63,381 nt of DNA from Halothiobacillus sp. (GTDB lineage Bacteria > Pseudomonadota > Gammaproteobacteria > Halothiobacillales > Halothiobacillaceae): NCBI GenBank assembly GCA_020061705.1, contig JAGUXT010000016.1, positions 1-63,381 of the forward strand. Direction: 5' to 3'. The notes beneath the pieces are model-generated. The model was given only the letters and a program-made list of their open reading frames with translations. It had not been told where the DNA came from and did not search any database. Positions 1 to 63,381 of the stretch are shown in pieces (the stretch's first letter is position 1; the number at the start of each line of letters is the position of its first letter). The position numbers and the translations under genes are program-made.

Positions 1-14
1 CAAGGCCGTCCCGA

Positions 15-160
15 CGCAACATCCATGTTGCGACAGGACTAAACAGGCCATCCATGGCCTGTTTACCTCACCTACGGCACTCCGTTCACGGCGACCCCAC
101 ACGGGGGGCAAATCCCCCGCTTTCAGCGAAAGCAGTAAACAAAACTGCGTTTTGTTTACT
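15..160. repeat. Cluster of short palindromes at the window start
   Basis: Five separate inverted repeats lie in 146 bases: 15-32 and 41-64, both with the central motif CATCCATG, then 104-118 (GGGGG/CCCCC), 119-133 (GCTTTC/GAAAGC) and 134-160 (12-bp arms AGTAAACAAAAC/GTTTTGTTTACT). The last three abut without a gap. No open reading frame of note is present. The architecture matches the cluster at 50835-51037, which also has a CATCCATG hairpin. The cluster may extend left of the window. Function unknown; it could act as a terminator or RNA-processing array, or be a repeat family. Confidence 0.75.
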
Positions 161-230
161 ATTGGAATAACGTAAACAAGTACTGAAATCATGGCAGTGC
201 GATTGAATTCGCAGCGAAAGGGGGTGGGGC

Positions 231-1595
231 ATGGTGTTTGTTTCAATCAATCCATTCAATGGCGAAGTGTTGGCGCACGTTGCGGGGCATACCCCGCAGG
301 AGATTGAGTACGCGCTGTCGCGCAGTGCGCGCATGGCTCCTGTCTGGCGTGAGGGTGGGTTTGCGCCGCGTGCGGCGTTGCTGCTTGAGGTGGCACGCTT
401 GTTGCGCGAGCGTCAGGGGATGTATGCCCGCTTGATGGCGTTGGAAATGGGCAAGCCGATGCGTGAAGGGCGTGCTGAGGTGTTGAAGTGCGCCTGGGTA
501 TGTGAATTTTATGCCGAGCAGGCTGCGACGCTGCTGGCGGATGAGGTCGTTGCCTCGGATGCGCGTTCCAGTCGGGTGATTTATGAACCGCTGGGCACGG
601 TGCTGGGTATCATGCCGTGGAACTTCCCGTTCTGGCAGGTGCTGCGTGCCGTTGCACCGATTGTGATGGCTGGAAATACATTCTTGCTTAAACATGCGTC
701 AAACGTGCCGCAATGTGCTTTGGCGCTGGATGCGCTGCTCCGTGATGCGGGCGCGCCTGAGGGTGTGTTCAGCACACTTCTGGTGGGCAGCGAGGCCGTG
801 CCGGCGCTGATTGATGATGTGCGTGTGCATGGTGTGACCTTGACCGGTAGCGAAACCGCCGGACGGCGGGTGGCGGCGCTGGCCGGGGCAGCATTGAAAC
901 CGGTGGTGATGGAGTTGGGCGGCTCGGACGCGTTTTTGGTCTTGGAGGATGCTGATCTTGAACTGGCACTGGACGGCGCAGTGCGTTCACGCTTTCAAAA
1001 TAACGGGCAAAGCTGCATCGCGGCGAAGCGTTTCATTGTGCATGAATCCCTGGCCGAGGATTTTGCGCAAGGTTTGGCGCTGCGTGTCGCGGCTTTGCGC
1101 GCGGGGGATCCAGTGGATGAAGACACCGAGATTGGCCCAATGGCGCGGCCAGATTTGCGTCAACAGGTCTTGGAACAGGTGCAGGCCAGCGTGCGCGATG
1201 GGGCGCGTGTGGTGCAGGGGGGTGTGGCCGTACCCGGAAGCTTTGCTGCCATGCAGGCCTGTGTGTTGATGGATGTTCGCCCCGGTATGGCGGCATTTGA
1301 TGAAGAGATTTTTGGGCCGGTGGCGGCAATCTGTGTGGCACAGGATGATCTGCACGCCCTGCGTCTGGCGAACGCCAGCCGTTTTGGTCTTGGCGCTAGT
1401 GTGTGGACGCGCGATGTGGCGCGTGGTGAGGCGCTGGCGCGTGCGTTGGAATGCGGCGCGGCGTTTGTGAACGGCATGGTGAAGAGCGACCCGCGCCTGC
1501 CGTTCGGTGGCTGCAAGGTGTCTGGATTGGGGCGTGAGCTTGGGGCTCAGGGTTTGCGGGCGTTTACCAATGTGAAGACGCTGTGGGTCGCTTGA
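231..1595 (+). CDS. NAD(P)-dependent succinate-semialdehyde dehydrogenase (Sad/GabD-like)
   Basis: Aldehyde dehydrogenase superfamily protein of 454 aa, likely oxidising succinate semialdehyde or a related aldehyde to the acid in the cytoplasm. The cofactor-domain signature MPWNFPFWQ is present. The general-base glutamate sits in VMELGGSDA (E228) and the catalytic cysteine in NNGQSC (C262). A C-terminal LPFGGCKVSGLGRE motif is typical of the family. The length is close to that of E. coli Sad (YneI) and shorter than GabD (about 480 aa). The ATG at 231 follows a purine-rich GGGGTGGGG stretch. A GTG-started exporter gene lies 16 bp downstream, so the two may be co-transcribed. The exact aldehyde substrate cannot be told from sequence. 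Confidence 0.88.
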   Translation: MVFVSINPFNGEVLAHVAGHTPQEIEYALSRSARMAPVWREGGFAPRAALLLEVARLLRERQGMYARLMALEMGKPMREGRAEVLKCAWVCEFYAEQAATLLADEVVASDARSSRVIYEPLGTVLGIMPWNFPFWQVLRAVAPIVMAGNTFLLKHASNVPQCALALDALLRDAGAPEGVFSTLLVGSEAVPALIDDVRVHGVTLTGSETAGRRVAALAGAALKPVVMELGGSDAFLVLEDADLELALDGAVRSRFQNNGQSCIAAKRFIVHESLAEDFAQGLALRVAALRAGDPVDEDTEIGPMARPDLRQQVLEQVQASVRDGARVVQGGVAVPGSFAAMQACVLMDVRPGMAAFDEEIFGPVAAICVAQDDLHALRLANASRFGLGASVWTRDVARGEALARALECGAAFVNGMVKSDPRLPFGGCKVSGLGRELGAQGLRAFTNVKTLWVA

Positions 1596-1611
1596 AGCGG
1601 ATGATTTTGGC

Positions 1612-2517
1612 GTGACGCAGCCCAGCAGTGCCCGCCTGGGGTTTGCCTATGTCGCTGTGGTGCTGATTTGGGCAACTACGCCCCTGGGGATTCAGTGGAG
1701 CGGGGCAGGGGGTGGTTTTTTATTTGGCGTGACGGCGCGTATGGTGTTGGGGGCGCTGCTGGCTCTGCCTGTGTTGTGGTTGTTGGGGCAACGCATGTCA
1801 TTTGCACCGCGTGCGTTGATGGCTTACGCAGCGGGTAGTCTGGCGATATTTGGCGGCATGTTGGGTACGTATTGGGCCGCGCAACATTTGGCCAGTGGCA
1901 TGGTATCGGTGATGTTTGGCACGGCACCTTTGTTTACCAGCTTGTTGGCGGCCTGGGTGTTGGGTGAGCGCACGCTGAATGGCTACTGGTTGGGCGGTTT
2001 GCTATTGGCGTTTGCCGGGCTGGGGCTGATTTTTCATGAACAGATTAGCCTGGAGGGTGTCGGAGCCTGGGCAGTGGCGATAATGCTGTGCAGCGCATTT
2101 ATTCATGCGCTGAGCACGGTGCTGGTGAAAAAAGTCAACGCGCCGATTTCGGGTAGTGTGACTAGTGTCGGTGCTCTGTGGTTTTCGGCAGTGTTGTATC
2201 TGCTGGCTTGGCTGGTGTTTGCGCCTGAGGGTGATTATTGGCCGAAGGAGGTCAGCGGGCGTGCTTGGGGTGCAATTGTGTATCTTGCCGTGTTTGGCTC
2301 GGTGTTCGGCTTTATGTTGTTTTTCTTTGCACTGCGCCATTTGCCTGCATCGTTGATGGGTTTGGTGACTTTGCTCACACCGGTGTTGGCTTTGTGGTTG
2401 GGCTGGTGGTTTGAGGGTGAGGTATTGTCGCTGGCAGCGATGCTGGGAACCCTGCTGGTGCTGGGCGGTTTGGCTTGGGCGCAGTGGGGTGCAATGCTGC
2501 GCAGACATTCAATGTAG
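1612..2517 (+). CDS. EamA/DMT-family inner-membrane transporter
   Basis: A 301-aa hydrophobic protein with about ten predicted membrane segments in two homologous halves, the typical EamA (drug/metabolite transporter, RhaT/YdcZ-like) layout. The N-terminus reads LGFAYVAVVLIWATTPLGIQW, the usual start of the first EamA repeat, and the second repeat begins near residue 150. Members export amino acids, purines or other small metabolites; the substrate is not predictable here. The start is a GTG at 1612, 16 bp after the dehydrogenase stop, with only a weak ribosome binding site. Confidence 0.88.
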   Translation: MTQPSSARLGFAYVAVVLIWATTPLGIQWSGAGGGFLFGVTARMVLGALLALPVLWLLGQRMSFAPRALMAYAAGSLAIFGGMLGTYWAAQHLASGMVSVMFGTAPLFTSLLAAWVLGERTLNGYWLGGLLLAFAGLGLIFHEQISLEGVGAWAVAIMLCSAFIHALSTVLVKKVNAPISGSVTSVGALWFSAVLYLLAWLVFAPEGDYWPKEVSGRAWGAIVYLAVFGSVFGFMLFFFALRHLPASLMGLVTLLTPVLALWLGWWFEGEVLSLAAMLGTLLVLGGLAWAQWGAMLRRHSM

Positions 2518-2579
2518 CTGTTAGTCTGTTGCAGTAACAAAAGCGGTTTTGGCTTTGAGCAAGTCGGGGAATGGGCGTG

Positions 2580-3956
2580 ATGGATAACATACAAACTTTG
2601 GTCATTGGAGCCGGTATTTCGGGTTTGAGCACCGCGTTTTTCCTGCAACAGCAGGGGCATCGTGTCGCGGTGCTGGAGGCGAGCGGGCGAGCCGGAGGCA
2701 ATGTGCAAACCTTGATGCACGAGGGTTTTCTGCTGGAAGCGGGGCCGAATACCTTGCTGGACAATGATCCGGCGATTGCTGCTTTGATTGATGGTTTGGA
2801 CTTGCGTGCCGAGGTGCGCGAGGCCAATGCCGAAGCCAATCGGCGTTATGTGGTGCGTGATGGCCAGGCTGTGCAGCTTCCCGGTTCGCCGCCAGCGTTT
2901 TTGACCACGAAGCTGTTTTCGCCTGCCGCGAAATTCCGTTTGCTTGCCGAGCCATTTATCGGACGCGCGAAGCACGAAGAAAGTGTGGCCGAATTTGTGC
3001 GTCGTCGTTTGGGGCAGGAATTTTTGGACTGGGCGATTGATCCTTTCGTCTCTGGCGTATATGCCGGTGATCCGGCGCGCCTGTCCGTGCAGGCTGCCAC
3101 GGCCAAGGTGTATGCACTGGAGCGCGATCATGGTTCACTGATTGTCGGGGCGCTCAAAAAAGCATTCAAGGCGCGCAAGGCAGAGGTGCAGACTACGCCG
3201 GTAGGGCATATGTTCTCGTTTGATCGCGGTTTGGGACAGTTGATTGATGCCCTGGCCACGCGAATGGGCGCTGCGTTGCACGTGAATACGGCGGTGCAGG
3301 GTTTGCAGCACACGCATGACGGCTGGCAGGTGAATACTTCGCAAGGGGCGTTCGTGGCGCAGAATGTGGTTTTGGCCGTGCCCGCTGAGGTATGCGCTGC
3401 TTTGCTTGAGCCATTTTTAGGTGTGCGCGTGCAGCCGCTGCGCGAGATTCCCTACCCGCCCGTCATGTCGGTAGCCTTGGGTTTTCGGCGTGAGGATGTA
3501 GCACATGCGCTGGACGGCTTTGGTGTATTGATCCCGGCCAAGGAGCGCGTTACCACCTTGGGTGCGCTGTTTTCCAGCACGCTCTTCCCCGGACGTGCCC
3601 CCGACGGACAAGTGTTGCTGACGGTGTTTATCGGCGGACGACGGCATGAGAATGTGGGTGAGTGGACGGAAGAAGCTATTGTGGCGCGAGTGTTGGCTGA
3701 TCTGGCACCGATTCTTGGGCTGCGATCTGCGCCGCTGATGACGCATGTACAGCGCTGGCCGCGCGCCATCCCGCAGTATGAGCTGGGGCATCTCGAATAC
3801 ATTGCTGCTTTGGATGAGGCCACGCAGCATCTCGCTGGCTTGGTGACACGAGCCAACTGGCGTGATGGCGTGTCGGTTTCTGATGCCATTCGCAACGGTT
3901 TGGCACATGCGGCTACGCTGCAACATTCTTCTGCACAAGCACGTCAGATTGGCTAG
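2580..3956 (+). CDS. hemG: Protoporphyrinogen oxidase, oxygen-dependent HemY type
   Basis: FAD-dependent oxidase of about 458 aa that converts protoporphyrinogen IX to protoporphyrin IX, the penultimate step of heme synthesis. The N-terminus carries the Rossmann motif VIGAGISGLSTAFFL, followed by the acidic ribose-binding end (VLEASGRAGGNVQT). The C-terminus (RANWRDGVSVSDAIRNG) is the FAD-closing segment of the amine-oxidase/PPO family. This is the HemY type, not the flavodoxin-like HemG of E. coli; family convention still often gives the symbol hemG. Two in-frame ATGs exist, at 2571 and 2580. I chose 2580 because GGGGA at 2566-2570 then has a 9-base spacing. No other heme gene is nearby. Confidence 0.9.
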   Translation: MDNIQTLVIGAGISGLSTAFFLQQQGHRVAVLEASGRAGGNVQTLMHEGFLLEAGPNTLLDNDPAIAALIDGLDLRAEVREANAEANRRYVVRDGQAVQLPGSPPAFLTTKLFSPAAKFRLLAEPFIGRAKHEESVAEFVRRRLGQEFLDWAIDPFVSGVYAGDPARLSVQAATAKVYALERDHGSLIVGALKKAFKARKAEVQTTPVGHMFSFDRGLGQLIDALATRMGAALHVNTAVQGLQHTHDGWQVNTSQGAFVAQNVVLAVPAEVCAALLEPFLGVRVQPLREIPYPPVMSVALGFRREDVAHALDGFGVLIPAKERVTTLGALFSSTLFPGRAPDGQVLLTVFIGGRRHENVGEWTEEAIVARVLADLAPILGLRSAPLMTHVQRWPRAIPQYELGHLEYIAALDEATQHLAGLVTRANWRDGVSVSDAIRNGLAHAATLQHSSAQARQIG

Positions 3957-3989
3957 ACTAGTCTTTAATTTTTCTGAGTTTGCTGTGCC

Positions 3990-5141
3990 ATGAGTCAACG
4001 CCTAAACCTTGAAGAGTTCACTGCCATGGTGCAGGAGCTTTCGCCTGCCGAAATGGCCAAGTTGCCACTGGATATCATGCCGGAAACGATTCCGACCCAG
4101 ATGATTCGTAACGCCCCGGCTCCCATGCGTGCAGTGTTGGAAAAAATGGCCTTCGCTGCCAGCCAGGCCGAATTACGCGCAGTGCAGCGTATGGATCAGG
4201 CATTGGGCGCGACCGTGCTTCAGGCGATGGATAAAGCGCGTGGCTATGAGGCTGACATTGCAATTGCGCGTTTGAAGCACCGTATGGAGGATCTGAAACC
4301 CACTTTGGATCGTTGGCGAAATGAAAAAATTTCGCATCATTCCATGGCGCAATCCATGTTGACTCTGCGAGAAGAGGTGCGGGAGTTGCAGGCAGAGCGG
4401 GCGCGTCAGGCGCGCGCAGAAGTGGTGCTGATCCAAGCCTTGCAGAATCCGGGTGGGTTTGCTGAGCGCCTTCGCCAAGCCTTGGACGGTATTCGCAGCG
4501 TATCGAATAAGGTCGACCAGAGTTTGGGCGAATATCTGGTCTTACAGCTTGAGGTTTCTTCCGCCGATATGGCCGAGAAGCGTACGCAAATCAGCGAAGC
4601 AGACAAGGTGCGCGCAGCTCTTTTTGAGGAGCTGGCGCATCTTGAGGAACAGGTGAAGGCCCCAAGTAGCTGGATGGCGCGCCTGATCCCATGGAATTCG
4701 AGCAAAAAAGAGGATTTTTTACGCCAACAAATTAGCGATTTGTATCAACGGGTCATGAATGAGGAGTGGGTAATGGCTGAGTCGCAACTAATCCGCTGGT
4801 TGGATGTGATTGTCGATGCCAGTCTGTACGGCAATTCAGATGCAGGGCAAAACACCTTGCGCTCGGCGCGGCTCAACCTATTCTTCTTGCTTAATGCGTT
4901 TTGTGAGCAACAAGAAGCCGCAGCAAAGAAAATTGCACGTAACCCCTTTGTTCAGACGGATCCCAGGCAAGCGATTGAATACATGCTGATTTCAGAGCGA
5001 TTTATTCTGGACTACTTTGCCAAGAAGCGCGCAGAGGTTATTGAATGGCTGGGCAATGCGGCGGACACCCGTCTCAAAACCCTTGAGGGGCTCGAAGAAA
5101 ACCTGGTTATAGAAATGAAGCGCAATTTGCGTAACCGTTAA
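3990..5141 (+). CDS. Uncharacterised coiled-coil protein (383 aa)
   Basis: I do not recognise this family. The protein is soluble, without signal peptide or membrane segments. It is rich in Glu, Gln, Arg and Ala with heptad-like stretches around residues 100-150 and 190-230, suggesting coiled coils. A short hydrophobic, Trp-containing patch (SSWMARLIPWNSSKKEDF, near residue 230) separates the helical first half from a helical C-terminal half. The ATG at 3990 lies 33 bp after the hemG stop, so read-through from hemG is possible. It converges on hslR with only 6 bp between the stop codons. Composition matches its neighbours, so recent transfer is not indicated. Confidence 0.75.
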   Translation: MSQRLNLEEFTAMVQELSPAEMAKLPLDIMPETIPTQMIRNAPAPMRAVLEKMAFAASQAELRAVQRMDQALGATVLQAMDKARGYEADIAIARLKHRMEDLKPTLDRWRNEKISHHSMAQSMLTLREEVRELQAERARQARAEVVLIQALQNPGGFAERLRQALDGIRSVSNKVDQSLGEYLVLQLEVSSADMAEKRTQISEADKVRAALFEELAHLEEQVKAPSSWMARLIPWNSSKKEDFLRQQISDLYQRVMNEEWVMAESQLIRWLDVIVDASLYGNSDAGQNTLRSARLNLFFLLNAFCEQQEAAAKKIARNPFVQTDPRQAIEYMLISERFILDYFAKKRAEVIEWLGNAADTRLKTLEGLEENLVIEMKRNLRNR

Positions 5142-5147
5142 GTTTTT

Positions 5148-5549
5148 TTATGATTTCCCCCTCAGGCGGCGCAACAATTCGCGGGCGTGACTGTTGGGAC
5201 GTTGGTGACTGTGCTCAATGGTGTTGAGCTTGCGCAATTCTTGCTCATGCAGCCGGCGAGCTTGGCTCGTGCTGTCTTCTCTGTAGAGTGCTTCCGCCTC
5301 AGAAGCCGGGCGGCGCTTTTCGTTGAGGCCGAGGACGTGGATGCACCAAACTTCACCGGCGCGGCTTATGTGCAGGATGTCGTCGGGTTTGACGCGCGAG
5401 GCGGCCTTGGCGGCATGGTCATTGAGCTTGATTTTTCCACCTTCAATGGCCTCCTTGGCAAGGCTGCGGGTTTTGTAAAAGCGTGCGGCCCAAAGCCACG
5501 TGTCGAGGCGTTGCCAGAATTGAGGTAGTTCGGATAATTGTTCTTTCAT
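5148..5549 (-). CDS. hslR: Ribosome-associated heat shock protein Hsp15 (S4 domain)
   Basis: Small basic RNA-binding protein of 133 aa. The S4 domain is near the N-terminus (RLDTWLWAARFYKTRSLA, then the GGKIKLNDHAAK loop), followed by a basic tail ending RELLRRLRGKS. Hsp15 binds free 50S subunits carrying a stalled nascent chain and helps recycle them after heat shock. Length equals that of the E. coli protein (133 aa). It stands just downstream of the minE terminator and is probably transcribed separately. Confidence 0.92.
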   Translation of the reverse strand: MKEQLSELPQFWQRLDTWLWAARFYKTRSLAKEAIEGGKIKLNDHAAKAASRVKPDDILHISRAGEVWCIHVLGLNEKRRPASEAEALYREDSTSQARRLHEQELRKLNTIEHSHQRPNSHARELLRRLRGKS

Positions 5550-5580
5550 TGGGGTCTAACTGACGCGTTAAGTCGTTCAC

Positions 5581-5609
5581 AAAAAAGGCGCTGAAATACT
5601 CAGCGCCTT
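5581..5609 (-). terminator. Intrinsic terminator of the zapD-minCDE operon
   Basis: Read on the minus strand: AAGGCGCTGA, a 5-base loop and TCAGCGCCTT, then a run of T (arms 5585-5594 and 5600-5609). It follows the minE stop by about 25 bp, before hslR. Confidence 0.9.
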
Positions 5610-5632
5610 GGATGTTGAATCATGACTTGGAG

Positions 5633-5899
5633 TTACTCTTTGGCAACCTGATCCGGCAGGACAATGTTGAGTTCCAGCACATCCACGTCGCCATCGCGGT
5701 CGAGTTTGACCTTGACCGCATCATCGCCAATTTGCACATAGCGGCGAATCACGTCCAACAACTCCTTTTCCAGCTTGGGGAGGAATTCGTGACTGGGGCG
5801 GTTTTGCGCACGCTCATGTGCAATGATGATCTGCAAACGCTCTTTGGCGAGCTTGGCGGTGTTTTCTTTTTTGCCACGGAAAAAATTGAGCAAGCCCAT
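5633..5899 (-). CDS. minE: Cell division topological specificity factor MinE
   Basis: An 88-aa protein that stimulates the MinD ATPase and drives pole-to-pole oscillation of MinCD. The N-terminal amphipathic segment (GLLNFFRGKKENTA) is the membrane-targeting helix. The anti-MinCD segment AKERLQIIIAHER is intact at about residues 18-30. The C-terminal topological-specificity domain is complete. It starts 3 bp after the minD stop and ends at a strong terminator, so it is the last gene of zapD-minC-minD-minE. Confidence 0.97.
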   Translation of the reverse strand: MGLLNFFRGKKENTAKLAKERLQIIIAHERAQNRPSHEFLPKLEKELLDVIRRYVQIGDDAVKVKLDRDGDVDVLELNIVLPDQVAKE

Positions 5900-5902
5900 G
5901 AT

Positions 5903-6715
5903 TTAATTCCCAAATAAGCGGCTGAAAAAGCCTTTTTTCTCGACGGTAAGGAAGCGCAGGGGGCGCTCTTCACCAAGTAGGCGGGCGATGGCATCAGCAT
6001 ACGCCTGACCGGCATCCGACTCCTGATCGAGAATGACTGGCTGCCCGGAGTTGGAGGCGTTAAGCACGGCGGGCGACTCAGGAATCACACCGAGCAAGGG
6101 TACGGCAAGAATTTCCATCATGTCTTCAATGCTCATCATTTCACCTGCTTCAGCGCGCGCAGGGGCGTAGCGCGTGACCAAAAGATGCTGTTTGATGCTG
6201 GGCATATTGTTGACTGCCCGATACGATTTGCTGGCCAGCAGGCCGAGCATGCGGTCAGCATCCCGTACCGAGGATACTTCCGGATTCGATACCACAATGG
6301 CTTCATCAGCAAAGTACATTGCCAGTTGTGCACCTTTTTCGATACCTGCAGGCGAATCGCAGACGATGAAATCGAAACCATCATCCTTGAGACCGTCCAG
6401 CACTTTTTTCACACCTTCTTCAGTCAGTGCATCCTTGTCCTTGGTTTGAGACGCGGCCAGCACGTACAGGTTGCCAATGCGCTTGTCCTTGATCAAGGCT
6501 TGCGTCAAATTGGCTTCACCTTGCACTACATTCACGAAGTCATAAACCACGCGGCGCTCGACACCCATGATGAGGTCAAGATTGCGCAGACCCACATCAA
6601 AGTCGATGACGGCAACTTTGTGTCCGCGCTGAGCGAGGCCGGTGGCAATCGAGGCACTTGTGGTGGTTTTACCCACGCCGCCCTTGCCGGAGGTTATGAC
6701 GAGAATTTTAGACAC
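5903..6715 (-). CDS. minD: Septum site-determining ATPase MinD
   Basis: A 270-aa ParA/MinD-family ATPase that recruits MinC to the membrane. The deviant Walker A motif GKGGVGKT is at residues 10-17. The C-terminus ends KKGFFSRLFGN, a typical amphipathic membrane-targeting sequence. Length equals that of E. coli MinD. It sits between minC (38 bp upstream) and minE (3 bp downstream). Confidence 0.98.
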   Translation of the reverse strand: MSKILVITSGKGGVGKTTTSASIATGLAQRGHKVAVIDFDVGLRNLDLIMGVERRVVYDFVNVVQGEANLTQALIKDKRIGNLYVLAASQTKDKDALTEEGVKKVLDGLKDDGFDFIVCDSPAGIEKGAQLAMYFADEAIVVSNPEVSSVRDADRMLGLLASKSYRAVNNMPSIKQHLLVTRYAPARAEAGEMMSIEDMMEILAVPLLGVIPESPAVLNASNSGQPVILDQESDAGQAYADAIARLLGEERPLRFLTVEKKGFFSRLFGN

Positions 6716-6753
6716 GTTGGAATCCTCATTGGAGCGTGAAAAAACACTTTCGA

Positions 6754-7548
6754 TTAAACAAAACCGAAAGCGCGAATAATTAACTTGTCTTGCTGGATTT
6801 CGATGACAGCAGCCTTGCCAATCAAGTCAGGCTCAATGCTATCGCGGGTGCGGTAAATACCGTTGATTGACACCAGTTCGGCATCAAGATTCTGGCACCA
6901 AATACGCGCATCCTTGCGGCCACGAGCCCCGGCCAGTGCGCGTCCGCGCAGGGTACCGTAAATATGGATGTCACCATCTGCAATGACCTCCGAGCCTTCG
7001 TTCACCGAGGCCTCAATAATCAAATCGCCACCACGTGCATATAGCTGCTGCCCGGCGCGCACTGTTTGGCGCATCACCATATTGCTGGCGCAATCGGCTT
7101 GCACTTCACTTGGCGCTTCACTCGGAGTGGTTTCGGCTGGTTTGGCAGGTGCGGCATCCTGTGTGGGCGCGAGCTGAGGCTCTGCGCCCGGTGCCTGGTT
7201 AGCTGCGGGGAATAAGGCCAGACGTGCGCGTGCGGCAGCGTTGCGTTGTGCCTCGCTACCACCGCTGATGCCAACGATTGTCAGGCCGTGATTGTCCAAA
7301 AGGCTCACCAAGGCAGGGAAGTCGATGACTTTGAATCCGTCTTCAAGCGGTGCAAGATCGAGCACAGTAGGCGTGTTTTTGAAAAGATTGGGTGCTTGCG
7401 CCATGTGGTCCTTCAGGCGCAACGCGAGTTGCACAATGCTGGGATTGTGCAACTCAAAAATCATTAGGTTGTGCGCGCGGCGCTTGAGTACAAAGTGATT
7501 TTTTGCGGCGGTATCGCCGTCATCTGTGGGATGTGGGGAAGCATTCAT
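6754..7548 (-). CDS. minC: Septum site-determining protein MinC
   Basis: FtsZ assembly inhibitor of about 264 aa. The N-terminal domain spans about residues 1-115. A Pro/Ala/Glu-rich linker (near residues 125-155) leads to the C-terminal beta-helical domain (DGDIHIYGTLRGRALAGA), which binds MinD. The ATG at 7548 is preferred over the TTG three codons upstream because ATG and the zapD stop share the bases ATGA, a translational-coupling overlap. The linker is somewhat longer than in E. coli (whole protein 231 aa there). Confidence 0.95.
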   Translation of the reverse strand: MNASPHPTDDGDTAAKNHFVLKRRAHNLMIFELHNPSIVQLALRLKDHMAQAPNLFKNTPTVLDLAPLEDGFKVIDFPALVSLLDNHGLTIVGISGGSEAQRNAAARARLALFPAANQAPGAEPQLAPTQDAAPAKPAETTPSEAPSEVQADCASNMVMRQTVRAGQQLYARGGDLIIEASVNEGSEVIADGDIHIYGTLRGRALAGARGRKDARIWCQNLDAELVSINGIYRTRDSIEPDLIGKAAVIEIQQDKLIIRAFGFV

Positions 7549-8327
7549 AGGGCGCAACTGGCAAGTTTGAAGTCAATGTTTTCGCTGCTTTGGCGCGTTC
7601 GGCCTTCGTCGGAGTCAAGCTCCAACTCAAGGAATCGGATCGAGAAACGCTGTTTCCCAGCGCTAACCTCGGGGAAGTAACCCACATCTTCGGGTAGAAA
7701 AACGCGCAGTATTTGCGCGGGCATGTTTGGTGCGAGGGCTTGTTGGTAGAAGCCACCTTCAGCGTGTTGCGCGATTGGAACGGCGCTTTCTCGTACAAGG
7801 TTGAGAATGAGGTCTATGCCTTCGTTGACGAGAGCAAAAGGACTTAACCAGATGATGAGCATATCGCGGCGCACATCGGCGGGAAGGCGTAGCCAATAGT
7901 GCAACATGGGTAGGTCAAATTCGCATAGTCCGCCGGAAATCTTGCTGCGTTGTTGAATAGCGGCGAGAAACTCGTGGTTTTTAATCGCGGCACCAATCGG
8001 GCCATTAATGTCGTGCAGACGGCGAATTAGGGCTTTCTGTTGGTCCAGTACATCGGCAAGCTTGTACGCATCTACGCCGGGTGCTTGTTGCAGTGCACTC
8101 AAGCTGGCATTTTGGCGCTCAAGCTCTTTCATCAGTTCGCGTTTTAAATCAAAACGTCCGGTGACTTCGCTTAATTCCAATAGGGTTAAAACGGCGGCTT
8201 CAGCGTCGTATTGTGTGGATGCTGAGAGAAAGTGTTGCGCACGACGAAAAAGCTCGCTGACGCGAAAAAACGCGCGCATACGTTCATTAAGGGGGTGTTC
8301 GAAGACGTTGAGTGCCGTCATGTTCAT
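7545..8327 (-). CDS. zapD: Cell division protein ZapD (FtsZ-bundling, DUF1342)
   Basis: A 260-aa protein of the ZapD/YacF family, which cross-links FtsZ filaments. Family features include an N-terminal FEHPLNERMRAFFRVSELF segment, the long helical first half and a beta-sheet C-terminal half (LRVFLPEDVGYFPEVSAGK). Length is close to E. coli ZapD (247 aa). In E. coli zapD lies between coaE and yacG; here it is the first gene of the min operon and overlaps minC by 4 bp (ATGA), so a positive and a negative FtsZ regulator are translationally coupled. Confidence 0.92.
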   Translation of the reverse strand: MNMTALNVFEHPLNERMRAFFRVSELFRRAQHFLSASTQYDAEAAVLTLLELSEVTGRFDLKRELMKELERQNASLSALQQAPGVDAYKLADVLDQQKALIRRLHDINGPIGAAIKNHEFLAAIQQRSKISGGLCEFDLPMLHYWLRLPADVRRDMLIIWLSPFALVNEGIDLILNLVRESAVPIAQHAEGGFYQQALAPNMPAQILRVFLPEDVGYFPEVSAGKQRFSIRFLELELDSDEGRTRQSSENIDFKLASCAL

Positions 8328-8429
8328 CTAGCTGTACACAATTCGTCGCATTCTGCGCTAAAACACTTCTCAAATACAATGTGCTTGGTTGATATACTCA
8401 GCAAATAGCTTGATTCCAGGTGAATGAAT

Positions 8430-8846
8430 ATGCGCGGTTTACGTGGTGATGTGCGCCTTGCGGGCGTACTGTCGTGTGTGGCGTTGCTTGCGGGTTGCGC
8501 CACGGATGCGCCGGTGCGTGAGGGGGCTGTTGTGGTCAAAAAGGATGTGCCAGTGCAGGCGAGCAATGGTATTGGCATGGGGCGGGTCGAGGCCGTGCGC
8601 GAAGTTGCGATGGTGGACAAGGCTCAGCCATACAGGCGTAGTGTCGAACGCAGTGCTGCTGCGGATGGATTATCGCAAACGATGATCGGAATGCTTTCGC
8701 CCAAGCAAATGGGGCTGGAAGTGTTTGTACGCTTGGATAGCGGGGCGGACGTGACCGTGGTGCAGGCGGCAGATGTCGCCTTTCGTCCGGGAGATCGAGT
8801 GCGCGTAATGCAAGGGCATGATGGTGCAACCCGCGTGACTTATTGA
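8430..8846 (+). CDS. Small outer-membrane lipoprotein, SlyB/PcP-like tail
   Basis: A protein of about 138 aa with a lipoprotein signal peptide ending in the lipobox LLAGC. The mature part is short, with a C-terminal region (GLEVFVRLDSGADVTVVQ, then FRPGDRVRVMQGHDGATRV) resembling the end of SlyB/PcP-type lipoproteins; the Gly-rich membrane-spanning middle typical of SlyB is missing. The ATG at 8430 has AGG at 8418-8420 with 9-base spacing; another ATG at 8424 is closer. It is divergent from zapD. Function unknown. Confidence 0.75.
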   Translation: MRGLRGDVRLAGVLSCVALLAGCATDAPVREGAVVVKKDVPVQASNGIGMGRVEAVREVAMVDKAQPYRRSVERSAAADGLSQTMIGMLSPKQMGLEVFVRLDSGADVTVVQAADVAFRPGDRVRVMQGHDGATRVTY

Positions 8847-8927
8847 TGGATTGCGTTGGGTTTATATGAGCGAGTGCCCTACATCCACATCAAACAAAAT
8901 AACAACTACGGCTATTTGAGATCAACC

Positions 8928-9539
8928 ATGCGCGGACAACTTTATATTATCGCAGCACCTTCTGGTGCAGGAAAAACCAGCTTGGTTAAGGCCTTGCATG
9001 AACATTTGAACGGGATCGCGGTGTCGGTGTCGCACACCACGCGTGCCATGCGTCCCGGCGAGGAGAACGGGGTGCATTATCATTTTGTTGACCATGCCTA
9101 TTTTGAGCGCATGGTGGCTGATGGTGAGTTCCTGGAGCATGCGCGGGTATTCGACAATTTTTATGGCACGGCCAAAAGCTCGGTGGAGTGTAATCTGGCC
9201 GCCGGGCTGGATGTAATTCTGGAAATCGACTGGCAGGGGGCGCAACAGGTACGAGCTGCATTCCCCGAGGCATTGGGGATATTTATTCTGCCGCCAGCGC
9301 GCGAGGTGCTGGAAACTCGTCTGTGCGGGCGAGGTCAGGATGATAGCCAAATCATTGCGCGGCGCATGCGTGATGCCACGACTGAGATGCAGCATTATGC
9401 CGAGTTCGATTTTTTGCTGATTAATGATGTGTTTGAAGATGCCTTGCGCGAGCTGGCGTGTATTTTTCGTGCGAATCGTGCGCGCATAGAACGCTCTGCA
9501 GCGCGCCACGCAAGGTTAATCAAAGACTTGCTGGCTTAA
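8928..9539 (+). CDS. gmk: Guanylate kinase
   Basis: A 203-aa kinase that phosphorylates GMP to GDP with ATP. The P-loop APSGAGKT is at residues 10-17. The GMP-binding part includes SHTTRAMRPGEENGVHYHF, and the lid-region DSQIIARRM follows. The ATG at 8928 gives the normal length; the open frame continues 24 codons upstream to a TTG, but that tail is not conserved in the family. First gene of gmk-rpoZ-spoT-ridA, all of nucleotide/(p)ppGpp relevance. Confidence 0.97.
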   Translation: MRGQLYIIAAPSGAGKTSLVKALHEHLNGIAVSVSHTTRAMRPGEENGVHYHFVDHAYFERMVADGEFLEHARVFDNFYGTAKSSVECNLAAGLDVILEIDWQGAQQVRAAFPEALGIFILPPAREVLETRLCGRGQDDSQIIARRMRDATTEMQHYAEFDFLLINDVFEDALRELACIFRANRARIERSAARHARLIKDLLA

Positions 9540-9597
9540 TGCCCTGCATCTTCTATACAATGCGCGGTTCAAATGAATTGACGACTGGAGAATATAT

Positions 9598-9921
9598 ATG
9601 GCACGCGTAACGATTGAAGATTGCCTGAAGGATGTGGGCAACCGCTTCCAACTGGTTGTAATGGCTGCCAAGCGCGCTCGTCAGATCGAAGCCGGTGCTC
9701 AACCGCTGGTGGATCCTGAAGATGACAAGCCCACGGTCATTGCCCTGCGCGAAATTGCCGCAGGCAAAGTAACCCAGGCTGTACTGGACGAAGTGCATAT
9801 CCATCAGCCCGTGCGTACGCGCATTGCGGATTTTGAAATTCGCGATGAACTCAATGAGTTCCGTGGTGAGGATGACGAAGCCCCTGCGCCGCGTCGCGCG
9901 GCCAGTAGCGACGACGTTTAA
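9598..9921 (+). CDS. rpoZ: RNA polymerase omega subunit
   Basis: A 107-aa omega subunit. The conserved core is visible: [18 protein letters not shown], the [11 protein letters not shown] helix, then [15 protein letters not shown]. The acidic-to-basic C-terminal tail is variable in the family. Omega supports beta' folding and forms part of the site 1 ppGpp pocket, consistent with its position just ahead of spoT (35 bp). Confidence 0.98.
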
Positions 9922-9956
9922 GCAATACCTGGGCTAAGGTGACTGAGGCTTATTTG

Positions 9957-12158
9957 ATGGGCGCCGTGCCGCTTGCGTCTGACATGCCAGACCTACCATC
10001 CCCCGCAGCGGGCGTACCGAGTACGCTGGCTGCGGGGGATGTTATTTTCGCTCCGCTTGCTCAGGTGCTGGCGACGTACCTCGATGAATCCACGATTGAG
10101 CGCATCGCCCAAGCTTATGCCTTTGCGGCGCAGGCACATGAAGGTCAAACGCGGGTTTCGGGTGAGCCTTACATCACGCATCCCGTAGCTGTGGCGGGTA
10201 TTCTGGCAGGGTTGCGCCTGGATGAAAAAACCATCATTGCGGCCTTGCTGCATGATGTCATCGAAGATACGCCGACCGGACACGAGTACATTCTTGCTGA
10301 ATATGGTACTGAGGTGGCGCACCTGGTTGAGGGGGTAAGCAAGCTCGACCAAATTCGATTTAAATCGAAAGCCGAGCAGCAGGCGGCCAACTTCCGCAAA
10401 ATGATGATGGCGATGGTCGAGGACGTGCGCGTCATCCTCATCAAGTTGGCAGATCGCTTGCATAACATGCGCACCCTTGGGGTGATGCGTCCGGATAAAC
10501 GTCGGCGGATTGCACGCGAAACCCTGGAAATCTACACGCCAATTGCCAATCGCCTTGGCCTTAACAGCTTGCGTCATGAGTTGGAAGCCCTTGGTTTTCA
10601 GGCCATGTACCCAACACGTTACTGTGTGCTGGAACAGGCTTTACGCAAGGTGCGTGGTAATCGGCGTGAGGTTATGCGCACGATTGAGGATGCCTTCAAT
10701 GCCCGCCTTCAGGAGGAGGGTATGCAGGCCGAGGTGCAAACGCGGGAAAAACGCCTGTACAGCATCTACCGCAAGATGGTGCAAAAGCGCTTGTCCTTTG
10801 AGGATGTGTTCGATGTCTTTGCGGTACGCATCGTCACCGATACTGTCGACAATGTGTACCGTCTTTTGGGCTTGGCACACAATCTCTACAAGCCTTTGCC
10901 TGGGCGCTTCAAGGATTACATCGCCATCCCCAAGGCCAATGGCTACCAATCGCTGCATACCTTGCTGTTCGGGCCGCATGGTATTCCGCTGGAAGTGCAG
11001 ATTCGCACCCGAGAAATGCACCAGTTTGCGGAAAGCGGAATTGCCGCGCACTGGCTGTACAAGGCCAAGGGAGACGCTACGGGTGCGACCCAGGCGCGAG
11101 CGCGAGAATGGCTGCGTGAACTGCTGGATATTCAGCGTCAGGCGGGTAACCCCCAGGAATTTCTGGAGAGTGTCAAAGGCGATTTATTCCCCGATGAGGT
11201 CTATGTATTCACGCCCATGGGCGAGATCATGGAGTTGCCGCGTCGTTCTACGCCGATTGATTTTGCCTATGCCGTGCATACCGATGTCGGCAATAGTTGC
11301 GTGGCGTGCAAAATCGATCGCCAGTTTGCTCCACTCTCCAGCGTATTACGCAATGGTCAAACTATTGAAATCATCACGGCTCCTGGGTCGGCTCCCAGCC
11401 CGAACTGGTTGAATTTCGCTGTGACTGCCAAAGCACGCACGCATATTCGTGCCTTCCTCAAGGGGTTGCACGAGGATGAGGCGGTGCAGTTGGGCGCGCG
11501 TTTGCTTGATAAGGCGCTGGAATCCCATCAACTTACCTTGGCGGATATTGAACCTGAGCGCGTGACATATTGTGTGCAAGATCAATATCAAACGAACTTG
11601 AACGAATTGCTGCGTGAAATTGGCTTGGGTAACCGCATGGCAACGCTGGTTGCCTTGTGCCTGACTGCCAAAATGGGCGAGGTTGACGGGGGCGGGCAGG
11701 TTGCAGGTGGTCTAAGTGGCGCACCACTGATCCTGCGAGGCTCCGAGGGTTTGGTGGTGAGCTTTGCCAAGTGTTGTCATCCGATTCCGGGCGACCCGAT
11801 TATCGGCTTTGTCAGCACAGGGCGCGGCGTGGTAGTGCATCGGCGACAGTGTGGCAATGCCGTTGAACTCGCCTCGCGGCCAGAGAATCTGATGCCCGTC
11901 GAGTGGGCGAGTGATGTCGCTGGCGATTACCAGGCAGAAATTTCACTCAACGCCAAGAACCTGCGCGGCGGACTGGCGCGTATGGCGGGCACAATCGCTG
12001 AAACTGGTGCAGACATTGATAACGTCAGCTTTGACGACCGCGATCAAAACGTGACCGTTATCACCTTCCTGTTGCGCGTGAGCAACCGTCTGCAACTTGC
12101 CCAAATCATACGCCGCTTAAAGCGCGAGCAAGGTGTGCTCAAGGTTTGGCGAACCTAA
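9957..12158 (+). CDS. spoT: Bifunctional (p)ppGpp synthetase/hydrolase SpoT
   Basis: A RelA/SpoT homologue of about 733 aa. The N-terminal HD hydrolase domain keeps the ALLHDVIEDT motif. The synthetase domain has RFKDYIAIPKANGYQSLHT. A TGS domain starts near VYVFTPMGEIMELP, and an ACT domain closes the protein. The intact HD motif indicates the bifunctional SpoT type rather than synthetase-only RelA. The ATG at 9957 has GAGG at 9945-9948 with 8-base spacing; the GTG at 9939 in frame has its AAGG directly against it. Confidence 0.96.
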   Translation: MGAVPLASDMPDLPSPAAGVPSTLAAGDVIFAPLAQVLATYLDESTIERIAQAYAFAAQAHEGQTRVSGEPYITHPVAVAGILAGLRLDEKTIIAALLHDVIEDTPTGHEYILAEYGTEVAHLVEGVSKLDQIRFKSKAEQQAANFRKMMMAMVEDVRVILIKLADRLHNMRTLGVMRPDKRRRIARETLEIYTPIANRLGLNSLRHELEALGFQAMYPTRYCVLEQALRKVRGNRREVMRTIEDAFNARLQEEGMQAEVQTREKRLYSIYRKMVQKRLSFEDVFDVFAVRIVTDTVDNVYRLLGLAHNLYKPLPGRFKDYIAIPKANGYQSLHTLLFGPHGIPLEVQIRTREMHQFAESGIAAHWLYKAKGDATGATQARAREWLRELLDIQRQAGNPQEFLESVKGDLFPDEVYVFTPMGEIMELPRRSTPIDFAYAVHTDVGNSCVACKIDRQFAPLSSVLRNGQTIEIITAPGSAPSPNWLNFAVTAKARTHIRAFLKGLHEDEAVQLGARLLDKALESHQLTLADIEPERVTYCVQDQYQTNLNELLREIGLGNRMATLVALCLTAKMGEVDGGGQVAGGLSGAPLILRGSEGLVVSFAKCCHPIPGDPIIGFVSTGRGVVVHRRQCGNAVELASRPENLMPVEWASDVAGDYQAEISLNAKNLRGGLARMAGTIAETGADIDNVSFDDRDQNVTVITFLLRVSNRLQLAQIIRRLKREQGVLKVWRT

Positions 12159-12228
12159 TTGCAGCGCGAGACATGCTCAAGCATCCAATAATCCGAAAAC
12201 GCATTGTTAACTCCAGGAGACACTGAAC

Positions 12229-12636
12229 ATGACACGCAGCACCATTCAAACCACCCAGGCTCCGCAGGCGATTGGCACCTACTCACAAGCCGTGCGTGTG
12301 GGCGATACCGTGTACCTGTCCGGGCAGATTGCACTTGAGCCTGCGACCATGCAGATGGTGCAGGAGACGATTGAGTCCGAAATCCACCAGGTGTTTCAAA
12401 ACCTGCGCGCCGTGTGCGAAGCGGCGGGTGGCTCTTTGAATGATGTGGCCAAGCTGAATGTATATTTGACGGACTTGGCCAACTTCGCCGCTGTGAACAG
12501 CATTATGGCTGAGTACTTCGATATGCCCTATCCCGCACGCGCTGCCGTCGGCGTTGCCAGCCTGCCTCGCGCTGCGCGTGTTGAAGCCGATGGCGTGATG
12601 GTCATCGGTGCGCATGAAGCGGATGTGATGCCTTAA
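12229..12636 (+). CDS. ridA: RidA-family enamine/imine deaminase
   Basis: A 135-aa YjgF/YER057c/UK114 protein. RidA hydrolyses reactive enamines such as 2-aminoacrylate formed by PLP enzymes, protecting IlvE and other enzymes. The signature segment [22 protein letters not shown] includes the conserved arginine that binds the substrate carboxylate. An AGGAGA ribosome binding site precedes the ATG. It is 70 bp downstream of spoT, the order found in many gammaproteobacteria. Confidence 0.95.
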
Positions 12637-12657
12637 TCGGCGGTGGGATTCAGTAAT

Positions 12658-12684
12658 AAAAAAGCCCACTCAACTGAGTGGGCT
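12658..12684 (-). terminator. Intrinsic terminator after tRNA-Ile2
   Basis: On the minus strand, AGCCCACTCA pairs with TGAGTGGGCT (12663-12672 with 12675-12684), then a T run. It ends the rpoD/tRNA transcript. The plus strand has no T tract, so it is weak for ridA. Confidence 0.88.
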
Positions 12685-12695
12685 AGATAGAAAAA

Positions 12696-12771
12696 TGGTG
12701 GGCCCAGCGGGATTCGAACCTGCAACCAAAGGATTATGAGTCCTCTGCACTAACCGTTGTGCTATGGGCCC
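12696..12771 (-). tRNA. tRNA-Ile2 (anticodon CAT, lysidine-modified)
   Basis: A 76-nt tRNA with encoded CCA. The acceptor stem GGGCCCA/TGGGCCC is fully paired, as is the D stem GCAC/GTGC. The anticodon loop is CTCATAA on a GAGGA/TCCTT stem; the T stem has one A-C mismatch. A CAT anticodon can be Met, fMet or Ile2. The D-arm GGTTA pattern, ACTCATAAT loop context and TTGG after the stem resemble E. coli ileX, and ileX lies close to rpoD there. TilS would convert the C34 to lysidine, giving AUA decoding. Elongator Met is the alternative. Confidence 0.9.
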
Positions 12772-12798
12772 GAAAGCTATTTCCGGGTTCTTGGTGGG

Positions 12799-14604
12799 CT
12801 AGCGTTCGGCTTCGAGGAAGCTGCGTAGCAGTTCGGAGCGCGATGGATGACGAAGTTTGCGCAACGCCTTGGCCTCAATCTGGCGGATACGCTCACGGGT
12901 GACATCAAACTGCTTGCCGACTTCCTCAAGGGTGTGGTCGGTGTTCATGTCGATGCCGAAGCGCATGCGTAGCACCTTGGCTTCACGCGGGGTGAGGCTG
13001 GCCATAACGTCGCGCACGGCTTCAGCCAAACCTTCGTTAGTAGCGGCATCCAGCGGGGAAATTGCACTGGTGTCTTCGATGAAATCGCCCAAGTGGGAAT
13101 CTTCATCATCACCAATCGGGGTTTCCATGGAGATGGGCTCCTTGGCGATTTTCATCACCTTGCGCACCTTGTCTTCAGGCATGGCCATGCGTTCGGCCAG
13201 CTCTTCGGGCGTGGGATCACGTCCCATTTCCTGGAGCATCTGACGGGAAACACGGTTGAGTTTGTTGATGGTCTCAATCATGTGCACCGGAATGCGGATG
13301 GTGCGCGCCTGATCCGCGATTGAGCGCGTGATGGCCTGACGAATCCACCATGTGGCGTAGGTAGAGAATTTGTAACCGCGACGGTATTCAAACTTGTCCA
13401 CGGCTTTCATCAGGCCGATGTTCCCCTCCTGAATCAAATCCAGGAATTGCAGGCCACGGTTGGTGTATTTTTTGGCAATCGAGATTACGAGGCGCAGGTT
13501 GGCTTCGACCATGTCCTTCTTCGCGCGGCGTGCCTTGGCTTCGCCGACCAGCATATGACGGTTGATGTCTTTAAGTTGGCGCACGCTTAGGCTGTTGTCG
13601 CGTTCAAGGTAGCTGAGGCGCTTTTGCAGGCGCTCAATGTCGGCGCTTAACGCCTGGATGCTTGCGCCAAAAGTTTTGTTTGCGCAGGCTTCGCTCAACC
13701 AAGCGGCGTTGGTTTCATTGCCGGGGAAGGCTTTGATGAAGTGTTCGCGCGGCATTCCGCCTTGGTGAACGCAGACCTCAAGCACGTCGCGCTCAAGTTT
13801 GCGCACACGCTCGACGGCACCACGCAAATTTTTTACAAGGCGCTCGGTCAATAGGGGATTGAGTTTGAGGCCGAGCAGGCTTGCTTCAAGTTCATCCTTG
13901 ACGTTTTCACCCGCAAGCCTGCGCGTATGTAGCTCGCGCAGGGCGGCCATATGCAGGCGTACAGCTTCAATATCCAAGCCGGCAGGCTCGACATCAACCT
14001 CGTCTTCAACCTCGTCAACCACATCTTCGATGACATCTTCTGTTTCGAGGTCTTCGCTGACCACGGCGACTTCGATTGGGATTTCTTCTTCCGGTGGGGC
14101 GAATCCGACCACAACATCCACAATTCGCGCTTCGCCAGCTTCAAAACGATCGAAATCGCCAAGCAGCTCGGTGATGGCGGGCGGGTGCATGGCGAGCGCA
14201 CAGAGCATTTCGCGCAAGCCAGCTTCAATGCGCTTGGCAATGACAATTTCGCCTTCACGGGTCAGCAGATCCACAGTACCCATTTCGCGCATGTACATGT
14301 GCACGGGGTCTGTGGTGCGACCGACGACGTCATCCACAGTTGATGTTAGTGCGGCCGCAGCTTCTTCGGCGGCATCTTCATCCGGGGCGGGGGCGTTGTC
14401 AGAGAGGGTGAGCTCATCGGCATCGGGGGCGGTTTCGAATACGCGAATGCCCATATCGTTAATCATGCCGATGATGTCTTCCATCTGGTCGGCTTCGACC
14501 ATGCCTTCAGGCAGGGTGTCATTAATCTCGGCGTAAGTCAGGTAACCCTGTTCTTTGCCTCGTGCAATAAGGTCTTTAATGCTGGACTTGGGATCGTCAG
14601 ACAT
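12799..14604 (-). CDS. rpoD: RNA polymerase primary sigma factor RpoD (sigma-70)
   Basis: A 601-aa housekeeping sigma factor. Region 1.1 is at the N-terminus. A long acidic insert (many Glu/Asp/Val) lies near residues 165-200. Region 2 has the core-binding [19 protein letters not shown] segment and the promoter-melting [15 protein letters not shown]. Region 3 follows, and region 4.2 ends in [20 protein letters not shown]. Length is close to E. coli (613 aa). It is downstream of dnaG with a 53-bp gap, the macromolecular-synthesis operon arrangement, but rpsU is not upstream of dnaG here. Confidence 0.98.
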
Positions 14605-14657
14605 GGCGCGGCTTCAAATAGGTGGACTTGGGATTATAGCAAGTGAAAGCAATTTTT

Positions 14658-16406
14658 TCACGGTGTGTTTTTGGTTGAACTTAGGCGAAGAAGTTCATGG
14701 CGTTCATGGGCTTGTAACTGGTCAAACGGCTGGGCAGTGAGTTCACGCAGGCGCTCACGCGAGTAGGCCGTCGCAAGGTGGTTTAGCATGTCTTGCCACA
14801 TACTTTGGCGTACTTGTTCATCATCGCTATCCTGCGGGGCTGGTAAGCAGGCAAGTGCATCCAGGGTTTTAAGCTGGGGGCTGTCCCGGTAATGTTCAAG
14901 TAGTACGCCGAGTGGCATTGGGTGTACGCGCAATGTGTTGATCAATTCGGACAAGAGGGCAAAGCCGGGAATTGTACTTTGCGCCCATGCAGGATCGAGC
15001 TCATATTCGCTCGCGAGTTCGGGGTGGTAAAGCAAATACAGAATGGCTTTGCGTATCGCGCTTTGACGCGTGCTGCTTGGGGTATTGGTGGAGGGGGGGC
15101 GGCTCGATTCGCTAGGTTTTGAGGCACGCCCGGTGTTTTGTAGGCGGGTAACACTGGTGCCGATGTGTTTGGCAAGCGTGTCGAATACCAAATCTTTCAA
15201 TGTGCCTTCTGGCATGAGCTGGAAGAGGGGCATGGCGAGCGATTTAAGTTTGGCGCGCGCTGCCGGACTGCCGTCCTGTTCGGTTTGTCGATCCAGCTCA
15301 TTGAGTAGAAAGCGATCAAAGCTGACCGCTTCGGCCTGAATGCGCGCACGAAACGCGTCTGCGCCTTCCTGGCGCACGAGGCTATCGGGGTCTTCACCGT
15401 CGGGCAGGAACATGAAACGTGCATCGAGTCCATCGCGAAGTTGAGGCAGGGTGGATTCCAGCGCCCGCCAAGCGGCGCGTTGCCCGGCTTCGTCACCATC
15501 AAAGCAAAACACCACCTGTGTTGTGGTGCGGTACATCAAGTCCACTTGCTCACGCGTGACAGCCGTGCCCAGCGTTGCGACGGCTTCGCGCACGCCGTGC
15601 TGTGCCAGCATCACCACGTCCATGTAGCCTTCCACTACGATCAGACGCTCGGGTCGTCCCAGCGCCTTGCGTGCTTCATACATGCCATACAGCCCCGCGC
15701 CCTTGTGGAAAAGTGGGGTTTCGGGTGAGTTCAGGTACTTGGGTTTGTCATCGTTGAGTACGCGGCCACCGAAGGCAATCACACGCCCGCGTCGATCGTG
15801 AATCGGGAACATGATGCGTTCACGAAAACGATCATAAAGGCGACCTTGCTCGCCTTCACTCAACATGCCCGCACGCTTGAGTTGGTCGCGGGTGGCATCA
15901 TTGGCGTTGAACGTCCGTTCGAGTGTGTCGTAACCGCCAGGCGCGTAGCCTAAGCCGAAGGTCACGGCGATCTCGCCACTTACCCCGCGTTGTTTAAGGT
16001 AATCAATGGCCTTGGGGGTGCGCTTGAGTTCGCCTTGATAATACTTGCTGCATTCGTCGAGTAGCCCGAGCAGGGGCGCATGGGGGTTCTCTTGCGTGGT
16101 GTTGTTGCCCTCGCGGGGAACTTCCATGCCCATTTGTCCCGCCAGGGTTTCGATGGCTTCAACAAAATCCAAGCGATCATGCGCCATCAAAAAGCCAAGC
16201 ACCGTGCCGTGCGCGCCACAGCCAAAGCAGTGATAGAACTGCTTTTCCGGGCTGACGAAAAATGAGGGGGATTTTTCGTGATGAAACGGGCAGCAGGCCG
16301 TGTATTCCTTGCCCTTCTTCTTCAACGGCACGCGACTGCCCACCACGTCAACAATGTCGGCGCGGGTTACAAGATCGTCGATGAAGGACTGGGGAATACG
16401 GGACAT
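14658..16406 (-). CDS. dnaG: DNA primase
   Basis: A 582-aa primase making RNA primers at the replication fork. The N-terminal zinc-binding motif is CCPFHHEKSPSF...YHCFGCGAHG (about residues 38-66). The Toprim domain shows VVEGYMDVVMLAQHG and, further on, the acidic metal-binding FCFDGDEAG. The C-terminal DnaB-interacting part is present. It normally follows rpsU; here the upstream gene is gltB, separated by a terminator, so dnaG likely has its own promoter near 16407-16430. Confidence 0.97.
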   Translation of the reverse strand: MSRIPQSFIDDLVTRADIVDVVGSRVPLKKKGKEYTACCPFHHEKSPSFFVSPEKQFYHCFGCGAHGTVLGFLMAHDRLDFVEAIETLAGQMGMEVPREGNNTTQENPHAPLLGLLDECSKYYQGELKRTPKAIDYLKQRGVSGEIAVTFGLGYAPGGYDTLERTFNANDATRDQLKRAGMLSEGEQGRLYDRFRERIMFPIHDRRGRVIAFGGRVLNDDKPKYLNSPETPLFHKGAGLYGMYEARKALGRPERLIVVEGYMDVVMLAQHGVREAVATLGTAVTREQVDLMYRTTTQVVFCFDGDEAGQRAAWRALESTLPQLRDGLDARFMFLPDGEDPDSLVRQEGADAFRARIQAEAVSFDRFLLNELDRQTEQDGSPAARAKLKSLAMPLFQLMPEGTLKDLVFDTLAKHIGTSVTRLQNTGRASKPSESSRPPSTNTPSSTRQSAIRKAILYLLYHPELASEYELDPAWAQSTIPGFALLSELINTLRVHPMPLGVLLEHYRDSPQLKTLDALACLPAPQDSDDEQVRQSMWQDMLNHLATAYSRERLRELTAQPFDQLQAHERHELLRLSSTKNTP

Positions 16407-16426
16407 GGTGTTGGGAGTTTGGCTCC

Positions 16427-16456
16427 AAAAAATAAGGCTCCGCGATGCAGAGCCTT
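16427..16456 (-). terminator. Intrinsic terminator after gltB
   Basis: On the minus strand AAGGCTC and GAGCCTT pair around a 9-base loop (16434-16456), then ATTTTTT. It lies 20 bp past the gltB stop and ends that transcript before dnaG, so no gltD can be co-transcribed from here. Confidence 0.85.
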
Positions 16457-16476
16457 GAGGTGTCTAAAAAAGCAGT

Positions 16477-20946
<4,470 letters not shown>

Positions 20947-21180
20947 GGCTTATCGGTTCGTGGATTCGTAAGTGGGTGATTGGTCTGTGCGGGGCGTTCT
21001 ATAGTTCATGAGCAGTTTTCGTGCCGATTCGACCCAGGAGGTAAATCAATGGCTTGGCATCTGCTGGACCCAGGCAAAAATGCAAAAGGGCGGGCATTTT
21101 AGCCCCCCGTCAGGTGTTGAACAAGACCGGGAGACCTGAATGTGTTTTGCCTTGGCTTGAGTCTTGCCGCGCGGGTCAAA
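20947..21180. other. Intergenic region upstream of gltB
   Basis: It should hold the gltB promoter on the minus strand, though I see no confident -35/-10 pair and no riboswitch. On the plus strand there is a 17-codon frame (21049-21102) with a near-perfect AGGAGGT at 21036-21042, 6 bases before ATG. The frame is too short for recognition; it may be chance. Confidence 0.35.
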
Positions 21181-21210
21181 CTGAAAAACGGCAAGGAGAC
21201 AGTTTTTCAG
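21181..21210. repeat. Hairpin downstream of damX
   Basis: The arms CTGAAAAAC (21181-21189) and GTTTTTCAG (21202-21210) pair around a 12-base loop. It is followed by CAGCC just before the damX stop. There is no long T tract, so termination is uncertain. The CTGAAAAAC arm recurs in the first palindrome of the 50835-51037 cluster. Confidence 0.55.
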
Positions 21211-21217
21211 CAGCCCT

Positions 21218-22666
21218 TTACGGCAACATCACTTTGCGAATATCGGCGATTTGACGTGGATAGGGCTTGGCTACGCTCACGCTACTCGGTAGTTGGTTTT
21301 GCGCTGCGAGAGCTGCTTCACGGTTGGGGTAAAGTCCGCAGGTCAGGCTGAAAAGCTCTTTGCCATCTCTTTGCTGTCGGAAGCTATGGCAGTCCTCCAG
21401 ATGGTGGGTTTTGATGAAGGCGCTCACCGCCTTGGCGCTACCAAGTGTGATGATTTGCACAACGTATTGGGATGAATTGCTGGTCGAAAATCGTTCGCCT
21501 GTTTGCGCCAAGGGTTTGGCTTTTGTTTCAGCTTTGGCTTGTGGGGCCGTCGGCTTGGGGGAGGGGGCAATCGTGCTTGCAGCGGCAACTGCATCAGTTA
21601 CTGGGGCAGCTGGCTCAGCCGCCTTGAGCGGGACGGGCGCGTAGACGCTTGGCTGAGTGCCGGAATGAGCGTTTTGGGGGAGTGGCGTCTGAACCGCTGG
21701 TGGTGGCATTGTCGATGTTGGGGGCGTAGCCACGGCTTCAGCAGTCGACGTGGGTACTGATGTTTGCGCCACAGCTTCTACGCTAGCGGGCACTGGCTCG
21801 GATGGTGTTTCAGCTTCCGATGCCGGAGGTGACGATGGAGCCACGGAGGGTGCCTCGGGCGGAGTCAGTGGAATGCTGACCGTGGTGTCCTTGGGAGCCT
21901 CAGGCGCATCGGGGCGCAGCAGCATGGCGACCACGACAGCCAGGATCAATGACACCCCCAAGCCACCGAGAAGCAGGCCGCGAGCATTGTTGGTGTTGCC
22001 TGCGTTATTGGCTGATTTGCGTTCTACACTGGGTGCAGGTTCGTTTGGGTCTAAAACCTCGGCCGCTGCTGCGCTTACAAAGCCATGCGTCGCGGGCGAG
22101 GGTGCAATTGGTTGCAGATGCAGGGCATAGACCTGACCTGCTTCAGCCAGGGTTTGCATGGGGGCAATGCGTTGTGTAAGCAGCGCTGAGCCAGTGAGTA
22201 TCAGACGCACCCTCCCGTCGAGGAGTTGATCAAGGCGCTGCATAAAACCGATCAACCCGTCCAAAATCATCGGCGGCAGGGTGTCCGCGAAGTGGATAAT
22301 CGCTACCGCACGGCGCGGGTCGGTCAGGAGCGTGGGTAGACGCTGGAACAGGGCGTTCATGGCTGTTTCGCCGAAATCAACATCAACACCCCATCCGCGC
22401 GCAAGGTGCATGACGATGTCTTCGGCATCCATGCCGGCACTGGGGTAAACCTCGGCGTAGTGCAGTCCTTGCGTATCGTGGTGCGTAAGTTTGTGACTAA
22501 AACCGCTCAATACGTTGGCATCGTCACTCATGATGGTGAATACACGATCACTGTGGCGAAGCAGGTGAATAATCAGCTCAACCCGCTCCTGCATGGAGGG
22601 CTCATTGAAAGTGGCGTCCATCAGTGGATCAAGAGTGTCAGTCGCGTGGGTATCCTGGGTGGACAT
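21218..22666 (-). CDS. damX: SPOR-domain cell division protein, DamX-like
   Basis: A 482-aa inner-membrane protein. The cytoplasmic N-terminal half looks like a degenerate AAA-type module (VELIIHLLRHSDRVFTIMSDD, AVAIIHFADTLPP). One membrane segment (GLLLGGLGVSLILAVVVAMLL, near residue 240) precedes a long Pro/Ala/Ser/Thr-rich periplasmic linker. A C-terminal SPOR domain (SQYVVQIITLGSAKAVSAFI ...) binds denuded septal glycans. The position between aroB and gltB supports the DamX assignment. Its start is directly adjacent to the aroB stop. Confidence 0.88.
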   Translation of the reverse strand: MSTQDTHATDTLDPLMDATFNEPSMQERVELIIHLLRHSDRVFTIMSDDANVLSGFSHKLTHHDTQGLHYAEVYPSAGMDAEDIVMHLARGWGVDVDFGETAMNALFQRLPTLLTDPRRAVAIIHFADTLPPMILDGLIGFMQRLDQLLDGRVRLILTGSALLTQRIAPMQTLAEAGQVYALHLQPIAPSPATHGFVSAAAAEVLDPNEPAPSVERKSANNAGNTNNARGLLLGGLGVSLILAVVVAMLLRPDAPEAPKDTTVSIPLTPPEAPSVAPSSPPASEAETPSEPVPASVEAVAQTSVPTSTAEAVATPPTSTMPPPAVQTPLPQNAHSGTQPSVYAPVPLKAAEPAAPVTDAVAAASTIAPSPKPTAPQAKAETKAKPLAQTGERFSTSNSSQYVVQIITLGSAKAVSAFIKTHHLEDCHSFRQQRDGKELFSLTCGLYPNREAALAAQNQLPSSVSVAKPYPRQIADIRKVMLP

Positions 22667-23785
22667 TTACAAGTTCTCCGCAGCTTGAGTCGCAGCAAGT
22701 GTAGGTTGAGTTGTGAATTCGGCAAGGCATTGGTGTAGATGATCGGCAGAAAAATCCGTGCGCACAGCGGCTTCGCCAAGTCGGTTAAGCAGGATGAGGC
22801 GCAGCTTTCCATCCAGTACTTTTTTGTCGATGCCCATAAGATGCGTGAACTGTTCCAGGCTCATATTGGCCGGGGCGTAGGTTGGTAATCCCGCGCGCTG
22901 AATGATGTGGCGGGTGCGGGCCACGTCGGCAGTGCTGATGTAGCCCTCAAGTTCAGACAGACGCGCCGCCATGCACATGCCTGCGCCAACGGCCTCGCCA
23001 TGGAGCCAGTTGCCGTAGCCTTGCGCATTTTCAATCGCGTGGCCAAAGGTGTGGCCGAGATTCAAAATGGCACGTAGACCGGTTTCGCGTTCGTCCTGGC
23101 TGACGACTTCGGCCTTGATTTCGCAGGAACGGCGGATGGCGTAGGCGAGGGCTTGCGGCTCGCGGGCACGCAAGGCGTCGATATTCGCTTCGATCCAGCT
23201 TAGAAACGCTTCATCGTAAATCAAACCATATTTAATGACTTCGGCGAGGCCGGCAGAAAGTTCGCGGTCAGGCAGGGTGTTGAGTGTGTCGGTGTCGGCA
23301 ATCACTACTTGCGGCTGCCAGAACGCGCCGAGCATGTTTTTACCGCCAGGGTGGTTGATGCCGGTTTTGCCGCCCACGGAAGAGTCCACCTGCGAGAGCA
23401 GGGTAGTGGGAATCTGGATGAAATTTACGCCGCGTTGGTAGCTGGCGGCAGCAAAGCCGGTAATGTCGCCAATGACGCCACCGCCGAGGGCAATCAGGGT
23501 GGTGTTGCGGTCAAAGCGCCCTTCAATCAACGCGTCCCAGATTTTTTGCAGGCTTTCGATGGATTTGTAGGCTTCGCCATCGGGCAGGATGACCGTGCTT
23601 GTTTTCAGCCCGATCAGGGCTGCATCAAGGCGCTGGCGATACAGCGGCGCGACCGTCGTATTGGTGACCACCAGTGCGCTACTGCCGGTAATGGCGGTGC
23701 GCAACAGCTCGCTTTGGTCGAGTAAGCCCTGGCCAATGTGAATTGGGTAGCTACGATCGCCAAGGTCAACGTGCAGGGTTTGCAT
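22667..23785 (-). CDS. aroB: 3-dehydroquinate synthase
   Basis: A 372-aa NAD- and metal-dependent enzyme converting DAHP to 3-dehydroquinate, second step of the shikimate pathway. The NAD-binding [13 protein letters not shown] and the substrate/metal-binding segments ([20 protein letters not shown]) are intact. Length is close to E. coli AroB (362 aa). It lies 66 bp after aroK and abuts damX, in the aroK-aroB-damX operon. Confidence 0.98.
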
Positions 23786-23851
23786 AAATATCCTTTTATA
23801 TCAATGGCATTGATGTTTTTTTGCGTCAGCGACTTGGATCATCGGCCACGT

Positions 23852-24379
23852 TCATCGGTTCGGGTGCGTATCCATATGCAGGCCACGCAAAATGCGTTGC
23901 ACGACAAACTTGGGAATGAGTCGATCGGTCTCAACCACCAGATGGGCTGTTTGTCGATAAAGCGGGTCACGAATCTGCATCAGATTTTGCAAAGTGCCAC
24001 GCCGATCAGCGGTTTGCAACAACGGGCGATTTTGGTCGTGCGCCGTGCGTTCCATTTGGTGATCTACTGAAGCGAAAAGATAAACCACAATGCCCCGATT
24101 ATGCAGTGCTTCGCGGTTTTCGGGCATTAAAACCGAACCACCACCTGTGGCGAGCACGATGCCGTGCAGTTGGCTGAGCTCGTCAATCACGGCTTTCTCG
24201 CGTTGGCGAAACCCGGCTTCGCCCTCTACTTCAAAGATCAGCGGAATACTGGCACCGGTGCGTTGTTCGATGATTTTATCGCTGTCGATAAAGCGCATGC
24301 CCAAGGTGCGCGCGAGTAATCGCCCACTGGTGGACTTGCCAGCGCCCATCGGGCCAACTAAAAAAATGCTTTCGCGCAT
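23852..24379 (-). CDS. aroK: Shikimate kinase
   Basis: A 175-aa kinase phosphorylating the 3-hydroxyl of shikimate. The P-loop GPMGAGKS is at residues 9-16. The substrate-binding [11 protein letters not shown] and glycine-rich ATGGGSV motifs follow, then the lid region (DQNRPLL). First gene of aroK-aroB-damX; the stretch upstream contains a small inverted-repeat element. Confidence 0.97.
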
Positions 24380-24415
24380 GGTGAATGTGTAAATAAAAAA
24401 GCCAAAGTTAAAAGT

Positions 24416-24517
24416 AGGATTAACGCAAAACCGCCCCAGCGGCGTTCAAGTGCCTTGCCGTACTAAGTGTACTGTCTTCGTCACTTTGCCTTGCTGGAAC
24501 AGTTTTGCGTAAGTCCT
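24416..24517. mobile_element. 102-bp inverted-repeat element (MITE-like)
   Basis: Terminal 25-base arms at 24416-24440 and 24493-24517 match at 20 of 25 positions, both containing ACGCAAAAC and CCAGC. No coding capacity. It sits between the TauE-like gene and aroK, where it may influence the end of one transcript and the promoter of the other. No clear target duplication is visible. Confidence 0.6.
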
Positions 24518-24525
24518 GAAAAGCA

Positions 24526-25323
24526 TTAAAAGAAGAGCATTTTGATGCCGAGAATCATCAAAAGCACCGCAAATATTTTTTTCAGGATAGCCACGGGCAG
24601 GATATGCGTTAACTTTGCTCCAAACACGGCAAATACAATGCTCATCACACCGATGCTCAGCCAAGCGGGAAGATACACATAACCAAGGCTCATTGCTGGC
24701 AGGTTCGGTATGCTGAGCCCCGTAAAAATATAAGCTGCCGTTCCCGCGATGGCTGCGGGCAAGCCGATCGCCGCCGAGGTTGCAATGGCGCGATGCATGG
24801 CGACGTTGCACCACACGAAGAAAGGTGTAGACACTGCGCCGCCACCCATGCCCATCAGCGAACTGATGGCGCCTACAGAAACCCCCGCAAACGTCATGCC
24901 CGGTAGGCCGGGGAGTTGACGCGAAGCGGCGGGCGGACGGCCAAAAGCCATATTGAGGGCTATAAGAACTTCCAGCGCGCCAAAAATCTTTTTCAACACG
25001 TCACTTGGTATGTGGTGCGCAAAATAGGAACCGGCAACCGAGCCGATCAGCAAGCCAAACAGCATGAGACGCACAATACCCCAGTCCACAGCACCTTTTA
25101 GATGATGGGTCCAAATGGAGCCGATGGAGGTGAGGATAATGGTGGCCAGTGAGGTGCCGACGGCGACCTGCATCATGATGTCTGCGGGGACATTGCCTTG
25201 CAGTGTGAAGAGCCAGAGCAAAATCGGCACGATAATCAACCCGCCGCCAATGCCCAACATGCCTGCCATCAAACCAGCAAACACACCGAGCAGGGCGTAG
25301 GTTCCTAGGGCGAGAAGATCCAT
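24526..25323 (-). CDS. TauE/SafE-family anion permease (probable sulfite/sulfonate exporter)
   Basis: A 265-aa polytopic membrane protein with about seven to eight membrane segments and the two-repeat TauE/SafE layout: GLMAGMLGIGGGLIIVPILLW near the N-terminus and the related GAISSLMGMGGGAVSTPFF in the second half. Members move sulfite, sulfoacetate or other organic anions; the substrate here is unknown. The gene begins 9 bp after the lpdA stop, so it looks like the last gene of the pyruvate dehydrogenase operon. Confidence 0.88.
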   Translation of the reverse strand: MDLLALGTYALLGVFAGLMAGMLGIGGGLIIVPILLWLFTLQGNVPADIMMQVAVGTSLATIILTSIGSIWTHHLKGAVDWGIVRLMLFGLLIGSVAGSYFAHHIPSDVLKKIFGALEVLIALNMAFGRPPAASRQLPGLPGMTFAGVSVGAISSLMGMGGGAVSTPFFVWCNVAMHRAIATSAAIGLPAAIAGTAAYIFTGLSIPNLPAMSLGYVYLPAWLSIGVMSIVFAVFGAKLTHILPVAILKKIFAVLLMILGIKMLFF

Positions 25324-25332
25324 GGGCGTGGA

Positions 25333-27111
25333 TTAGCCTCGCTTTTTCGGCGGCAGCAGGTCGGTAATCGTGCCTTCAGCCATTTCCGCCGCCAGACCCA
25401 GGGTTTCGGACAGCGTGGGGTGCGGGTGAATGGTCAAGCCGATGTCGGCCATGTCCGCGCCCATTTCCAGCGCCAGGGTGGCTTCGGCAATCAGTTCACC
25501 CGCATTGGTGCCGACAATGCCTGCGCCGAGCAGACGGTGGGTTTCCGCACAGAACAGCGCTTTGGTCATGCCCTCGTCACGCCCGATGGAGAGCGAGCGC
25601 CCGGAGGCCGCCCATGGGAACGCGCCTTTTTCATAGGCCACACCATCGCGCTTGAGTTCGTCTTCAGTTTTGCCCACCCAGGCGATTTCGGGATCGGTGT
25701 AGGCTACGCCGGGGATACTGATCGGCGTGAAGGCGGAGGCCATGCCGCTGATGACTTCAGCCGCCACCTTGCCTTCATGCACCGCCTTGTGCGCCAACAT
25801 GGGCTGGCCAATGATGTCGCCAATGGCATGAATATGCGCCACATTGGTGCGCAGGCGCGCATCGGCGAGGATAAAGCCGCGTTCGTTAACTGTCACACCC
25901 GCCTTGTCGGCGTCAATCAGCTTGCCATTGGGGATGCGGCCGACCGCGACCAGCACCTTGTCGAAGGTGTCGGATTCGGGAGCACCTTTACCCTCAAAAT
26001 TAACCACCAAGCCTTCGGCTGTGGCTTTGACCGCGGTGACTTTTGCACCGAGGAAAATGTTTTCGTAACGCTTTTTGATGCGCTTAAGCAGCGGCATCAC
26101 AATATCCTTGTCGGCACCGGGGACGATGTTGTCCGCCAGTTCAACGATGGTGATTTTCGTGCCCAGCGCATCGTACACCTGCGCCATTTCCAGACCGATA
26201 ATACCGCCGCCGATCACCAGCATCCGCTTGGGAATGTCGCTCAGTTCCAGCGCGCCGGTGGAGTCGATCACACGAGGATCGTCATGCGGAATGAAGGGCA
26301 GATGCACCGGACGCGAACCGGCGGCGATAATGGCGTGTTCAAAGGCGATGGTTTTGATGCCATCCGCAGTGGTTACGGCCACGCTATGCGGCGAGGTGAA
26401 ACGGCCTTCGCCCGTCACGACCTGCACCTTGCGTTGCTTGGCCAGTTGCACCAGGCCGCCGGTCAGCTTTTTGATCACGCTGTTTTTGAAGCCACGCAGT
26501 TTGTCGAGATCCACAGCAGGCTCGGCAAAAGTCACACCATGCGCGGACATCTCTCTCGTTTCGTTCATCACTTGCGACACATGCAGCAAGGCCTTGGAGG
26601 GGATGCAACCCACATTCAGGCATACGCCGCCCAGCACGGGTTCCTTTTCGATCAGAATCACCTTCTTGCCCAGATCGGCGGCACGGAAGGCTGCGGTATA
26701 GCCGCCGGGACCTGCACCGAGCACGAGCACCTCGCAGGTCATGTCGGCGGCGGGCAGCGTGGTTTCGCTCGCCGAGTGGGTAACTGCGCTCGTCACGGCA
26801 ACCTTTTCTTCAGGCGCGGGAGGGGCGACTTTTTCAGTCGCTTGGGTAGATGTACCTTCTGCGCTTGCAGCCGCAAGTTCAAACCTGGCAATCGGCGTGT
26901 CCTTGCTGACCATGTCGCCCAGCTTGACCAGCCATTCCACTAAAACACCCGCCATGGGCGCGGGAATTTCCATGGTGGCCTTGTCGGTTTCCAGCGTGAG
27001 CAAGGACTGATCCTTGTCTATCATATCGCCCGGTTGGGCGAGGATTTCAATCACCGGAATCTGCTTGAAATTGCCGACATTGGGCAGCAGGATGGTTTCA
27101 ATTGAGGCCAT
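25333..27111 (-). CDS. lpdA: Dihydrolipoyl dehydrogenase (E3) with N-terminal lipoyl domain
   Basis: A 592-aa flavoprotein reoxidising dihydrolipoamide with NAD in the pyruvate dehydrogenase complex. Residues 1 to about 80 form a lipoyl domain with the lysine in ETDKATMEIP. A Pro/Ala/Glu-rich linker leads to the FAD domain (VLGAGPGGYTAAFRAA). The redox disulfide is in GGVCLNVGCIPSK, and the C-terminal HPHPTLSE supplies the His-Glu catalytic pair. E. coli Lpd lacks the lipoyl domain (474 aa); such lipoyl-E3 fusions are known in other proteobacteria. It starts 12 bp after aceF. Confidence 0.96.
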   Translation of the reverse strand: MASIETILLPNVGNFKQIPVIEILAQPGDMIDKDQSLLTLETDKATMEIPAPMAGVLVEWLVKLGDMVSKDTPIARFELAAASAEGTSTQATEKVAPPAPEEKVAVTSAVTHSASETTLPAADMTCEVLVLGAGPGGYTAAFRAADLGKKVILIEKEPVLGGVCLNVGCIPSKALLHVSQVMNETREMSAHGVTFAEPAVDLDKLRGFKNSVIKKLTGGLVQLAKQRKVQVVTGEGRFTSPHSVAVTTADGIKTIAFEHAIIAAGSRPVHLPFIPHDDPRVIDSTGALELSDIPKRMLVIGGGIIGLEMAQVYDALGTKITIVELADNIVPGADKDIVMPLLKRIKKRYENIFLGAKVTAVKATAEGLVVNFEGKGAPESDTFDKVLVAVGRIPNGKLIDADKAGVTVNERGFILADARLRTNVAHIHAIGDIIGQPMLAHKAVHEGKVAAEVISGMASAFTPISIPGVAYTDPEIAWVGKTEDELKRDGVAYEKGAFPWAASGRSLSIGRDEGMTKALFCAETHRLLGAGIVGTNAGELIAEATLALEMGADMADIGLTIHPHPTLSETLGLAAEMAEGTITDLLPPKKRG

Positions 27112-27123
27112 GATCGTGCTCCC

Positions 27124-28443
27124 TTAAATCAACATTTCGCGCAAATCGCGCAGTAATTGGCTCAAACGTGTAGAGAAGCGCACACCTTGCGCGCCGTCGA
27201 TCACGCGGTGGTCATACGATACCGAGAACGGCAGCATCAGACGTGGCTCAAAGCTCGTACCGTTCCATACCGGCGTTATTTTGGCTTTGGACAGTCCGAG
27301 GATGGCGACCTCAGGCGCGTTCACAATTGGGGTGAACTGCGTGCCGCCAATGCCGCCGAGGCTGGAGATGCTGAAGCAGCCGCCGGACATGTCGGTGGGT
27401 GAGAGCTTGCCATCACGCGCGCGCTGACTGAGTTCGCCCAGTTCGCGCGCCAGTTCGAACAAGCCCTTCTGGTCGACATTGCGTACCACCGGCACGACCA
27501 GGCCGTTCGGCGTGTCGACCGCTACCCCGAGGTTGAAGTACTTTTTCAGTACAAGACTGCCGCCATCGGGGCTCAAGGATGCATTGAAATGAGGGAATTC
27601 CTTGAGAGCCTGCACAACGGCTTTCATCACGAAGGGCAGCGGCGTCATTTTGACCCCGGCCTTTTCAGCGCGGGCTTTCAGGCTGGCACGGAAGTCTTCA
27701 AGCTCGGTGATGTCGGCTTCATCAAACTGGGTCACATGCGGAATATTCAGCCAGCAGGCGCTGAGGTGTTTGCCGGAGATTTTCTTGATGCGCGAAAGCT
27801 CAATCTGTTCGGTTTCGCCGAAAGGTGCGAAGTCGATGACCGGAACCGGTGGAATGCCGAAGCCCGTCGCGCTGACAGCGGGAGCCTTGGGCGCAGGTTT
27901 GTCACCCTGCATCACGGCTTTGATGTAAGTCTCGATATCGCTAGTCTGAATACGGCCTTTGGGGCCGGTGCCGATCACATGCTGCAGTTCGACACCAAGT
28001 TGACGCGCATAGGCACGTACCGAGGGCGATGCGTGGTATTTCGCGCCTGAGCTGGGGGCGTTGACCGGTTTTTCACTTGCCGCGCTGGCGAGAGGGGCGC
28101 TCGCAGCGGGGGCGGCAGCCGCAACCGCAGGCGCTACTGCGACAACCGGTGTTGGCGCAGAGGTTTCGACTTTGGCCGCAGGCGCGGCTGCGGGTGCAGC
28201 GTCCGCCGAGGTTTCTATGTCGCAAATCAAATCGCCCTGGTTGATCTTTTGCTCCAGTTTGACCTGGATATTGCGCACCACGCCGGCAAATGGTGCGGGA
28301 ATTTCCATCGTGGCCTTGTCGGACTCCAGGGTCAGAAGCGACTGGTCCTTTTCGACCGTATCACCCTCATTCACCAGAATTTCAATCACTGGAATATCTT
28401 TGTGATTGCCGATATCCGGCAGGATAAATTTCTGCATAGCCAT
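27124..28443 (-). CDS. aceF: Pyruvate dehydrogenase E2, dihydrolipoamide acetyltransferase
   Basis: A 439-aa E2 core subunit. It has a single lipoyl domain (residues 1 to about 75, lysine in ESDKATMEIP) and an Ala/Pro-rich mobile linker. The E1/E3-binding domain (SPSVRAYARQLGVEL ... GPKGRIQTSDIE) lies near residues 130-170. The catalytic acetyltransferase domain ends with DHRVIDGAQG, containing the active-site histidine. E. coli AceF has three lipoyl domains; here one is on E2 and another on E3. Middle gene of aceE-aceF-lpdA. Confidence 0.97.
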   Translation of the reverse strand: MAMQKFILPDIGNHKDIPVIEILVNEGDTVEKDQSLLTLESDKATMEIPAPFAGVVRNIQVKLEQKINQGDLICDIETSADAAPAAAPAAKVETSAPTPVVAVAPAVAAAAPAASAPLASAASEKPVNAPSSGAKYHASPSVRAYARQLGVELQHVIGTGPKGRIQTSDIETYIKAVMQGDKPAPKAPAVSATGFGIPPVPVIDFAPFGETEQIELSRIKKISGKHLSACWLNIPHVTQFDEADITELEDFRASLKARAEKAGVKMTPLPFVMKAVVQALKEFPHFNASLSPDGGSLVLKKYFNLGVAVDTPNGLVVPVVRNVDQKGLFELARELGELSQRARDGKLSPTDMSGGCFSISSLGGIGGTQFTPIVNAPEVAILGLSKAKITPVWNGTSFEPRLMLPFSVSYDHRVIDGAQGVRFSTRLSQLLRDLREMLI

Positions 28444-28493
28444 AAATAGCGCGCCTCGTTGGGATCGTGAAACTGGGGGTTTGGAGCCTGTTT

Positions 28494-31160
28494 TTAGACG
28501 GTCATTGGATTGGGTTTGTCAGCATCCAGGCCGTATTTCTTGATGGCATCGGTCACTTTGCTGGCGGGCAGGGTGCCTTCATCGGCCAGCGCTTTCAGCG
28601 TGGTGATCACGATGTTCCAACGATCCACTTCAAAGAAGCGGCGCAGGGCTTCGCGGGTATCCGAGCGACCGAAGCCGTCGGTGCCGAGGGTGACGTAGCG
28701 CTTGCCGGGCAGGTAGGCACGAATCTGTTCCGGCACAGCGCGCACATAGTCGGTGGCAGCAATGATGGGGCCTTGCGTTGCAGCGAGCGTCTGCGTGGCA
28801 TAGGGCACACGCGCTTCGGCTTCGGGGTGGCGAGTGTTCCAGCGCTCGCAATCCACGCCCTCACGTTGCAGCAGATTGAAGCTGGTGGCCGACCAGATAT
28901 CGACCGCGACATCCCACTCGGCTTCCAGCATGGCGGCTGCGGCAATGACTTCGCGCAAAATGGTGCCGGAACCCATCAATTGTGCACGTGCCTTGTGCTT
29001 GCTGCTGCTGTGCGCGTAGGCGTACAAGCCTTTGAGAATACCCTCTTCCACACCTTCCGGCATGGCCGGGTGGGTATAGTTTTCGTTCATGGCGGTGACG
29101 TAGTAGTACACATGCTCGTGGTTCTCGAACATGCGCTTGAGGCCGTCATGCACAATCACGGTCATTTCATAGGCAAAGGTCGGATCGTAGCTGATGCAGT
29201 TCGGAATCTGACCGAAGGCCAGCAGGTTGTGACCGTCCTGGTGCTGCAAGCCCTCACCCGCCAGCGTGGTGCGTCCGGCAGTGGCACCGATCAGGAAGCC
29301 GCGTGCCTGAATATCGCCCGCGGCCCAAGCCAGGTCGCCGATGCGTTGATAGCCAAACATCGAGTAGTAGATGTAGAACGGAATCATGGCGACGCCGTGG
29401 TTGGCGTAGGCTGTGGCGGCGGCGATCCAGCTGGCCATCGAGCCAGCCTCGTTGATGCCTTCCTGCAGCACCTGGCCGTTGGCTGATTGCTTGTACCACA
29501 TGACCTGATTGGAATCGACCGGCTCGTAAAGCTGGCCTGCCGGGTCGTAAATACCGACTTGGCGGAACAGTCCTTCAAGACCAAAGGTACGCGCTTCGTC
29601 CGGGATAATCGGTACGACGCGCTTGCCGAGCGTTTTGTCACGCAGCAGCAGCGCCAGCAGACGACCAAACACCATGGTGGTGGACATTTCGCGGTCGCCG
29701 GTGGATTGCAGCAAGCTCTCGAAGGCGCTCAATGCAGGAACAGGCAGTGAAGGCGCTGCATCGCGGCGGCTGGGCAGGTAACCACCCAGAGCCTTGCGGT
29801 GCGCCTGCATGTATTGCATGACTTCGCTGTCCGCCGTTGGGCGGTAGAAGGGGATTTCATGCTCAAGTTGCTCATCGGAAATGGGCACGCTGAAGCGGTC
29901 ACGGAAATACTTCAGGCCGTCATGATCGAGTTTTTTCTGTGAATGCACCGCCATCGAGGCTTCGCCATAGGGCCCCATGCCATAGCCCTTGACCGTTTTG
30001 GCGAGAATAACGCTCGGCTTGCCCTTGCTCTGGTTGGCGGCTTTGTACGCGGCGTAAAGTTTGCGCGGGCTATGTCCGCCACGGGTGAGGTTGAAAATCT
30101 CATCGTCGGTCATGTGTTCGACCAGCTTGAGCGTTTCCGGATATTTGCCGAAAAATTGCTCGCGCACATGCGCACCATTTTTACTCTTGAACGACTGGTA
30201 TTCGCCGTCCACGGTTTCCATCATGAGTTGCACCAGTTTGCCGGAGTGGTCGTTTTCCAGCAGGGTGTCCCAGCCGCTTCCCCAGATGACCTTGTACACA
30301 TTCCAGCCAACACCGCGGAAGTGCGACTCAAGCTCTTGAATCACCTTGCCATTGCCGCGTACCGGGCCGTCCAGGCGTTGCAGGTTGCAGTTAATCACGA
30401 ACACAAGGTTGTCGAGCTCCTCGCGTACCGCGAGGCCGATGGCGCCGAGTGATTCAGGTTCGTCCATCTCGCCGTCACCCAGAAAAGCCCACACCTTGCG
30501 GCTATTGGCCGGTGCGAGGCCGCGCGCATCCAGGTATTTCATGAAGCGCGCCTGGTAAATCGCCATCAATGGCCCCAAACCCATGGAGACGGTGGGGAAT
30601 TGCCAGAAGTCGCGCATCGTCCAGGGATGCGGGTAGGAGGCTATGCCCTTGCCATCGACTTCCTGACGGAAGTTGAGCAAATGCTCTTCATCCAGGCGTC
30701 CTTCAAGGAAGGCGCGGGCATAAATGCCGGGGGCGATATGACCCTGGAAAAACACCATATCCGCGCCTTCGGGGTGATCCGGGCCTTTGAAGAAATGGTT
30801 GAAGCCGACTTCGTACAAGGTGGACGACGAGGCATAACTACCAATGTGGCCGCCAATGCCGTCGTGAGATTTGTTGGCCTTGACCACCATGGCCATGGCG
30901 TTCCAGCGAATCAGTGCACGCAAACGCTGCTCCAGCGACAGGTCGCCGGGGTAGGTGGGCTGAGCCTCTTTCGGGATGGTGTTGATGTAGGGTGTATTGG
31001 CGCTATAAGCCGTGTCAATGCCGTGTTTGCGTGCCGCGTCAATCAAAGCGGCGATCAGGTGTTGGGCTTTTTCACTGCCCTCGAATTCAATGACCGCAGC
31101 CAGTGCATCCAGCCACTCTTGTGATTCTTGCGGATCCAAATCCTGATAACTCGTTGTCAT
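28494..31160 (-). CDS. aceE: Pyruvate dehydrogenase E1 (homodimeric)
   Basis: An 888-aa thiamine-diphosphate enzyme that decarboxylates pyruvate and acetylates the lipoyl group of E2. The ThDP-binding motif begins FLGDGEMDEPE near residue 230 and ends near the NCNLQRLDGP segment. Length matches E. coli AceE (887 aa). The ATG at 31160 is chosen: GGAG lies 9 bases upstream and the N-terminus (MTTSYQDLDPQESQEW) matches the family. An earlier in-frame start adds nine residues without support. First gene of aceE-aceF-lpdA-tauE-like. Confidence 0.97.
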   Translation of the reverse strand: MTTSYQDLDPQESQEWLDALAAVIEFEGSEKAQHLIAALIDAARKHGIDTAYSANTPYINTIPKEAQPTYPGDLSLEQRLRALIRWNAMAMVVKANKSHDGIGGHIGSYASSSTLYEVGFNHFFKGPDHPEGADMVFFQGHIAPGIYARAFLEGRLDEEHLLNFRQEVDGKGIASYPHPWTMRDFWQFPTVSMGLGPLMAIYQARFMKYLDARGLAPANSRKVWAFLGDGEMDEPESLGAIGLAVREELDNLVFVINCNLQRLDGPVRGNGKVIQELESHFRGVGWNVYKVIWGSGWDTLLENDHSGKLVQLMMETVDGEYQSFKSKNGAHVREQFFGKYPETLKLVEHMTDDEIFNLTRGGHSPRKLYAAYKAANQSKGKPSVILAKTVKGYGMGPYGEASMAVHSQKKLDHDGLKYFRDRFSVPISDEQLEHEIPFYRPTADSEVMQYMQAHRKALGGYLPSRRDAAPSLPVPALSAFESLLQSTGDREMSTTMVFGRLLALLLRDKTLGKRVVPIIPDEARTFGLEGLFRQVGIYDPAGQLYEPVDSNQVMWYKQSANGQVLQEGINEAGSMASWIAAATAYANHGVAMIPFYIYYSMFGYQRIGDLAWAAGDIQARGFLIGATAGRTTLAGEGLQHQDGHNLLAFGQIPNCISYDPTFAYEMTVIVHDGLKRMFENHEHVYYYVTAMNENYTHPAMPEGVEEGILKGLYAYAHSSSKHKARAQLMGSGTILREVIAAAAMLEAEWDVAVDIWSATSFNLLQREGVDCERWNTRHPEAEARVPYATQTLAATQGPIIAATDYVRAVPEQIRAYLPGKRYVTLGTDGFGRSDTREALRRFFEVDRWNIVITTLKALADEGTLPASKVTDAIKKYGLDADKPNPMTV

Positions 31161-31410
31161 GCGGCAAACACTCCAAATACATCTCAAAGGCTAAGTTGGT
31201 TATGCCCAGTGGCTTATGCAAGTTACTTGCCACGCGGACTGGGCTGCTTTCCCGATTATGCGCGAACGTGCTGCATTTTCCTATCCGGGGAGGGCGCACT
31301 GTTTTGCTGTATTTGCGCGGTACTTGGCATCCGTCAAGTCTAGTGGTATCTATGTCACATGGCGTTCATACAGGTTTCGCCCGATGTCCGGGCATGACGA
31401 GGAGATGATG

Positions 31411-31971
31411 ATGAGACTTCCACTGCAAATTACCTTCAGGGACATTCCGCCATCCGAGGCTATTGAAACGGCAATCCGTGACAAGGCCATGAAATTGGAG
31501 CGTTATTTTGACCGCATCACATCCATGCGCGTGACGGTTGCCGCGCCGCACAAGAACCTAACCAAGGGCAAGCTCTACGACATCAATATTGATATTACCG
31601 TGCCGGGACAGGAGATCGTGGTCAGTCATGACAAGCATGACGAGCACTCGCATGAGGATTTGTATGTTTCATTGCGCGATGCGTTCGCCGCCGCGCAGCG
31701 TCAGTTGGAAACCTATGTTGGCAAAATGCGCGGTGAAGTGAAGGCGCATGAAGTGCCTGCGCACGGTCGTGTGGTCGAAGTCACCCCGGATTCCGGCACA
31801 ATTTTGACTTCGGATGGACGCGAGATTTATTTTCACCGCAACAGCCTGTTGAATGTGGAGTTTGATGATCTGCCGCAGGGCGCGGAAGTGCGTTTTGATG
31901 AAGTCGAAGGCGACAAGGGGCCCAAAGCCAGTTCGGTACAGCTGGTGGGCAAGCATCACATCGTGGGGTGA
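31411..31971 (+). CDS. HPF/RaiA ribosome hibernation factor fused to a cold-shock-like domain
   Basis: A protein of about 186 aa. The N-terminal half (residues 1 to about 105) is an HPF/RaiA fold (ITFRDIPPSEAIETAIRDKA ... ERYFDRITSMRVTV), which binds the 30S decoding region and silences ribosomes. The C-terminal 65 residues (GRVVEVTPDSGTILTSDG, REIYFHRNSLL, GPKASSVQL) follow the cold-shock/OB pattern. It is not the dimerisation domain of long HPF. Three ATGs are in tandem at 31405, 31408 and 31411; I chose the last, 6 bases after GGAG. It is divergent from aceE. Confidence 0.88.
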   Translation: MRLPLQITFRDIPPSEAIETAIRDKAMKLERYFDRITSMRVTVAAPHKNLTKGKLYDINIDITVPGQEIVVSHDKHDEHSHEDLYVSLRDAFAAAQRQLETYVGKMRGEVKAHEVPAHGRVVEVTPDSGTILTSDGREIYFHRNSLLNVEFDDLPQGAEVRFDEVEGDKGPKASSVQLVGKHHIVG

Positions 31972-32015
31972 TGAAGTCAGCTTGATGCTCCACTAGTGTT
32001 TGGGGCGTCATGATC

Positions 32016-32041
32016 AGGGAGTCTTAAAGACTCCCTTTTTA
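32016..32041 (+). terminator. Intrinsic terminator after the HPF-like gene
   Basis: GGGAGTCT (32017-32024) pairs with AGACTCCC (32028-32035) with a 3-base loop, followed by TTTTT. It lies 45 bp past the stop codon. Confidence 0.9.
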
Positions 32042-32125
32042 TTGGGTGATATATGTCAGCGTCGAGTCTGTGCGTGGCCTACACTCGGCTTGTGTCTGAA
32101 CCAAAAGCATGGGGAGGGTCGAGTC

Positions 32126-32644
32126 ATGAACAGGTTTTTAATCGTGAACGGGTTGGTACTGGCGTTGCTCGGGACAGGTTTCACTCCGCTTGCCTGCGCG
32201 GCAGACGCACCTCAACGACCTGTCATTCAAATCAAGAATAAAGAAGGCATCAAGGTTGTTTACGATGCGCGCAAGGATGAATGGCAGGCGGGAATAGGCA
32301 AGTCGCTTTACTACGTGCGCGGCCTGATCGAGTCGTACAAAAAGCAGGGCGTTGATCCGTCCAAGCTGGACATTCATATTGTCTTGCACGGGCCGACCGC
32401 CTATTGGGCGCTGAAGGATGAGGCCTTTCAAACGACGCAGAGTGACCCGTTCGCGGTCAATACCAATGCCAAAATCATTCACGATTTGCATGCGCTCGGC
32501 GTCAAGGTGGAAGTATGCAACGTCACCTTGAGGGGCTATGGCTGGGCGCACGACATGCTGCTCCCCGATGTCAAAATCGTGTTTGACGCCTACACCCGCA
32601 TGATCGAGCTGCAACAGGAAGGCTACGCCTACATTATTTTCTGA
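32126..32644 (+). CDS. Exported DsrE/DsrF-like protein
   Basis: A 172-aa protein with a Sec signal peptide (NRFLIVNGLVLALLGTGF, cleavage likely after ACA near residue 26). The mature domain has DsrE/F-like features: IHIVLHGPTAYWAL, then a single cysteine in VEVCNVTLRGYGW (C131). DsrE-family cysteines carry persulfides in sulfur-relay systems; periplasmic members are mostly uncharacterised. The ATG at 32126 is preferred because it directly starts the signal peptide. A second exported DsrE-like gene is at 59849-60373 with its cysteine in the same relative place. Sulfur chemistry is an inference from family only. Confidence 0.82.
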   Translation: MNRFLIVNGLVLALLGTGFTPLACAADAPQRPVIQIKNKEGIKVVYDARKDEWQAGIGKSLYYVRGLIESYKKQGVDPSKLDIHIVLHGPTAYWALKDEAFQTTQSDPFAVNTNAKIIHDLHALGVKVEVCNVTLRGYGWAHDMLLPDVKIVFDAYTRMIELQQEGYAYIIF

Positions 32645-32722
32645 TCCCGCGTGGCCACCTTCTTCCGTTGCAGGACACAGCACCAATACCACGGTGATGC
32701 TGCGAGACGGGTGTGAGCGTCC

Positions 32723-33628
32723 TTACTTCGGCTTGGTCAGTTCCGAGAGAGCCATCATCACGGAGCTGAAGCCGTCCTTCCATTTCTCCATGAATTCGTC
32801 GCCGCCCTGTCGCTCTCCGCGCTCTTTGCGCGACTGCTCCAGATTGCGATCCAGCTCAATGAGCGCCGATTCAATACGATCAAGCAGGCCGGATGAATCC
32901 TTCTGTTCATCGAAGCTGGCGAAATCGTAATCCACAATGTCTTCGCGTATGGCACCCTTGAGGAAAAGATGCGCTTCCACCTGCATATACTTCTGCACCA
33001 GCGCAAAACGCCCCTCCTTCTCCAGCCTGCGTACGCTCACATGCAGCCTTGCATCATTCAAAATCTCAAGTGAGCGAAACGCGGAAGCGCGCTGCACAAG
33101 GTCATGATCCTCGGCCAGCTTGAGTGATTCGTCGAAGCCACCCACGCGGCGGAAGAGTCGGCGCGTGATGAAGATGCAAAAACCGGCGGCGCGCGGGCTC
33201 ACGGATTGGTACAGCTTGACCGTCAGATTGGCGAGACGAAACAGGATCTGATCAAGCTTGAGGTCGGAGTCGGGCAAAAACTCGCAGGTGGCGAGGTCAA
33301 TGAAGCGTTCGTCGAGCTCTGCAAAAGCCCGCTGCAGAAAGTCGGGCGGTAGACGAACGTCGGCATCGAAGAAGAACAGGAATTCGCCACGCGCCTCGCG
33401 TGCGCCGTTGTTGCGACCAACGGCAGGCATACCGCCTTGGACAACGCGCGCGCCGTAGTCCTGCGCAATCTCGCAGGTGCGATCCGTCGAGTTGGCATCC
33501 GCCACGATGATTTCAAAGTCGCGAAAAGTCTGCGCCTTGAGCGAGTCGAGCAGAATGGTCAAATAAGCTGCTTCATTGAGCGTCGGAATGATGATGCTGA
33601 TTTGTGTGGTGCTGGCGGGTGTATCCAT
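32723..33628 (-). CDS. Family 2 glycosyltransferase
   Basis: A 301-aa GT-A glycosyltransferase. It starts with the nucleotide-sugar-binding strand ISIIIPTLNEAAYL, has the metal-binding DAD motif at residues 88-90 (FLFFFDADVRLPP), and a GGFDES segment near the acceptor site. The C-terminal 90 residues are charged and probably helical rather than membrane-spanning, so it is likely cytosolic or peripheral. Donor and acceptor are unknown; no polysaccharide cluster is adjacent. It lies 22 bp upstream of fic on the same strand. Confidence 0.88.
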   Translation of the reverse strand: MDTPASTTQISIIIPTLNEAAYLTILLDSLKAQTFRDFEIIVADANSTDRTCEIAQDYGARVVQGGMPAVGRNNGAREARGEFLFFFDADVRLPPDFLQRAFAELDERFIDLATCEFLPDSDLKLDQILFRLANLTVKLYQSVSPRAAGFCIFITRRLFRRVGGFDESLKLAEDHDLVQRASAFRSLEILNDARLHVSVRRLEKEGRFALVQKYMQVEAHLFLKGAIREDIVDYDFASFDEQKDSSGLLDRIESALIELDRNLEQSRKERGERQGGDEFMEKWKDGFSSVMMALSELTKPK

Positions 33629-33650
33629 CTTTAAATGCTCGTGTTGGTAG

Positions 33651-34784
33651 CTATTGATCCGGCTTTGCCGGGTTGTTCAGCTCATAGCTCGTGCTACGCC
33701 CGCCCGCATCCGTTTTCCGCAGCACACCGCGCGTCAGCAAATCGCTGATGTCGCGCAGCGCCGTATCCGGCGAGCATTTGGCAATCGCCGCCCATTTGCC
33801 GCTGGTAAGCTTGCCTTCGAAGCCGTCGAGCAGCCAGTTGAGTAGTTTCACTTGCCGCGCGTTCAGCGGGATCAAAGCCCAACGCTGCCAAAAGCGCGCT
33901 TTGCTCAACACGGCATCCAGCGTGTGCTGCGCCTGATCGACGGCGCGGTGCAGACTGTACAAGAACCAGGCCAGCCACTCAGTGACATCCATCGACTGCT
34001 TCTGCGTGCGCTCCAGAATGTCGTAGTAGGCCGTGCGCTCACGCTGGATTTGCGCCGACAGGCTATAAAAGCGCTGCGGGCTGCCATCGGCGCGCGCCAG
34101 CAACAAATCACCAATGGCACGCGCGATACGGCCATTGCCATCGTCGAATGGGTGCAGGGTGACAAACCACAGATGAGCAAGCCCAGCCTTAATCAATGGC
34201 GGCTCGTGGGGCGCATCGTTGACCCAGTCGATAAAAAGGCGTGTTTCGGCGTCCAGAGCGTCTGCGGGCGGCGCCTCGAAATGCACACGCTGACGACCAA
34301 TGGCACCGGACACCACCTGCATCGAACCGCTGGCATCATCCCGCCAAGCGCCGACGTTAATCTTGGAAAGCCCGGAATAGCCGGTGGGGAAAAGCGCGGC
34401 ATGCCAGCCAAACAAACGCTCCCGCGATAGGGGCGCGTGGCAGTTGACGCTGGCATCAAGCACCATCTCAACCACGCCCTCGACATGACGGTCTACCGCC
34501 GCCAGCGCGCCGATATCCACACCCAGGCGGCGGGCGATGGATGAGCGCACGGATTCAACATTGAGCGTCTCACCCTCGATTGCACTGGTCTTGACCACGT
34601 CCTCGGTCAGCGCGGCGAGACTGGCCTGATCGCGCAGCGCCATGCCGACATCGGCAAGGCGCCCCATCATCAGCCCTTGTGCGCGACTGACCTCCGCCAG
34701 TGGCACAGCCAGTGCCGCCAGGTCGTAGCGCCAGTTTGGCCAATCGCTGGCCTGCCAGATGTATTTGTAATCACCGCTATTCAT
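33651..34784 (-). CDS. Fic-domain AMP-transferase with DUF4172 N-terminus and C-terminal HTH
   Basis: A protein of about 377 aa that likely transfers AMP or another phosphonucleotide to a target hydroxyl. The N-terminal YIWQASDWPNWRYD is the DUF4172 signature. The inhibitory-helix motif TSAIEG (residues 66-71) precedes the catalytic Fic motif HPFDDGNGR starting at H211; both are intact, so this is an auto-inhibited active-type enzyme. A C-terminal winged-helix-like segment follows (GKWAAIAKCSPDTALRDISDLL). The ATG at 34784 gives this length; a GTG eight codons upstream is possible and neither has a clear ribosome binding site. No antitoxin gene is adjacent. Confidence 0.87.
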   Translation of the reverse strand: MNSGDYKYIWQASDWPNWRYDLAALAVPLAEVSRAQGLMMGRLADVGMALRDQASLAALTEDVVKTSAIEGETLNVESVRSSIARRLGVDIGALAAVDRHVEGVVEMVLDASVNCHAPLSRERLFGWHAALFPTGYSGLSKINVGAWRDDASGSMQVVSGAIGRQRVHFEAPPADALDAETRLFIDWVNDAPHEPPLIKAGLAHLWFVTLHPFDDGNGRIARAIGDLLLARADGSPQRFYSLSAQIQRERTAYYDILERTQKQSMDVTEWLAWFLYSLHRAVDQAQHTLDAVLSKARFWQRWALIPLNARQVKLLNWLLDGFEGKLTSGKWAAIAKCSPDTALRDISDLLTRGVLRKTDAGGRSTSYELNNPAKPDQ

Positions 34785-34859
34785 GCGGAGATTATGGGTC
34801 GGATTCACCGCAAAGGCAAAACATTCACAGCATCGCGGCCTGTCTCAGCCGACGGATGA

Positions 34860-35096
34860 TGCGATGGCCTGATACTGCGTGAATGTGATTATGCGAGAAC
34901 TGCCTCCGAGTTTTCCCGCTTTTGGGTGGAACAGGGCATTGATGGCTTGTCGCTGAATGCGGATCGTTTGCTGCGTATGCGGCAGGTGGTTAGGGGGCAG
35001 GAGGATGGGGCGTATGGGCTTTTCCTAATGCGTGCTGCTATGCTCAGGCTTGCCGGAGTTGCTTGTTACCCAATGAGCCATGCTGGCGAAATGTAG
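34860..35096 (+). pseudogene. Relic resembling the C-terminus of PEP synthase/PEP-utilising enzymes
   Basis: A 78-codon open stretch without a good start, bounded upstream by TGA at 34857-34859. It contains FWVEQGIDGLSLNADRLL (34920-34973), which follows the pattern at the very end of phosphoenolpyruvate synthase, FLVxxGIDSISLNPD. The codons after it do not fit the family. No upstream catalytic part is seen. I read it as a decayed gene fragment just left of the cassette array; the similarity is from memory and needs a search. Confidence 0.4.
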
Positions 35097-35207
35097 GGTG
35101 GTGTAGTTTGTTTTCCGGATGTGTCTTGATTTTTTAATGTTCGTTTAAAAATTAATACGAATCATCACCTCAGGACGAGATATACACCTTTTCAAAAAAA
35201 TATAGAT
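35097..35207. other. AT-rich spacer left of the cassette array
   Basis: Visibly more AT-rich than the flanking chromosome, with no coding frame, integrase gene or attI site that I can recognise. Confidence 0.5.
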
Positions 35208-35237
35208 GCCTAACGAGGTGTCTATTACGCGTTATGT
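35208..35237 (+). other. attC-like cassette junction (short)
   Basis: It has the outer boxes GCCTAAC (35208-35214) and GTTATGT (35231-35237) separated by only 16 bases. GTTATGT is complementary to the ACATAAC box that ends the next cassette, as expected for the two ends of one cassette. It is shorter than usual attC sites (about 57 bases or more), so it is either degenerate or truncated. Confidence 0.5.
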
Positions 35238-35258
35238 TAATAAACACGGATCATAAAA

Positions 35259-35561
35259 ATGGCTATAAAAATTGAAACTACGGCGGACAAATTTCCACAG
35301 TTAACACTCCACATTTTTGAAATCCTTATACCTATTATTGGAGAGTGTCTTGGTAATAAACTTAATGTTTACTTGGGTGCTGTTCAGGAATTAGCAAACG
35401 ACGAATCAGATCTAGAGTCTCGTCGAGAGGCTGCTCGCATTCTTCTATATTTGTTACCTGCATTTCGTGATTATCAGTCGAAATCACAAACCGACGGTCC
35501 AGTTTATCCAGCCTGGTTTCAAGGAGTGATAGACGGGAAAAGAGATGATGAAACAGATTAA
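35259..35561 (+). CDS. Unknown small cassette protein (100 aa)
   Basis: A 100-aa protein of no family I recognise. It has an amphipathic helical first half (LTLHIFEILIPIIGECLGN) and an acidic end (GKRDDETD). It lies in cassette orientation between two attC-like junctions. The ATG has no clear Shine-Dalgarno sequence, which is common for cassette genes. A competing antisense frame at 35362-35604 has a better ribosome binding site, so which strand is coding is uncertain. Confidence 0.5.
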   Translation: MAIKIETTADKFPQLTLHIFEILIPIIGECLGNKLNVYLGAVQELANDESDLESRREAARILLYLLPAFRDYQSKSQTDGPVYPAWFQGVIDGKRDDETD

Positions 35562-35604
35562 CAAGGCAGTCCTTATCAATATTTAATTCTGCATCATGGC
35601 TCAT
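35362..35604 (-). CDS. Alternative antisense frame in the same cassette (80 aa)
   Basis: An 80-aa frame opposite the 100-aa cassette gene. It starts with ATG preceded by TTGAGG at good spacing. The translation begins MSHDAELNIDKDCLVNLF and looks protein-like (helical, LSLLETRLDKLDRRF). I cannot place it in a family. Either this or the plus-strand frame may be spurious; both could also be real. Confidence 0.3.
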   Translation of the reverse strand: MSHDAELNIDKDCLVNLFHHLFSRLSLLETRLDKLDRRFVISTDNHEMQVTNIEECEQPLDETLDLIRRLLIPEQHPSKH

Positions 35605-35628
35605 TTTAAAATCCTCAAGAAATGAAAA

Positions 35629-35665
35629 ACATAACGAGCGTATCTTCTTACCCTAAACGTTAGGC
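35629..35665 (+). other. attC-like cassette junction (short)
   Basis: The boxes are ACATAAC (35629-35635) and GTTAGGC (35659-35665). The first is the reverse complement of GTTATGT at the start of the preceding cassette; the second starts the next cassette (TTAGGCATTTA...). The pairing logic fits integron cassettes, though the 37-base length is short. Confidence 0.55.
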
Positions 35666-35687
35666 ATTTACTTACCCGGAGACTTCT

Positions 35688-36374
35688 ATGGACATTAAGC
35701 AAGTTTTGCAGGCCCGCGCAAACAGACGAACTCGCATTGAACAGCCGTTTGCGAACTTTCTTGAGATGGTCCAGCAATGTATTGCCGCGGGTGATTTGGT
35801 GCTTAGCGGATCCGTAGATTCAAAGGTCGTTGTGCTTATTGAGAGGTCTGCAGTTATCTCAACAGTTACGGCAATAGAGGTGTATTACCGAGACATCCTT
35901 GACTTCATCTTTCGTTACTGCTCGCCGAAATTCTTCGAACCACATCTCAAGCAACTTTACCCAGAGAAGTACGACATATCAGATCTTCTGGAGGTCTACC
36001 GTCATCAAGTTCACCCACTAGAACTCGTTTCGGCATATCAGTCCTTCCAAAATATCGAACGGATCGACAAAGTCTTTTCCAAATTTCTTAGCAAAGGTGG
36101 GTTGTGGGACAACGTTCTCCAACTGCAAGTTCGAGTAAAGGACAGCCCAAGCACCGAAAGCTCCTTCACTCACGATGATCTGCTGGCTTTAAAGCGCTTA
36201 TTCGATTTGCGGCACGAATTGGTTCATGATCCCGCTCGCAGCGCTTTCTTTACGGAACAAACAGTTGCGGATATTTGGTCTGCAACGAGCATGATCTTCG
36301 GCTCAGACCTCCTTCTCACACAAGTCATTCAAGCCAACCGCGATCCCGAACTTGCGAATAAGGCGGACGCCTAA
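35688..36374 (+). CDS. HEPN-domain putative RNase (cassette gene)
   Basis: A 228-aa, mostly helical protein. The N-terminal segment (ERSAVISTVTAIEVYYRDIL) matches the pattern of RiboL-PSP-type HEPN domains. The catalytic Rx4H motif is in LRHELVHD (R175, H180). HEPN proteins with this motif are often metal-independent RNases in toxin-antitoxin or phage-defence systems. The gene fills a cassette whose start box is GTTAGGC and whose end box, GCCTAA, coincides with the stop codon. A CCCGGAGA ribosome binding site precedes the ATG. No cognate antitoxin is obvious. Function beyond the motif is inference. Confidence 0.68.
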   Translation: MDIKQVLQARANRRTRIEQPFANFLEMVQQCIAAGDLVLSGSVDSKVVVLIERSAVISTVTAIEVYYRDILDFIFRYCSPKFFEPHLKQLYPEKYDISDLLEVYRHQVHPLELVSAYQSFQNIERIDKVFSKFLSKGGLWDNVLQLQVRVKDSPSTESSFTHDDLLALKRLFDLRHELVHDPARSAFFTEQTVADIWSATSMIFGSDLLLTQVIQANRDPELANKADA

Positions 36375-36380
36375 AGAGGA

Positions 36381-36537
36381 ATCAATGGGGTCAGACTCGA
36401 TTGAAGAATGCCCGGGCGTTACCTGCCGCGTGCTGTTTGAGAACGTACACTTTCTGCCGCTTCACCCGTATCGGCATGGCTTATGCGGTGGGGGCATTGT
36501 TCACGATCAATGATCAATCGAGTCTGAGCCCATTGAT
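36381..36537. mobile_element. 157-bp inverted-repeat element inserted at the cassette end
   Basis: The 24-base arms 36381-36404 and 36514-36537 are inverted copies with one mismatch (outer ends ATCAATGGG...; inner CTCGATTGA). It lies 6 bases after the stop of the HEPN gene, where attC should be, and only the first box GCCTAA remains. No transposase is encoded. A partial copy of one arm recurs at 37900-37922. Confidence 0.72.
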
Positions 36538-36588
36538 CTCCATCTGGTCATTGGAATTGGTCTTATAAAGCTAAGTAAGGAGAAAAGA

Positions 36589-36807
36589 ATGCCCACCGAA
36601 TCTAGAACGACAGTAGGCGGCAAGCGGGGCTACACCATAGAAAAGGTTGTGGTGACCGATGAAGATGGAAACGTGCTCAGTGAATCCTTTGAGTTATACG
36701 ATCCGGACGGCAATTTGATTGGAACCTATCCTTCCCTTGAGGAGGCTGAAGAGGCTTTGGACGAAGAAATTGGTCAACGGCCGCCTACCCCTGGGATGGG
36801 AATGTAA
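36589..36807 (+). CDS. Unknown acidic cassette protein (72 aa)
   Basis: A 72-aa acidic protein of unknown family, with a central beta-type stretch (YTIEKVVVTDEDGNVL), an ESFELYDPDGNLIGTY repeat-like segment and an acidic helix (LEEAEEALDEEIG). AAGGAG lies a few bases ahead of the ATG. A complete attC follows two bases after its stop, so this is the gene of an integron cassette. The start-side box of this cassette is missing, probably lost with the neighbouring insertion. Confidence 0.62.
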   Translation: MPTESRTTVGGKRGYTIEKVVVTDEDGNVLSESFELYDPDGNLIGTYPSLEEAEEALDEEIGQRPPTPGMGM

Positions 36808-36809
36808 TT

Positions 36810-36913
36810 GTCTAACCATCGGTTCCAAGCGACCCGCAAAAGCGGCGCAGGTTTGGGTTGCGTCTTAGCTTGGGTGCGCCGCTTTTGCAGGCGCTTGAAC
36901 CGAAACGTTAGAC
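36810..36913 (+). other. Complete integron attC site
   Basis: A classic 104-base site. The outer boxes are GTCTAAC (36810-36816) and GTTAGAC (36907-36913). The next arms CGGTTCCAAGCG (36820-36831) and CGCTTGAACCG pair except for one extra C, the extrahelical base that orients attC recombination. The inner arms CCGCAAAAGCGGCGCA and TGCGCCGCTTTTGC also pair. Orientation agrees with the plus-strand cassette genes. Confidence 0.92.
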
Positions 36914-36929
36914 CCCTGGAGAAACACAC

Positions 36930-37733
36930 ATGACACTCGACGTAAAAGGCGCAATAGCCTCGATTGAAAGGTGTTTGCGCGAGGCAAGTAACTCTTTTGC
37001 AGAAGATTGCTACGGTCGGAGCGGATCCGATGACGACACCTTCGACGAATCCGCAACTGAGTACTATGTTGAGCGATCATTTGTCGAGCTCTTGATATTG
37101 CTTGAGTCTCTTCAGTTAACCGAGACCTGGCGTCAGGTGGCGGAAATGTTCGAATTGGCGAAAAAGGAAGGCTTAGGGAAAAGCAAGATGGGACCGGATG
37201 AGCCATACTTATTCTGGAACGACAAGATCCGCATGTTCGCGGACGGAGTCGCGGGCATACACGGCTTGGGCGACACAGCAGTGTCTGAGATACGAGACCT
37301 CAAATCAGTGATTAGGAGGTCCGTTTACGCGATTTGCGACACCGCCATTTTTTCAAAGCCCCCTGCTAAGGAGGCTGACGTTCACGACCGGGTTGAGGCA
37401 ATCTTGAAATGCCATTTCGCTGATTTGAAGCGCAAGCCTGCACTGACCAAGCCAATCAAGAATTTTGAACCGGATACTGGGATCCCATCGATCAAAACGC
37501 TTATTGAATTCAAGTTCGTAACTACAAAGTTGGAGGCCAAACGGGTTGTAGACGAGATCCTCGCCGACACAAGTGGCTATCGAACGCCGCAATGGAAGAA
37601 TCTTCTATTCGTCATCTACGAAACCCGCCGAGTTATGCCAGAAGAAGATTGGACAGCCTTGTTTCGAGAGTGCGAACTTGGATCGAACTACGACGCAATC
37701 GTCTTGTCTGGAGATGCCAAGCTGGGGGTCTAA
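36930..37733 (+). CDS. PD-(D/E)xK nuclease, DpnII/MboI-like (cassette gene)
   Basis: A 267-aa protein. The N-terminal 145 residues are helical and acidic. The C-terminal part has the order of a restriction-endonuclease fold: VHDRVEAILKCHFADL (152-166, conserved histidine and glutamate), PD (181-182), EFK (203-205) and a strand LLFVIYE near 226-231. This layout matches DpnII/MboI-type nuclease domains in defence and effector proteins. No methyltransferase is present, so it is not an ordinary restriction system. The cassette starts with GTTAGAC and ends with GTCTAAC over the stop codon. DNA as substrate is inferred. Confidence 0.66.
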   Translation: MTLDVKGAIASIERCLREASNSFAEDCYGRSGSDDDTFDESATEYYVERSFVELLILLESLQLTETWRQVAEMFELAKKEGLGKSKMGPDEPYLFWNDKIRMFADGVAGIHGLGDTAVSEIRDLKSVIRRSVYAICDTAIFSKPPAKEADVHDRVEAILKCHFADLKRKPALTKPIKNFEPDTGIPSIKTLIEFKFVTTKLEAKRVVDEILADTSGYRTPQWKNLLFVIYETRRVMPEEDWTALFRECELGSNYDAIVLSGDAKLGV

Positions 37734-37750
37734 CCATTCGTTCAACCGGA
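37728..37750 (+). other. Half attC site
   Basis: It begins with GTCTAAC (37728-37734) and CATTCGTTCAACCGG, the left half of an attC, but no matching right arm or GTTAGAC box follows. A deletion or insertion has removed the second half. Confidence 0.7.
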
Positions 37751-37783
37751 AGCAGTGGGGCATCACACTAATTAGGATTGAGA

Positions 37784-37939
37784 ATGGGCATCGAAGAATC
37801 AATAAAAACTCGCATTGGTCAGTTGCTCACTCAGAGTAATAGTCACGCAGTTGGCGATGAGCATGGGCAAGCCACGTCAGAGCGTCAGTGTCAAGGGACC
37901 AATAGGGTCGACTCGATTGAAGTAATCCAGCCCGCGTAG
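37784..37939 (+). pseudogene. Truncated cassette gene (about 38 genuine codons)
   Basis: A frame starting ATG at 37784, whose first 38 codons read like the N-terminus of cassette-borne proteins (MGIEESIKTRIGQLLTQSN, then DEHGQATSERQ). It runs at 37900 into a repeat-arm sequence and the 37935-37990 hairpin, and stops at 37937. The downstream body of the gene is missing. The resemblance to other cassette proteins is from memory. Confidence 0.45.
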
Positions 37940-37990
37940 GGTGCGCCGTGCGCACCGATGGGTTCAATGGTGCGCACGGCGCACCCTACG
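37935..37990. repeat. Perfect 22-bp inverted repeat (REP-like hairpin)
   Basis: The arms 37935-37956 and 37969-37990 are perfect inverted copies around a 12-base loop; each contains GTAGGGTGCGCCGTGCGCACC or its complement. It lies 5 bases beyond the rdgC stop and marks the right edge of the cassette region. The same GTAGGGTG start appears at the window end (63334). Confidence 0.85.
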
Positions 37991-37995
37991 AAAAT

Positions 37996-38961
37996 CTAAA
38001 ACGGCGCGTCTGTAGCTTCAGTGCTGGTCGGCATTTTGGGCGCAACACCCAACCCCTGCTGCACCAAGCCCCCAAGCGCCTTGTTCAATTCGCCGATCAG
38101 GGCGCGCAGGGTGAGGTTTTGCAGCGCCAGGGTTTGATCCATTTGCGCCATGGCGTCGTCGTTATCGGCTTGTTCCAGGCTTTCGACCAGGGTGTCGGTG
38201 GGGCGCAGGCTGCGTAGTACGCCTTTGGCTTCGAGCACAAAACTCATGCGCTCGCGCCAGATCAGGCCGAGGCGGGTGACTTGTTTGCCGGAGGCGAGAT
38301 GGCTTTTGACTTCTTCGGCGGTGAGGTCGTGCTTGCGCAGGGTGGCGGTGCCGCCTTCCTCGTCGGGGGAGCTTAGTTCGCAGGTTTGATCCAGTTCGAA
38401 ACCGTCGGGTAGTTGGCGGGTTTCCAGCCATTGGGTCATCAGGCTGGCCCAGTCGGTGTTGGTTTTCCAGCGGGTGACGGGCAGGGAGCCTACGGCTTCA
38501 CGCACGGCGCTGAGCAGGACTTCGGCGTTTTTTTCCGCTGCGGTATCGACAATCACCCAGCCGCTTTGGCTGTCGATGCTGGCAAACAGGCGGCGGCGGC
38601 GCGGGATCAGGCGTGGCAGCAGGGCGTGTTCGATGCCTTCGCGCAATTCTTTCTTTTCTTTCGAGCCGGGGGTGTGGCCTTCGCGTTGCTCAAATTCGCG
38701 CATCTGGTCGGCAAGCTGGTCGCGCACGTAGCCGCCGGGCAGTTTCTTTTCTTCCTGCACAAAGCGTACCGTCCATACGTCATCACAGGCATGAACATAA
38801 GCCTGCGCCTTGTGGCCGAGCACGGGCTCGAAGCCGTGGCTGGCCAGTTCCAGCGTGTTACAGGGGCGAAAGGGCTTGGCGGCAAGCGCACTTTCAAGGG
38901 CGTCAAAGTCAAAAGGCAAGGTGGCATTCAGCGGGTAGAGAGCGAGTGAGCGAAACCACAT
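37996..38961 (-). CDS. rdgC: Recombination-associated protein RdgC
   Basis: A 321-aa ring-forming DNA-binding protein that modulates RecA. The start MWFRSLALYPLNATL matches the conserved RdgC N-terminus, so the ATG at 38961 is used; the frame runs open 57 codons further upstream but without family similarity. Further family segments are PCNTLELASHGFEPVLG and the LPRLIPRRRRLFASID stretch. Length is slightly above E. coli RdgC (303 aa). A core gene bordering the cassette region. Confidence 0.96.
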   Translation of the reverse strand: MWFRSLALYPLNATLPFDFDALESALAAKPFRPCNTLELASHGFEPVLGHKAQAYVHACDDVWTVRFVQEEKKLPGGYVRDQLADQMREFEQREGHTPGSKEKKELREGIEHALLPRLIPRRRRLFASIDSQSGWVIVDTAAEKNAEVLLSAVREAVGSLPVTRWKTNTDWASLMTQWLETRQLPDGFELDQTCELSSPDEEGGTATLRKHDLTAEEVKSHLASGKQVTRLGLIWRERMSFVLEAKGVLRSLRPTDTLVESLEQADNDDAMAQMDQTLALQNLTLRALIGELNKALGGLVQQGLGVAPKMPTSTEATDAPF

Positions 38962-39042
38962 GGCGGTATTGTCATATTTATTTGGAAGGGCGGCGATTAT
39001 CAGTGCCGGGGGCGGGTGGTGCAAACGTGGTTTGAAATTTTT

Positions 39043-39160
39043 AGCCACAGAGGGCGCAGAGTTTTTCGAGGCGTCGGCATGCCGTCGCCATCTTGTTTTC
39101 CATGCGCCTGCGCCTATGCCGTGTTTTTTCACCTCCGCGTGCTCTGTGCTCTCTGTGGCT
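39043..39160. repeat. Inverted-repeat element between rdgC and pepN
   Basis: Arms AGCCACAGAGGGCGCAGAG (39043-39061) and CTCTGTGCTCTCTGTGGCT (39142-39160) form an imperfect inverted pair 80 bases apart. The AGCCACAGAG type of arm is frequent in bacterial intergenic repeats. No coding frame inside. It leaves little room for the rdgC promoter on its left. Confidence 0.7.
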
Positions 39161-39212
39161 CAATTAACGACTTATACTTACGCACACTTTTTCCATCTGT
39201 GAGTCACGCCGC

Positions 39213-41813
39213 ATGAGTACCTCCGTTCATACCACCCGCCTTGTGGATTATCAGCCGCCTGCATGGCGCATTGCGCAGATTGAGCTGACGTTCGAGCTTG
39301 ACCCTGATGCAAGCTATGTTCATGCCGTCATGCAGTTTGAGCGTGTGGGGCAGGACGAGCAGGCGCTGGAGCTTCAGGGGGAATGCCTTGAGCTGGTGCG
39401 TATTGCGTTGGACGGTGCGCCACTGGCGGAGAGCGACTACACCGTGCACGACAAGGGTTTGACCCTGCGTGCTCCCCCGGCGCGGTTTACCCTGAATCTG
39501 AGTACGCGCATTAATCCGGCGGCGAATACCACCGGCATGGGTTTGTATGTTTCCGGCGGGATTCTGGTCACGCAATGCGAGTCGGAAGGCTTCCGCCGCA
39601 TGATGTACAGCCTGGATCGCCCGGATGTGCTCTCGGTGTACACCACGCATCTGATCGCCGATGCGGCGACGTATCCCGTGTTGTTGTCGAATGGCAATCT
39701 GGTCAGCGAGCGCGTGCTGGAGGATGGCCGCACGCAGTCAAGCTGGCACGATCCCTTCCCCAAGCCGAGCTATCTGTTTGCACTGGTGGCAGGTCGTTTG
39801 GGTGTGGTGCGCGAGGATTTTGTCACCATGAGCGGCAAGCCGGTCAGTCTGGAAATTTATGCCGAGCCACGTCATGTGGACAAGCTTGCGCACGCCATGC
39901 AGTCGGTGCACAAGGCCATGCGCTGGGACGAGGACACCTATGGCCGCGAGTACGATCTGGAACGCTTCATGATCGTGGCGGTGGATGATTTCAATGCCGG
40001 GGCGATGGAAAACAAGGGCTTGAACATTTTCAACGCCAGTTATGTGCTGGCGCGCCCTGAGGTGGCCACTGACCTGGATTACGAAGGCATTGAAAGCGTG
40101 GTGGCGCATGAATACTTCCATAACTGGTCCGGCGACCGCGTGACCTGCCGCGACTGGTTCCAGCTTTCGCTCAAGGAAGGCTTTACCGTGTTCCGCGATC
40201 AGGAGTTTTCCGCCGATATGGGCGCGCGTGCCACCAAGCGCATTGCCGATGTCAACGGTCTGCGCACCTGGCAGTTTGCCGAAGATGCCGGCCCGCTGGC
40301 GCATCCGGTGCAGCCTGCGGAGTATCAGGCGATCAGCAATTTCTACACCAGCACGGTGTACAACAAGGGCGCGGAAGTGGTGCGCATGTTGAAGAATCTG
40401 CTCGGTTGGCCGACGTTCCGCCGGGGCAGTGATGTGTATTTTGACCGCCACGATGGTCAGGCGGTGACCATCGAGGAGTTCGTGCGCGCCATGGAAGATG
40501 CGTCCGGGCGCGATTTGAGCCAGTTCCGCCGCTGGTATGTGCAGGCGGGTACGCCGCGCATTGAAGCCTCGGGCGAATACGATGCGGCCTTGCAGCGTTA
40601 CAGCCTGCGCCTGCGTCAGTCCACACCGCCCACGCCCGGCCAGCCGGTCAAGTTGCCCGTGGTGATTCCGCTGGACATGGCCTTGCTCGCGTCCAATGGG
40701 ACGGAGATGGCCGCGCAAGTTCTGGAGCTCAATCAGGAGGAGCAGGTGTTTGTTTTTGAAGGCATTGTCGAGAAGCCGGTGCCTTCCCTGCTGCGCGGTT
40801 TTTCGGCACCGGTGCGGCTTGAATTTGCTTACAGCGATGCCGAGCTGGCGTTTTTGATGGCGCACGATGGCGACGACTTTAATCGTTGGGAGGCCGGGCA
40901 GCGTTTGATGACCACGGTGCTGTTGCGTCTGGTGGCGGATGTGCAGTCCGAGAACGAGCTTGTGCTGGATGAGGGGCTAAGCACGGCATTTGGTCATGCG
41001 CTGCATGACAAAACCCTGAGTGCGCGCATGAAGGCGGATCTGTTGACCGTGCCCAGCGAGGCATGGCTGGCGGAGCAGATGCAGGAGGTTGATCCGCAGG
41101 CCATTCACGATGCGCGCCGCTTTTTGCGTGGCGCCCTGGCGGACGCCTGGGAGGAAAGCTTGCTGGCGGTGTACAGCAGCCAGCAGGAGAGTGGCGAGTA
41201 CCAGGTGACCTCAACGGCCATCGGCGCGCGTCGCCTGAAAAACCTCTGCTTGGGCTTTTTGATGACGCTGGACAACAGTGCGCACCATGCTTTGGCCACG
41301 CATCAGTTCCGTGTCGGCAACAATATGACCGATGTGCTCGCTGCCCTGTTGAGTCTGGCGCATACCGACTGTGCCGACCGTCGCGAGGTGTTGCAGGCGT
41401 TCGAGCAACGCTGGTCGCACGAGCCGCTGGTGATGGATAAGTGGTTTAGCACCCAGGCCAGCAGTCCGTTGCCCGGAACCCTGGATGAGGTGCGCGCGTT
41501 ATTGAAGCATCCGGCGTTCAGCCTGACCAATCCCAACAAGGCGCGTGCACTGATTGGTGGTTTTGCGCGCGGCAACCCGGTGAATTTTCATGCGGTGGAT
41601 GGCTCGGGCTATCGCTTTGTGGCTGAACAAGTGCTGGCACTCGACGCGCTTAATCCTCAGGTTGCTTCGCGCATGGCGGGCGCATTCCAGCAGTGGCGAC
41701 GTTTTGAAGCGCACCGTCGTAGCTTGATGGAGACGACGTTACGCGATCTGGCGGCTCGCTCCAACTTGTCTTCCGAACTGCGCGAAGTTGTGGAACGCAG
41801 TTTGGCAGCCTGA
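39213..41813 (+). CDS. pepN: Aminopeptidase N (M1 metallopeptidase)
   Basis: An 866-aa zinc aminopeptidase removing N-terminal residues from peptides in the cytoplasm. The substrate-recognition motif GAMENKG lies near residue 260, followed by the zinc site HEYFHNW and the downstream glutamate in LKEGFTVFRDQEFS. The C-terminal DUF3458 domains are complete. Length matches E. coli PepN (870 aa). Confidence 0.97.
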   Translation: MSTSVHTTRLVDYQPPAWRIAQIELTFELDPDASYVHAVMQFERVGQDEQALELQGECLELVRIALDGAPLAESDYTVHDKGLTLRAPPARFTLNLSTRINPAANTTGMGLYVSGGILVTQCESEGFRRMMYSLDRPDVLSVYTTHLIADAATYPVLLSNGNLVSERVLEDGRTQSSWHDPFPKPSYLFALVAGRLGVVREDFVTMSGKPVSLEIYAEPRHVDKLAHAMQSVHKAMRWDEDTYGREYDLERFMIVAVDDFNAGAMENKGLNIFNASYVLARPEVATDLDYEGIESVVAHEYFHNWSGDRVTCRDWFQLSLKEGFTVFRDQEFSADMGARATKRIADVNGLRTWQFAEDAGPLAHPVQPAEYQAISNFYTSTVYNKGAEVVRMLKNLLGWPTFRRGSDVYFDRHDGQAVTIEEFVRAMEDASGRDLSQFRRWYVQAGTPRIEASGEYDAALQRYSLRLRQSTPPTPGQPVKLPVVIPLDMALLASNGTEMAAQVLELNQEEQVFVFEGIVEKPVPSLLRGFSAPVRLEFAYSDAELAFLMAHDGDDFNRWEAGQRLMTTVLLRLVADVQSENELVLDEGLSTAFGHALHDKTLSARMKADLLTVPSEAWLAEQMQEVDPQAIHDARRFLRGALADAWEESLLAVYSSQQESGEYQVTSTAIGARRLKNLCLGFLMTLDNSAHHALATHQFRVGNNMTDVLAALLSLAHTDCADRREVLQAFEQRWSHEPLVMDKWFSTQASSPLPGTLDEVRALLKHPAFSLTNPNKARALIGGFARGNPVNFHAVDGSGYRFVAEQVLALDALNPQVASRMAGAFQQWRRFEAHRRSLMETTLRDLAARSNLSSELREVVERSLAA

Positions 41814-41921
41814 CGGACCTGAGACGATCTGGCTGCCTGCAGATTGAAAGCCAAACGCAGGCGGTGTACTGTGCGCGGCCTGCCCGCTTTAAGTTGATAA
41901 ACAAAACAGAAGGAGTCCACC

Positions 41922-42158
41922 ATGACAGTTGATCATCACGATCTTGCCCACGAATTTCCTGAGCACAAGGAACGCATTCATCATATGAAGATGGAAAACG
42001 CGCACTTTGCCAAGCAGTTTGATGCTTATCACGTTGTGAATAATGAAATTGAAGTGCTGGAAAATAACGAGTCTCCAGTCGCGGATGAAACCCTGGAAGA
42101 GCTGAAGAAGCAGCGTTTGGCACTGAAGGATGAGCTTTATTCCATGTTGACGGCGTAA
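41922..42158 (+). CDS. YdcH-like DUF465 small protein
   Basis: A 78-aa helical protein. The DUF465 pattern is clear: a segment HLAHEFPEHKERIHHMK-like at the start (DLAHEFPEHKERIHHM), then NAHFAKQFDAYHVVNNEI and a final LKKQRLALKDELYSML. Family members are small cytoplasmic hairpin proteins of unknown role. A strong AAGGAG precedes the ATG, and a terminator follows at 42196. Confidence 0.88.
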   Translation: MTVDHHDLAHEFPEHKERIHHMKMENAHFAKQFDAYHVVNNEIEVLENNESPVADETLEELKKQRLALKDELYSMLTA

Positions 42159-42195
42159 TTTTTCGAGGTGCCCTTTCGTCGGGTCTTTTGAAATT

Positions 42196-42221
42196 AAGGT
42201 CGCGTGATGCGACCTTTTTTA
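42196..42221 (+). terminator. Intrinsic terminator after the DUF465 gene
   Basis: AAGGTCGC (42196-42203) pairs with GCGACCTT (42209-42216) around 5 bases, followed by TTTT. It overlaps the stop codon of the convergent gene at 42219. Confidence 0.9.
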
Positions 42222-42806
42222 TTGCCCATTCGTCAGGCAGATTATTTGGCATTCCGGCGGGTGAGGGAGCAGGGAGACAAGCTCATCCAGCGAACCTTCA
42301 AAGCATCCCGCTTGGTCTTGGCTGTGGCAGAGGCGCGAGGGAATACCCCAATCTTCTAACAGTGGGATAGCGGCAATCACGCCATCCGGCATACCGTCGA
42401 GTAAAAAGCGCGAGGGTTGGGGGCGGAAAGGTAGCGGCTCCGTCAATTGATAGAGCGCGAGAGTGCTTGCCGGGGTCTGTCGCCGCGTGGAGCAAAGATG
42501 GATAAGGGTCGCAAGCGCGATTCCGTCGGCAAGGATGAGGGCGGGCTGACTGGGTACAAGGTTGATGCGTTCGCCCGTGCTGCCAGCGAGCTTGAGGCTG
42601 GATTCGGCTTGAACGCACGAGCTTAGAGCTTCAAGCTGCCCCGAATGCGTGTGCAGCATGGGGTAGAGCAGGCTGCCGTCATGCAGTCGCAAAAGTTCGC
42701 CGGGCAGGGGGGCAGGGTGTGTCTTTGGCCAACGCAGACTGATTTGCGTGAAGGCTCCGAGCGCACGCTGCGCAAGAATCGGCAGTTCGATGAACTCAGA
42801 CTTCAC
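42219..42806 (-). CDS. Ferredoxin-reductase/PyrK-like protein without clear cofactor motifs
   Basis: About 195 aa. The C-terminal part (ALILADGIALATLIHLC, IAAIPLLEDWGIPSRLC, AGCFEGSLDELVSLL) resembles the NAD domain and final loop of ferredoxin-reductase/dihydroorotate dehydrogenase electron-transfer proteins. The usual FAD RxYS motif and the four iron-sulfur cysteines of PyrK are not seen, so catalytic electron transfer is doubtful. The GTG at 42806 overlaps the upstream hydrolase gene by 11 bp; an earlier start inside that gene cannot be excluded. The tight overlap suggests the two are made together. Confidence 0.55.
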   Translation of the reverse strand: MKSEFIELPILAQRALGAFTQISLRWPKTHPAPLPGELLRLHDGSLLYPMLHTHSGQLEALSSCVQAESSLKLAGSTGERINLVPSQPALILADGIALATLIHLCSTRRQTPASTLALYQLTEPLPFRPQPSRFLLDGMPDGVIAAIPLLEDWGIPSRLCHSQDQAGCFEGSLDELVSLLPHPPECQIICLTNGQ

Positions 42807-43608
42807 AAGGCAGTTGTTCGTGGCGATTGTGCAAAAAATTCCGCAGCGCCTTGAGGAAAGCATCGGGTGTTTCAATGTGCGGCCAGTGGTGTGCCAGCGG
42901 CAGACTAAGGACACAGGCGTGCGGGAAACTTTTGCGGATCAGGCCAAGATCGGCATCGCGCACATAGTCGGAGTGCCCACCGCGAATGAATAGCGCGGGT
43001 CCCGCGTAGAGGCGGTCGAGAAAGGGCATGGCGTTGAGATCGTCGTAAGCCATTTCCAGGGTCGGCAGGTTGATGCGCCAGTGCAATTGACCCGAGCCAT
43101 CGCGCGTAAGGTTGGTGAGCAAAAAATCGCGTACTTCAGGATTAGGCAGACGCTGGCTCATCCATGCGCTGGCTTCTGCGCGCGAGCGCAAACTATGGAG
43201 CGGCAAGTTATTCATGGCGGAAAAAAGCTCATGATGTAACGGCGCGTAAGCACGCGGGGCAATATCCACCACGGTAAGGCTTTGCACGCGATCAGAGGCA
43301 CGGCTGGCCAGCAGCATGGCTGTTTTTCCGCCAAGCGAGTGGCCAAGGATGTGGGCTTGCTCAAGTTTGAGCTGATCCATCAATCCCAGAGTGTCGTTGA
43401 CCATATCGGCATAATGATGCGATGGGCTATGCGGCGAGGCACCATGGTTGCGCAAATCAGGCAAAATGACTTGCCAGCGCCCATGAACAGTGTTGTTGGG
43501 GTTTGCCAGGTTCGCAGCGATTGAGCGCCAGTTGGCCGAGGAGCCAAACAGGCCGTGCAGGATAATGAGCGGTTCCCCTTGCCCCATGGTTTCGTAATGC
43601 AGCTTCAA
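42796..43608 (-). CDS. Alpha/beta hydrolase, YbfF-like esterase
   Basis: A 270-aa serine hydrolase. The oxyanion segment is IILHGLFGSSANW; the nucleophile serine is in GHSLGGK; an aspartate follows near the end of the fold (GGHSDYV) and the catalytic histidine lies in AHHWPHIETP. It resembles YbfF and haloperoxidase-like esterases; the substrate is unknown. It is divergent from the PleD-like gene and overlaps the PyrK-like gene downstream. Confidence 0.88.
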   Translation of the reverse strand: MKLHYETMGQGEPLIILHGLFGSSANWRSIAANLANPNNTVHGRWQVILPDLRNHGASPHSPSHHYADMVNDTLGLMDQLKLEQAHILGHSLGGKTAMLLASRASDRVQSLTVVDIAPRAYAPLHHELFSAMNNLPLHSLRSRAEASAWMSQRLPNPEVRDFLLTNLTRDGSGQLHWRINLPTLEMAYDDLNAMPFLDRLYAGPALFIRGGHSDYVRDADLGLIRKSFPHACVLSLPLAHHWPHIETPDAFLKALRNFLHNRHEQLPCEV

Positions 43609-43775
43609 AGACGTGTCCGGTAACGTGCAACGCCGTGAACCGTAGCTTGTGTGTGGTGTTGCGTCAATGCGTCAAAACATGGAAATTTTTTTCCTGCGGT
43701 GTATTTCGGACGAGCGAAAAATGTACGATGCTTGCCAGCGTGGTTTAGCAAAATAAAAACAGCCGGAGTTTCCAA

Positions 43776-45104
43776 GTGTCAGCATCTCAAGATTTGGTGG
43801 TCGGTTTGAATATGCCTGCGGCGAGCAATCAACAATTTGCTTTATTAGTTTCGCTTGATCGTGCTGCGCGTGACGTGATGCGTACTGCGTGTCGTCAAGC
43901 GGGTTATCAATCGCTGGATTGCCCCAATTTTGCCGACGCGGTGGCGATGGCGGGTGAGGTTGGGGTTACCGTGTGCTGTATTGCCGCTTCAGCGACCAAT
44001 TCCGGCCTATGTCAGTTGATTAAGGAGCTGCGCGAGGCGCTGATTGATGGCGCGCCGATTTTGATGATGTCGGCAATGAGCGACATACCACAGCAAGTCG
44101 AGTCATTGTTTTTATGTGGCGTGACCGAGGTGTTTGCGCCGACGGCACCGGAGATTTTGACGAACTACCTCATCAACCGGGATACGGAACGGGTCGGCCC
44201 GCATGGTCAGCATATTTATGGCAAGCAGGTGCTGTTGGTTGAGGACTCGACTACGGTGGCTTTTGTGGTGCGTAAAACCCTGCTGGAGCACGGCTTGATG
44301 GTTGATTGGGAACGTAGCGCGGAAGATGGTCTGGAAAGTCTGAAGCATAAAAAATACGATCTACTGATTACCGATCTAGTGCTTGATGGTGAAATGAGTG
44401 GTGTGGCCTTGGTGAGCCACTTGCGCCAGTCCGGGTACAGTGAGTACGCGCTACCGATTTTGGCGATGACTGGATTTGATGAGCGTTCGCGCCGACGCGA
44501 GCTGTTCCGTTTGGGCGTGAATGATTATGTGGTCAAGCCGGTGCTCGAAGAGGAGCTGATCGTGCGCACACGTAATTTGATTATTGCCAACCGCCTGGCC
44601 ATCCGGGTGGAAGCGCAACATGCACGCATCAAAATGCTGGAGTCGAGCGATGCTCTAACCGGTGTGTGCAATCGACGCATGTTGTTTAATATGAGTGAAA
44701 AATACCTTGCCACGGCACGGCGCACCAAGGGTGTGTTTAGTCTGGTATTGGTCGAAATGCGTGGCGTGGATGAGGTGGTGGCGCAATACGGCAGTGACGC
44801 GGGAGATGAGGTATTGAGCGATTGCGCCCGCGCCATGCGCCAAGTGGCGCGTTCCAGTGACATCGTGGCGAGAGTCGGCGATGCGCGTTTTGCTGTTGCT
44901 TTGCCATACTGTGCCGCAGTGGATGCCCCCGGTGTTGGAGAGCGTTACCGCCGTGTTTTGAGTGGCCAGAAGCCCTTTGGTATGCCGCTCAGTGTTGGCG
45001 TGGGGACGGCAGCTTTTGATGCGGTGCACGATAGCGATTTCGATCACCTCTTTGGCCGCGCCTTGCGAATGCTTGAGCGTGATAGCGCCGCTGTTCCGGC
45101 TTAA
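43776..45104 (+). CDS. PleD-like response regulator with degenerate GGDEF domain
   Basis: A 442-aa protein. The first receiver-like domain (residues 20 to about 135) lacks the phospho-aspartate (CCIAASAT at that strand). The second (150-270) keeps its acidic pair E156/D157, phospho-acceptor D200 (LLITDLVLDG) and K254 (YVVKPV). The C-terminal GGDEF-like domain (290-435) reads GDARF at residues 368-372 in place of GGDEF, so diguanylate cyclase activity is unlikely; it may bind partner or ligand instead. GTG start, preceded by CCGGAG. No histidine kinase is adjacent. Confidence 0.85.
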   Translation: MSASQDLVVGLNMPAASNQQFALLVSLDRAARDVMRTACRQAGYQSLDCPNFADAVAMAGEVGVTVCCIAASATNSGLCQLIKELREALIDGAPILMMSAMSDIPQQVESLFLCGVTEVFAPTAPEILTNYLINRDTERVGPHGQHIYGKQVLLVEDSTTVAFVVRKTLLEHGLMVDWERSAEDGLESLKHKKYDLLITDLVLDGEMSGVALVSHLRQSGYSEYALPILAMTGFDERSRRRELFRLGVNDYVVKPVLEEELIVRTRNLIIANRLAIRVEAQHARIKMLESSDALTGVCNRRMLFNMSEKYLATARRTKGVFSLVLVEMRGVDEVVAQYGSDAGDEVLSDCARAMRQVARSSDIVARVGDARFAVALPYCAAVDAPGVGERYRRVLSGQKPFGMPLSVGVGTAAFDAVHDSDFDHLFGRALRMLERDSAAVPA

Positions 45105-45174
45105 AAATCTGTACGATACCCCTCCCTAATTCTCAAAGGGGAGATGAAACCGGCGGGATGGCAAACAAGCTCTC

Positions 45175-45338
45175 AACCCGAATGTTTCATAAATTACACC
45201 CGCCCTCGCTGGTCTCTTGTCCGTACAAGGAATTTTCCTCAGTCGACCTTATAGCCCGATACGGCGCTTCTTCGGAAAACCCCTTGTACGAACAATATCC
45301 TGCGCGATCATCGCGCGAATTCATGAAACATTCGGGTT
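45175..45338. mobile_element. 164-bp nested inverted-repeat element (MITE-like)
   Basis: The ends are a perfect 16-bp inverted repeat: AACCCGAATGTTTCAT (45175-45190) and ATGAAACATTCGGGTT (45323-45338). A second pair inside is CTTGTCCGTACAAGG (45216-45230) and CCTTGTACGAACAA (45282-45295), and a small hairpin lies at 45302-45317. The whole could fold into one long hairpin. No transposase frame is present. It lies just upstream of the groES promoter. Confidence 0.75.
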
Positions 45339-45378
45339 AAAAATCCTGCGCTCAAAAAGGGATGATGTAGTTCTGGGG

Positions 45379-45404
45379 CTTGAAATTCATTTTTGTCGCC
45401 CTAT
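45379..45404 (+). promoter_or_regulatory. sigma32-like promoter of groESL
   Basis: CTTGAAA (45379-45385), 13 bases, then CCCTAT (45399-45404) resembles the heat-shock consensus CTTGAAA-N13-17-CCCCATNT. The same bases allow a sigma70 reading: TTGAAA (45380), 16 bases, TATGCT (45402-45407). Confidence 0.6.
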
Positions 45405-45406
45405 GC

Positions 45407-45433
45407 TTAGCACTCGAATGTGCTGAGTGCTAA
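45407..45433 (+). promoter_or_regulatory. CIRCE operator (HrcA site)
   Basis: A perfect CIRCE: TTAGCACTC, nine bases, GAGTGCTAA. HrcA binds it to repress chaperonin genes. It begins within the likely -10 region and lies 47 bases ahead of the groES start. Confidence 0.97.
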
Positions 45434-45480
45434 TTCTTGGTGCATTACGTCCCCATAATTTTTTAAGTGGAGTTGAACTC

Positions 45481-45768
45481 ATGAAGATTCGTCCTTTGCA
45501 TGACCGCGTGCTGATCAAGCGCGTTGAAGAAGAATTGACCACCGCCAGCGGCATCGTTCTGCCCGGCAGTGCGGCTGAAAAGCCCAACCGTGGCGAAATC
45601 ATTGCGGCCGGCCCTGGCAAGTCAAATGAAAAGGGCGAAATTCGCCCGATCGGCGTCAAAGTAGGCGAGCAGGTGCTGTTTGGTCAGTACGCTGGCACCA
45701 AGGTCAAAGTTGACGGCGAAGAGCTGCTGATGATGGGTGAAGACGACATTCTTGCTGTCATCGAATAA
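45481..45768 (+). CDS. groES: Co-chaperonin GroES
   Basis: A 95-aa 10-kDa co-chaperonin that caps GroEL. It begins [18 protein letters not shown], has the mobile loop ([18 protein letters not shown]), and ends DDILAVIE. The ATG at 45481 has GTGGAG upstream. It is followed 51 bp later by groEL. Dual control by CIRCE and a sigma32-like promoter is likely. Confidence 0.98.
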
Positions 45769-47454
<1,686 letters not shown>

Positions 47455-47504
47455 TGCCGCTCGGATAGATTGCCTATCCTGATGTGCCCTTGATGTAATT
47501 TTAG

Positions 47505-47528
47505 CCCCGCTTTGAGCGGGGTTTTTTT
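47505..47528 (+). terminator. Intrinsic terminator after groEL
   Basis: CCCCGC (47505-47510) and GCGGGG (47516-47521) pair around TTTGA, followed by seven T. Confidence 0.93.
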
Positions 47529-47595
47529 ATGTGTTTCGCATTGGGGTGAATCTTGGAGTAGGCTAAAGACGCACTTGAACGAAGGAGGTAGGATC

Positions 47596-48024
47596 ATGAA
47601 AACTTGGGTCGTTGTTGCTGATGCGGCGCGTGCGCGCGTGTTTGAAGTTGATGGAAAAACGAAGGCGATTGCGGAGGTTATGGATCTGAGTCATCCAGCC
47701 TCGTTACAGCACGCGAGCGAGATGGCGAGTGATGCGCCGGGCATGAGTAGCGTCAAGGGAATGCCGAGTAAATTCGGTATGGAGGAGATTGTCTCTCCCA
47801 AAGAGGAAGAGGCGATCCGTTTTGCCAAACAGGTCGCCGAAGCCTTGCAGGCTGGCCTTGCTGATTACGAGCGTTTGTACTTGATTGCTGCGCCACATTT
47901 CCTTGGCTTGTTACGTAAGGACTTGGACAAGGCGGTGCAAGCGAAGGTCGTCAAGGAGATTGACAAAGACCTTACGAAGCACACGCTTGAAGACATTTGC
48001 ACCCATTTTCCAGAGTTGTTGTGA
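47596..48024 (+). CDS. Host attachment protein family (PF10116-like)
   Basis: A 142-aa protein. The start (MKTWVVVADAARARVFEVDG) and later YLIAAPHFLGLLRKDLD match the host-attachment family first described from plant-associated bacteria; the fold is eRF1-domain-like. A near-perfect AAGGAGGT ribosome binding site precedes the ATG at 47596. Real function unclear; the family name does not prove a role in attachment. Confidence 0.82.
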   Translation: MKTWVVVADAARARVFEVDGKTKAIAEVMDLSHPASLQHASEMASDAPGMSSVKGMPSKFGMEEIVSPKEEEAIRFAKQVAEALQAGLADYERLYLIAAPHFLGLLRKDLDKAVQAKVVKEIDKDLTKHTLEDICTHFPELL

Positions 48025-48495
48025 TCTGGCAGGCTGCTGAGGAATGCTATACCAGCAACCATTTCATAATTCTTCTGCATGAATTGCTGCGCGATTTACT
48101 TTGTAAAATCACGTTTTTTTTTATGTTCGACCAAAATTTTCAAAGCCGTCCGTGAGTATTTATTGGTTTGAAGCCCGCTTGCTCGGATACGTTTGATGGT
48201 TTTAGATATATCCGGTGGGTTTTATGATAACTCATATTTAAGCTTAATTTCTTAAAAATCAATAGCTTGATGTTTAATCTTTGGGCTATCAAGATATTGA
48301 TGACCGAATAAATAAAGTCGATTTTGATGGTTTTTATGCGACCTGTGTTGTATTTATGCGAATGCTTGATTTTGACTTTTTACACCAAGCGCGCAAAATC
48401 CTCAGCGCTTCCCCGAATAGGGGTTCTCTGTAATGGAGAAAAAAATTGATGATTGATAAAACTAATGGGCATATTGTCCCCAAGGAGTACACGGC
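48025..48495. other. AT-rich intergenic region ahead of the FadL-like gene
   Basis: 471 bases without a convincing gene or RNA. It is distinctly AT-rich, with many T runs. A small CCCCGAATAGGGG hairpin lies near 48413-48425. It most likely carries the promoter and regulatory sites for the porin gene; I see no clear consensus site. Confidence 0.5.
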
Positions 48496-49767
48496 ATGAT
48501 GGTAGTTATGAAGCGTTCAATGATTTCTATGGGCATCGCAGCCATTCTGGCAAGCCCTGCTTATGCAACCAACGGCATGAGTCTGGAAGGTTATGGTGCG
48601 AAATCTGCCGCGATGGGTGGAACATCCATGGCGTATGACGTCGGCAACTCCGGCATGATGGGTAACCCGGCGACCTTGGGATTGCGCAAGCAAGGCAATA
48701 ACTTCGGTCTTGGTGTCACCGTGCTTCAGCCTGATGTGAATGCGAGCATTCCAGCCTACGGCATGAGCTCGGATTCTGAGGGAACCTCGTATTTGATGCC
48801 GTCCATTTCTTTTATCCGTAAGGATGGTGATTTTACCTACGGTGTGGGTGTCTTCGCGCAGGGTGGTATGGGTACCGATTATCCTGGAACCAGCTTCCTG
48901 TCGGGTGGAACTGGCTTGCCGCAAATGTCACAGGTCGGCTTCGGTCGTTTGATGTTCCCCGTGGCCTACCAGGCGACTAAGGAACTGAGTGTTGCTGCAC
49001 AGATTGATTACATCTGGGCGAGCATGGATCTGCAAATGCTGCAAATGGATCCCATGGGCAATGGTGGCTACGTCAATGTTAAAGATGACAGTGACTTCAC
49101 CGGGCAAATGACGGGTGATGGCTTTGCGTTCAAGTTGGGTGCGGTTTATCAGTTCAACAAGGAATTTTCTGTGGGTGCGACCTACCACAGTGAGTCGAAC
49201 CTGGATGATCTTACGGGCAGCGGCACAATCACGCCGTTTATGGGTGGTATGACACCGGGCGCGTTTCCCGCCAATTATACGGTTGTCGACTTCCAATGGC
49301 CGGCAACCTGGGGCGTCGGTATGGCGTGGAATGTGACACCTGAGCTTCTGCTTGCAGCCGACATCAAGCAGTTGATGTGGTCACAAACCATGGCGGATTT
49401 CACTCTGACCACGGACATCCCAGGGATGGGCGCGCAAACTCAGTCCATGCCGCAAAACTGGGATAACCAGACTGTGTATTCGATTGGTGCGCAATACAAG
49501 ATTGACCCGGCAGTAGCTCTGCGTATTGGCTACAACTATGGCAAAAACCCAGTGCCCGATAACACGCTGAACCCACTGTTCCCGGCGATTACCGAAAGCC
49601 ACTTCACCTTCGGTGCAGGCTGGCAGATTGACAAGGCCAACAGCTTGGCAATTGCCTTTACCTATGCGCCTGAAGTCACGCAAACCATGACCAATCCAAT
49701 GGCTCCGCCCATTGAGATGTCGCATAGCCAGACTTTGTGGCGCTTGAACTATGCCTACAGCTTCTAA
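48496..49767 (+). CDS. FadL/OmpP1-family outer-membrane transporter
   Basis: A 423-aa outer-membrane beta-barrel. A signal peptide ends about residue 25 (LASPAYA). The mature N-terminus TNGMSLEGYGAKSAAMGGTS is the FadL hatch signature, and the sequence ends in an aromatic residue (YAYSF), as barrel proteins do. Members take up long-chain fatty acids or other hydrophobic compounds. The ATG at 48496 has AAGGAG with 8-base spacing. Substrate unknown. Confidence 0.9.
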   Translation: MMVVMKRSMISMGIAAILASPAYATNGMSLEGYGAKSAAMGGTSMAYDVGNSGMMGNPATLGLRKQGNNFGLGVTVLQPDVNASIPAYGMSSDSEGTSYLMPSISFIRKDGDFTYGVGVFAQGGMGTDYPGTSFLSGGTGLPQMSQVGFGRLMFPVAYQATKELSVAAQIDYIWASMDLQMLQMDPMGNGGYVNVKDDSDFTGQMTGDGFAFKLGAVYQFNKEFSVGATYHSESNLDDLTGSGTITPFMGGMTPGAFPANYTVVDFQWPATWGVGMAWNVTPELLLAADIKQLMWSQTMADFTLTTDIPGMGAQTQSMPQNWDNQTVYSIGAQYKIDPAVALRIGYNYGKNPVPDNTLNPLFPAITESHFTFGAGWQIDKANSLAIAFTYAPEVTQTMTNPMAPPIEMSHSQTLWRLNYAYSF

Positions 49768-49777
49768 GTGAGTGGCT

Positions 49778-49809
49778 CTGCCGCTTGATGTATAGACATC
49801 TAGCGGCAG
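49778..49809. repeat. Hairpin after the FadL-like gene
   Basis: CTGCCGCT and AGCGGCAG pair, with GATGT/ACATC extending the stem after one mismatch. There is no T tract, so it is probably an mRNA 3' structure or repeat rather than a terminator. Confidence 0.6.
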
Positions 49810-49862
49810 CAACATCTTGGCACTGAGCATTTTGATGTGTTGAGTTTTGCCTGAATCAAGTT

Positions 49863-49889
49863 AAGAGCGGATTATTCCGCTCTTTTTTT
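49863..49889 (+). terminator. Intrinsic terminator between the FadL-like gene and the next gene
   Basis: AAGAGCGGA (49863-49871) and TCCGCTCTT (49876-49884) pair around TTAT, followed by a T run. It lies only 27 bases before the next start codon, so the downstream gene would need transcription starting within or through it. Confidence 0.9.
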
Positions 49890-49915
49890 ATTCCCGATGT
49901 TTCTGGAGAAAAATA

Positions 49916-50830
49916 ATGAAAGTATCTAAGTTGGTTATGGGGTTAGTTGTTGGCTCAGGTCTTTGGGCAGCGCTTCCCGTTTTCGCAGCCGATAGCCTTA
50001 AGCCATTTCTCGCCGCACCTGCGCAAGCAGGCGGAATCAAGGATGTGAGTGAGCAAATGAAGGACAAGCTTAAAGATGCAGGTTTTGTCATAGTTGGTGA
50101 CTTTGCACCCACAGGGAAGTCGCGCGTCCTTGCAGTGACAAATGATGCTCTGAAAAAATCTGCCGCCAAAGGCGAGCGCAGTGCTTATGGCGTAGCCATG
50201 CGCGTTTCACTGGCCGAGAGGGATGGCAAGATCAGTGTGAGCTGCACTAATCCAGAATATTTCTCTGCGGCTTACCACATGGGCAACAATGTGGCGGAAA
50301 CAAGGAAAGCTCTGGAATCGGCGGTGGGTTGCAATGAGCCGTTTGGCGCGGGCGAGATGACTGCGGCTGATGTTGCCGGTTACCACTATGCGATTGGCAT
50401 GGAGTATCTCGACGATGTTTATGCCTTGGGTGAGTTCGCGAGCTTTGATGATGCGAAAAAGGCGGTCGAAGCAGGGCTGGAATCGAACAAGTCAGGGGTG
50501 AAAAAGGTTTATCGCGTCGATGTTCCAGGTAAGAGTCAGGTAGTTTATGGCGTGCTTTTAAACACCAAAAACAGTAATAAGGATGCTGACGACAGCTTTA
50601 TCATGGGCGTGCTGGATCAGGGGGATAAAAATCGCCTAGGCTATTTGCCCTATGAGATTTTAGTGAGTAATAACAAGGTTGAGGCTTTGCACATGCGTTA
50701 CCGTGCTGCCTTGCATTTTCCGCAGTTGCCCATGTTGGGTGACGGTCCTAGCTTCTTCAAGCTGCAAGCCTCGCCGGATGCTATTGGTGAGGTTCTAACA
50801 GGCGTTGTCGCTCCCAAGTCTGCTCAGTAA
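49916..50830 (+). CDS. Unknown exported protein (304 aa)
   Basis: I do not recognise the family with certainty. A Sec signal peptide (KLVMGLVVGSGLWAALPVFA) is cleaved near residue 25. The mature protein contains AGFVIVGDFAPTGKSRVLAVTN and two cysteines (VSCTNPEY and SAVGCNEP) that could form a disulfide. A later VLLNTKNSNKDADDSFIMGVLDQG segment follows. A periplasmic DUF302-like relation is conceivable but not shown. GGAG lies 8 bases before the ATG. Its stop is 4 bases before a large palindrome cluster. Confidence 0.72.
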   Translation: MKVSKLVMGLVVGSGLWAALPVFAADSLKPFLAAPAQAGGIKDVSEQMKDKLKDAGFVIVGDFAPTGKSRVLAVTNDALKKSAAKGERSAYGVAMRVSLAERDGKISVSCTNPEYFSAAYHMGNNVAETRKALESAVGCNEPFGAGEMTAADVAGYHYAIGMEYLDDVYALGEFASFDDAKKAVEAGLESNKSGVKKVYRVDVPGKSQVVYGVLLNTKNSNKDADDSFIMGVLDQGDKNRLGYLPYEILVSNNKVEALHMRYRAALHFPQLPMLGDGPSFFKLQASPDAIGEVLTGVVAPKSAQ

Positions 50831-50834
50831 CAGG

Positions 50835-51037
50835 GGGCTGAAAAACTCATTCATGAGTTTTTCAGCCCTACCGAGCCCGGTGGGCTTACGCCAGCTTAGC
50901 GCGAAGCTGACGAAGTCCGCGTTCACGCCCGGGCTCGGTAGCGACAAATCAATCACGCAAGTGATTGATTTGCGTGCGGGGCATCCATGTCCCGCTTTAA
51001 CAGGCTGCTGAAATACATATTTCAGCAGCCTGTTAAA
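50835..51037. repeat. Array of five abutting palindromes
   Basis: Five inverted repeats fill 203 bases almost without spacers: 50835-50868 (GGGCTGAAAAACTC arms), 50868-50941 (CTACCGAGCCCGG arms enclosing a CAGCTT/AAGCTG hairpin), 50945-50972 (CAAATCAATCAC arms, loop GCAA), 50976-50995 (GCGGG arms, centre CATCCATG) and 50996-51037 (20-base perfect arms). None is followed by a proper T tract. The layout matches 15-160. Function unknown. Confidence 0.85.
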
Positions 51038-51243
51038 GTTGTATAAATATGGGGACTTTGAGGTGTCGTTCCCCTTTTGTTGATGCGGCTTTTCAGTTCC
51101 ACAGCACTGCAAAGCTGGTAGTTCGCGGGCGGATGCGTAAAATACACCCTCTTTTTCGTTTATTTTGTGCCCAGATTGCGGTCTGGCATGGGCGGGCGGC
51201 GTAAATACGCGTCGATCTGCTTTTTTTGAGGGAGTCGCCGTTC
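51038..51243. other. Leader region of ilvI
   Basis: It should carry the ilvI promoter. A 23-codon frame at 51133-51204 has Ile, Leu and Val residues (5 of 23) but no terminator-type hairpin follows, so attenuation is not supported. Confidence 0.35.
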
Positions 51244-52947
51244 GTGGAATTATTGTCCGGTGGAGAAATTTTTGTCCGTTGCTTGCAGGAAGAAGGCGTT
51301 GAACTCGTCTTTGGGTATCCCGGCGGTGCGGTACTGCATATTTATGATGCCTTGTTTCAACAGGAGAAGGTAAAACATATCCTTGTCCGCCACGAACAGG
51401 GCGCGACACATATGGCGGACGGTTACGCTCGCGCCACGGGTAAAGTCGGTGTGGTGTTGGTGACCTCGGGACCAGGTGCAACGAACGCTGTGACGGGCAT
51501 TGCCACGGCGAATATGGATTCGATTCCAATGGTGGTTTTTACCGGTCAAGTGCCCACACACATGATTGGGAACGATGCCTTCCAGGAAGTCGATAACGTG
51601 GGCATTACGCGTCCGTGTGTGAAACACAACTTTTTGATTAAGGACGTGCGCGACATTGCGGCGACGATTAAAAAGGCTTTTTATATCGCCAGTACTGGTC
51701 GCCCCGGCCCCGTTTTGGTGGATATTCCCAAGGATATTACTGATCCGAAAATCAAGATTCCTTTTGAATACCCGAAGGATGTTGCGCTTCGCTCGTACAA
51801 TCCAGTGTTGAAGGGCGATGAGGGGCAAATCAAGCAAGCGGTTGATCTTATTTTGTCGGCCAAACGCCCAATGCTCTATACCGGCGGCGGTGTTGTGCTT
51901 GGTGGGGCATCTGAACAGCTCACGCGCTTCACGCGCATGCTCAACTATCCGATTACCAATACTTTGATGGGGCTTGGGGCGTACCCAGCCAGTGATCGCC
52001 AGTTTGTGGGCATGTTGGGTATGCACGGCACGTACGAAGCGAACATGGGCATGCACCATTGCGATGTTTTGATTGCGATTGGTTCGCGCTTTGATGACCG
52101 GGTGACCGGTAATTTGGCCAAGTTTTGCCCGACGGCGAAGATCGTGCATGTGGATATCGACCCGGCCTCGATTTCCAAAAATGTCAAAGTCGATGTGCCT
52201 ATCGTTGGCCAAGTGGGCGATGTGCTGAATGCCATGATGCAGATTATGGAGCACGAAGGTCGTAAGCCCGATGCCGCCGCGATTGATGCGTGGTGGGCGC
52301 AGATCGAAGAATGGCGCGGCCTTGAGTGCATGAAATATGGTTGGAGTGATGAAACCATCAAGCCGCAGTATGTGGTGCAAAAGCTTTGGGAGGTGACGGG
52401 CGGTGATGCGTATGTCACCACCGATGTCGGCCAGCATCAAATGTGGGCGGCGCAGTATTACCCGTTTGACAAACCCAACCGTTGGATTAACTCGGGCGGC
52501 TTGGGCACGATGGGCTTTGGCCTGCCTGCCGCGCTGGGAGTCAAGGCGGCGTTTCCTGATGCCGAAGTGGCCTGTGTGACGGGTGATGGCAGCATTCAGA
52601 TGAATATTCAGGAGCTGTCGACCGCACTGCAATACCATTTGCCCGTTAAAGTGATTAGTCTCAATAATCGCTATCTCGGCATGGTGCGTCAGTGGCAGGA
52701 GTTCTTTTACGCCGGTCGTTATGCCATGAGCTACATGGAAGCCTTGCCTGATTTCGTCAAGCTTGCCGAAGCTTATGGACATGTCGGTATGCTGATCGAC
52801 AAACCGGCGGATGTCGAAGGTGCGTTACGTGAAGCCTTCAAACTCAAGGATCGCCTCGTGTTTATGGACTTCCGTACCGAACCAAGCGAGAACGTCTATC
52901 CGATGGTCCCGGCTGGTGCGGGTCTTAACGAAATGATTTTGGTGTAA
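51244..52947 (+). CDS. ilvI: Acetolactate synthase, large catalytic subunit
   Basis: A 567-aa ThDP/FAD/Mg enzyme condensing pyruvate to acetolactate (or with 2-ketobutyrate), first common step of valine, leucine and isoleucine synthesis. The catalytic glutamate region [14 protein letters not shown] and the ThDP motif [12 protein letters not shown] are intact. The GTG at 51244 is chosen because GAGGGAG lies 9 bases upstream and the protein then starts [14 protein letters not shown], as in IlvI/IlvB proteins. It is followed 3 bp later by ilvH. Confidence 0.97.
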
Positions 52948-52950
52948 AAC

Positions 52951-53442
52951 ATGCGGCATATCATCTCCTTACTGATGGAAAACGAAGCTGGCGCGCTGTC
53001 GCGTGTGGCGGGCTTATTTTCTGCACGCGGTTACAATATCGAATCGCTAACCGTTGCACCGACCAATGATGCGACCTTGTCGCGCATGACCATCGTGACG
53101 CGCGGCGATGACCAGATTATCGAGCAGATAATCAAGCAGTTGAACAAGCTGATTGATGTGGTCAAAGTGCAGGATATTCAGGATGCACCGCATATCGAGC
53201 GCGAACTGATGCTGATCAAGCTTCAAGCCACGGGAGAGCAGCGTGATGAGGTGTTTCGTTTGGCGGAAATTTTCCGTGGTCAGATTCTCGACGTGACCGA
53301 CACAAGCTACGTGGTGCAAATCACCGGCCCAGGCGCTCGTCTGGATGCCTTTATTGATGCGGTCGGCAGTATTCCCGTGATCGAAATGGCACGCACCGGC
53401 GCGCTGGGTCTGTCGCGTGGTTCGTGTGGCATGTCGGTTTAA
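52951..53442 (+). CDS. ilvH: Acetolactate synthase, small regulatory subunit
   Basis: A 163-aa subunit conferring valine feedback control. An N-terminal ACT domain (HIISLLMENEAGALSRVAGLF) is followed by the second conserved domain. Length matches E. coli IlvH (163 aa). Tightly linked to ilvI (3 bp); a REP hairpin separates it from ilvC. Confidence 0.98.
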   Translation: MRHIISLLMENEAGALSRVAGLFSARGYNIESLTVAPTNDATLSRMTIVTRGDDQIIEQIIKQLNKLIDVVKVQDIQDAPHIERELMLIKLQATGEQRDEVFRLAEIFRGQILDVTDTSYVVQITGPGARLDAFIDAVGSIPVIEMARTGALGLSRGSCGMSV

Positions 53443-53448
53443 TTTTTT

Positions 53449-54549
<1,101 letters not shown>

Positions 54550-54569
54550 TTGTTGTCTTGATTGACACA

Positions 54570-54594
54570 AAGGCCGCCATGTGCGGCCTTTTTT
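54570..54594 (+). terminator. Intrinsic terminator after ilvC
   Basis: AAGGCCGC (54570-54577) pairs with GCGGCCTT (54583-54590) around 5 bases, then TTTT. It separates ilvIHC from pssA. Confidence 0.92.
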
Positions 54595-54641
54595 GTGGCT
54601 GTTAAACCAACTAGGCCTTAGACTTCCAATAGTTTTTACAG

Positions 54642-55439
54642 ATGCAGATACCCATGAATAGTCCAATGAATGATGAAGTCGAACATAAACTTGATAGTGA
54701 AGACCATGAGCATCCCAATCATCCACGCAGTAAGGCGATTTACCTGCTGCCCAATTTATTGACAACCGCAGGTCTGTTTTGTGGCTTTTACGCCATTATC
54801 GCTGCCACCCAAGGCAAGTTTGAGCAGGCCGCGATGGCGGTGTTTTTGGCCATGGTGTTTGATGCGCTTGATGGTCGCGTTGCGCGCATGACCAATACCC
54901 AGAGCGATTTTGGTGTGCAATATGACTCCTTATCCGATGTGATTGCCTTTGGTGTCGCGCCTGCGCTGGTGGTGTATTTGTGGGCTTTGTCGGGGATAGA
55001 AGGCCGCTGGGGTTGGATTGGCGCTTTTGTATATGTTGCTGGCGCTGCAATTCGTTTGGCTCGCTTCAATGTGCAGGTGGATACCACGGACAAAAATTTC
55101 TTTGTTGGATTGGCCAGCCCTGCAGCTGCGGCATTAGTCATGGGTATGGTCTGGGTTGGCGAGGAACATGGTTTGGGTAGCGCGGCTTTCGCGGGTTGGG
55201 CGTGGGTGGTGACAGTGAGCGCGGGCTTGTTGATGGTGAGCAGCTTGCCGTTTTACAGCTTCAAAAGTTTTGATCTGCGCAAGCGCGTGTCGTATTTGAG
55301 TGTGCCGCTGGTGATTGTGGTGTTTGCTCTGGCGGCACGTGATTTTGCCTTGACCTTGTGGGGTGTTTTTTTGTTGTATGCCTTGTCGGCACCGTTGTAT
55401 TTATTGCTGCGCCGTATGCAGCGTGTCAAGTCAGCTTGA
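54642..55439 (+). CDS. pssA: CDP-diacylglycerol-serine O-phosphatidyltransferase
   Basis: A 265-aa inner-membrane enzyme making phosphatidylserine, precursor of phosphatidylethanolamine. The CDP-alcohol phosphotransferase motif is complete: D77-G78, A81-R82, G91, D95, D99. About seven to eight membrane segments. This is the integral-membrane type, not the soluble E. coli PssA. The ilvC-pssA-leuA order is common in related bacteria. The leuA promoter overlaps its stop codon. Confidence 0.95.
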   Translation: MQIPMNSPMNDEVEHKLDSEDHEHPNHPRSKAIYLLPNLLTTAGLFCGFYAIIAATQGKFEQAAMAVFLAMVFDALDGRVARMTNTQSDFGVQYDSLSDVIAFGVAPALVVYLWALSGIEGRWGWIGAFVYVAGAAIRLARFNVQVDTTDKNFFVGLASPAAAALVMGMVWVGEEHGLGSAAFAGWAWVVTVSAGLLMVSSLPFYSFKSFDLRKRVSYLSVPLVIVVFALAARDFALTLWGVFLLYALSAPLYLLLRRMQRVKSA

Positions 55440-55465
55440 TAAATGACGGGCATTGCCTTTATATT
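55436..55465 (+). promoter_or_regulatory. Probable promoter of the leuA transcript
   Basis: TTGATA (55436-55441), 18 bases, TATATT (55460-55465). The predicted start of transcription falls at about 55471-55472, the same place as the ATG of the leader peptide. Confidence 0.6.
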
Positions 55466-55471
55466 CGTCAC

Positions 55472-55558
55472 ATGAACGCTCAATCACGTCAGTTCGCCGA
55501 TTTTTTCTGCCAAGGCTATCGACTAGCCCTGCGACTGCTGCTGCCTTGCGGCATATAA
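55472..55558 (+). CDS. Leucine leader peptide (leuL-like attenuator ORF)
   Basis: A 28-codon frame, ATG to TAA, with five leucine codons in seven (residues 18, 20, 22-24: CTA, CTG, CTG, CTG, CTG) in RLALRLLLPCG. There is no ribosome binding site, and the predicted transcription start coincides with the ATG, so translation could be leaderless. A terminator hairpin at 55607-55640 stands before leuA. Ribosome stalling at leucine codons under leucine shortage would be expected to favour an antiterminator. Attenuation is inferred from the layout. Confidence 0.72.
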   Translation: MNAQSRQFADFFCQGYRLALRLLLPCGI

Positions 55559-55606
55559 CTTCTGGCGCCTGGCGAGGCCTCAAAATACGTTTTCACCCCA
55601 TTTCAT

Positions 55607-55640
55607 AACCCGCCCATTAAGTCCTATGGGGCGGGTTGTT
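55607..55640 (+). promoter_or_regulatory. leuA attenuator hairpin
   Basis: AACCCGCCC (55607-55615) and GGGCGGGTT (55629-55637) pair perfectly around a 13-base loop, followed by a weak TTGTTAT. It lies just before the leuA start. The CACCCCA at 55595-55601 could compete for the same G run as part of an antiterminator. Confidence 0.65.
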
Positions 55641-55665
55641 ATGCCGAACATTGAGGAATGAAGTT

Positions 55666-57213
55666 ATGAGCAACAGCCAACTTATTATTTTTGACACTAC
55701 CTTGCGCGATGGCGAACAAAGCCCGGGCGCATCCATGACTCGTGATGAAAAAATTCGCATCGCGCGTGCGTTGGAACGCATGAAGGTTGATGTGATCGAG
55801 GCCGGTTTTGCAGCAGCAAGTATGGGTGATTTTGAGTCGATTAAGGCCATTGCTGAAACGGTTAAAGAGTCGACCGTGTGCTCCTTGGCGCGCGCCAGCG
55901 AAAAGGATATTCGTGCAGCAGGCGAGGCGATTCGCCCGGCGGCACGGAGGCGTATTCATACCTTTATCGCCACCAGCCCGATTCACATGGAAAAGAAGCT
56001 GCGTATGAGTCCCGATCAGGTGGTCGAGGCAGCTGTGCGTGCAGTGAAAATGGCACGCGAATACACTGACGATGTGGAGTTTTCAGCTGAAGACGCAGTC
56101 CGTTCAGAAATGGATTTTCTCTGCCATATTTTTGATGAAGTGATTAAAGCCGGGGCGACCACGCTCAACGTGCCCGATACCGTCGGTTATGCCGTTCCCG
56201 AGCAGTGGGGGGCGCGCTTCCGCGAGTTGATTGAACGCGTGCCGAACAGCGACAAGGTGATTTGGTCTACGCATTGCCATAACGATTTGGGCATGGCGGT
56301 GGCCAACTCTTTGGCCGCCGTGTCGAATGGCGCACGTCAGGTTGAATGCACAATTAACGGCTTGGGCGAGCGTGCAGGCAATGCCTCGCTGGAAGAGGTG
56401 GTAATGGCGGTGCGCACGCGACGTGATGCTTACCCCTTGGACACGAGAATTGATGCCACACAGTTGGTGCCGACGTCCAAATTGGTATCCAGCATTACCG
56501 GCTACCCGGTGCAGCCGAACAAGGCGATTGTGGGTGCGAATGCTTTTGCGCACGAATCAGGCATCCATCAGGACGGTGTGCTCAAGCACCGCGAAACTTA
56601 CGAAATCATGCGCGCCGAGGATGTGGGTTGGGGCGCGAACAAGCTCACTTTGGGCAAGCTTTCCGGACGCAATGCGTTCCGTACGCGCTTGCAGGAGTTG
56701 GGAATTCAGCTTGAAAGTGAAGAAGTGCTCAACGCCACCTTCGCTAAATTCAAGGAGCTTGCGGACAAGAAACGCGAGATTTTTGATGAAGACTTGCAGG
56801 CCCTGGTGTCGGGCGTGGTCGAAGAGGCTGAGGAAACCCTGCGATTGGTCGCACTGAAAGTCTGTTCTGAAACTGGCGAAACGCCACACGCGTCTGTTGT
56901 ATTGAGTGTCGATGGTGTTGAGCACACGGTGGATGCGCTCGGAGGCGGGCCGGTGGATGCGGTGTTTAAGGGTATTGAGCTGATCGTGAAGAGCGAGGCT
57001 GCGTTGACCTTGTACTCGGTGAATAACATTACTGGCGGTACAGATGCGCAGGGCGAAGTAACGGTGCGTGTGGAAAAGGATGGACGCATTATCAACGGTC
57101 AGGGCGCGGATACTGATATTGTAATCGCTTCGGCCAAAGCGTATTTGAATGCGCTCAATCGCCTGCGTCAGCCTGAGCAGCGCCAGCATCCGCAGCTTGG
57201 TGCGGATGTGTAA
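55666..57213 (+). CDS. leuA: 2-isopropylmalate synthase
   Basis: A 515-aa enzyme condensing 2-ketoisovalerate with acetyl-CoA, the committed step of leucine synthesis. The catalytic TIM barrel starts with [14 protein letters not shown] and has the metal-binding HCHNDLG. The C-terminal allosteric domain ([16 protein letters not shown]) gives leucine feedback inhibition. The ATG at 55666 follows GAGG; a TTG ten codons upstream is inside the attenuator. Length matches the 520-aa form. Confidence 0.97.
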
Positions 57214-57216
57214 ACC

Positions 57217-57654
57217 GTGATTACGGCTGCACAGGTCGCACTATTAAGCGAGCTAGGCATCGTGGCGTGGCGCGCACGTCCTGGACAGGCGTTTCCGGGG
57301 GCAGGTTTGCAGAATGTCGATGAGGAGGACTCCGTAAACGCTGAATCAGAGGCGGTTGCTGTCGATGCGTCTGTTGCGCTGGTTATGGATGCGGCAGCTG
57401 ATCTTGTGCTCTTGGCCGATACCCATTCCGAGGCTGAGGTCGAGCAATTGGCGCGCATCATTCAGGCGGTGCATGGCTTGCGTGCGGGCTTGCATATCGA
57501 GCAATATGCCCTGGATGCGCAGCCGCCGTCTGCCCACGCGCTTTTGCGTCTGGATGATGTGAGTTTCCCCAGTCCCGCCACTATGCTGGCGCAGCCTTCA
57601 TCCAAGCGCCTGCTGTGGCTGGCCTTGCAGGATATTGTGGCGCGGTTGCCGTGA
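57217..57654 (+). CDS. HolD-like protein (DNA polymerase III psi subunit candidate)
   Basis: A 145-aa protein that I place by context and pattern rather than clear sequence identity. The start (LLSELGIVAWRARPGQ) resembles the HolD opening LQQLGITQWSLRRPG, and the end (SPATMLAQPSSKRLLWLAL) resembles its LW-rich tail. It overlaps rimI by 4 bp (GTGA), as holD does in E. coli. It starts with a GTG 3 bp after leuA. A middle acidic insert (VDEEDSVNAESE) is unlike E. coli. Confidence 0.55.
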   Translation: MITAAQVALLSELGIVAWRARPGQAFPGAGLQNVDEEDSVNAESEAVAVDASVALVMDAAADLVLLADTHSEAEVEQLARIIQAVHGLRAGLHIEQYALDAQPPSAHALLRLDDVSFPSPATMLAQPSSKRLLWLALQDIVARLP

Positions 57655-58106
57655 TTGCATTTTCACAACTCAAGTTGCGAGCCTGGCGCGAAGACGATAT
57701 TGCGCCTATGGCGGAAATCGAGCAGCAAGCCTACCCCTATCCCTGGTCGGCAAGCATTCTGCGCGATTGTCTGGAAGCCGGGCATTGGGGTTGGGTGGCT
57801 AGCTCGCGTGGTGAAATCGCGGCCTATGCCGTGGTGCAGGCGGTGCTTGATGAGGCGCATTTGTTGAATGTATGTGTCGCGCCTGCTTGGCAAGGGCAAG
57901 GGATAGGGCGCGGGATGTTGCACTGGGTGATGCAGCAATGCGCTGCCCGAGAAATGCAGCGCATGCTGTTGGAGGTGCGCGCTTCGAATATCCCGGCGCT
58001 TGGTTTGTACCGTGCGCTGGGCTTTCAGCAGGATGGAGTGCGCAAAGGATACTATCCCGCGAGCGGGGGGCGTGAAGACGCTGTGTTGATGAGCCGCGCC
58101 TTGTAG
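57651..58106 (+). CDS. rimI: Ribosomal protein S18 alanine N-acetyltransferase RimI
   Basis: A 151-aa GNAT protein acetylating the N-terminal alanine of S18. The acetyl-CoA motif APAWQGQGIGRGMLHW and the following VRASNIPALGLYRALGF are typical. GTG at 57651 overlaps the preceding stop (GTGA) and gives the normal length (E. coli 148 aa). It converges on rnt with 20 bp between stops. Confidence 0.94.
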   Translation: MIAFSQLKLRAWREDDIAPMAEIEQQAYPYPWSASILRDCLEAGHWGWVASSRGEIAAYAVVQAVLDEAHLLNVCVAPAWQGQGIGRGMLHWVMQQCAAREMQRMLLEVRASNIPALGLYRALGFQQDGVRKGYYPASGGREDAVLMSRAL

Positions 58107-58126
58107 GGGTGAGTTTATTGGCTCGG

Positions 58127-58819
58127 TTAAGCCTGAGTCGTATTGGATGCTTCCATGAACTCCTGCGCCGGACGAATCTGTTGGCTCCATGTGTTCACAA
58201 TGCTGCAAAACAGCAGTGCGGTCATTTCCGCATCGTACAGAGCGCCGTGCGCCTGCTTGCCATCAAAGTCCAGTCCGGCTTCCTTGCAGGCTTTGGCAAG
58301 TACGGTTTGCCCATAGGCGAGGCTGCCGAGGGTGGCGGTGTCGAACACGGTAAACGGATGGAACGGGTTTTTCTTGTGCCCGGTGCGCGTGACCATGGCA
58401 TTCAAAAAGCCCAAATCGAAATGCGCATTGTGCCCGACCAGCACAGCGCGTTTGCAGCCGGTGTCTTTCATTGCGCGGCGAATCGGCGCGAAGACCAAGT
58501 CCAAAGCCTCGCGTTCCTCCACTGCATGGCGTAATGGGTTGTCGGGGTCAATTTTATTGACCTTTAGGGCCTCTTCTAGAATGCGTGCGCCGGGAAAGGC
58601 TGCGACATGCACGCCGATGCGCTCGCCAGTGCCCAAATTTCCAGCCTCATCGAAGCCCAAAATCACCGCGCCGATCTCCAGCACGGCATCGGTCGTGCAC
58701 TCAAATCCGCCCATTTCCATGTCCACTACCACGGGCAGGAACCCCCGGAAGCGGCTGGCCATGAGGCTTTTGGACTTCGTTGCGGTCTCGCTTATAGCTT
58801 CGCTCACAGCAATCGCCAA
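58127..58819 (-). CDS. rnt: Ribonuclease T
   Basis: A 230-aa DEDDh 3'-exoribonuclease that trims tRNA and other 3' ends. Exo I is [10 protein letters not shown] with D33 and E35; Exo II is [12 protein letters not shown]; Exo III is [12 protein letters not shown] with the catalytic histidine. RFRGFLPVV and [14 protein letters not shown] match E. coli RNase T (215 aa). The start overlaps the pyrC stop by 16 bp; an internal ATG at 58762 is possible. Confidence 0.95.
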
Positions 58820-59841
58820 CGTATGGCTTCACCGGCACGCAGTGGAACGACATCCACATCCGCTTCAACTTCGATCAAGGCAGGCGCAGTCCAGTCTTCC
58901 TTCAGCAAGGAAATGCGGTCGGTATTGCGTGCCAGGCCGTAGAAATCGGCACCAAAATGGCTGGAGAAGCCTTCGAGTTTGTCCAGCGCTCCAGCCTGTT
59001 CAAAGGCTTCGGCATAAAACTCAATCGCTGCATGGGCGGTGTAGCAGCCTGCGCAACCACAGCTCGACTCCTTCGCACCTTTTGGGTGCGGTGCGCTATC
59101 CGTGCCAAGGAAAAACTTCGGGTTGCCGCTGGTGGCTGCTGCGACCAGTGCTTGACGGTGAGTTTCGCGCTTGAGAATCGGCAGGCAGTAGAAGTGCGGG
59201 CGAATGCCTCCCACCAGCATGGCGTTGCGGTTGTAGAGCAGATGATGTGCCGTAATCGTTGCACCCACATTGGCGGGTGCAGCGGTGACAAATTCGGCAG
59301 CATCGCGGGTCGTGATGTGCTCCATGACCACTTTAAGCTCAGGAAAGTCTTTTAACAGAGGGGAAAGCACGCGCTCGATAAAGACTTTTTCACGGTCGAA
59401 AATGTCAATCTCAGCATCGACAACTTCGCCATGCACGCACAACACCATGCCTTCTTTTTGCATGGCCTCGAAGACCGGGTAGACCGCGCGTATATCGGTT
59501 ACACCTCGGTCTGAATTGGTGGTTGCGCCGGCCGGATAGAGTTTGACTGCGTGAACGAGGCCGCTAGCCTTGGCTCGCGTGATTTCAGACGGCGCGGTTT
59601 GGCCGGTGAGGTACAAGGTCATGAGTGGCTCAAAGCGCACTCCTTCAGGCACAGCAGATAAAATTCGCTCACGGTAGTCGCGCGCATCATCGGTGCTGAG
59701 TACCGGTGGAACCAGGTTCGGCATGACGATGGCGCGGGCAAACTCTCGCGCAACATCCGGTATCACGGCCTTGAGCATGGCGTTATCACGCAGGTGGATG
59801 TGCCAATCGTCGGGGCGGGTGAGGCTGATTTGCATAGACAT
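58804..59841 (-). CDS. pyrC: Dihydroorotase (class II)
   Basis: A 345-aa zinc enzyme that closes carbamoyl-aspartate to dihydroorotate in pyrimidine synthesis. Metal ligands in DWHIHLRDN, and the carbamylated lysine is in [12 protein letters not shown]. Length matches E. coli PyrC (348 aa). The ATG at 59841 is used, 7 bp after the upstream stop; upstream codons lie inside the previous gene. It overlaps rnt by 16 bp. Confidence 0.97.
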
Positions 59842-59848
59842 GGCTGAA

Positions 59849-60373
59849 TTACCAGGCAAGGTAGGCATAGCCTTTTTCTTGGAGCTCCATAATCGCCGCC
59901 GCGCCGACTTCTTCGACTTGGGCGAAATCGACCATGTCCTTTTTCTCCCAGCCGACGGTTTTCATGGTGTTGCCGCAGGCGATGTATTTCACACCGTAAT
60001 CCTTGGCCTGAGCCTTGACGCGCTGGCGCAAAAGCTCGGGTATATCGCGCTTGGGATTTTTGGCCAGCAGGTGAATGCCCGCACCAAAGACCACTACGGC
60101 AATACCTACGTTGTCTTCGTACTTGGTCAACATGGCACTGATGGAGTTGAGAATATGCTCAATGTATTCCCATTCGGCATGGTTGATTTGGTAAACAATG
60201 TGGTGTTCGGGTGGGTCGCCTGGAAAGCGCTCCTTTTTGGCGGGCGCGGCCGCCGCTGCAGGCTTGGCAGGCTCAGTAGCCTGAGCGGCGCTTAGGCCAA
60301 AGAGCGTGCCCATAAGTGTGCCCAGGGCAGGCACGGATTGCATGAAACGGCGGCGGGACGGTGTTGATGACAT
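59849..60373 (-). CDS. Tat-exported DsrE-like protein
   Basis: A 174-aa protein with a twin-arginine signal (SRRRFMQ, then a hydrophobic stretch to about residue 32). After an Ala/Pro/Lys linker, the DsrE/F-type domain has [17 protein letters not shown] and a cysteine in [14 protein letters not shown] (C133). Tat export suggests folding or cofactor loading in the cytoplasm. It is the second exported DsrE-like protein here (see 32126). ATG at 60373 is preferred over a TTG three codons upstream. It is 7 bp ahead of pyrC. Confidence 0.84.
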
Positions 60374-60428
60374 GGGGGACAACCTTGAGTAACGCGGAAT
60401 TGAATGCGTGTAACTTTATCACAGGCTG

Positions 60429-61211
60429 TTAGTCGGCAGTGGGGGGTGTGGGTGGTGATATATGCGGCAATGCCGCACTAATCCTTGCATGCGCTATTGC
60501 CGCAAGTTGACTGCGCGGTATCGCTTCGGGGTGAATGAGCGGCAGGAAGTGCAACTCGGCGTGCAGACTGGTTTCCTGTACGATGCGTTGCAGGGTGTCG
60601 TTAAAGCTATCGTCGTCAATATAGGCCGCACGCGGATTTGGCGTGCCGTGAGCATCAAGATAGCGCAGGGCAATGGGCTGTATCGCTGCATTGGCCTCAT
60701 GCGCGGCCTGGAGCAGGCGGGGATGAAAGCGACGCAGGCTGAGGCCGTTGGTGGTCGTGCCTTCGGGGAAGATCAGCACGCTGTGGCCTTGTGCCAGTGC
60801 CGTGGCAATGTGCTGCACGGTGTCTTGAGCTTGGCCGCGTTGAATGAACAGGCTGCCGGCGCGGGTGGCCAACCAGCCAATAAATGGCCATGTGCGCACC
60901 TCTGATTTGGCCAGAAACCGCACGCCCGGAAGTTGACTTCCCAATACGGGAATGTCGAGCCAGGAAATATGATTGCAAATGTAGAGCACACCAGGCTGCA
61001 CCGCGCCCTGCGTTTTAATGTCTACCTTGAGAGCATGGCACACCCTGCCATGCCAGTGGCGAATGGCGTGCGTACCGCGTGGCGCAAATGGGGAGCCATA
61101 AAAAGGGGTTTGGATCAGGCCGATAAGGACGCGCAGCGCCAGATTAAGCTGTTTGAGCCATGCGCTGAGTGGTTGTGTTTGCGATTTGGACGGTGTTTGC
61201 GTTGTCGGCAT
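60429..61211 (-). CDS. olsA: Lysophosphatidic/lyso-ornithine-lipid acyltransferase (PlsC/OlsA-like)
   Basis: A 260-aa membrane-associated PlsC-type acyltransferase. The catalytic NHISWLD and the substrate-binding FPEGTTTNG are intact, and one hydrophobic helix is near the N-terminus. Pairing with an OlsB-like gene supports OlsA, which adds the second acyl chain to lyso-ornithine lipid; ordinary PlsC activity is the alternative. The ATG at 61211 is inside the end of olsB (68-bp overlap); the frame is open further upstream. Confidence 0.82.
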   Translation of the reverse strand: MPTTQTPSKSQTQPLSAWLKQLNLALRVLIGLIQTPFYGSPFAPRGTHAIRHWHGRVCHALKVDIKTQGAVQPGVLYICNHISWLDIPVLGSQLPGVRFLAKSEVRTWPFIGWLATRAGSLFIQRGQAQDTVQHIATALAQGHSVLIFPEGTTTNGLSLRRFHPRLLQAAHEANAAIQPIALRYLDAHGTPNPRAAYIDDDSFNDTLQRIVQETSLHAELHFLPLIHPEAIPRSQLAAIAHARISAALPHISPPTPPTAD

Positions 61212-61986
61212 GAATTTCGGCTGCAGTGGCGGGCATTTGACGTTGAATGAAGTGGCGATGATAGCGCGCTTGCAAATGTTGTACGTCGAGCAGAATGAAA
61301 ATATCAGCACAGCCAAAGGCTGGATCCCAGCACGGCTCGCCGCAGATTTGTGCGCCCAGACGCATATAAGCCTTGAGCAGGGGAGGCATACGCGTTTTTT
61401 TACCGCTTGGGAGCGCCGCCTCGGGCTCTGGCAGGGCGAGCTTTGGAGTTACGCGCAACTCGTCTTTGCTCATGAAATCGCTGCGCAGCTCCTGCATGAT
61501 GCTGCGTGCGGCAAGGCCGCCATCGTGCATGGGGATACTGGCGCTACCAAAGAGGAAACTGATGCGGTTTTGCGTCATGAAATCCGCCAAGCCTTGCCAA
61601 AGCATGCCGATGGTCGAGCCGTTGCGATGCTCAGGGTGGACGCAGGTGCGGCCAATTTCCATCACGTCGCCATGCAGTTGTGCAAGCATGGCGAGATCAA
61701 ATTCATTTTCAGAGTAAAAACCACCCGCCGCTTGCGCCGCAGCGCGCGTTAGGATGCGCGTGCTGGCGACGAGTTGCTCGTTTTGCTGGTCAATGACCAA
61801 AAGATGTTGGCAAAAGGTATCGTAATGATCGTGCTCAAGTCCGTGTTCATCGACTTGTGCTTGTGCGCCCATTTCCTGCACGAAAACCTGATGACGCAGG
61901 CGTTGGCTGCGTTGTACATCCTCAGGGGTGAGGGCAAGTTGAACGCGGTAACGGCAGTCATTGGCTTGCAGGATCGTTGTAAGCAT
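61144..61986 (-). CDS. olsB: L-ornithine N-alpha-acyltransferase (OlsB-like GNAT)
   Basis: About 280 aa. The acyl-ACP-dependent GNAT fold carries RLRHQVFVQEMGAQ, FYSENEFDL and EIGRTCVHPEHRNG, the markers of OlsB and related hemolysin-annotated acyltransferases. It would make lyso-ornithine lipid, a phosphorus-free membrane lipid. The ATG at 61986 is used; an earlier ATG at 62049 is open, and neither has a strong ribosome binding site. It overlaps olsA and is divergent from rlmI. Confidence 0.82.
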   Translation of the reverse strand: MLTTILQANDCRYRVQLALTPEDVQRSQRLRHQVFVQEMGAQAQVDEHGLEHDHYDTFCQHLLVIDQQNEQLVASTRILTRAAAQAAGGFYSENEFDLAMLAQLHGDVMEIGRTCVHPEHRNGSTIGMLWQGLADFMTQNRISFLFGSASIPMHDGGLAARSIMQELRSDFMSKDELRVTPKLALPEPEAALPSGKKTRMPPLLKAYMRLGAQICGEPCWDPAFGCADIFILLDVQHLQARYHRHFIQRQMPATAAEIHADNANTVQIANTTTQRMAQTA

Positions 61987-62143
61987 AGGTGACACTAGGG
62001 TAAGTAATTTTTCGCATCCTAGGGGGCAAGTATTGCTTTGAGATTTCATCTTGATGAAAGCTTTATGACTGCGCAGCCGAGAGGCGCTCCGCTAGGGTAT
62101 GATGCAAGCCATTTTTGCTGAGCCAATTTTTGAGAGTTAGCCC

Positions 62144-63328
62144 TTGTCCATACTGCAACTAAAAAAGAATGAAGACCGCCGTTTGCGTCTCGGTCACCCC
62201 TGGATTTACAGCAACGAGGTCGATACCACGGCCACGCCGTTGACTGCGTTCACGCCGGGACAACAGGTGCAAGTGGTGGCCCACGGCGGCAAGGTGTTGG
62301 GCATGGCGTATGTCAATCCGCATTCGCTGATTGCTGCGCGGGTGTTCCATCGTGATGAACTCCCGCTTGATCGCTCGTTGCTGATTCACCGTTTGAACAT
62401 TGCGCTATCCCTGCGTGAGCGCCTGTTTGCCACACCACATTACCGCGTGGTGCATGGCGAGGCCGACGGCCTGCCCGGCCTGGTGGTGGATCGTTACGGG
62501 GATATTTTGGTGGCGCAGATCACCACGGCGGGCATGGATGCCGTGCGCGAAGCGCTGGTTGAAGCACTGGTCAAGGTGTTTAAACCGCAGGGTGTTTTGC
62601 TGCGTAATGACAGTTCCAGCCGTGAGCTTGAGGGTCTGGAGCGCGGCATTGAGCTGGCTTATGGCGAGGTTCCGCAGGATGTCGAGCTGCTGGAGAATGG
62701 AGCGCGATTCTTGGTGCGCCCATGGGATGGGCAGAAGACAGGCTGGTTTTACGATCAGGCCGATAACCGCGCCCGCCTGCCGCGCTATGTACAGGGCAAG
62801 CGTGTGCTGGATTTGTTCAGCTACATGGGCGGATGGGGTGTGCAGGCCTTGCGACATGGCGCGAGTGAGGCGGTGTGTGTTGATGCATCCAAGCTGGCCT
62901 TGGCGCAATGCCGTGTGAATGCGGATTTGAACGGGGTAGGCGAGGGCTTGAAAACGCTTGAGGGCGATGTATTCGAGGTGCTCAAGAATCTGCGTGAAGA
63001 ACGCGAGCGCTTTGATGTGGTGATCTGCGATCCGCCTGCGTTCATCAAACGACGCAAGGACGTGACACCGGGGCTGGAAGCCTATCGTCGCGTTAACCAG
63101 ATGGCGATGCAGGTGATGGCGCGTGACGGCATTCTGGTTTCATGTTCATGCTCGCATCATCTTCAGCGTGAAAAATTGCCCGAGCTGATGTGGGCGGCCG
63201 CGCGTCATGTGGATCGCTCCATGCAGATTCTGGAATTTGGTCATCAGTCCGCCGACCATCCGGTGCATCCGGCGATTCCGGAAACGGATTATCTGAAAGC
63301 CGTGGTTGCGCGTATTTTGCCGACCTGA
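62144..63328 (+). CDS. rlmI: 23S rRNA m5C1962 methyltransferase RlmI
   Basis: A 394-aa SAM-dependent methyltransferase. The N-terminal PUA domain (RRLRLGHPWIYSNEV) binds RNA. The SAM site is VLDLFSYMGGWGVQAL; the catalytic region has CDPPAF and a cysteine-rich LVSCSCSHHL. Length matches E. coli RlmI (396 aa). The start is TTG, giving the usual N-terminus; no better start is present. Confidence 0.94.
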   Translation: MSILQLKKNEDRRLRLGHPWIYSNEVDTTATPLTAFTPGQQVQVVAHGGKVLGMAYVNPHSLIAARVFHRDELPLDRSLLIHRLNIALSLRERLFATPHYRVVHGEADGLPGLVVDRYGDILVAQITTAGMDAVREALVEALVKVFKPQGVLLRNDSSSRELEGLERGIELAYGEVPQDVELLENGARFLVRPWDGQKTGWFYDQADNRARLPRYVQGKRVLDLFSYMGGWGVQALRHGASEAVCVDASKLALAQCRVNADLNGVGEGLKTLEGDVFEVLKNLREERERFDVVICDPPAFIKRRKDVTPGLEAYRRVNQMAMQVMARDGILVSCSCSHHLQREKLPELMWAAARHVDRSMQILEFGHQSADHPVHPAIPETDYLKAVVARILPT

Positions 63329-63333
63329 TCGTG

Positions 63334-63381
63334 TAGGGTGGATAAGCGTAGCGCATCCACCGTGCCGGCCATGGTGGATGC
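63334..63381. repeat. Inverted repeat at the window end
   Basis: Starts GTAGGGTGG, then GCATCCACC (63353-63361) pairs with GGTGGATGC (63373-63381), where the window stops. GTAGGGTG is shared with the hairpin at 37935, suggesting one repeat family. Confidence 0.7.

Follow-up and report, generated by a model that had tools for sequence, protein, structure and literature searches.

How can a HEPN ribonuclease be carried as a single-gene cassette with no antitoxin gene next to it? HEPN domains with an Rx4-6H motif are metal-independent RNases, typically dimeric, which recur in toxin-antitoxin (TA), abortive-infection (Abi) and restriction-linked systems (PMC3710099; PMC13092281). They are recurrent Abi effectors, the RiboL-PSP-HEPN family is distantly related to AbiF/AbiD, and one HEPN family is already known from integron cassettes (PMC3710099). 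In addition, anti-phage activity is frequent among integron cassettes of no known function, with a share of 20% in V. cholerae (cited in PMC12444791). A one-gene RNase lacking an antitoxin poses a clean question of self-control within a protein of 228 residues. Such a gene was proposed by an earlier note in a stretch of 63,381 nucleotides from Halothiobacillus sp. (hereafter the window), which described a putative HEPN RNase with the motif residues R175 and H180, carried as a cassette and without a neighbouring antitoxin gene.

The ORF begins with ATG and encodes 228 residues, among which R175-H-E-L-V-H180 is the sole Rx4H motif, exactly as had been read. However, an Rx4H motif occurs in 31% of shuffles of the protein, making the motif alone weak evidence, and the HEPN call therefore rests on the profile. 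A Pfam profile search matched HEPN_RiboL-PSP (PF18735) to residues 44-182 with an E-value of 1.7e-6 and 28.5 bits, exceeding the curated cut-off of 28.4 bits by 0.1 bit, and no other Pfam family matched. Profile-profile comparison by hhalign with a larger, cleaned family alignment covered residues 40-182 and laid motif on motif, at a probability of 66% and an E-value of 5.6e-5; with a gappy family alignment the probability was 0.4%. Of the 26 distant PF18735 members collected from the class, 25 have an R and an H opposite R175 and H180, and these two positions are the sole invariant columns of a 10-sequence alignment. The whole RHELVHD block is identical in the window protein and in both close homologues described below.

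Several results point the other way. A home-built family profile gave the window protein 11.8 bits, and one of 2000 of its own shuffles scored higher, so that no clear separation was obtained, which counts against the assignment. Sequence searches of the PDB matched no relevant structure and no HEPN chain, which likewise counts against the reading preferred below. The close homologues both fall below the PF18735 cut-off, the one from Ottowia with 22.5 bits and the one from Acinetobacter without a match. The NCBIfam search returned nothing useful. An AlphaFold2 model built from a two-sequence input is mostly helical and too poor for a fold search (pLDDT 45, pTM 0.38). Weighing profile, alignment and conserved pair together, we consider the protein very probably a HEPN, in agreement with the earlier note. 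Neither finding that the note had named as refuting, a non-HEPN fold by profile or an R-H pair not conserved in homologues, was obtained. The protein appears to be a divergent HEPN of the Pfam RiboL-PSP kind, with a marginal assignment to RiboL-PSP proper.

A Fic gene (33651-34808, minus strand) and rdgC (37996-39132, minus strand) enclose the gene. The DNA around it has a lower G+C content than the neighbouring sequence and can be read as an integron cassette array in decay (Table 1). The claim that the gene is carried as an integron cassette is confirmed at the level of sequence by the core site before it, the intact attC downstream, the presence of another cassette at this place in a congener and the attC behind the Ottowia homologue. 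The window gene's own attC is not intact. Directly behind the gene, a REP-like element occupies the expected place and has probably replaced the site, and what may be left of its R'' box shares bases with the stop codon, like the corresponding box in Ottowia. The RAYT-type transposase gene whose flanking repeats match the ends of this element was recognised by reading. The intact attC further downstream has no equal in quality within the window. No integron integrase scored above the cut-off in the genome itself; among the congeners, the G002 copy has a stop codon and the G003 copy is truncated.

Table 1. Features of the cassette array and its borders (positions in the window).
Feature	Position	Strand	Basis
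Left array flank, shared with congener; last bases form attI/attC-like site CCTAACGAGGTGTCTATTACGCGTTA	34906..35234	+	330 bp, 91% identical to congener G004 as far as CGTTA, 35230-35234
Left core site GTTATGT, array start, crossover between G and TT	35231..35237	+	homology breakpoint with congener G004, where another cassette stands
ORF P0002, 100 aa, pI 4.6, first cassette of array	35259..35561	+	region of 36% G+C; no relatives found
Core site GTTAGGC, 5' boundary of HEPN cassette	35659..35665	+	sequence read; fits GTTRRRY consensus; ATG 22 bases downstream
HEPN (RiboL-PSP-like) putative endoRNase	35688..36374	+	PF18735 match; RHELVHD kept; R175/H180 kept in family
RHELVHD, codons 175-181, presumed active site	36210..36230	+	conserved in homologues
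GCCTAAA, possible remnant of R'' box of HEPN cassette's own attC	36369..36375	+	inferred from comparison with Ottowia GCCTAAT (L002); position approximate, few bases
REP/RAYT-type inverted-repeat element behind HEPN gene	36381..36537		24-bp arms, 96% complementary; ends match repeats flanking a RAYT-type transposase gene elsewhere in the genome
ORF P0003, 72 aa, acidic (pI 4.05), weak NUMOD1-like stretch, neighbouring cassette gene	36589..36807	+	ORF list, profile search
Intact attC, R'' GTCTAAC ... R' GTTAGAC	36810..36913	+	7/7 complementary cores; z = -6.3 as ssDNA
Single-gene cassette P0004, DpnII/MboI-type nuclease, helical N-terminal part	36930..37733	+	PF18742, E 4.5e-12; PADLOC Aga_Helical-REase, 2.6e-13
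Start of truncated attC GTCTAACCATTCGTTCAA	37728..37745	+	88% identical to start of intact attC
Right flank, array end, common to own genome and congeners	37910..38010		adjoins rdgC; 95-97% identical in G003 and G004

Comparison with two congeners revealed different contents between the same borders. In G004, which shares both array flanks, the slot holds one different gene, HNH-nuclease-like by reading, with an attC-like hairpin of its own (z -7.4). In G003, an unrelated insert of 5 kb lies between the same two neighbours, Fic and rdgC, and comprises three unknown genes as well as two PIN-domain (VapC-like) genes. As the contents of the Fic-rdgC gap (33651-38000) differ between the three genomes, the gap is an insertion hotspot in the genus, which was filled by cassette-type recombination in two of the species.

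When 84,980 species genomes were scanned by peptide pattern, a method that reaches close relatives only, a single relative of the HEPN protein came up, in Ottowia sp. GY511 (54% identity). The Ottowia cassette contains the HEPN gene alone, with the attC directly 3' and overlapping the stop codon. Over 63-65 bases, this attC shares 88-90% identity with its counterparts in the aac(6')-IIa and catB8 cassettes on resistance plasmids. The Ottowia gene has an in-frame TAA just past the active-site motif (L002:655-657), and recognisable sequence continues beyond it, which suggests either a recent loss or a truncated form; the copy may be inactive there, and this counts against the reading preferred below. 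The neighbouring Ottowia cassette (L002:1037-1540) encodes a second HEPN-like protein, of the MtlR/DUF4145 type, with the motif RNHFAH.

The sole relative among 72,556 plasmids (40% identity) is carried by pALWEK1.5, from an Acinetobacter lwoffii isolated from permafrost. On this plasmid a complete pdif site, ATTTCGCATAACGTGTATTATGTTAATT, follows chrAB genes, and the HEPN gene starts 18 bp further on. The site was considered as an integron attC and rejected, as it carries XerC/XerD arms. The position 18 bp behind pdif indicates that the HEPN gene also travels on XerC/D modules. Acinetobacter dif modules, including that with chrAB in these strains, have been described (PMC6449649); the homologue lies beside the chrAB module, whereas the window copy stands in an integron array and not in a dif module. 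The pdif-bounded stretch of the plasmid (L003:2486-4685) comprises the HEPN homologue, an unknown gene on the opposite strand and a PemK/MazF toxin gene. One gene thus links two cassette economies, with an attC of the mobile-resistance type in Ottowia and a pdif beside the Acinetobacter copy. No relative was found in phage records and viral contigs or in about 800 additional genomes drawn from the phylum and from Ottowia's family, no further homologue in 187 relatives, and no further copy of the gene in genomes sampled from its own order. Such a sporadic distribution would be expected of an accessory defence gene. What is unusual about the family is its rarity together with its presence on two unrelated recombination platforms.

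Reading motif, profile and gene context together, we infer RNase activity, a dimer, a trigger and phage defence, and propose a HEPN endoRNase that works alone as a dimer, restrains itself, is triggered by infection and acts by abortive infection, its gene being carried as a single-gene cassette on integrons and pdif modules. To this proposal we give a slightly better than even chance. The enzyme would belong to a small divergent branch near RiboL-PSP-HEPN whose single-gene cassettes are spread by integrons and, in Acinetobacter, by pdif modules of the XerC/D type. Two chains would pair, and their R175/H180 motifs would together build a single composite active site that works without metal. The long N-terminal half (residues 1-45 and 80-160), which is present in all three homologues, would keep the dimer inactive and recognise a phage-made product or perturbation. 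Once triggered, the enzyme would cut RNA, either mRNA or tRNA, so that translation stops and the infection is aborted. As activity would depend on the trigger, no antitoxin would be needed, and a one-gene RNase of this kind might be small and safe enough for cassette shuttling by two unrelated recombination systems. Two results count against this proposal, namely that no sensor or trigger domain was recognised in the protein and that no PADLOC model matched it. A wider reading, in which these proteins form a new family of infection-triggered, self-contained and antitoxin-free RNases with a built-in sensor, shuttled by integrons and XerC/D dif modules, is offered tentatively, as possible rather than probable. 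If the family does defend against phage, it would make a compact case for trigger finding.

The same anatomy could also serve a solo HEPN RNase for stress-induced dormancy rather than phage defence, a role that Anantharaman et al. (PMC3710099) proposed for HEPN domains in integrons. However, neither a regulator nor a clear promoter was found in the HEPN cassette, and the DNA nucleases in other cassettes of the array and in the G004 slot fit anti-phage defence better, leaving dormancy an unlikely role. The company of the gene, namely the DpnII/MboI-type nuclease in the array, the HNH-like gene in the G004 slot and the second HEPN-like protein in Ottowia, would fit a defence role.

The absence of an antitoxin requires closer inspection. 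Many chromosomal integron cassettes are TA pairs, and the HEPN protein could be the toxin of such a pair, with P0003 or a small antisense RNA as antitoxin and with the cassette stabilised by addiction. No core site now separates the HEPN stop codon from P0003, the two share one core-to-attC interval (35659-36913), and P0003 is strongly acidic. Yet P0003 begins 215 bp downstream, past the REP-like insertion that accounts for the lost attC, whereas TA operons are normally close-coupled. No adjacent antitoxin of a type II TA system is common to the three contexts (window, Ottowia and Acinetobacter): both window ORFs, P0002 and P0003, are absent beside both homologues, and the place of P0003 is taken in Ottowia by the attC directly after the HEPN stop and in Acinetobacter by a gene on the opposite strand. 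P0003 itself has no relatives in 187 genomes or in the plasmids. We regard the TA explanation as quite improbable. The earlier note's statement that no antitoxin accompanies the gene thus holds for the family; in the window itself, where no core site parts P0003 from the HEPN gene, position alone leaves P0003 a possible, if improbable, antitoxin. Least probable is a HEPN-fold protein without catalysis (an RNA or protein binder like MtlR), or a protein that is not HEPN at all, for although the PF18735 score is marginal, the AlphaFold2 model unusable and HEPN-like MtlR relatives also found as cassettes, neither R nor H has changed in the three close homologues or in 25 of the 26 distant ones, which is unexpected for a non-catalytic domain.

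The proposed solo, infection-triggered HEPN RNase resembles several known systems and differs from each. Like RiboL-PSP-HEPN (PF18735; Anantharaman et al. 2013, PMC3710099), it matches over residues 44-182 with the Rx4H motif in the same place and with a conserved A-x-E stretch in an earlier helix. Unlike that family, it has no endoRNase L-PSP fusion and no ParB neighbour, it scores at the cut-off, it has long N-terminal and middle parts of its own, and it carries RHELVHD instead of the usual RNxIAH. The integron cassette HEPN family represented by PDB 3jrt (PMC3710099) also has an Rx4H HEPN domain carried as an integron cassette, whereas the window protein appears to be of another HEPN family, with no sequence match detectable to any PDB HEPN chain. 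With AbiF/AbiD and other HEPN Abi proteins it would share the solo HEPN architecture and presumed RNase activity; however, no Abi model in Pfam or PADLOC matches it, and Abi function is putative here. Like phage-defence integron cassettes (Darracq 2025, Kieffer 2025 and Getz 2025, as cited in PMC12444791), the HEPN gene forms a single-gene cassette without assigned function, in an array that also contains a nuclease cassette; this array, however, has lost its integrase in the present genome. The locus touches on a wider matter, namely that integron cassettes without assigned function are proving to be a store of phage defences.

Some minor features of the array were also observed. At its left, the short ORF at 34906-35096 is, by reading only, like the 3' end of a phosphoenolpyruvate synthase gene and looks like a remnant. 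An 80-aa ORF on the opposite strand (35362-35604) overlaps P0002, and the segment 35562-35668 between P0002 and the HEPN cassette was unsupported as an ordinary folded attC (z 0.1). P0004 resembles the REase partner of short Argonautes, and no Argonaute adjoins it. REP-like repeats of the RAYT-type transposase family, GGGTCAGACTCGATTG, are found at 36381-36537 and 37900-37935 and have several copies in the genome. Beside rdgC, a perfect 22-nt inverted repeat with a 12-nt loop (37935-37990) is conserved in two congeners.
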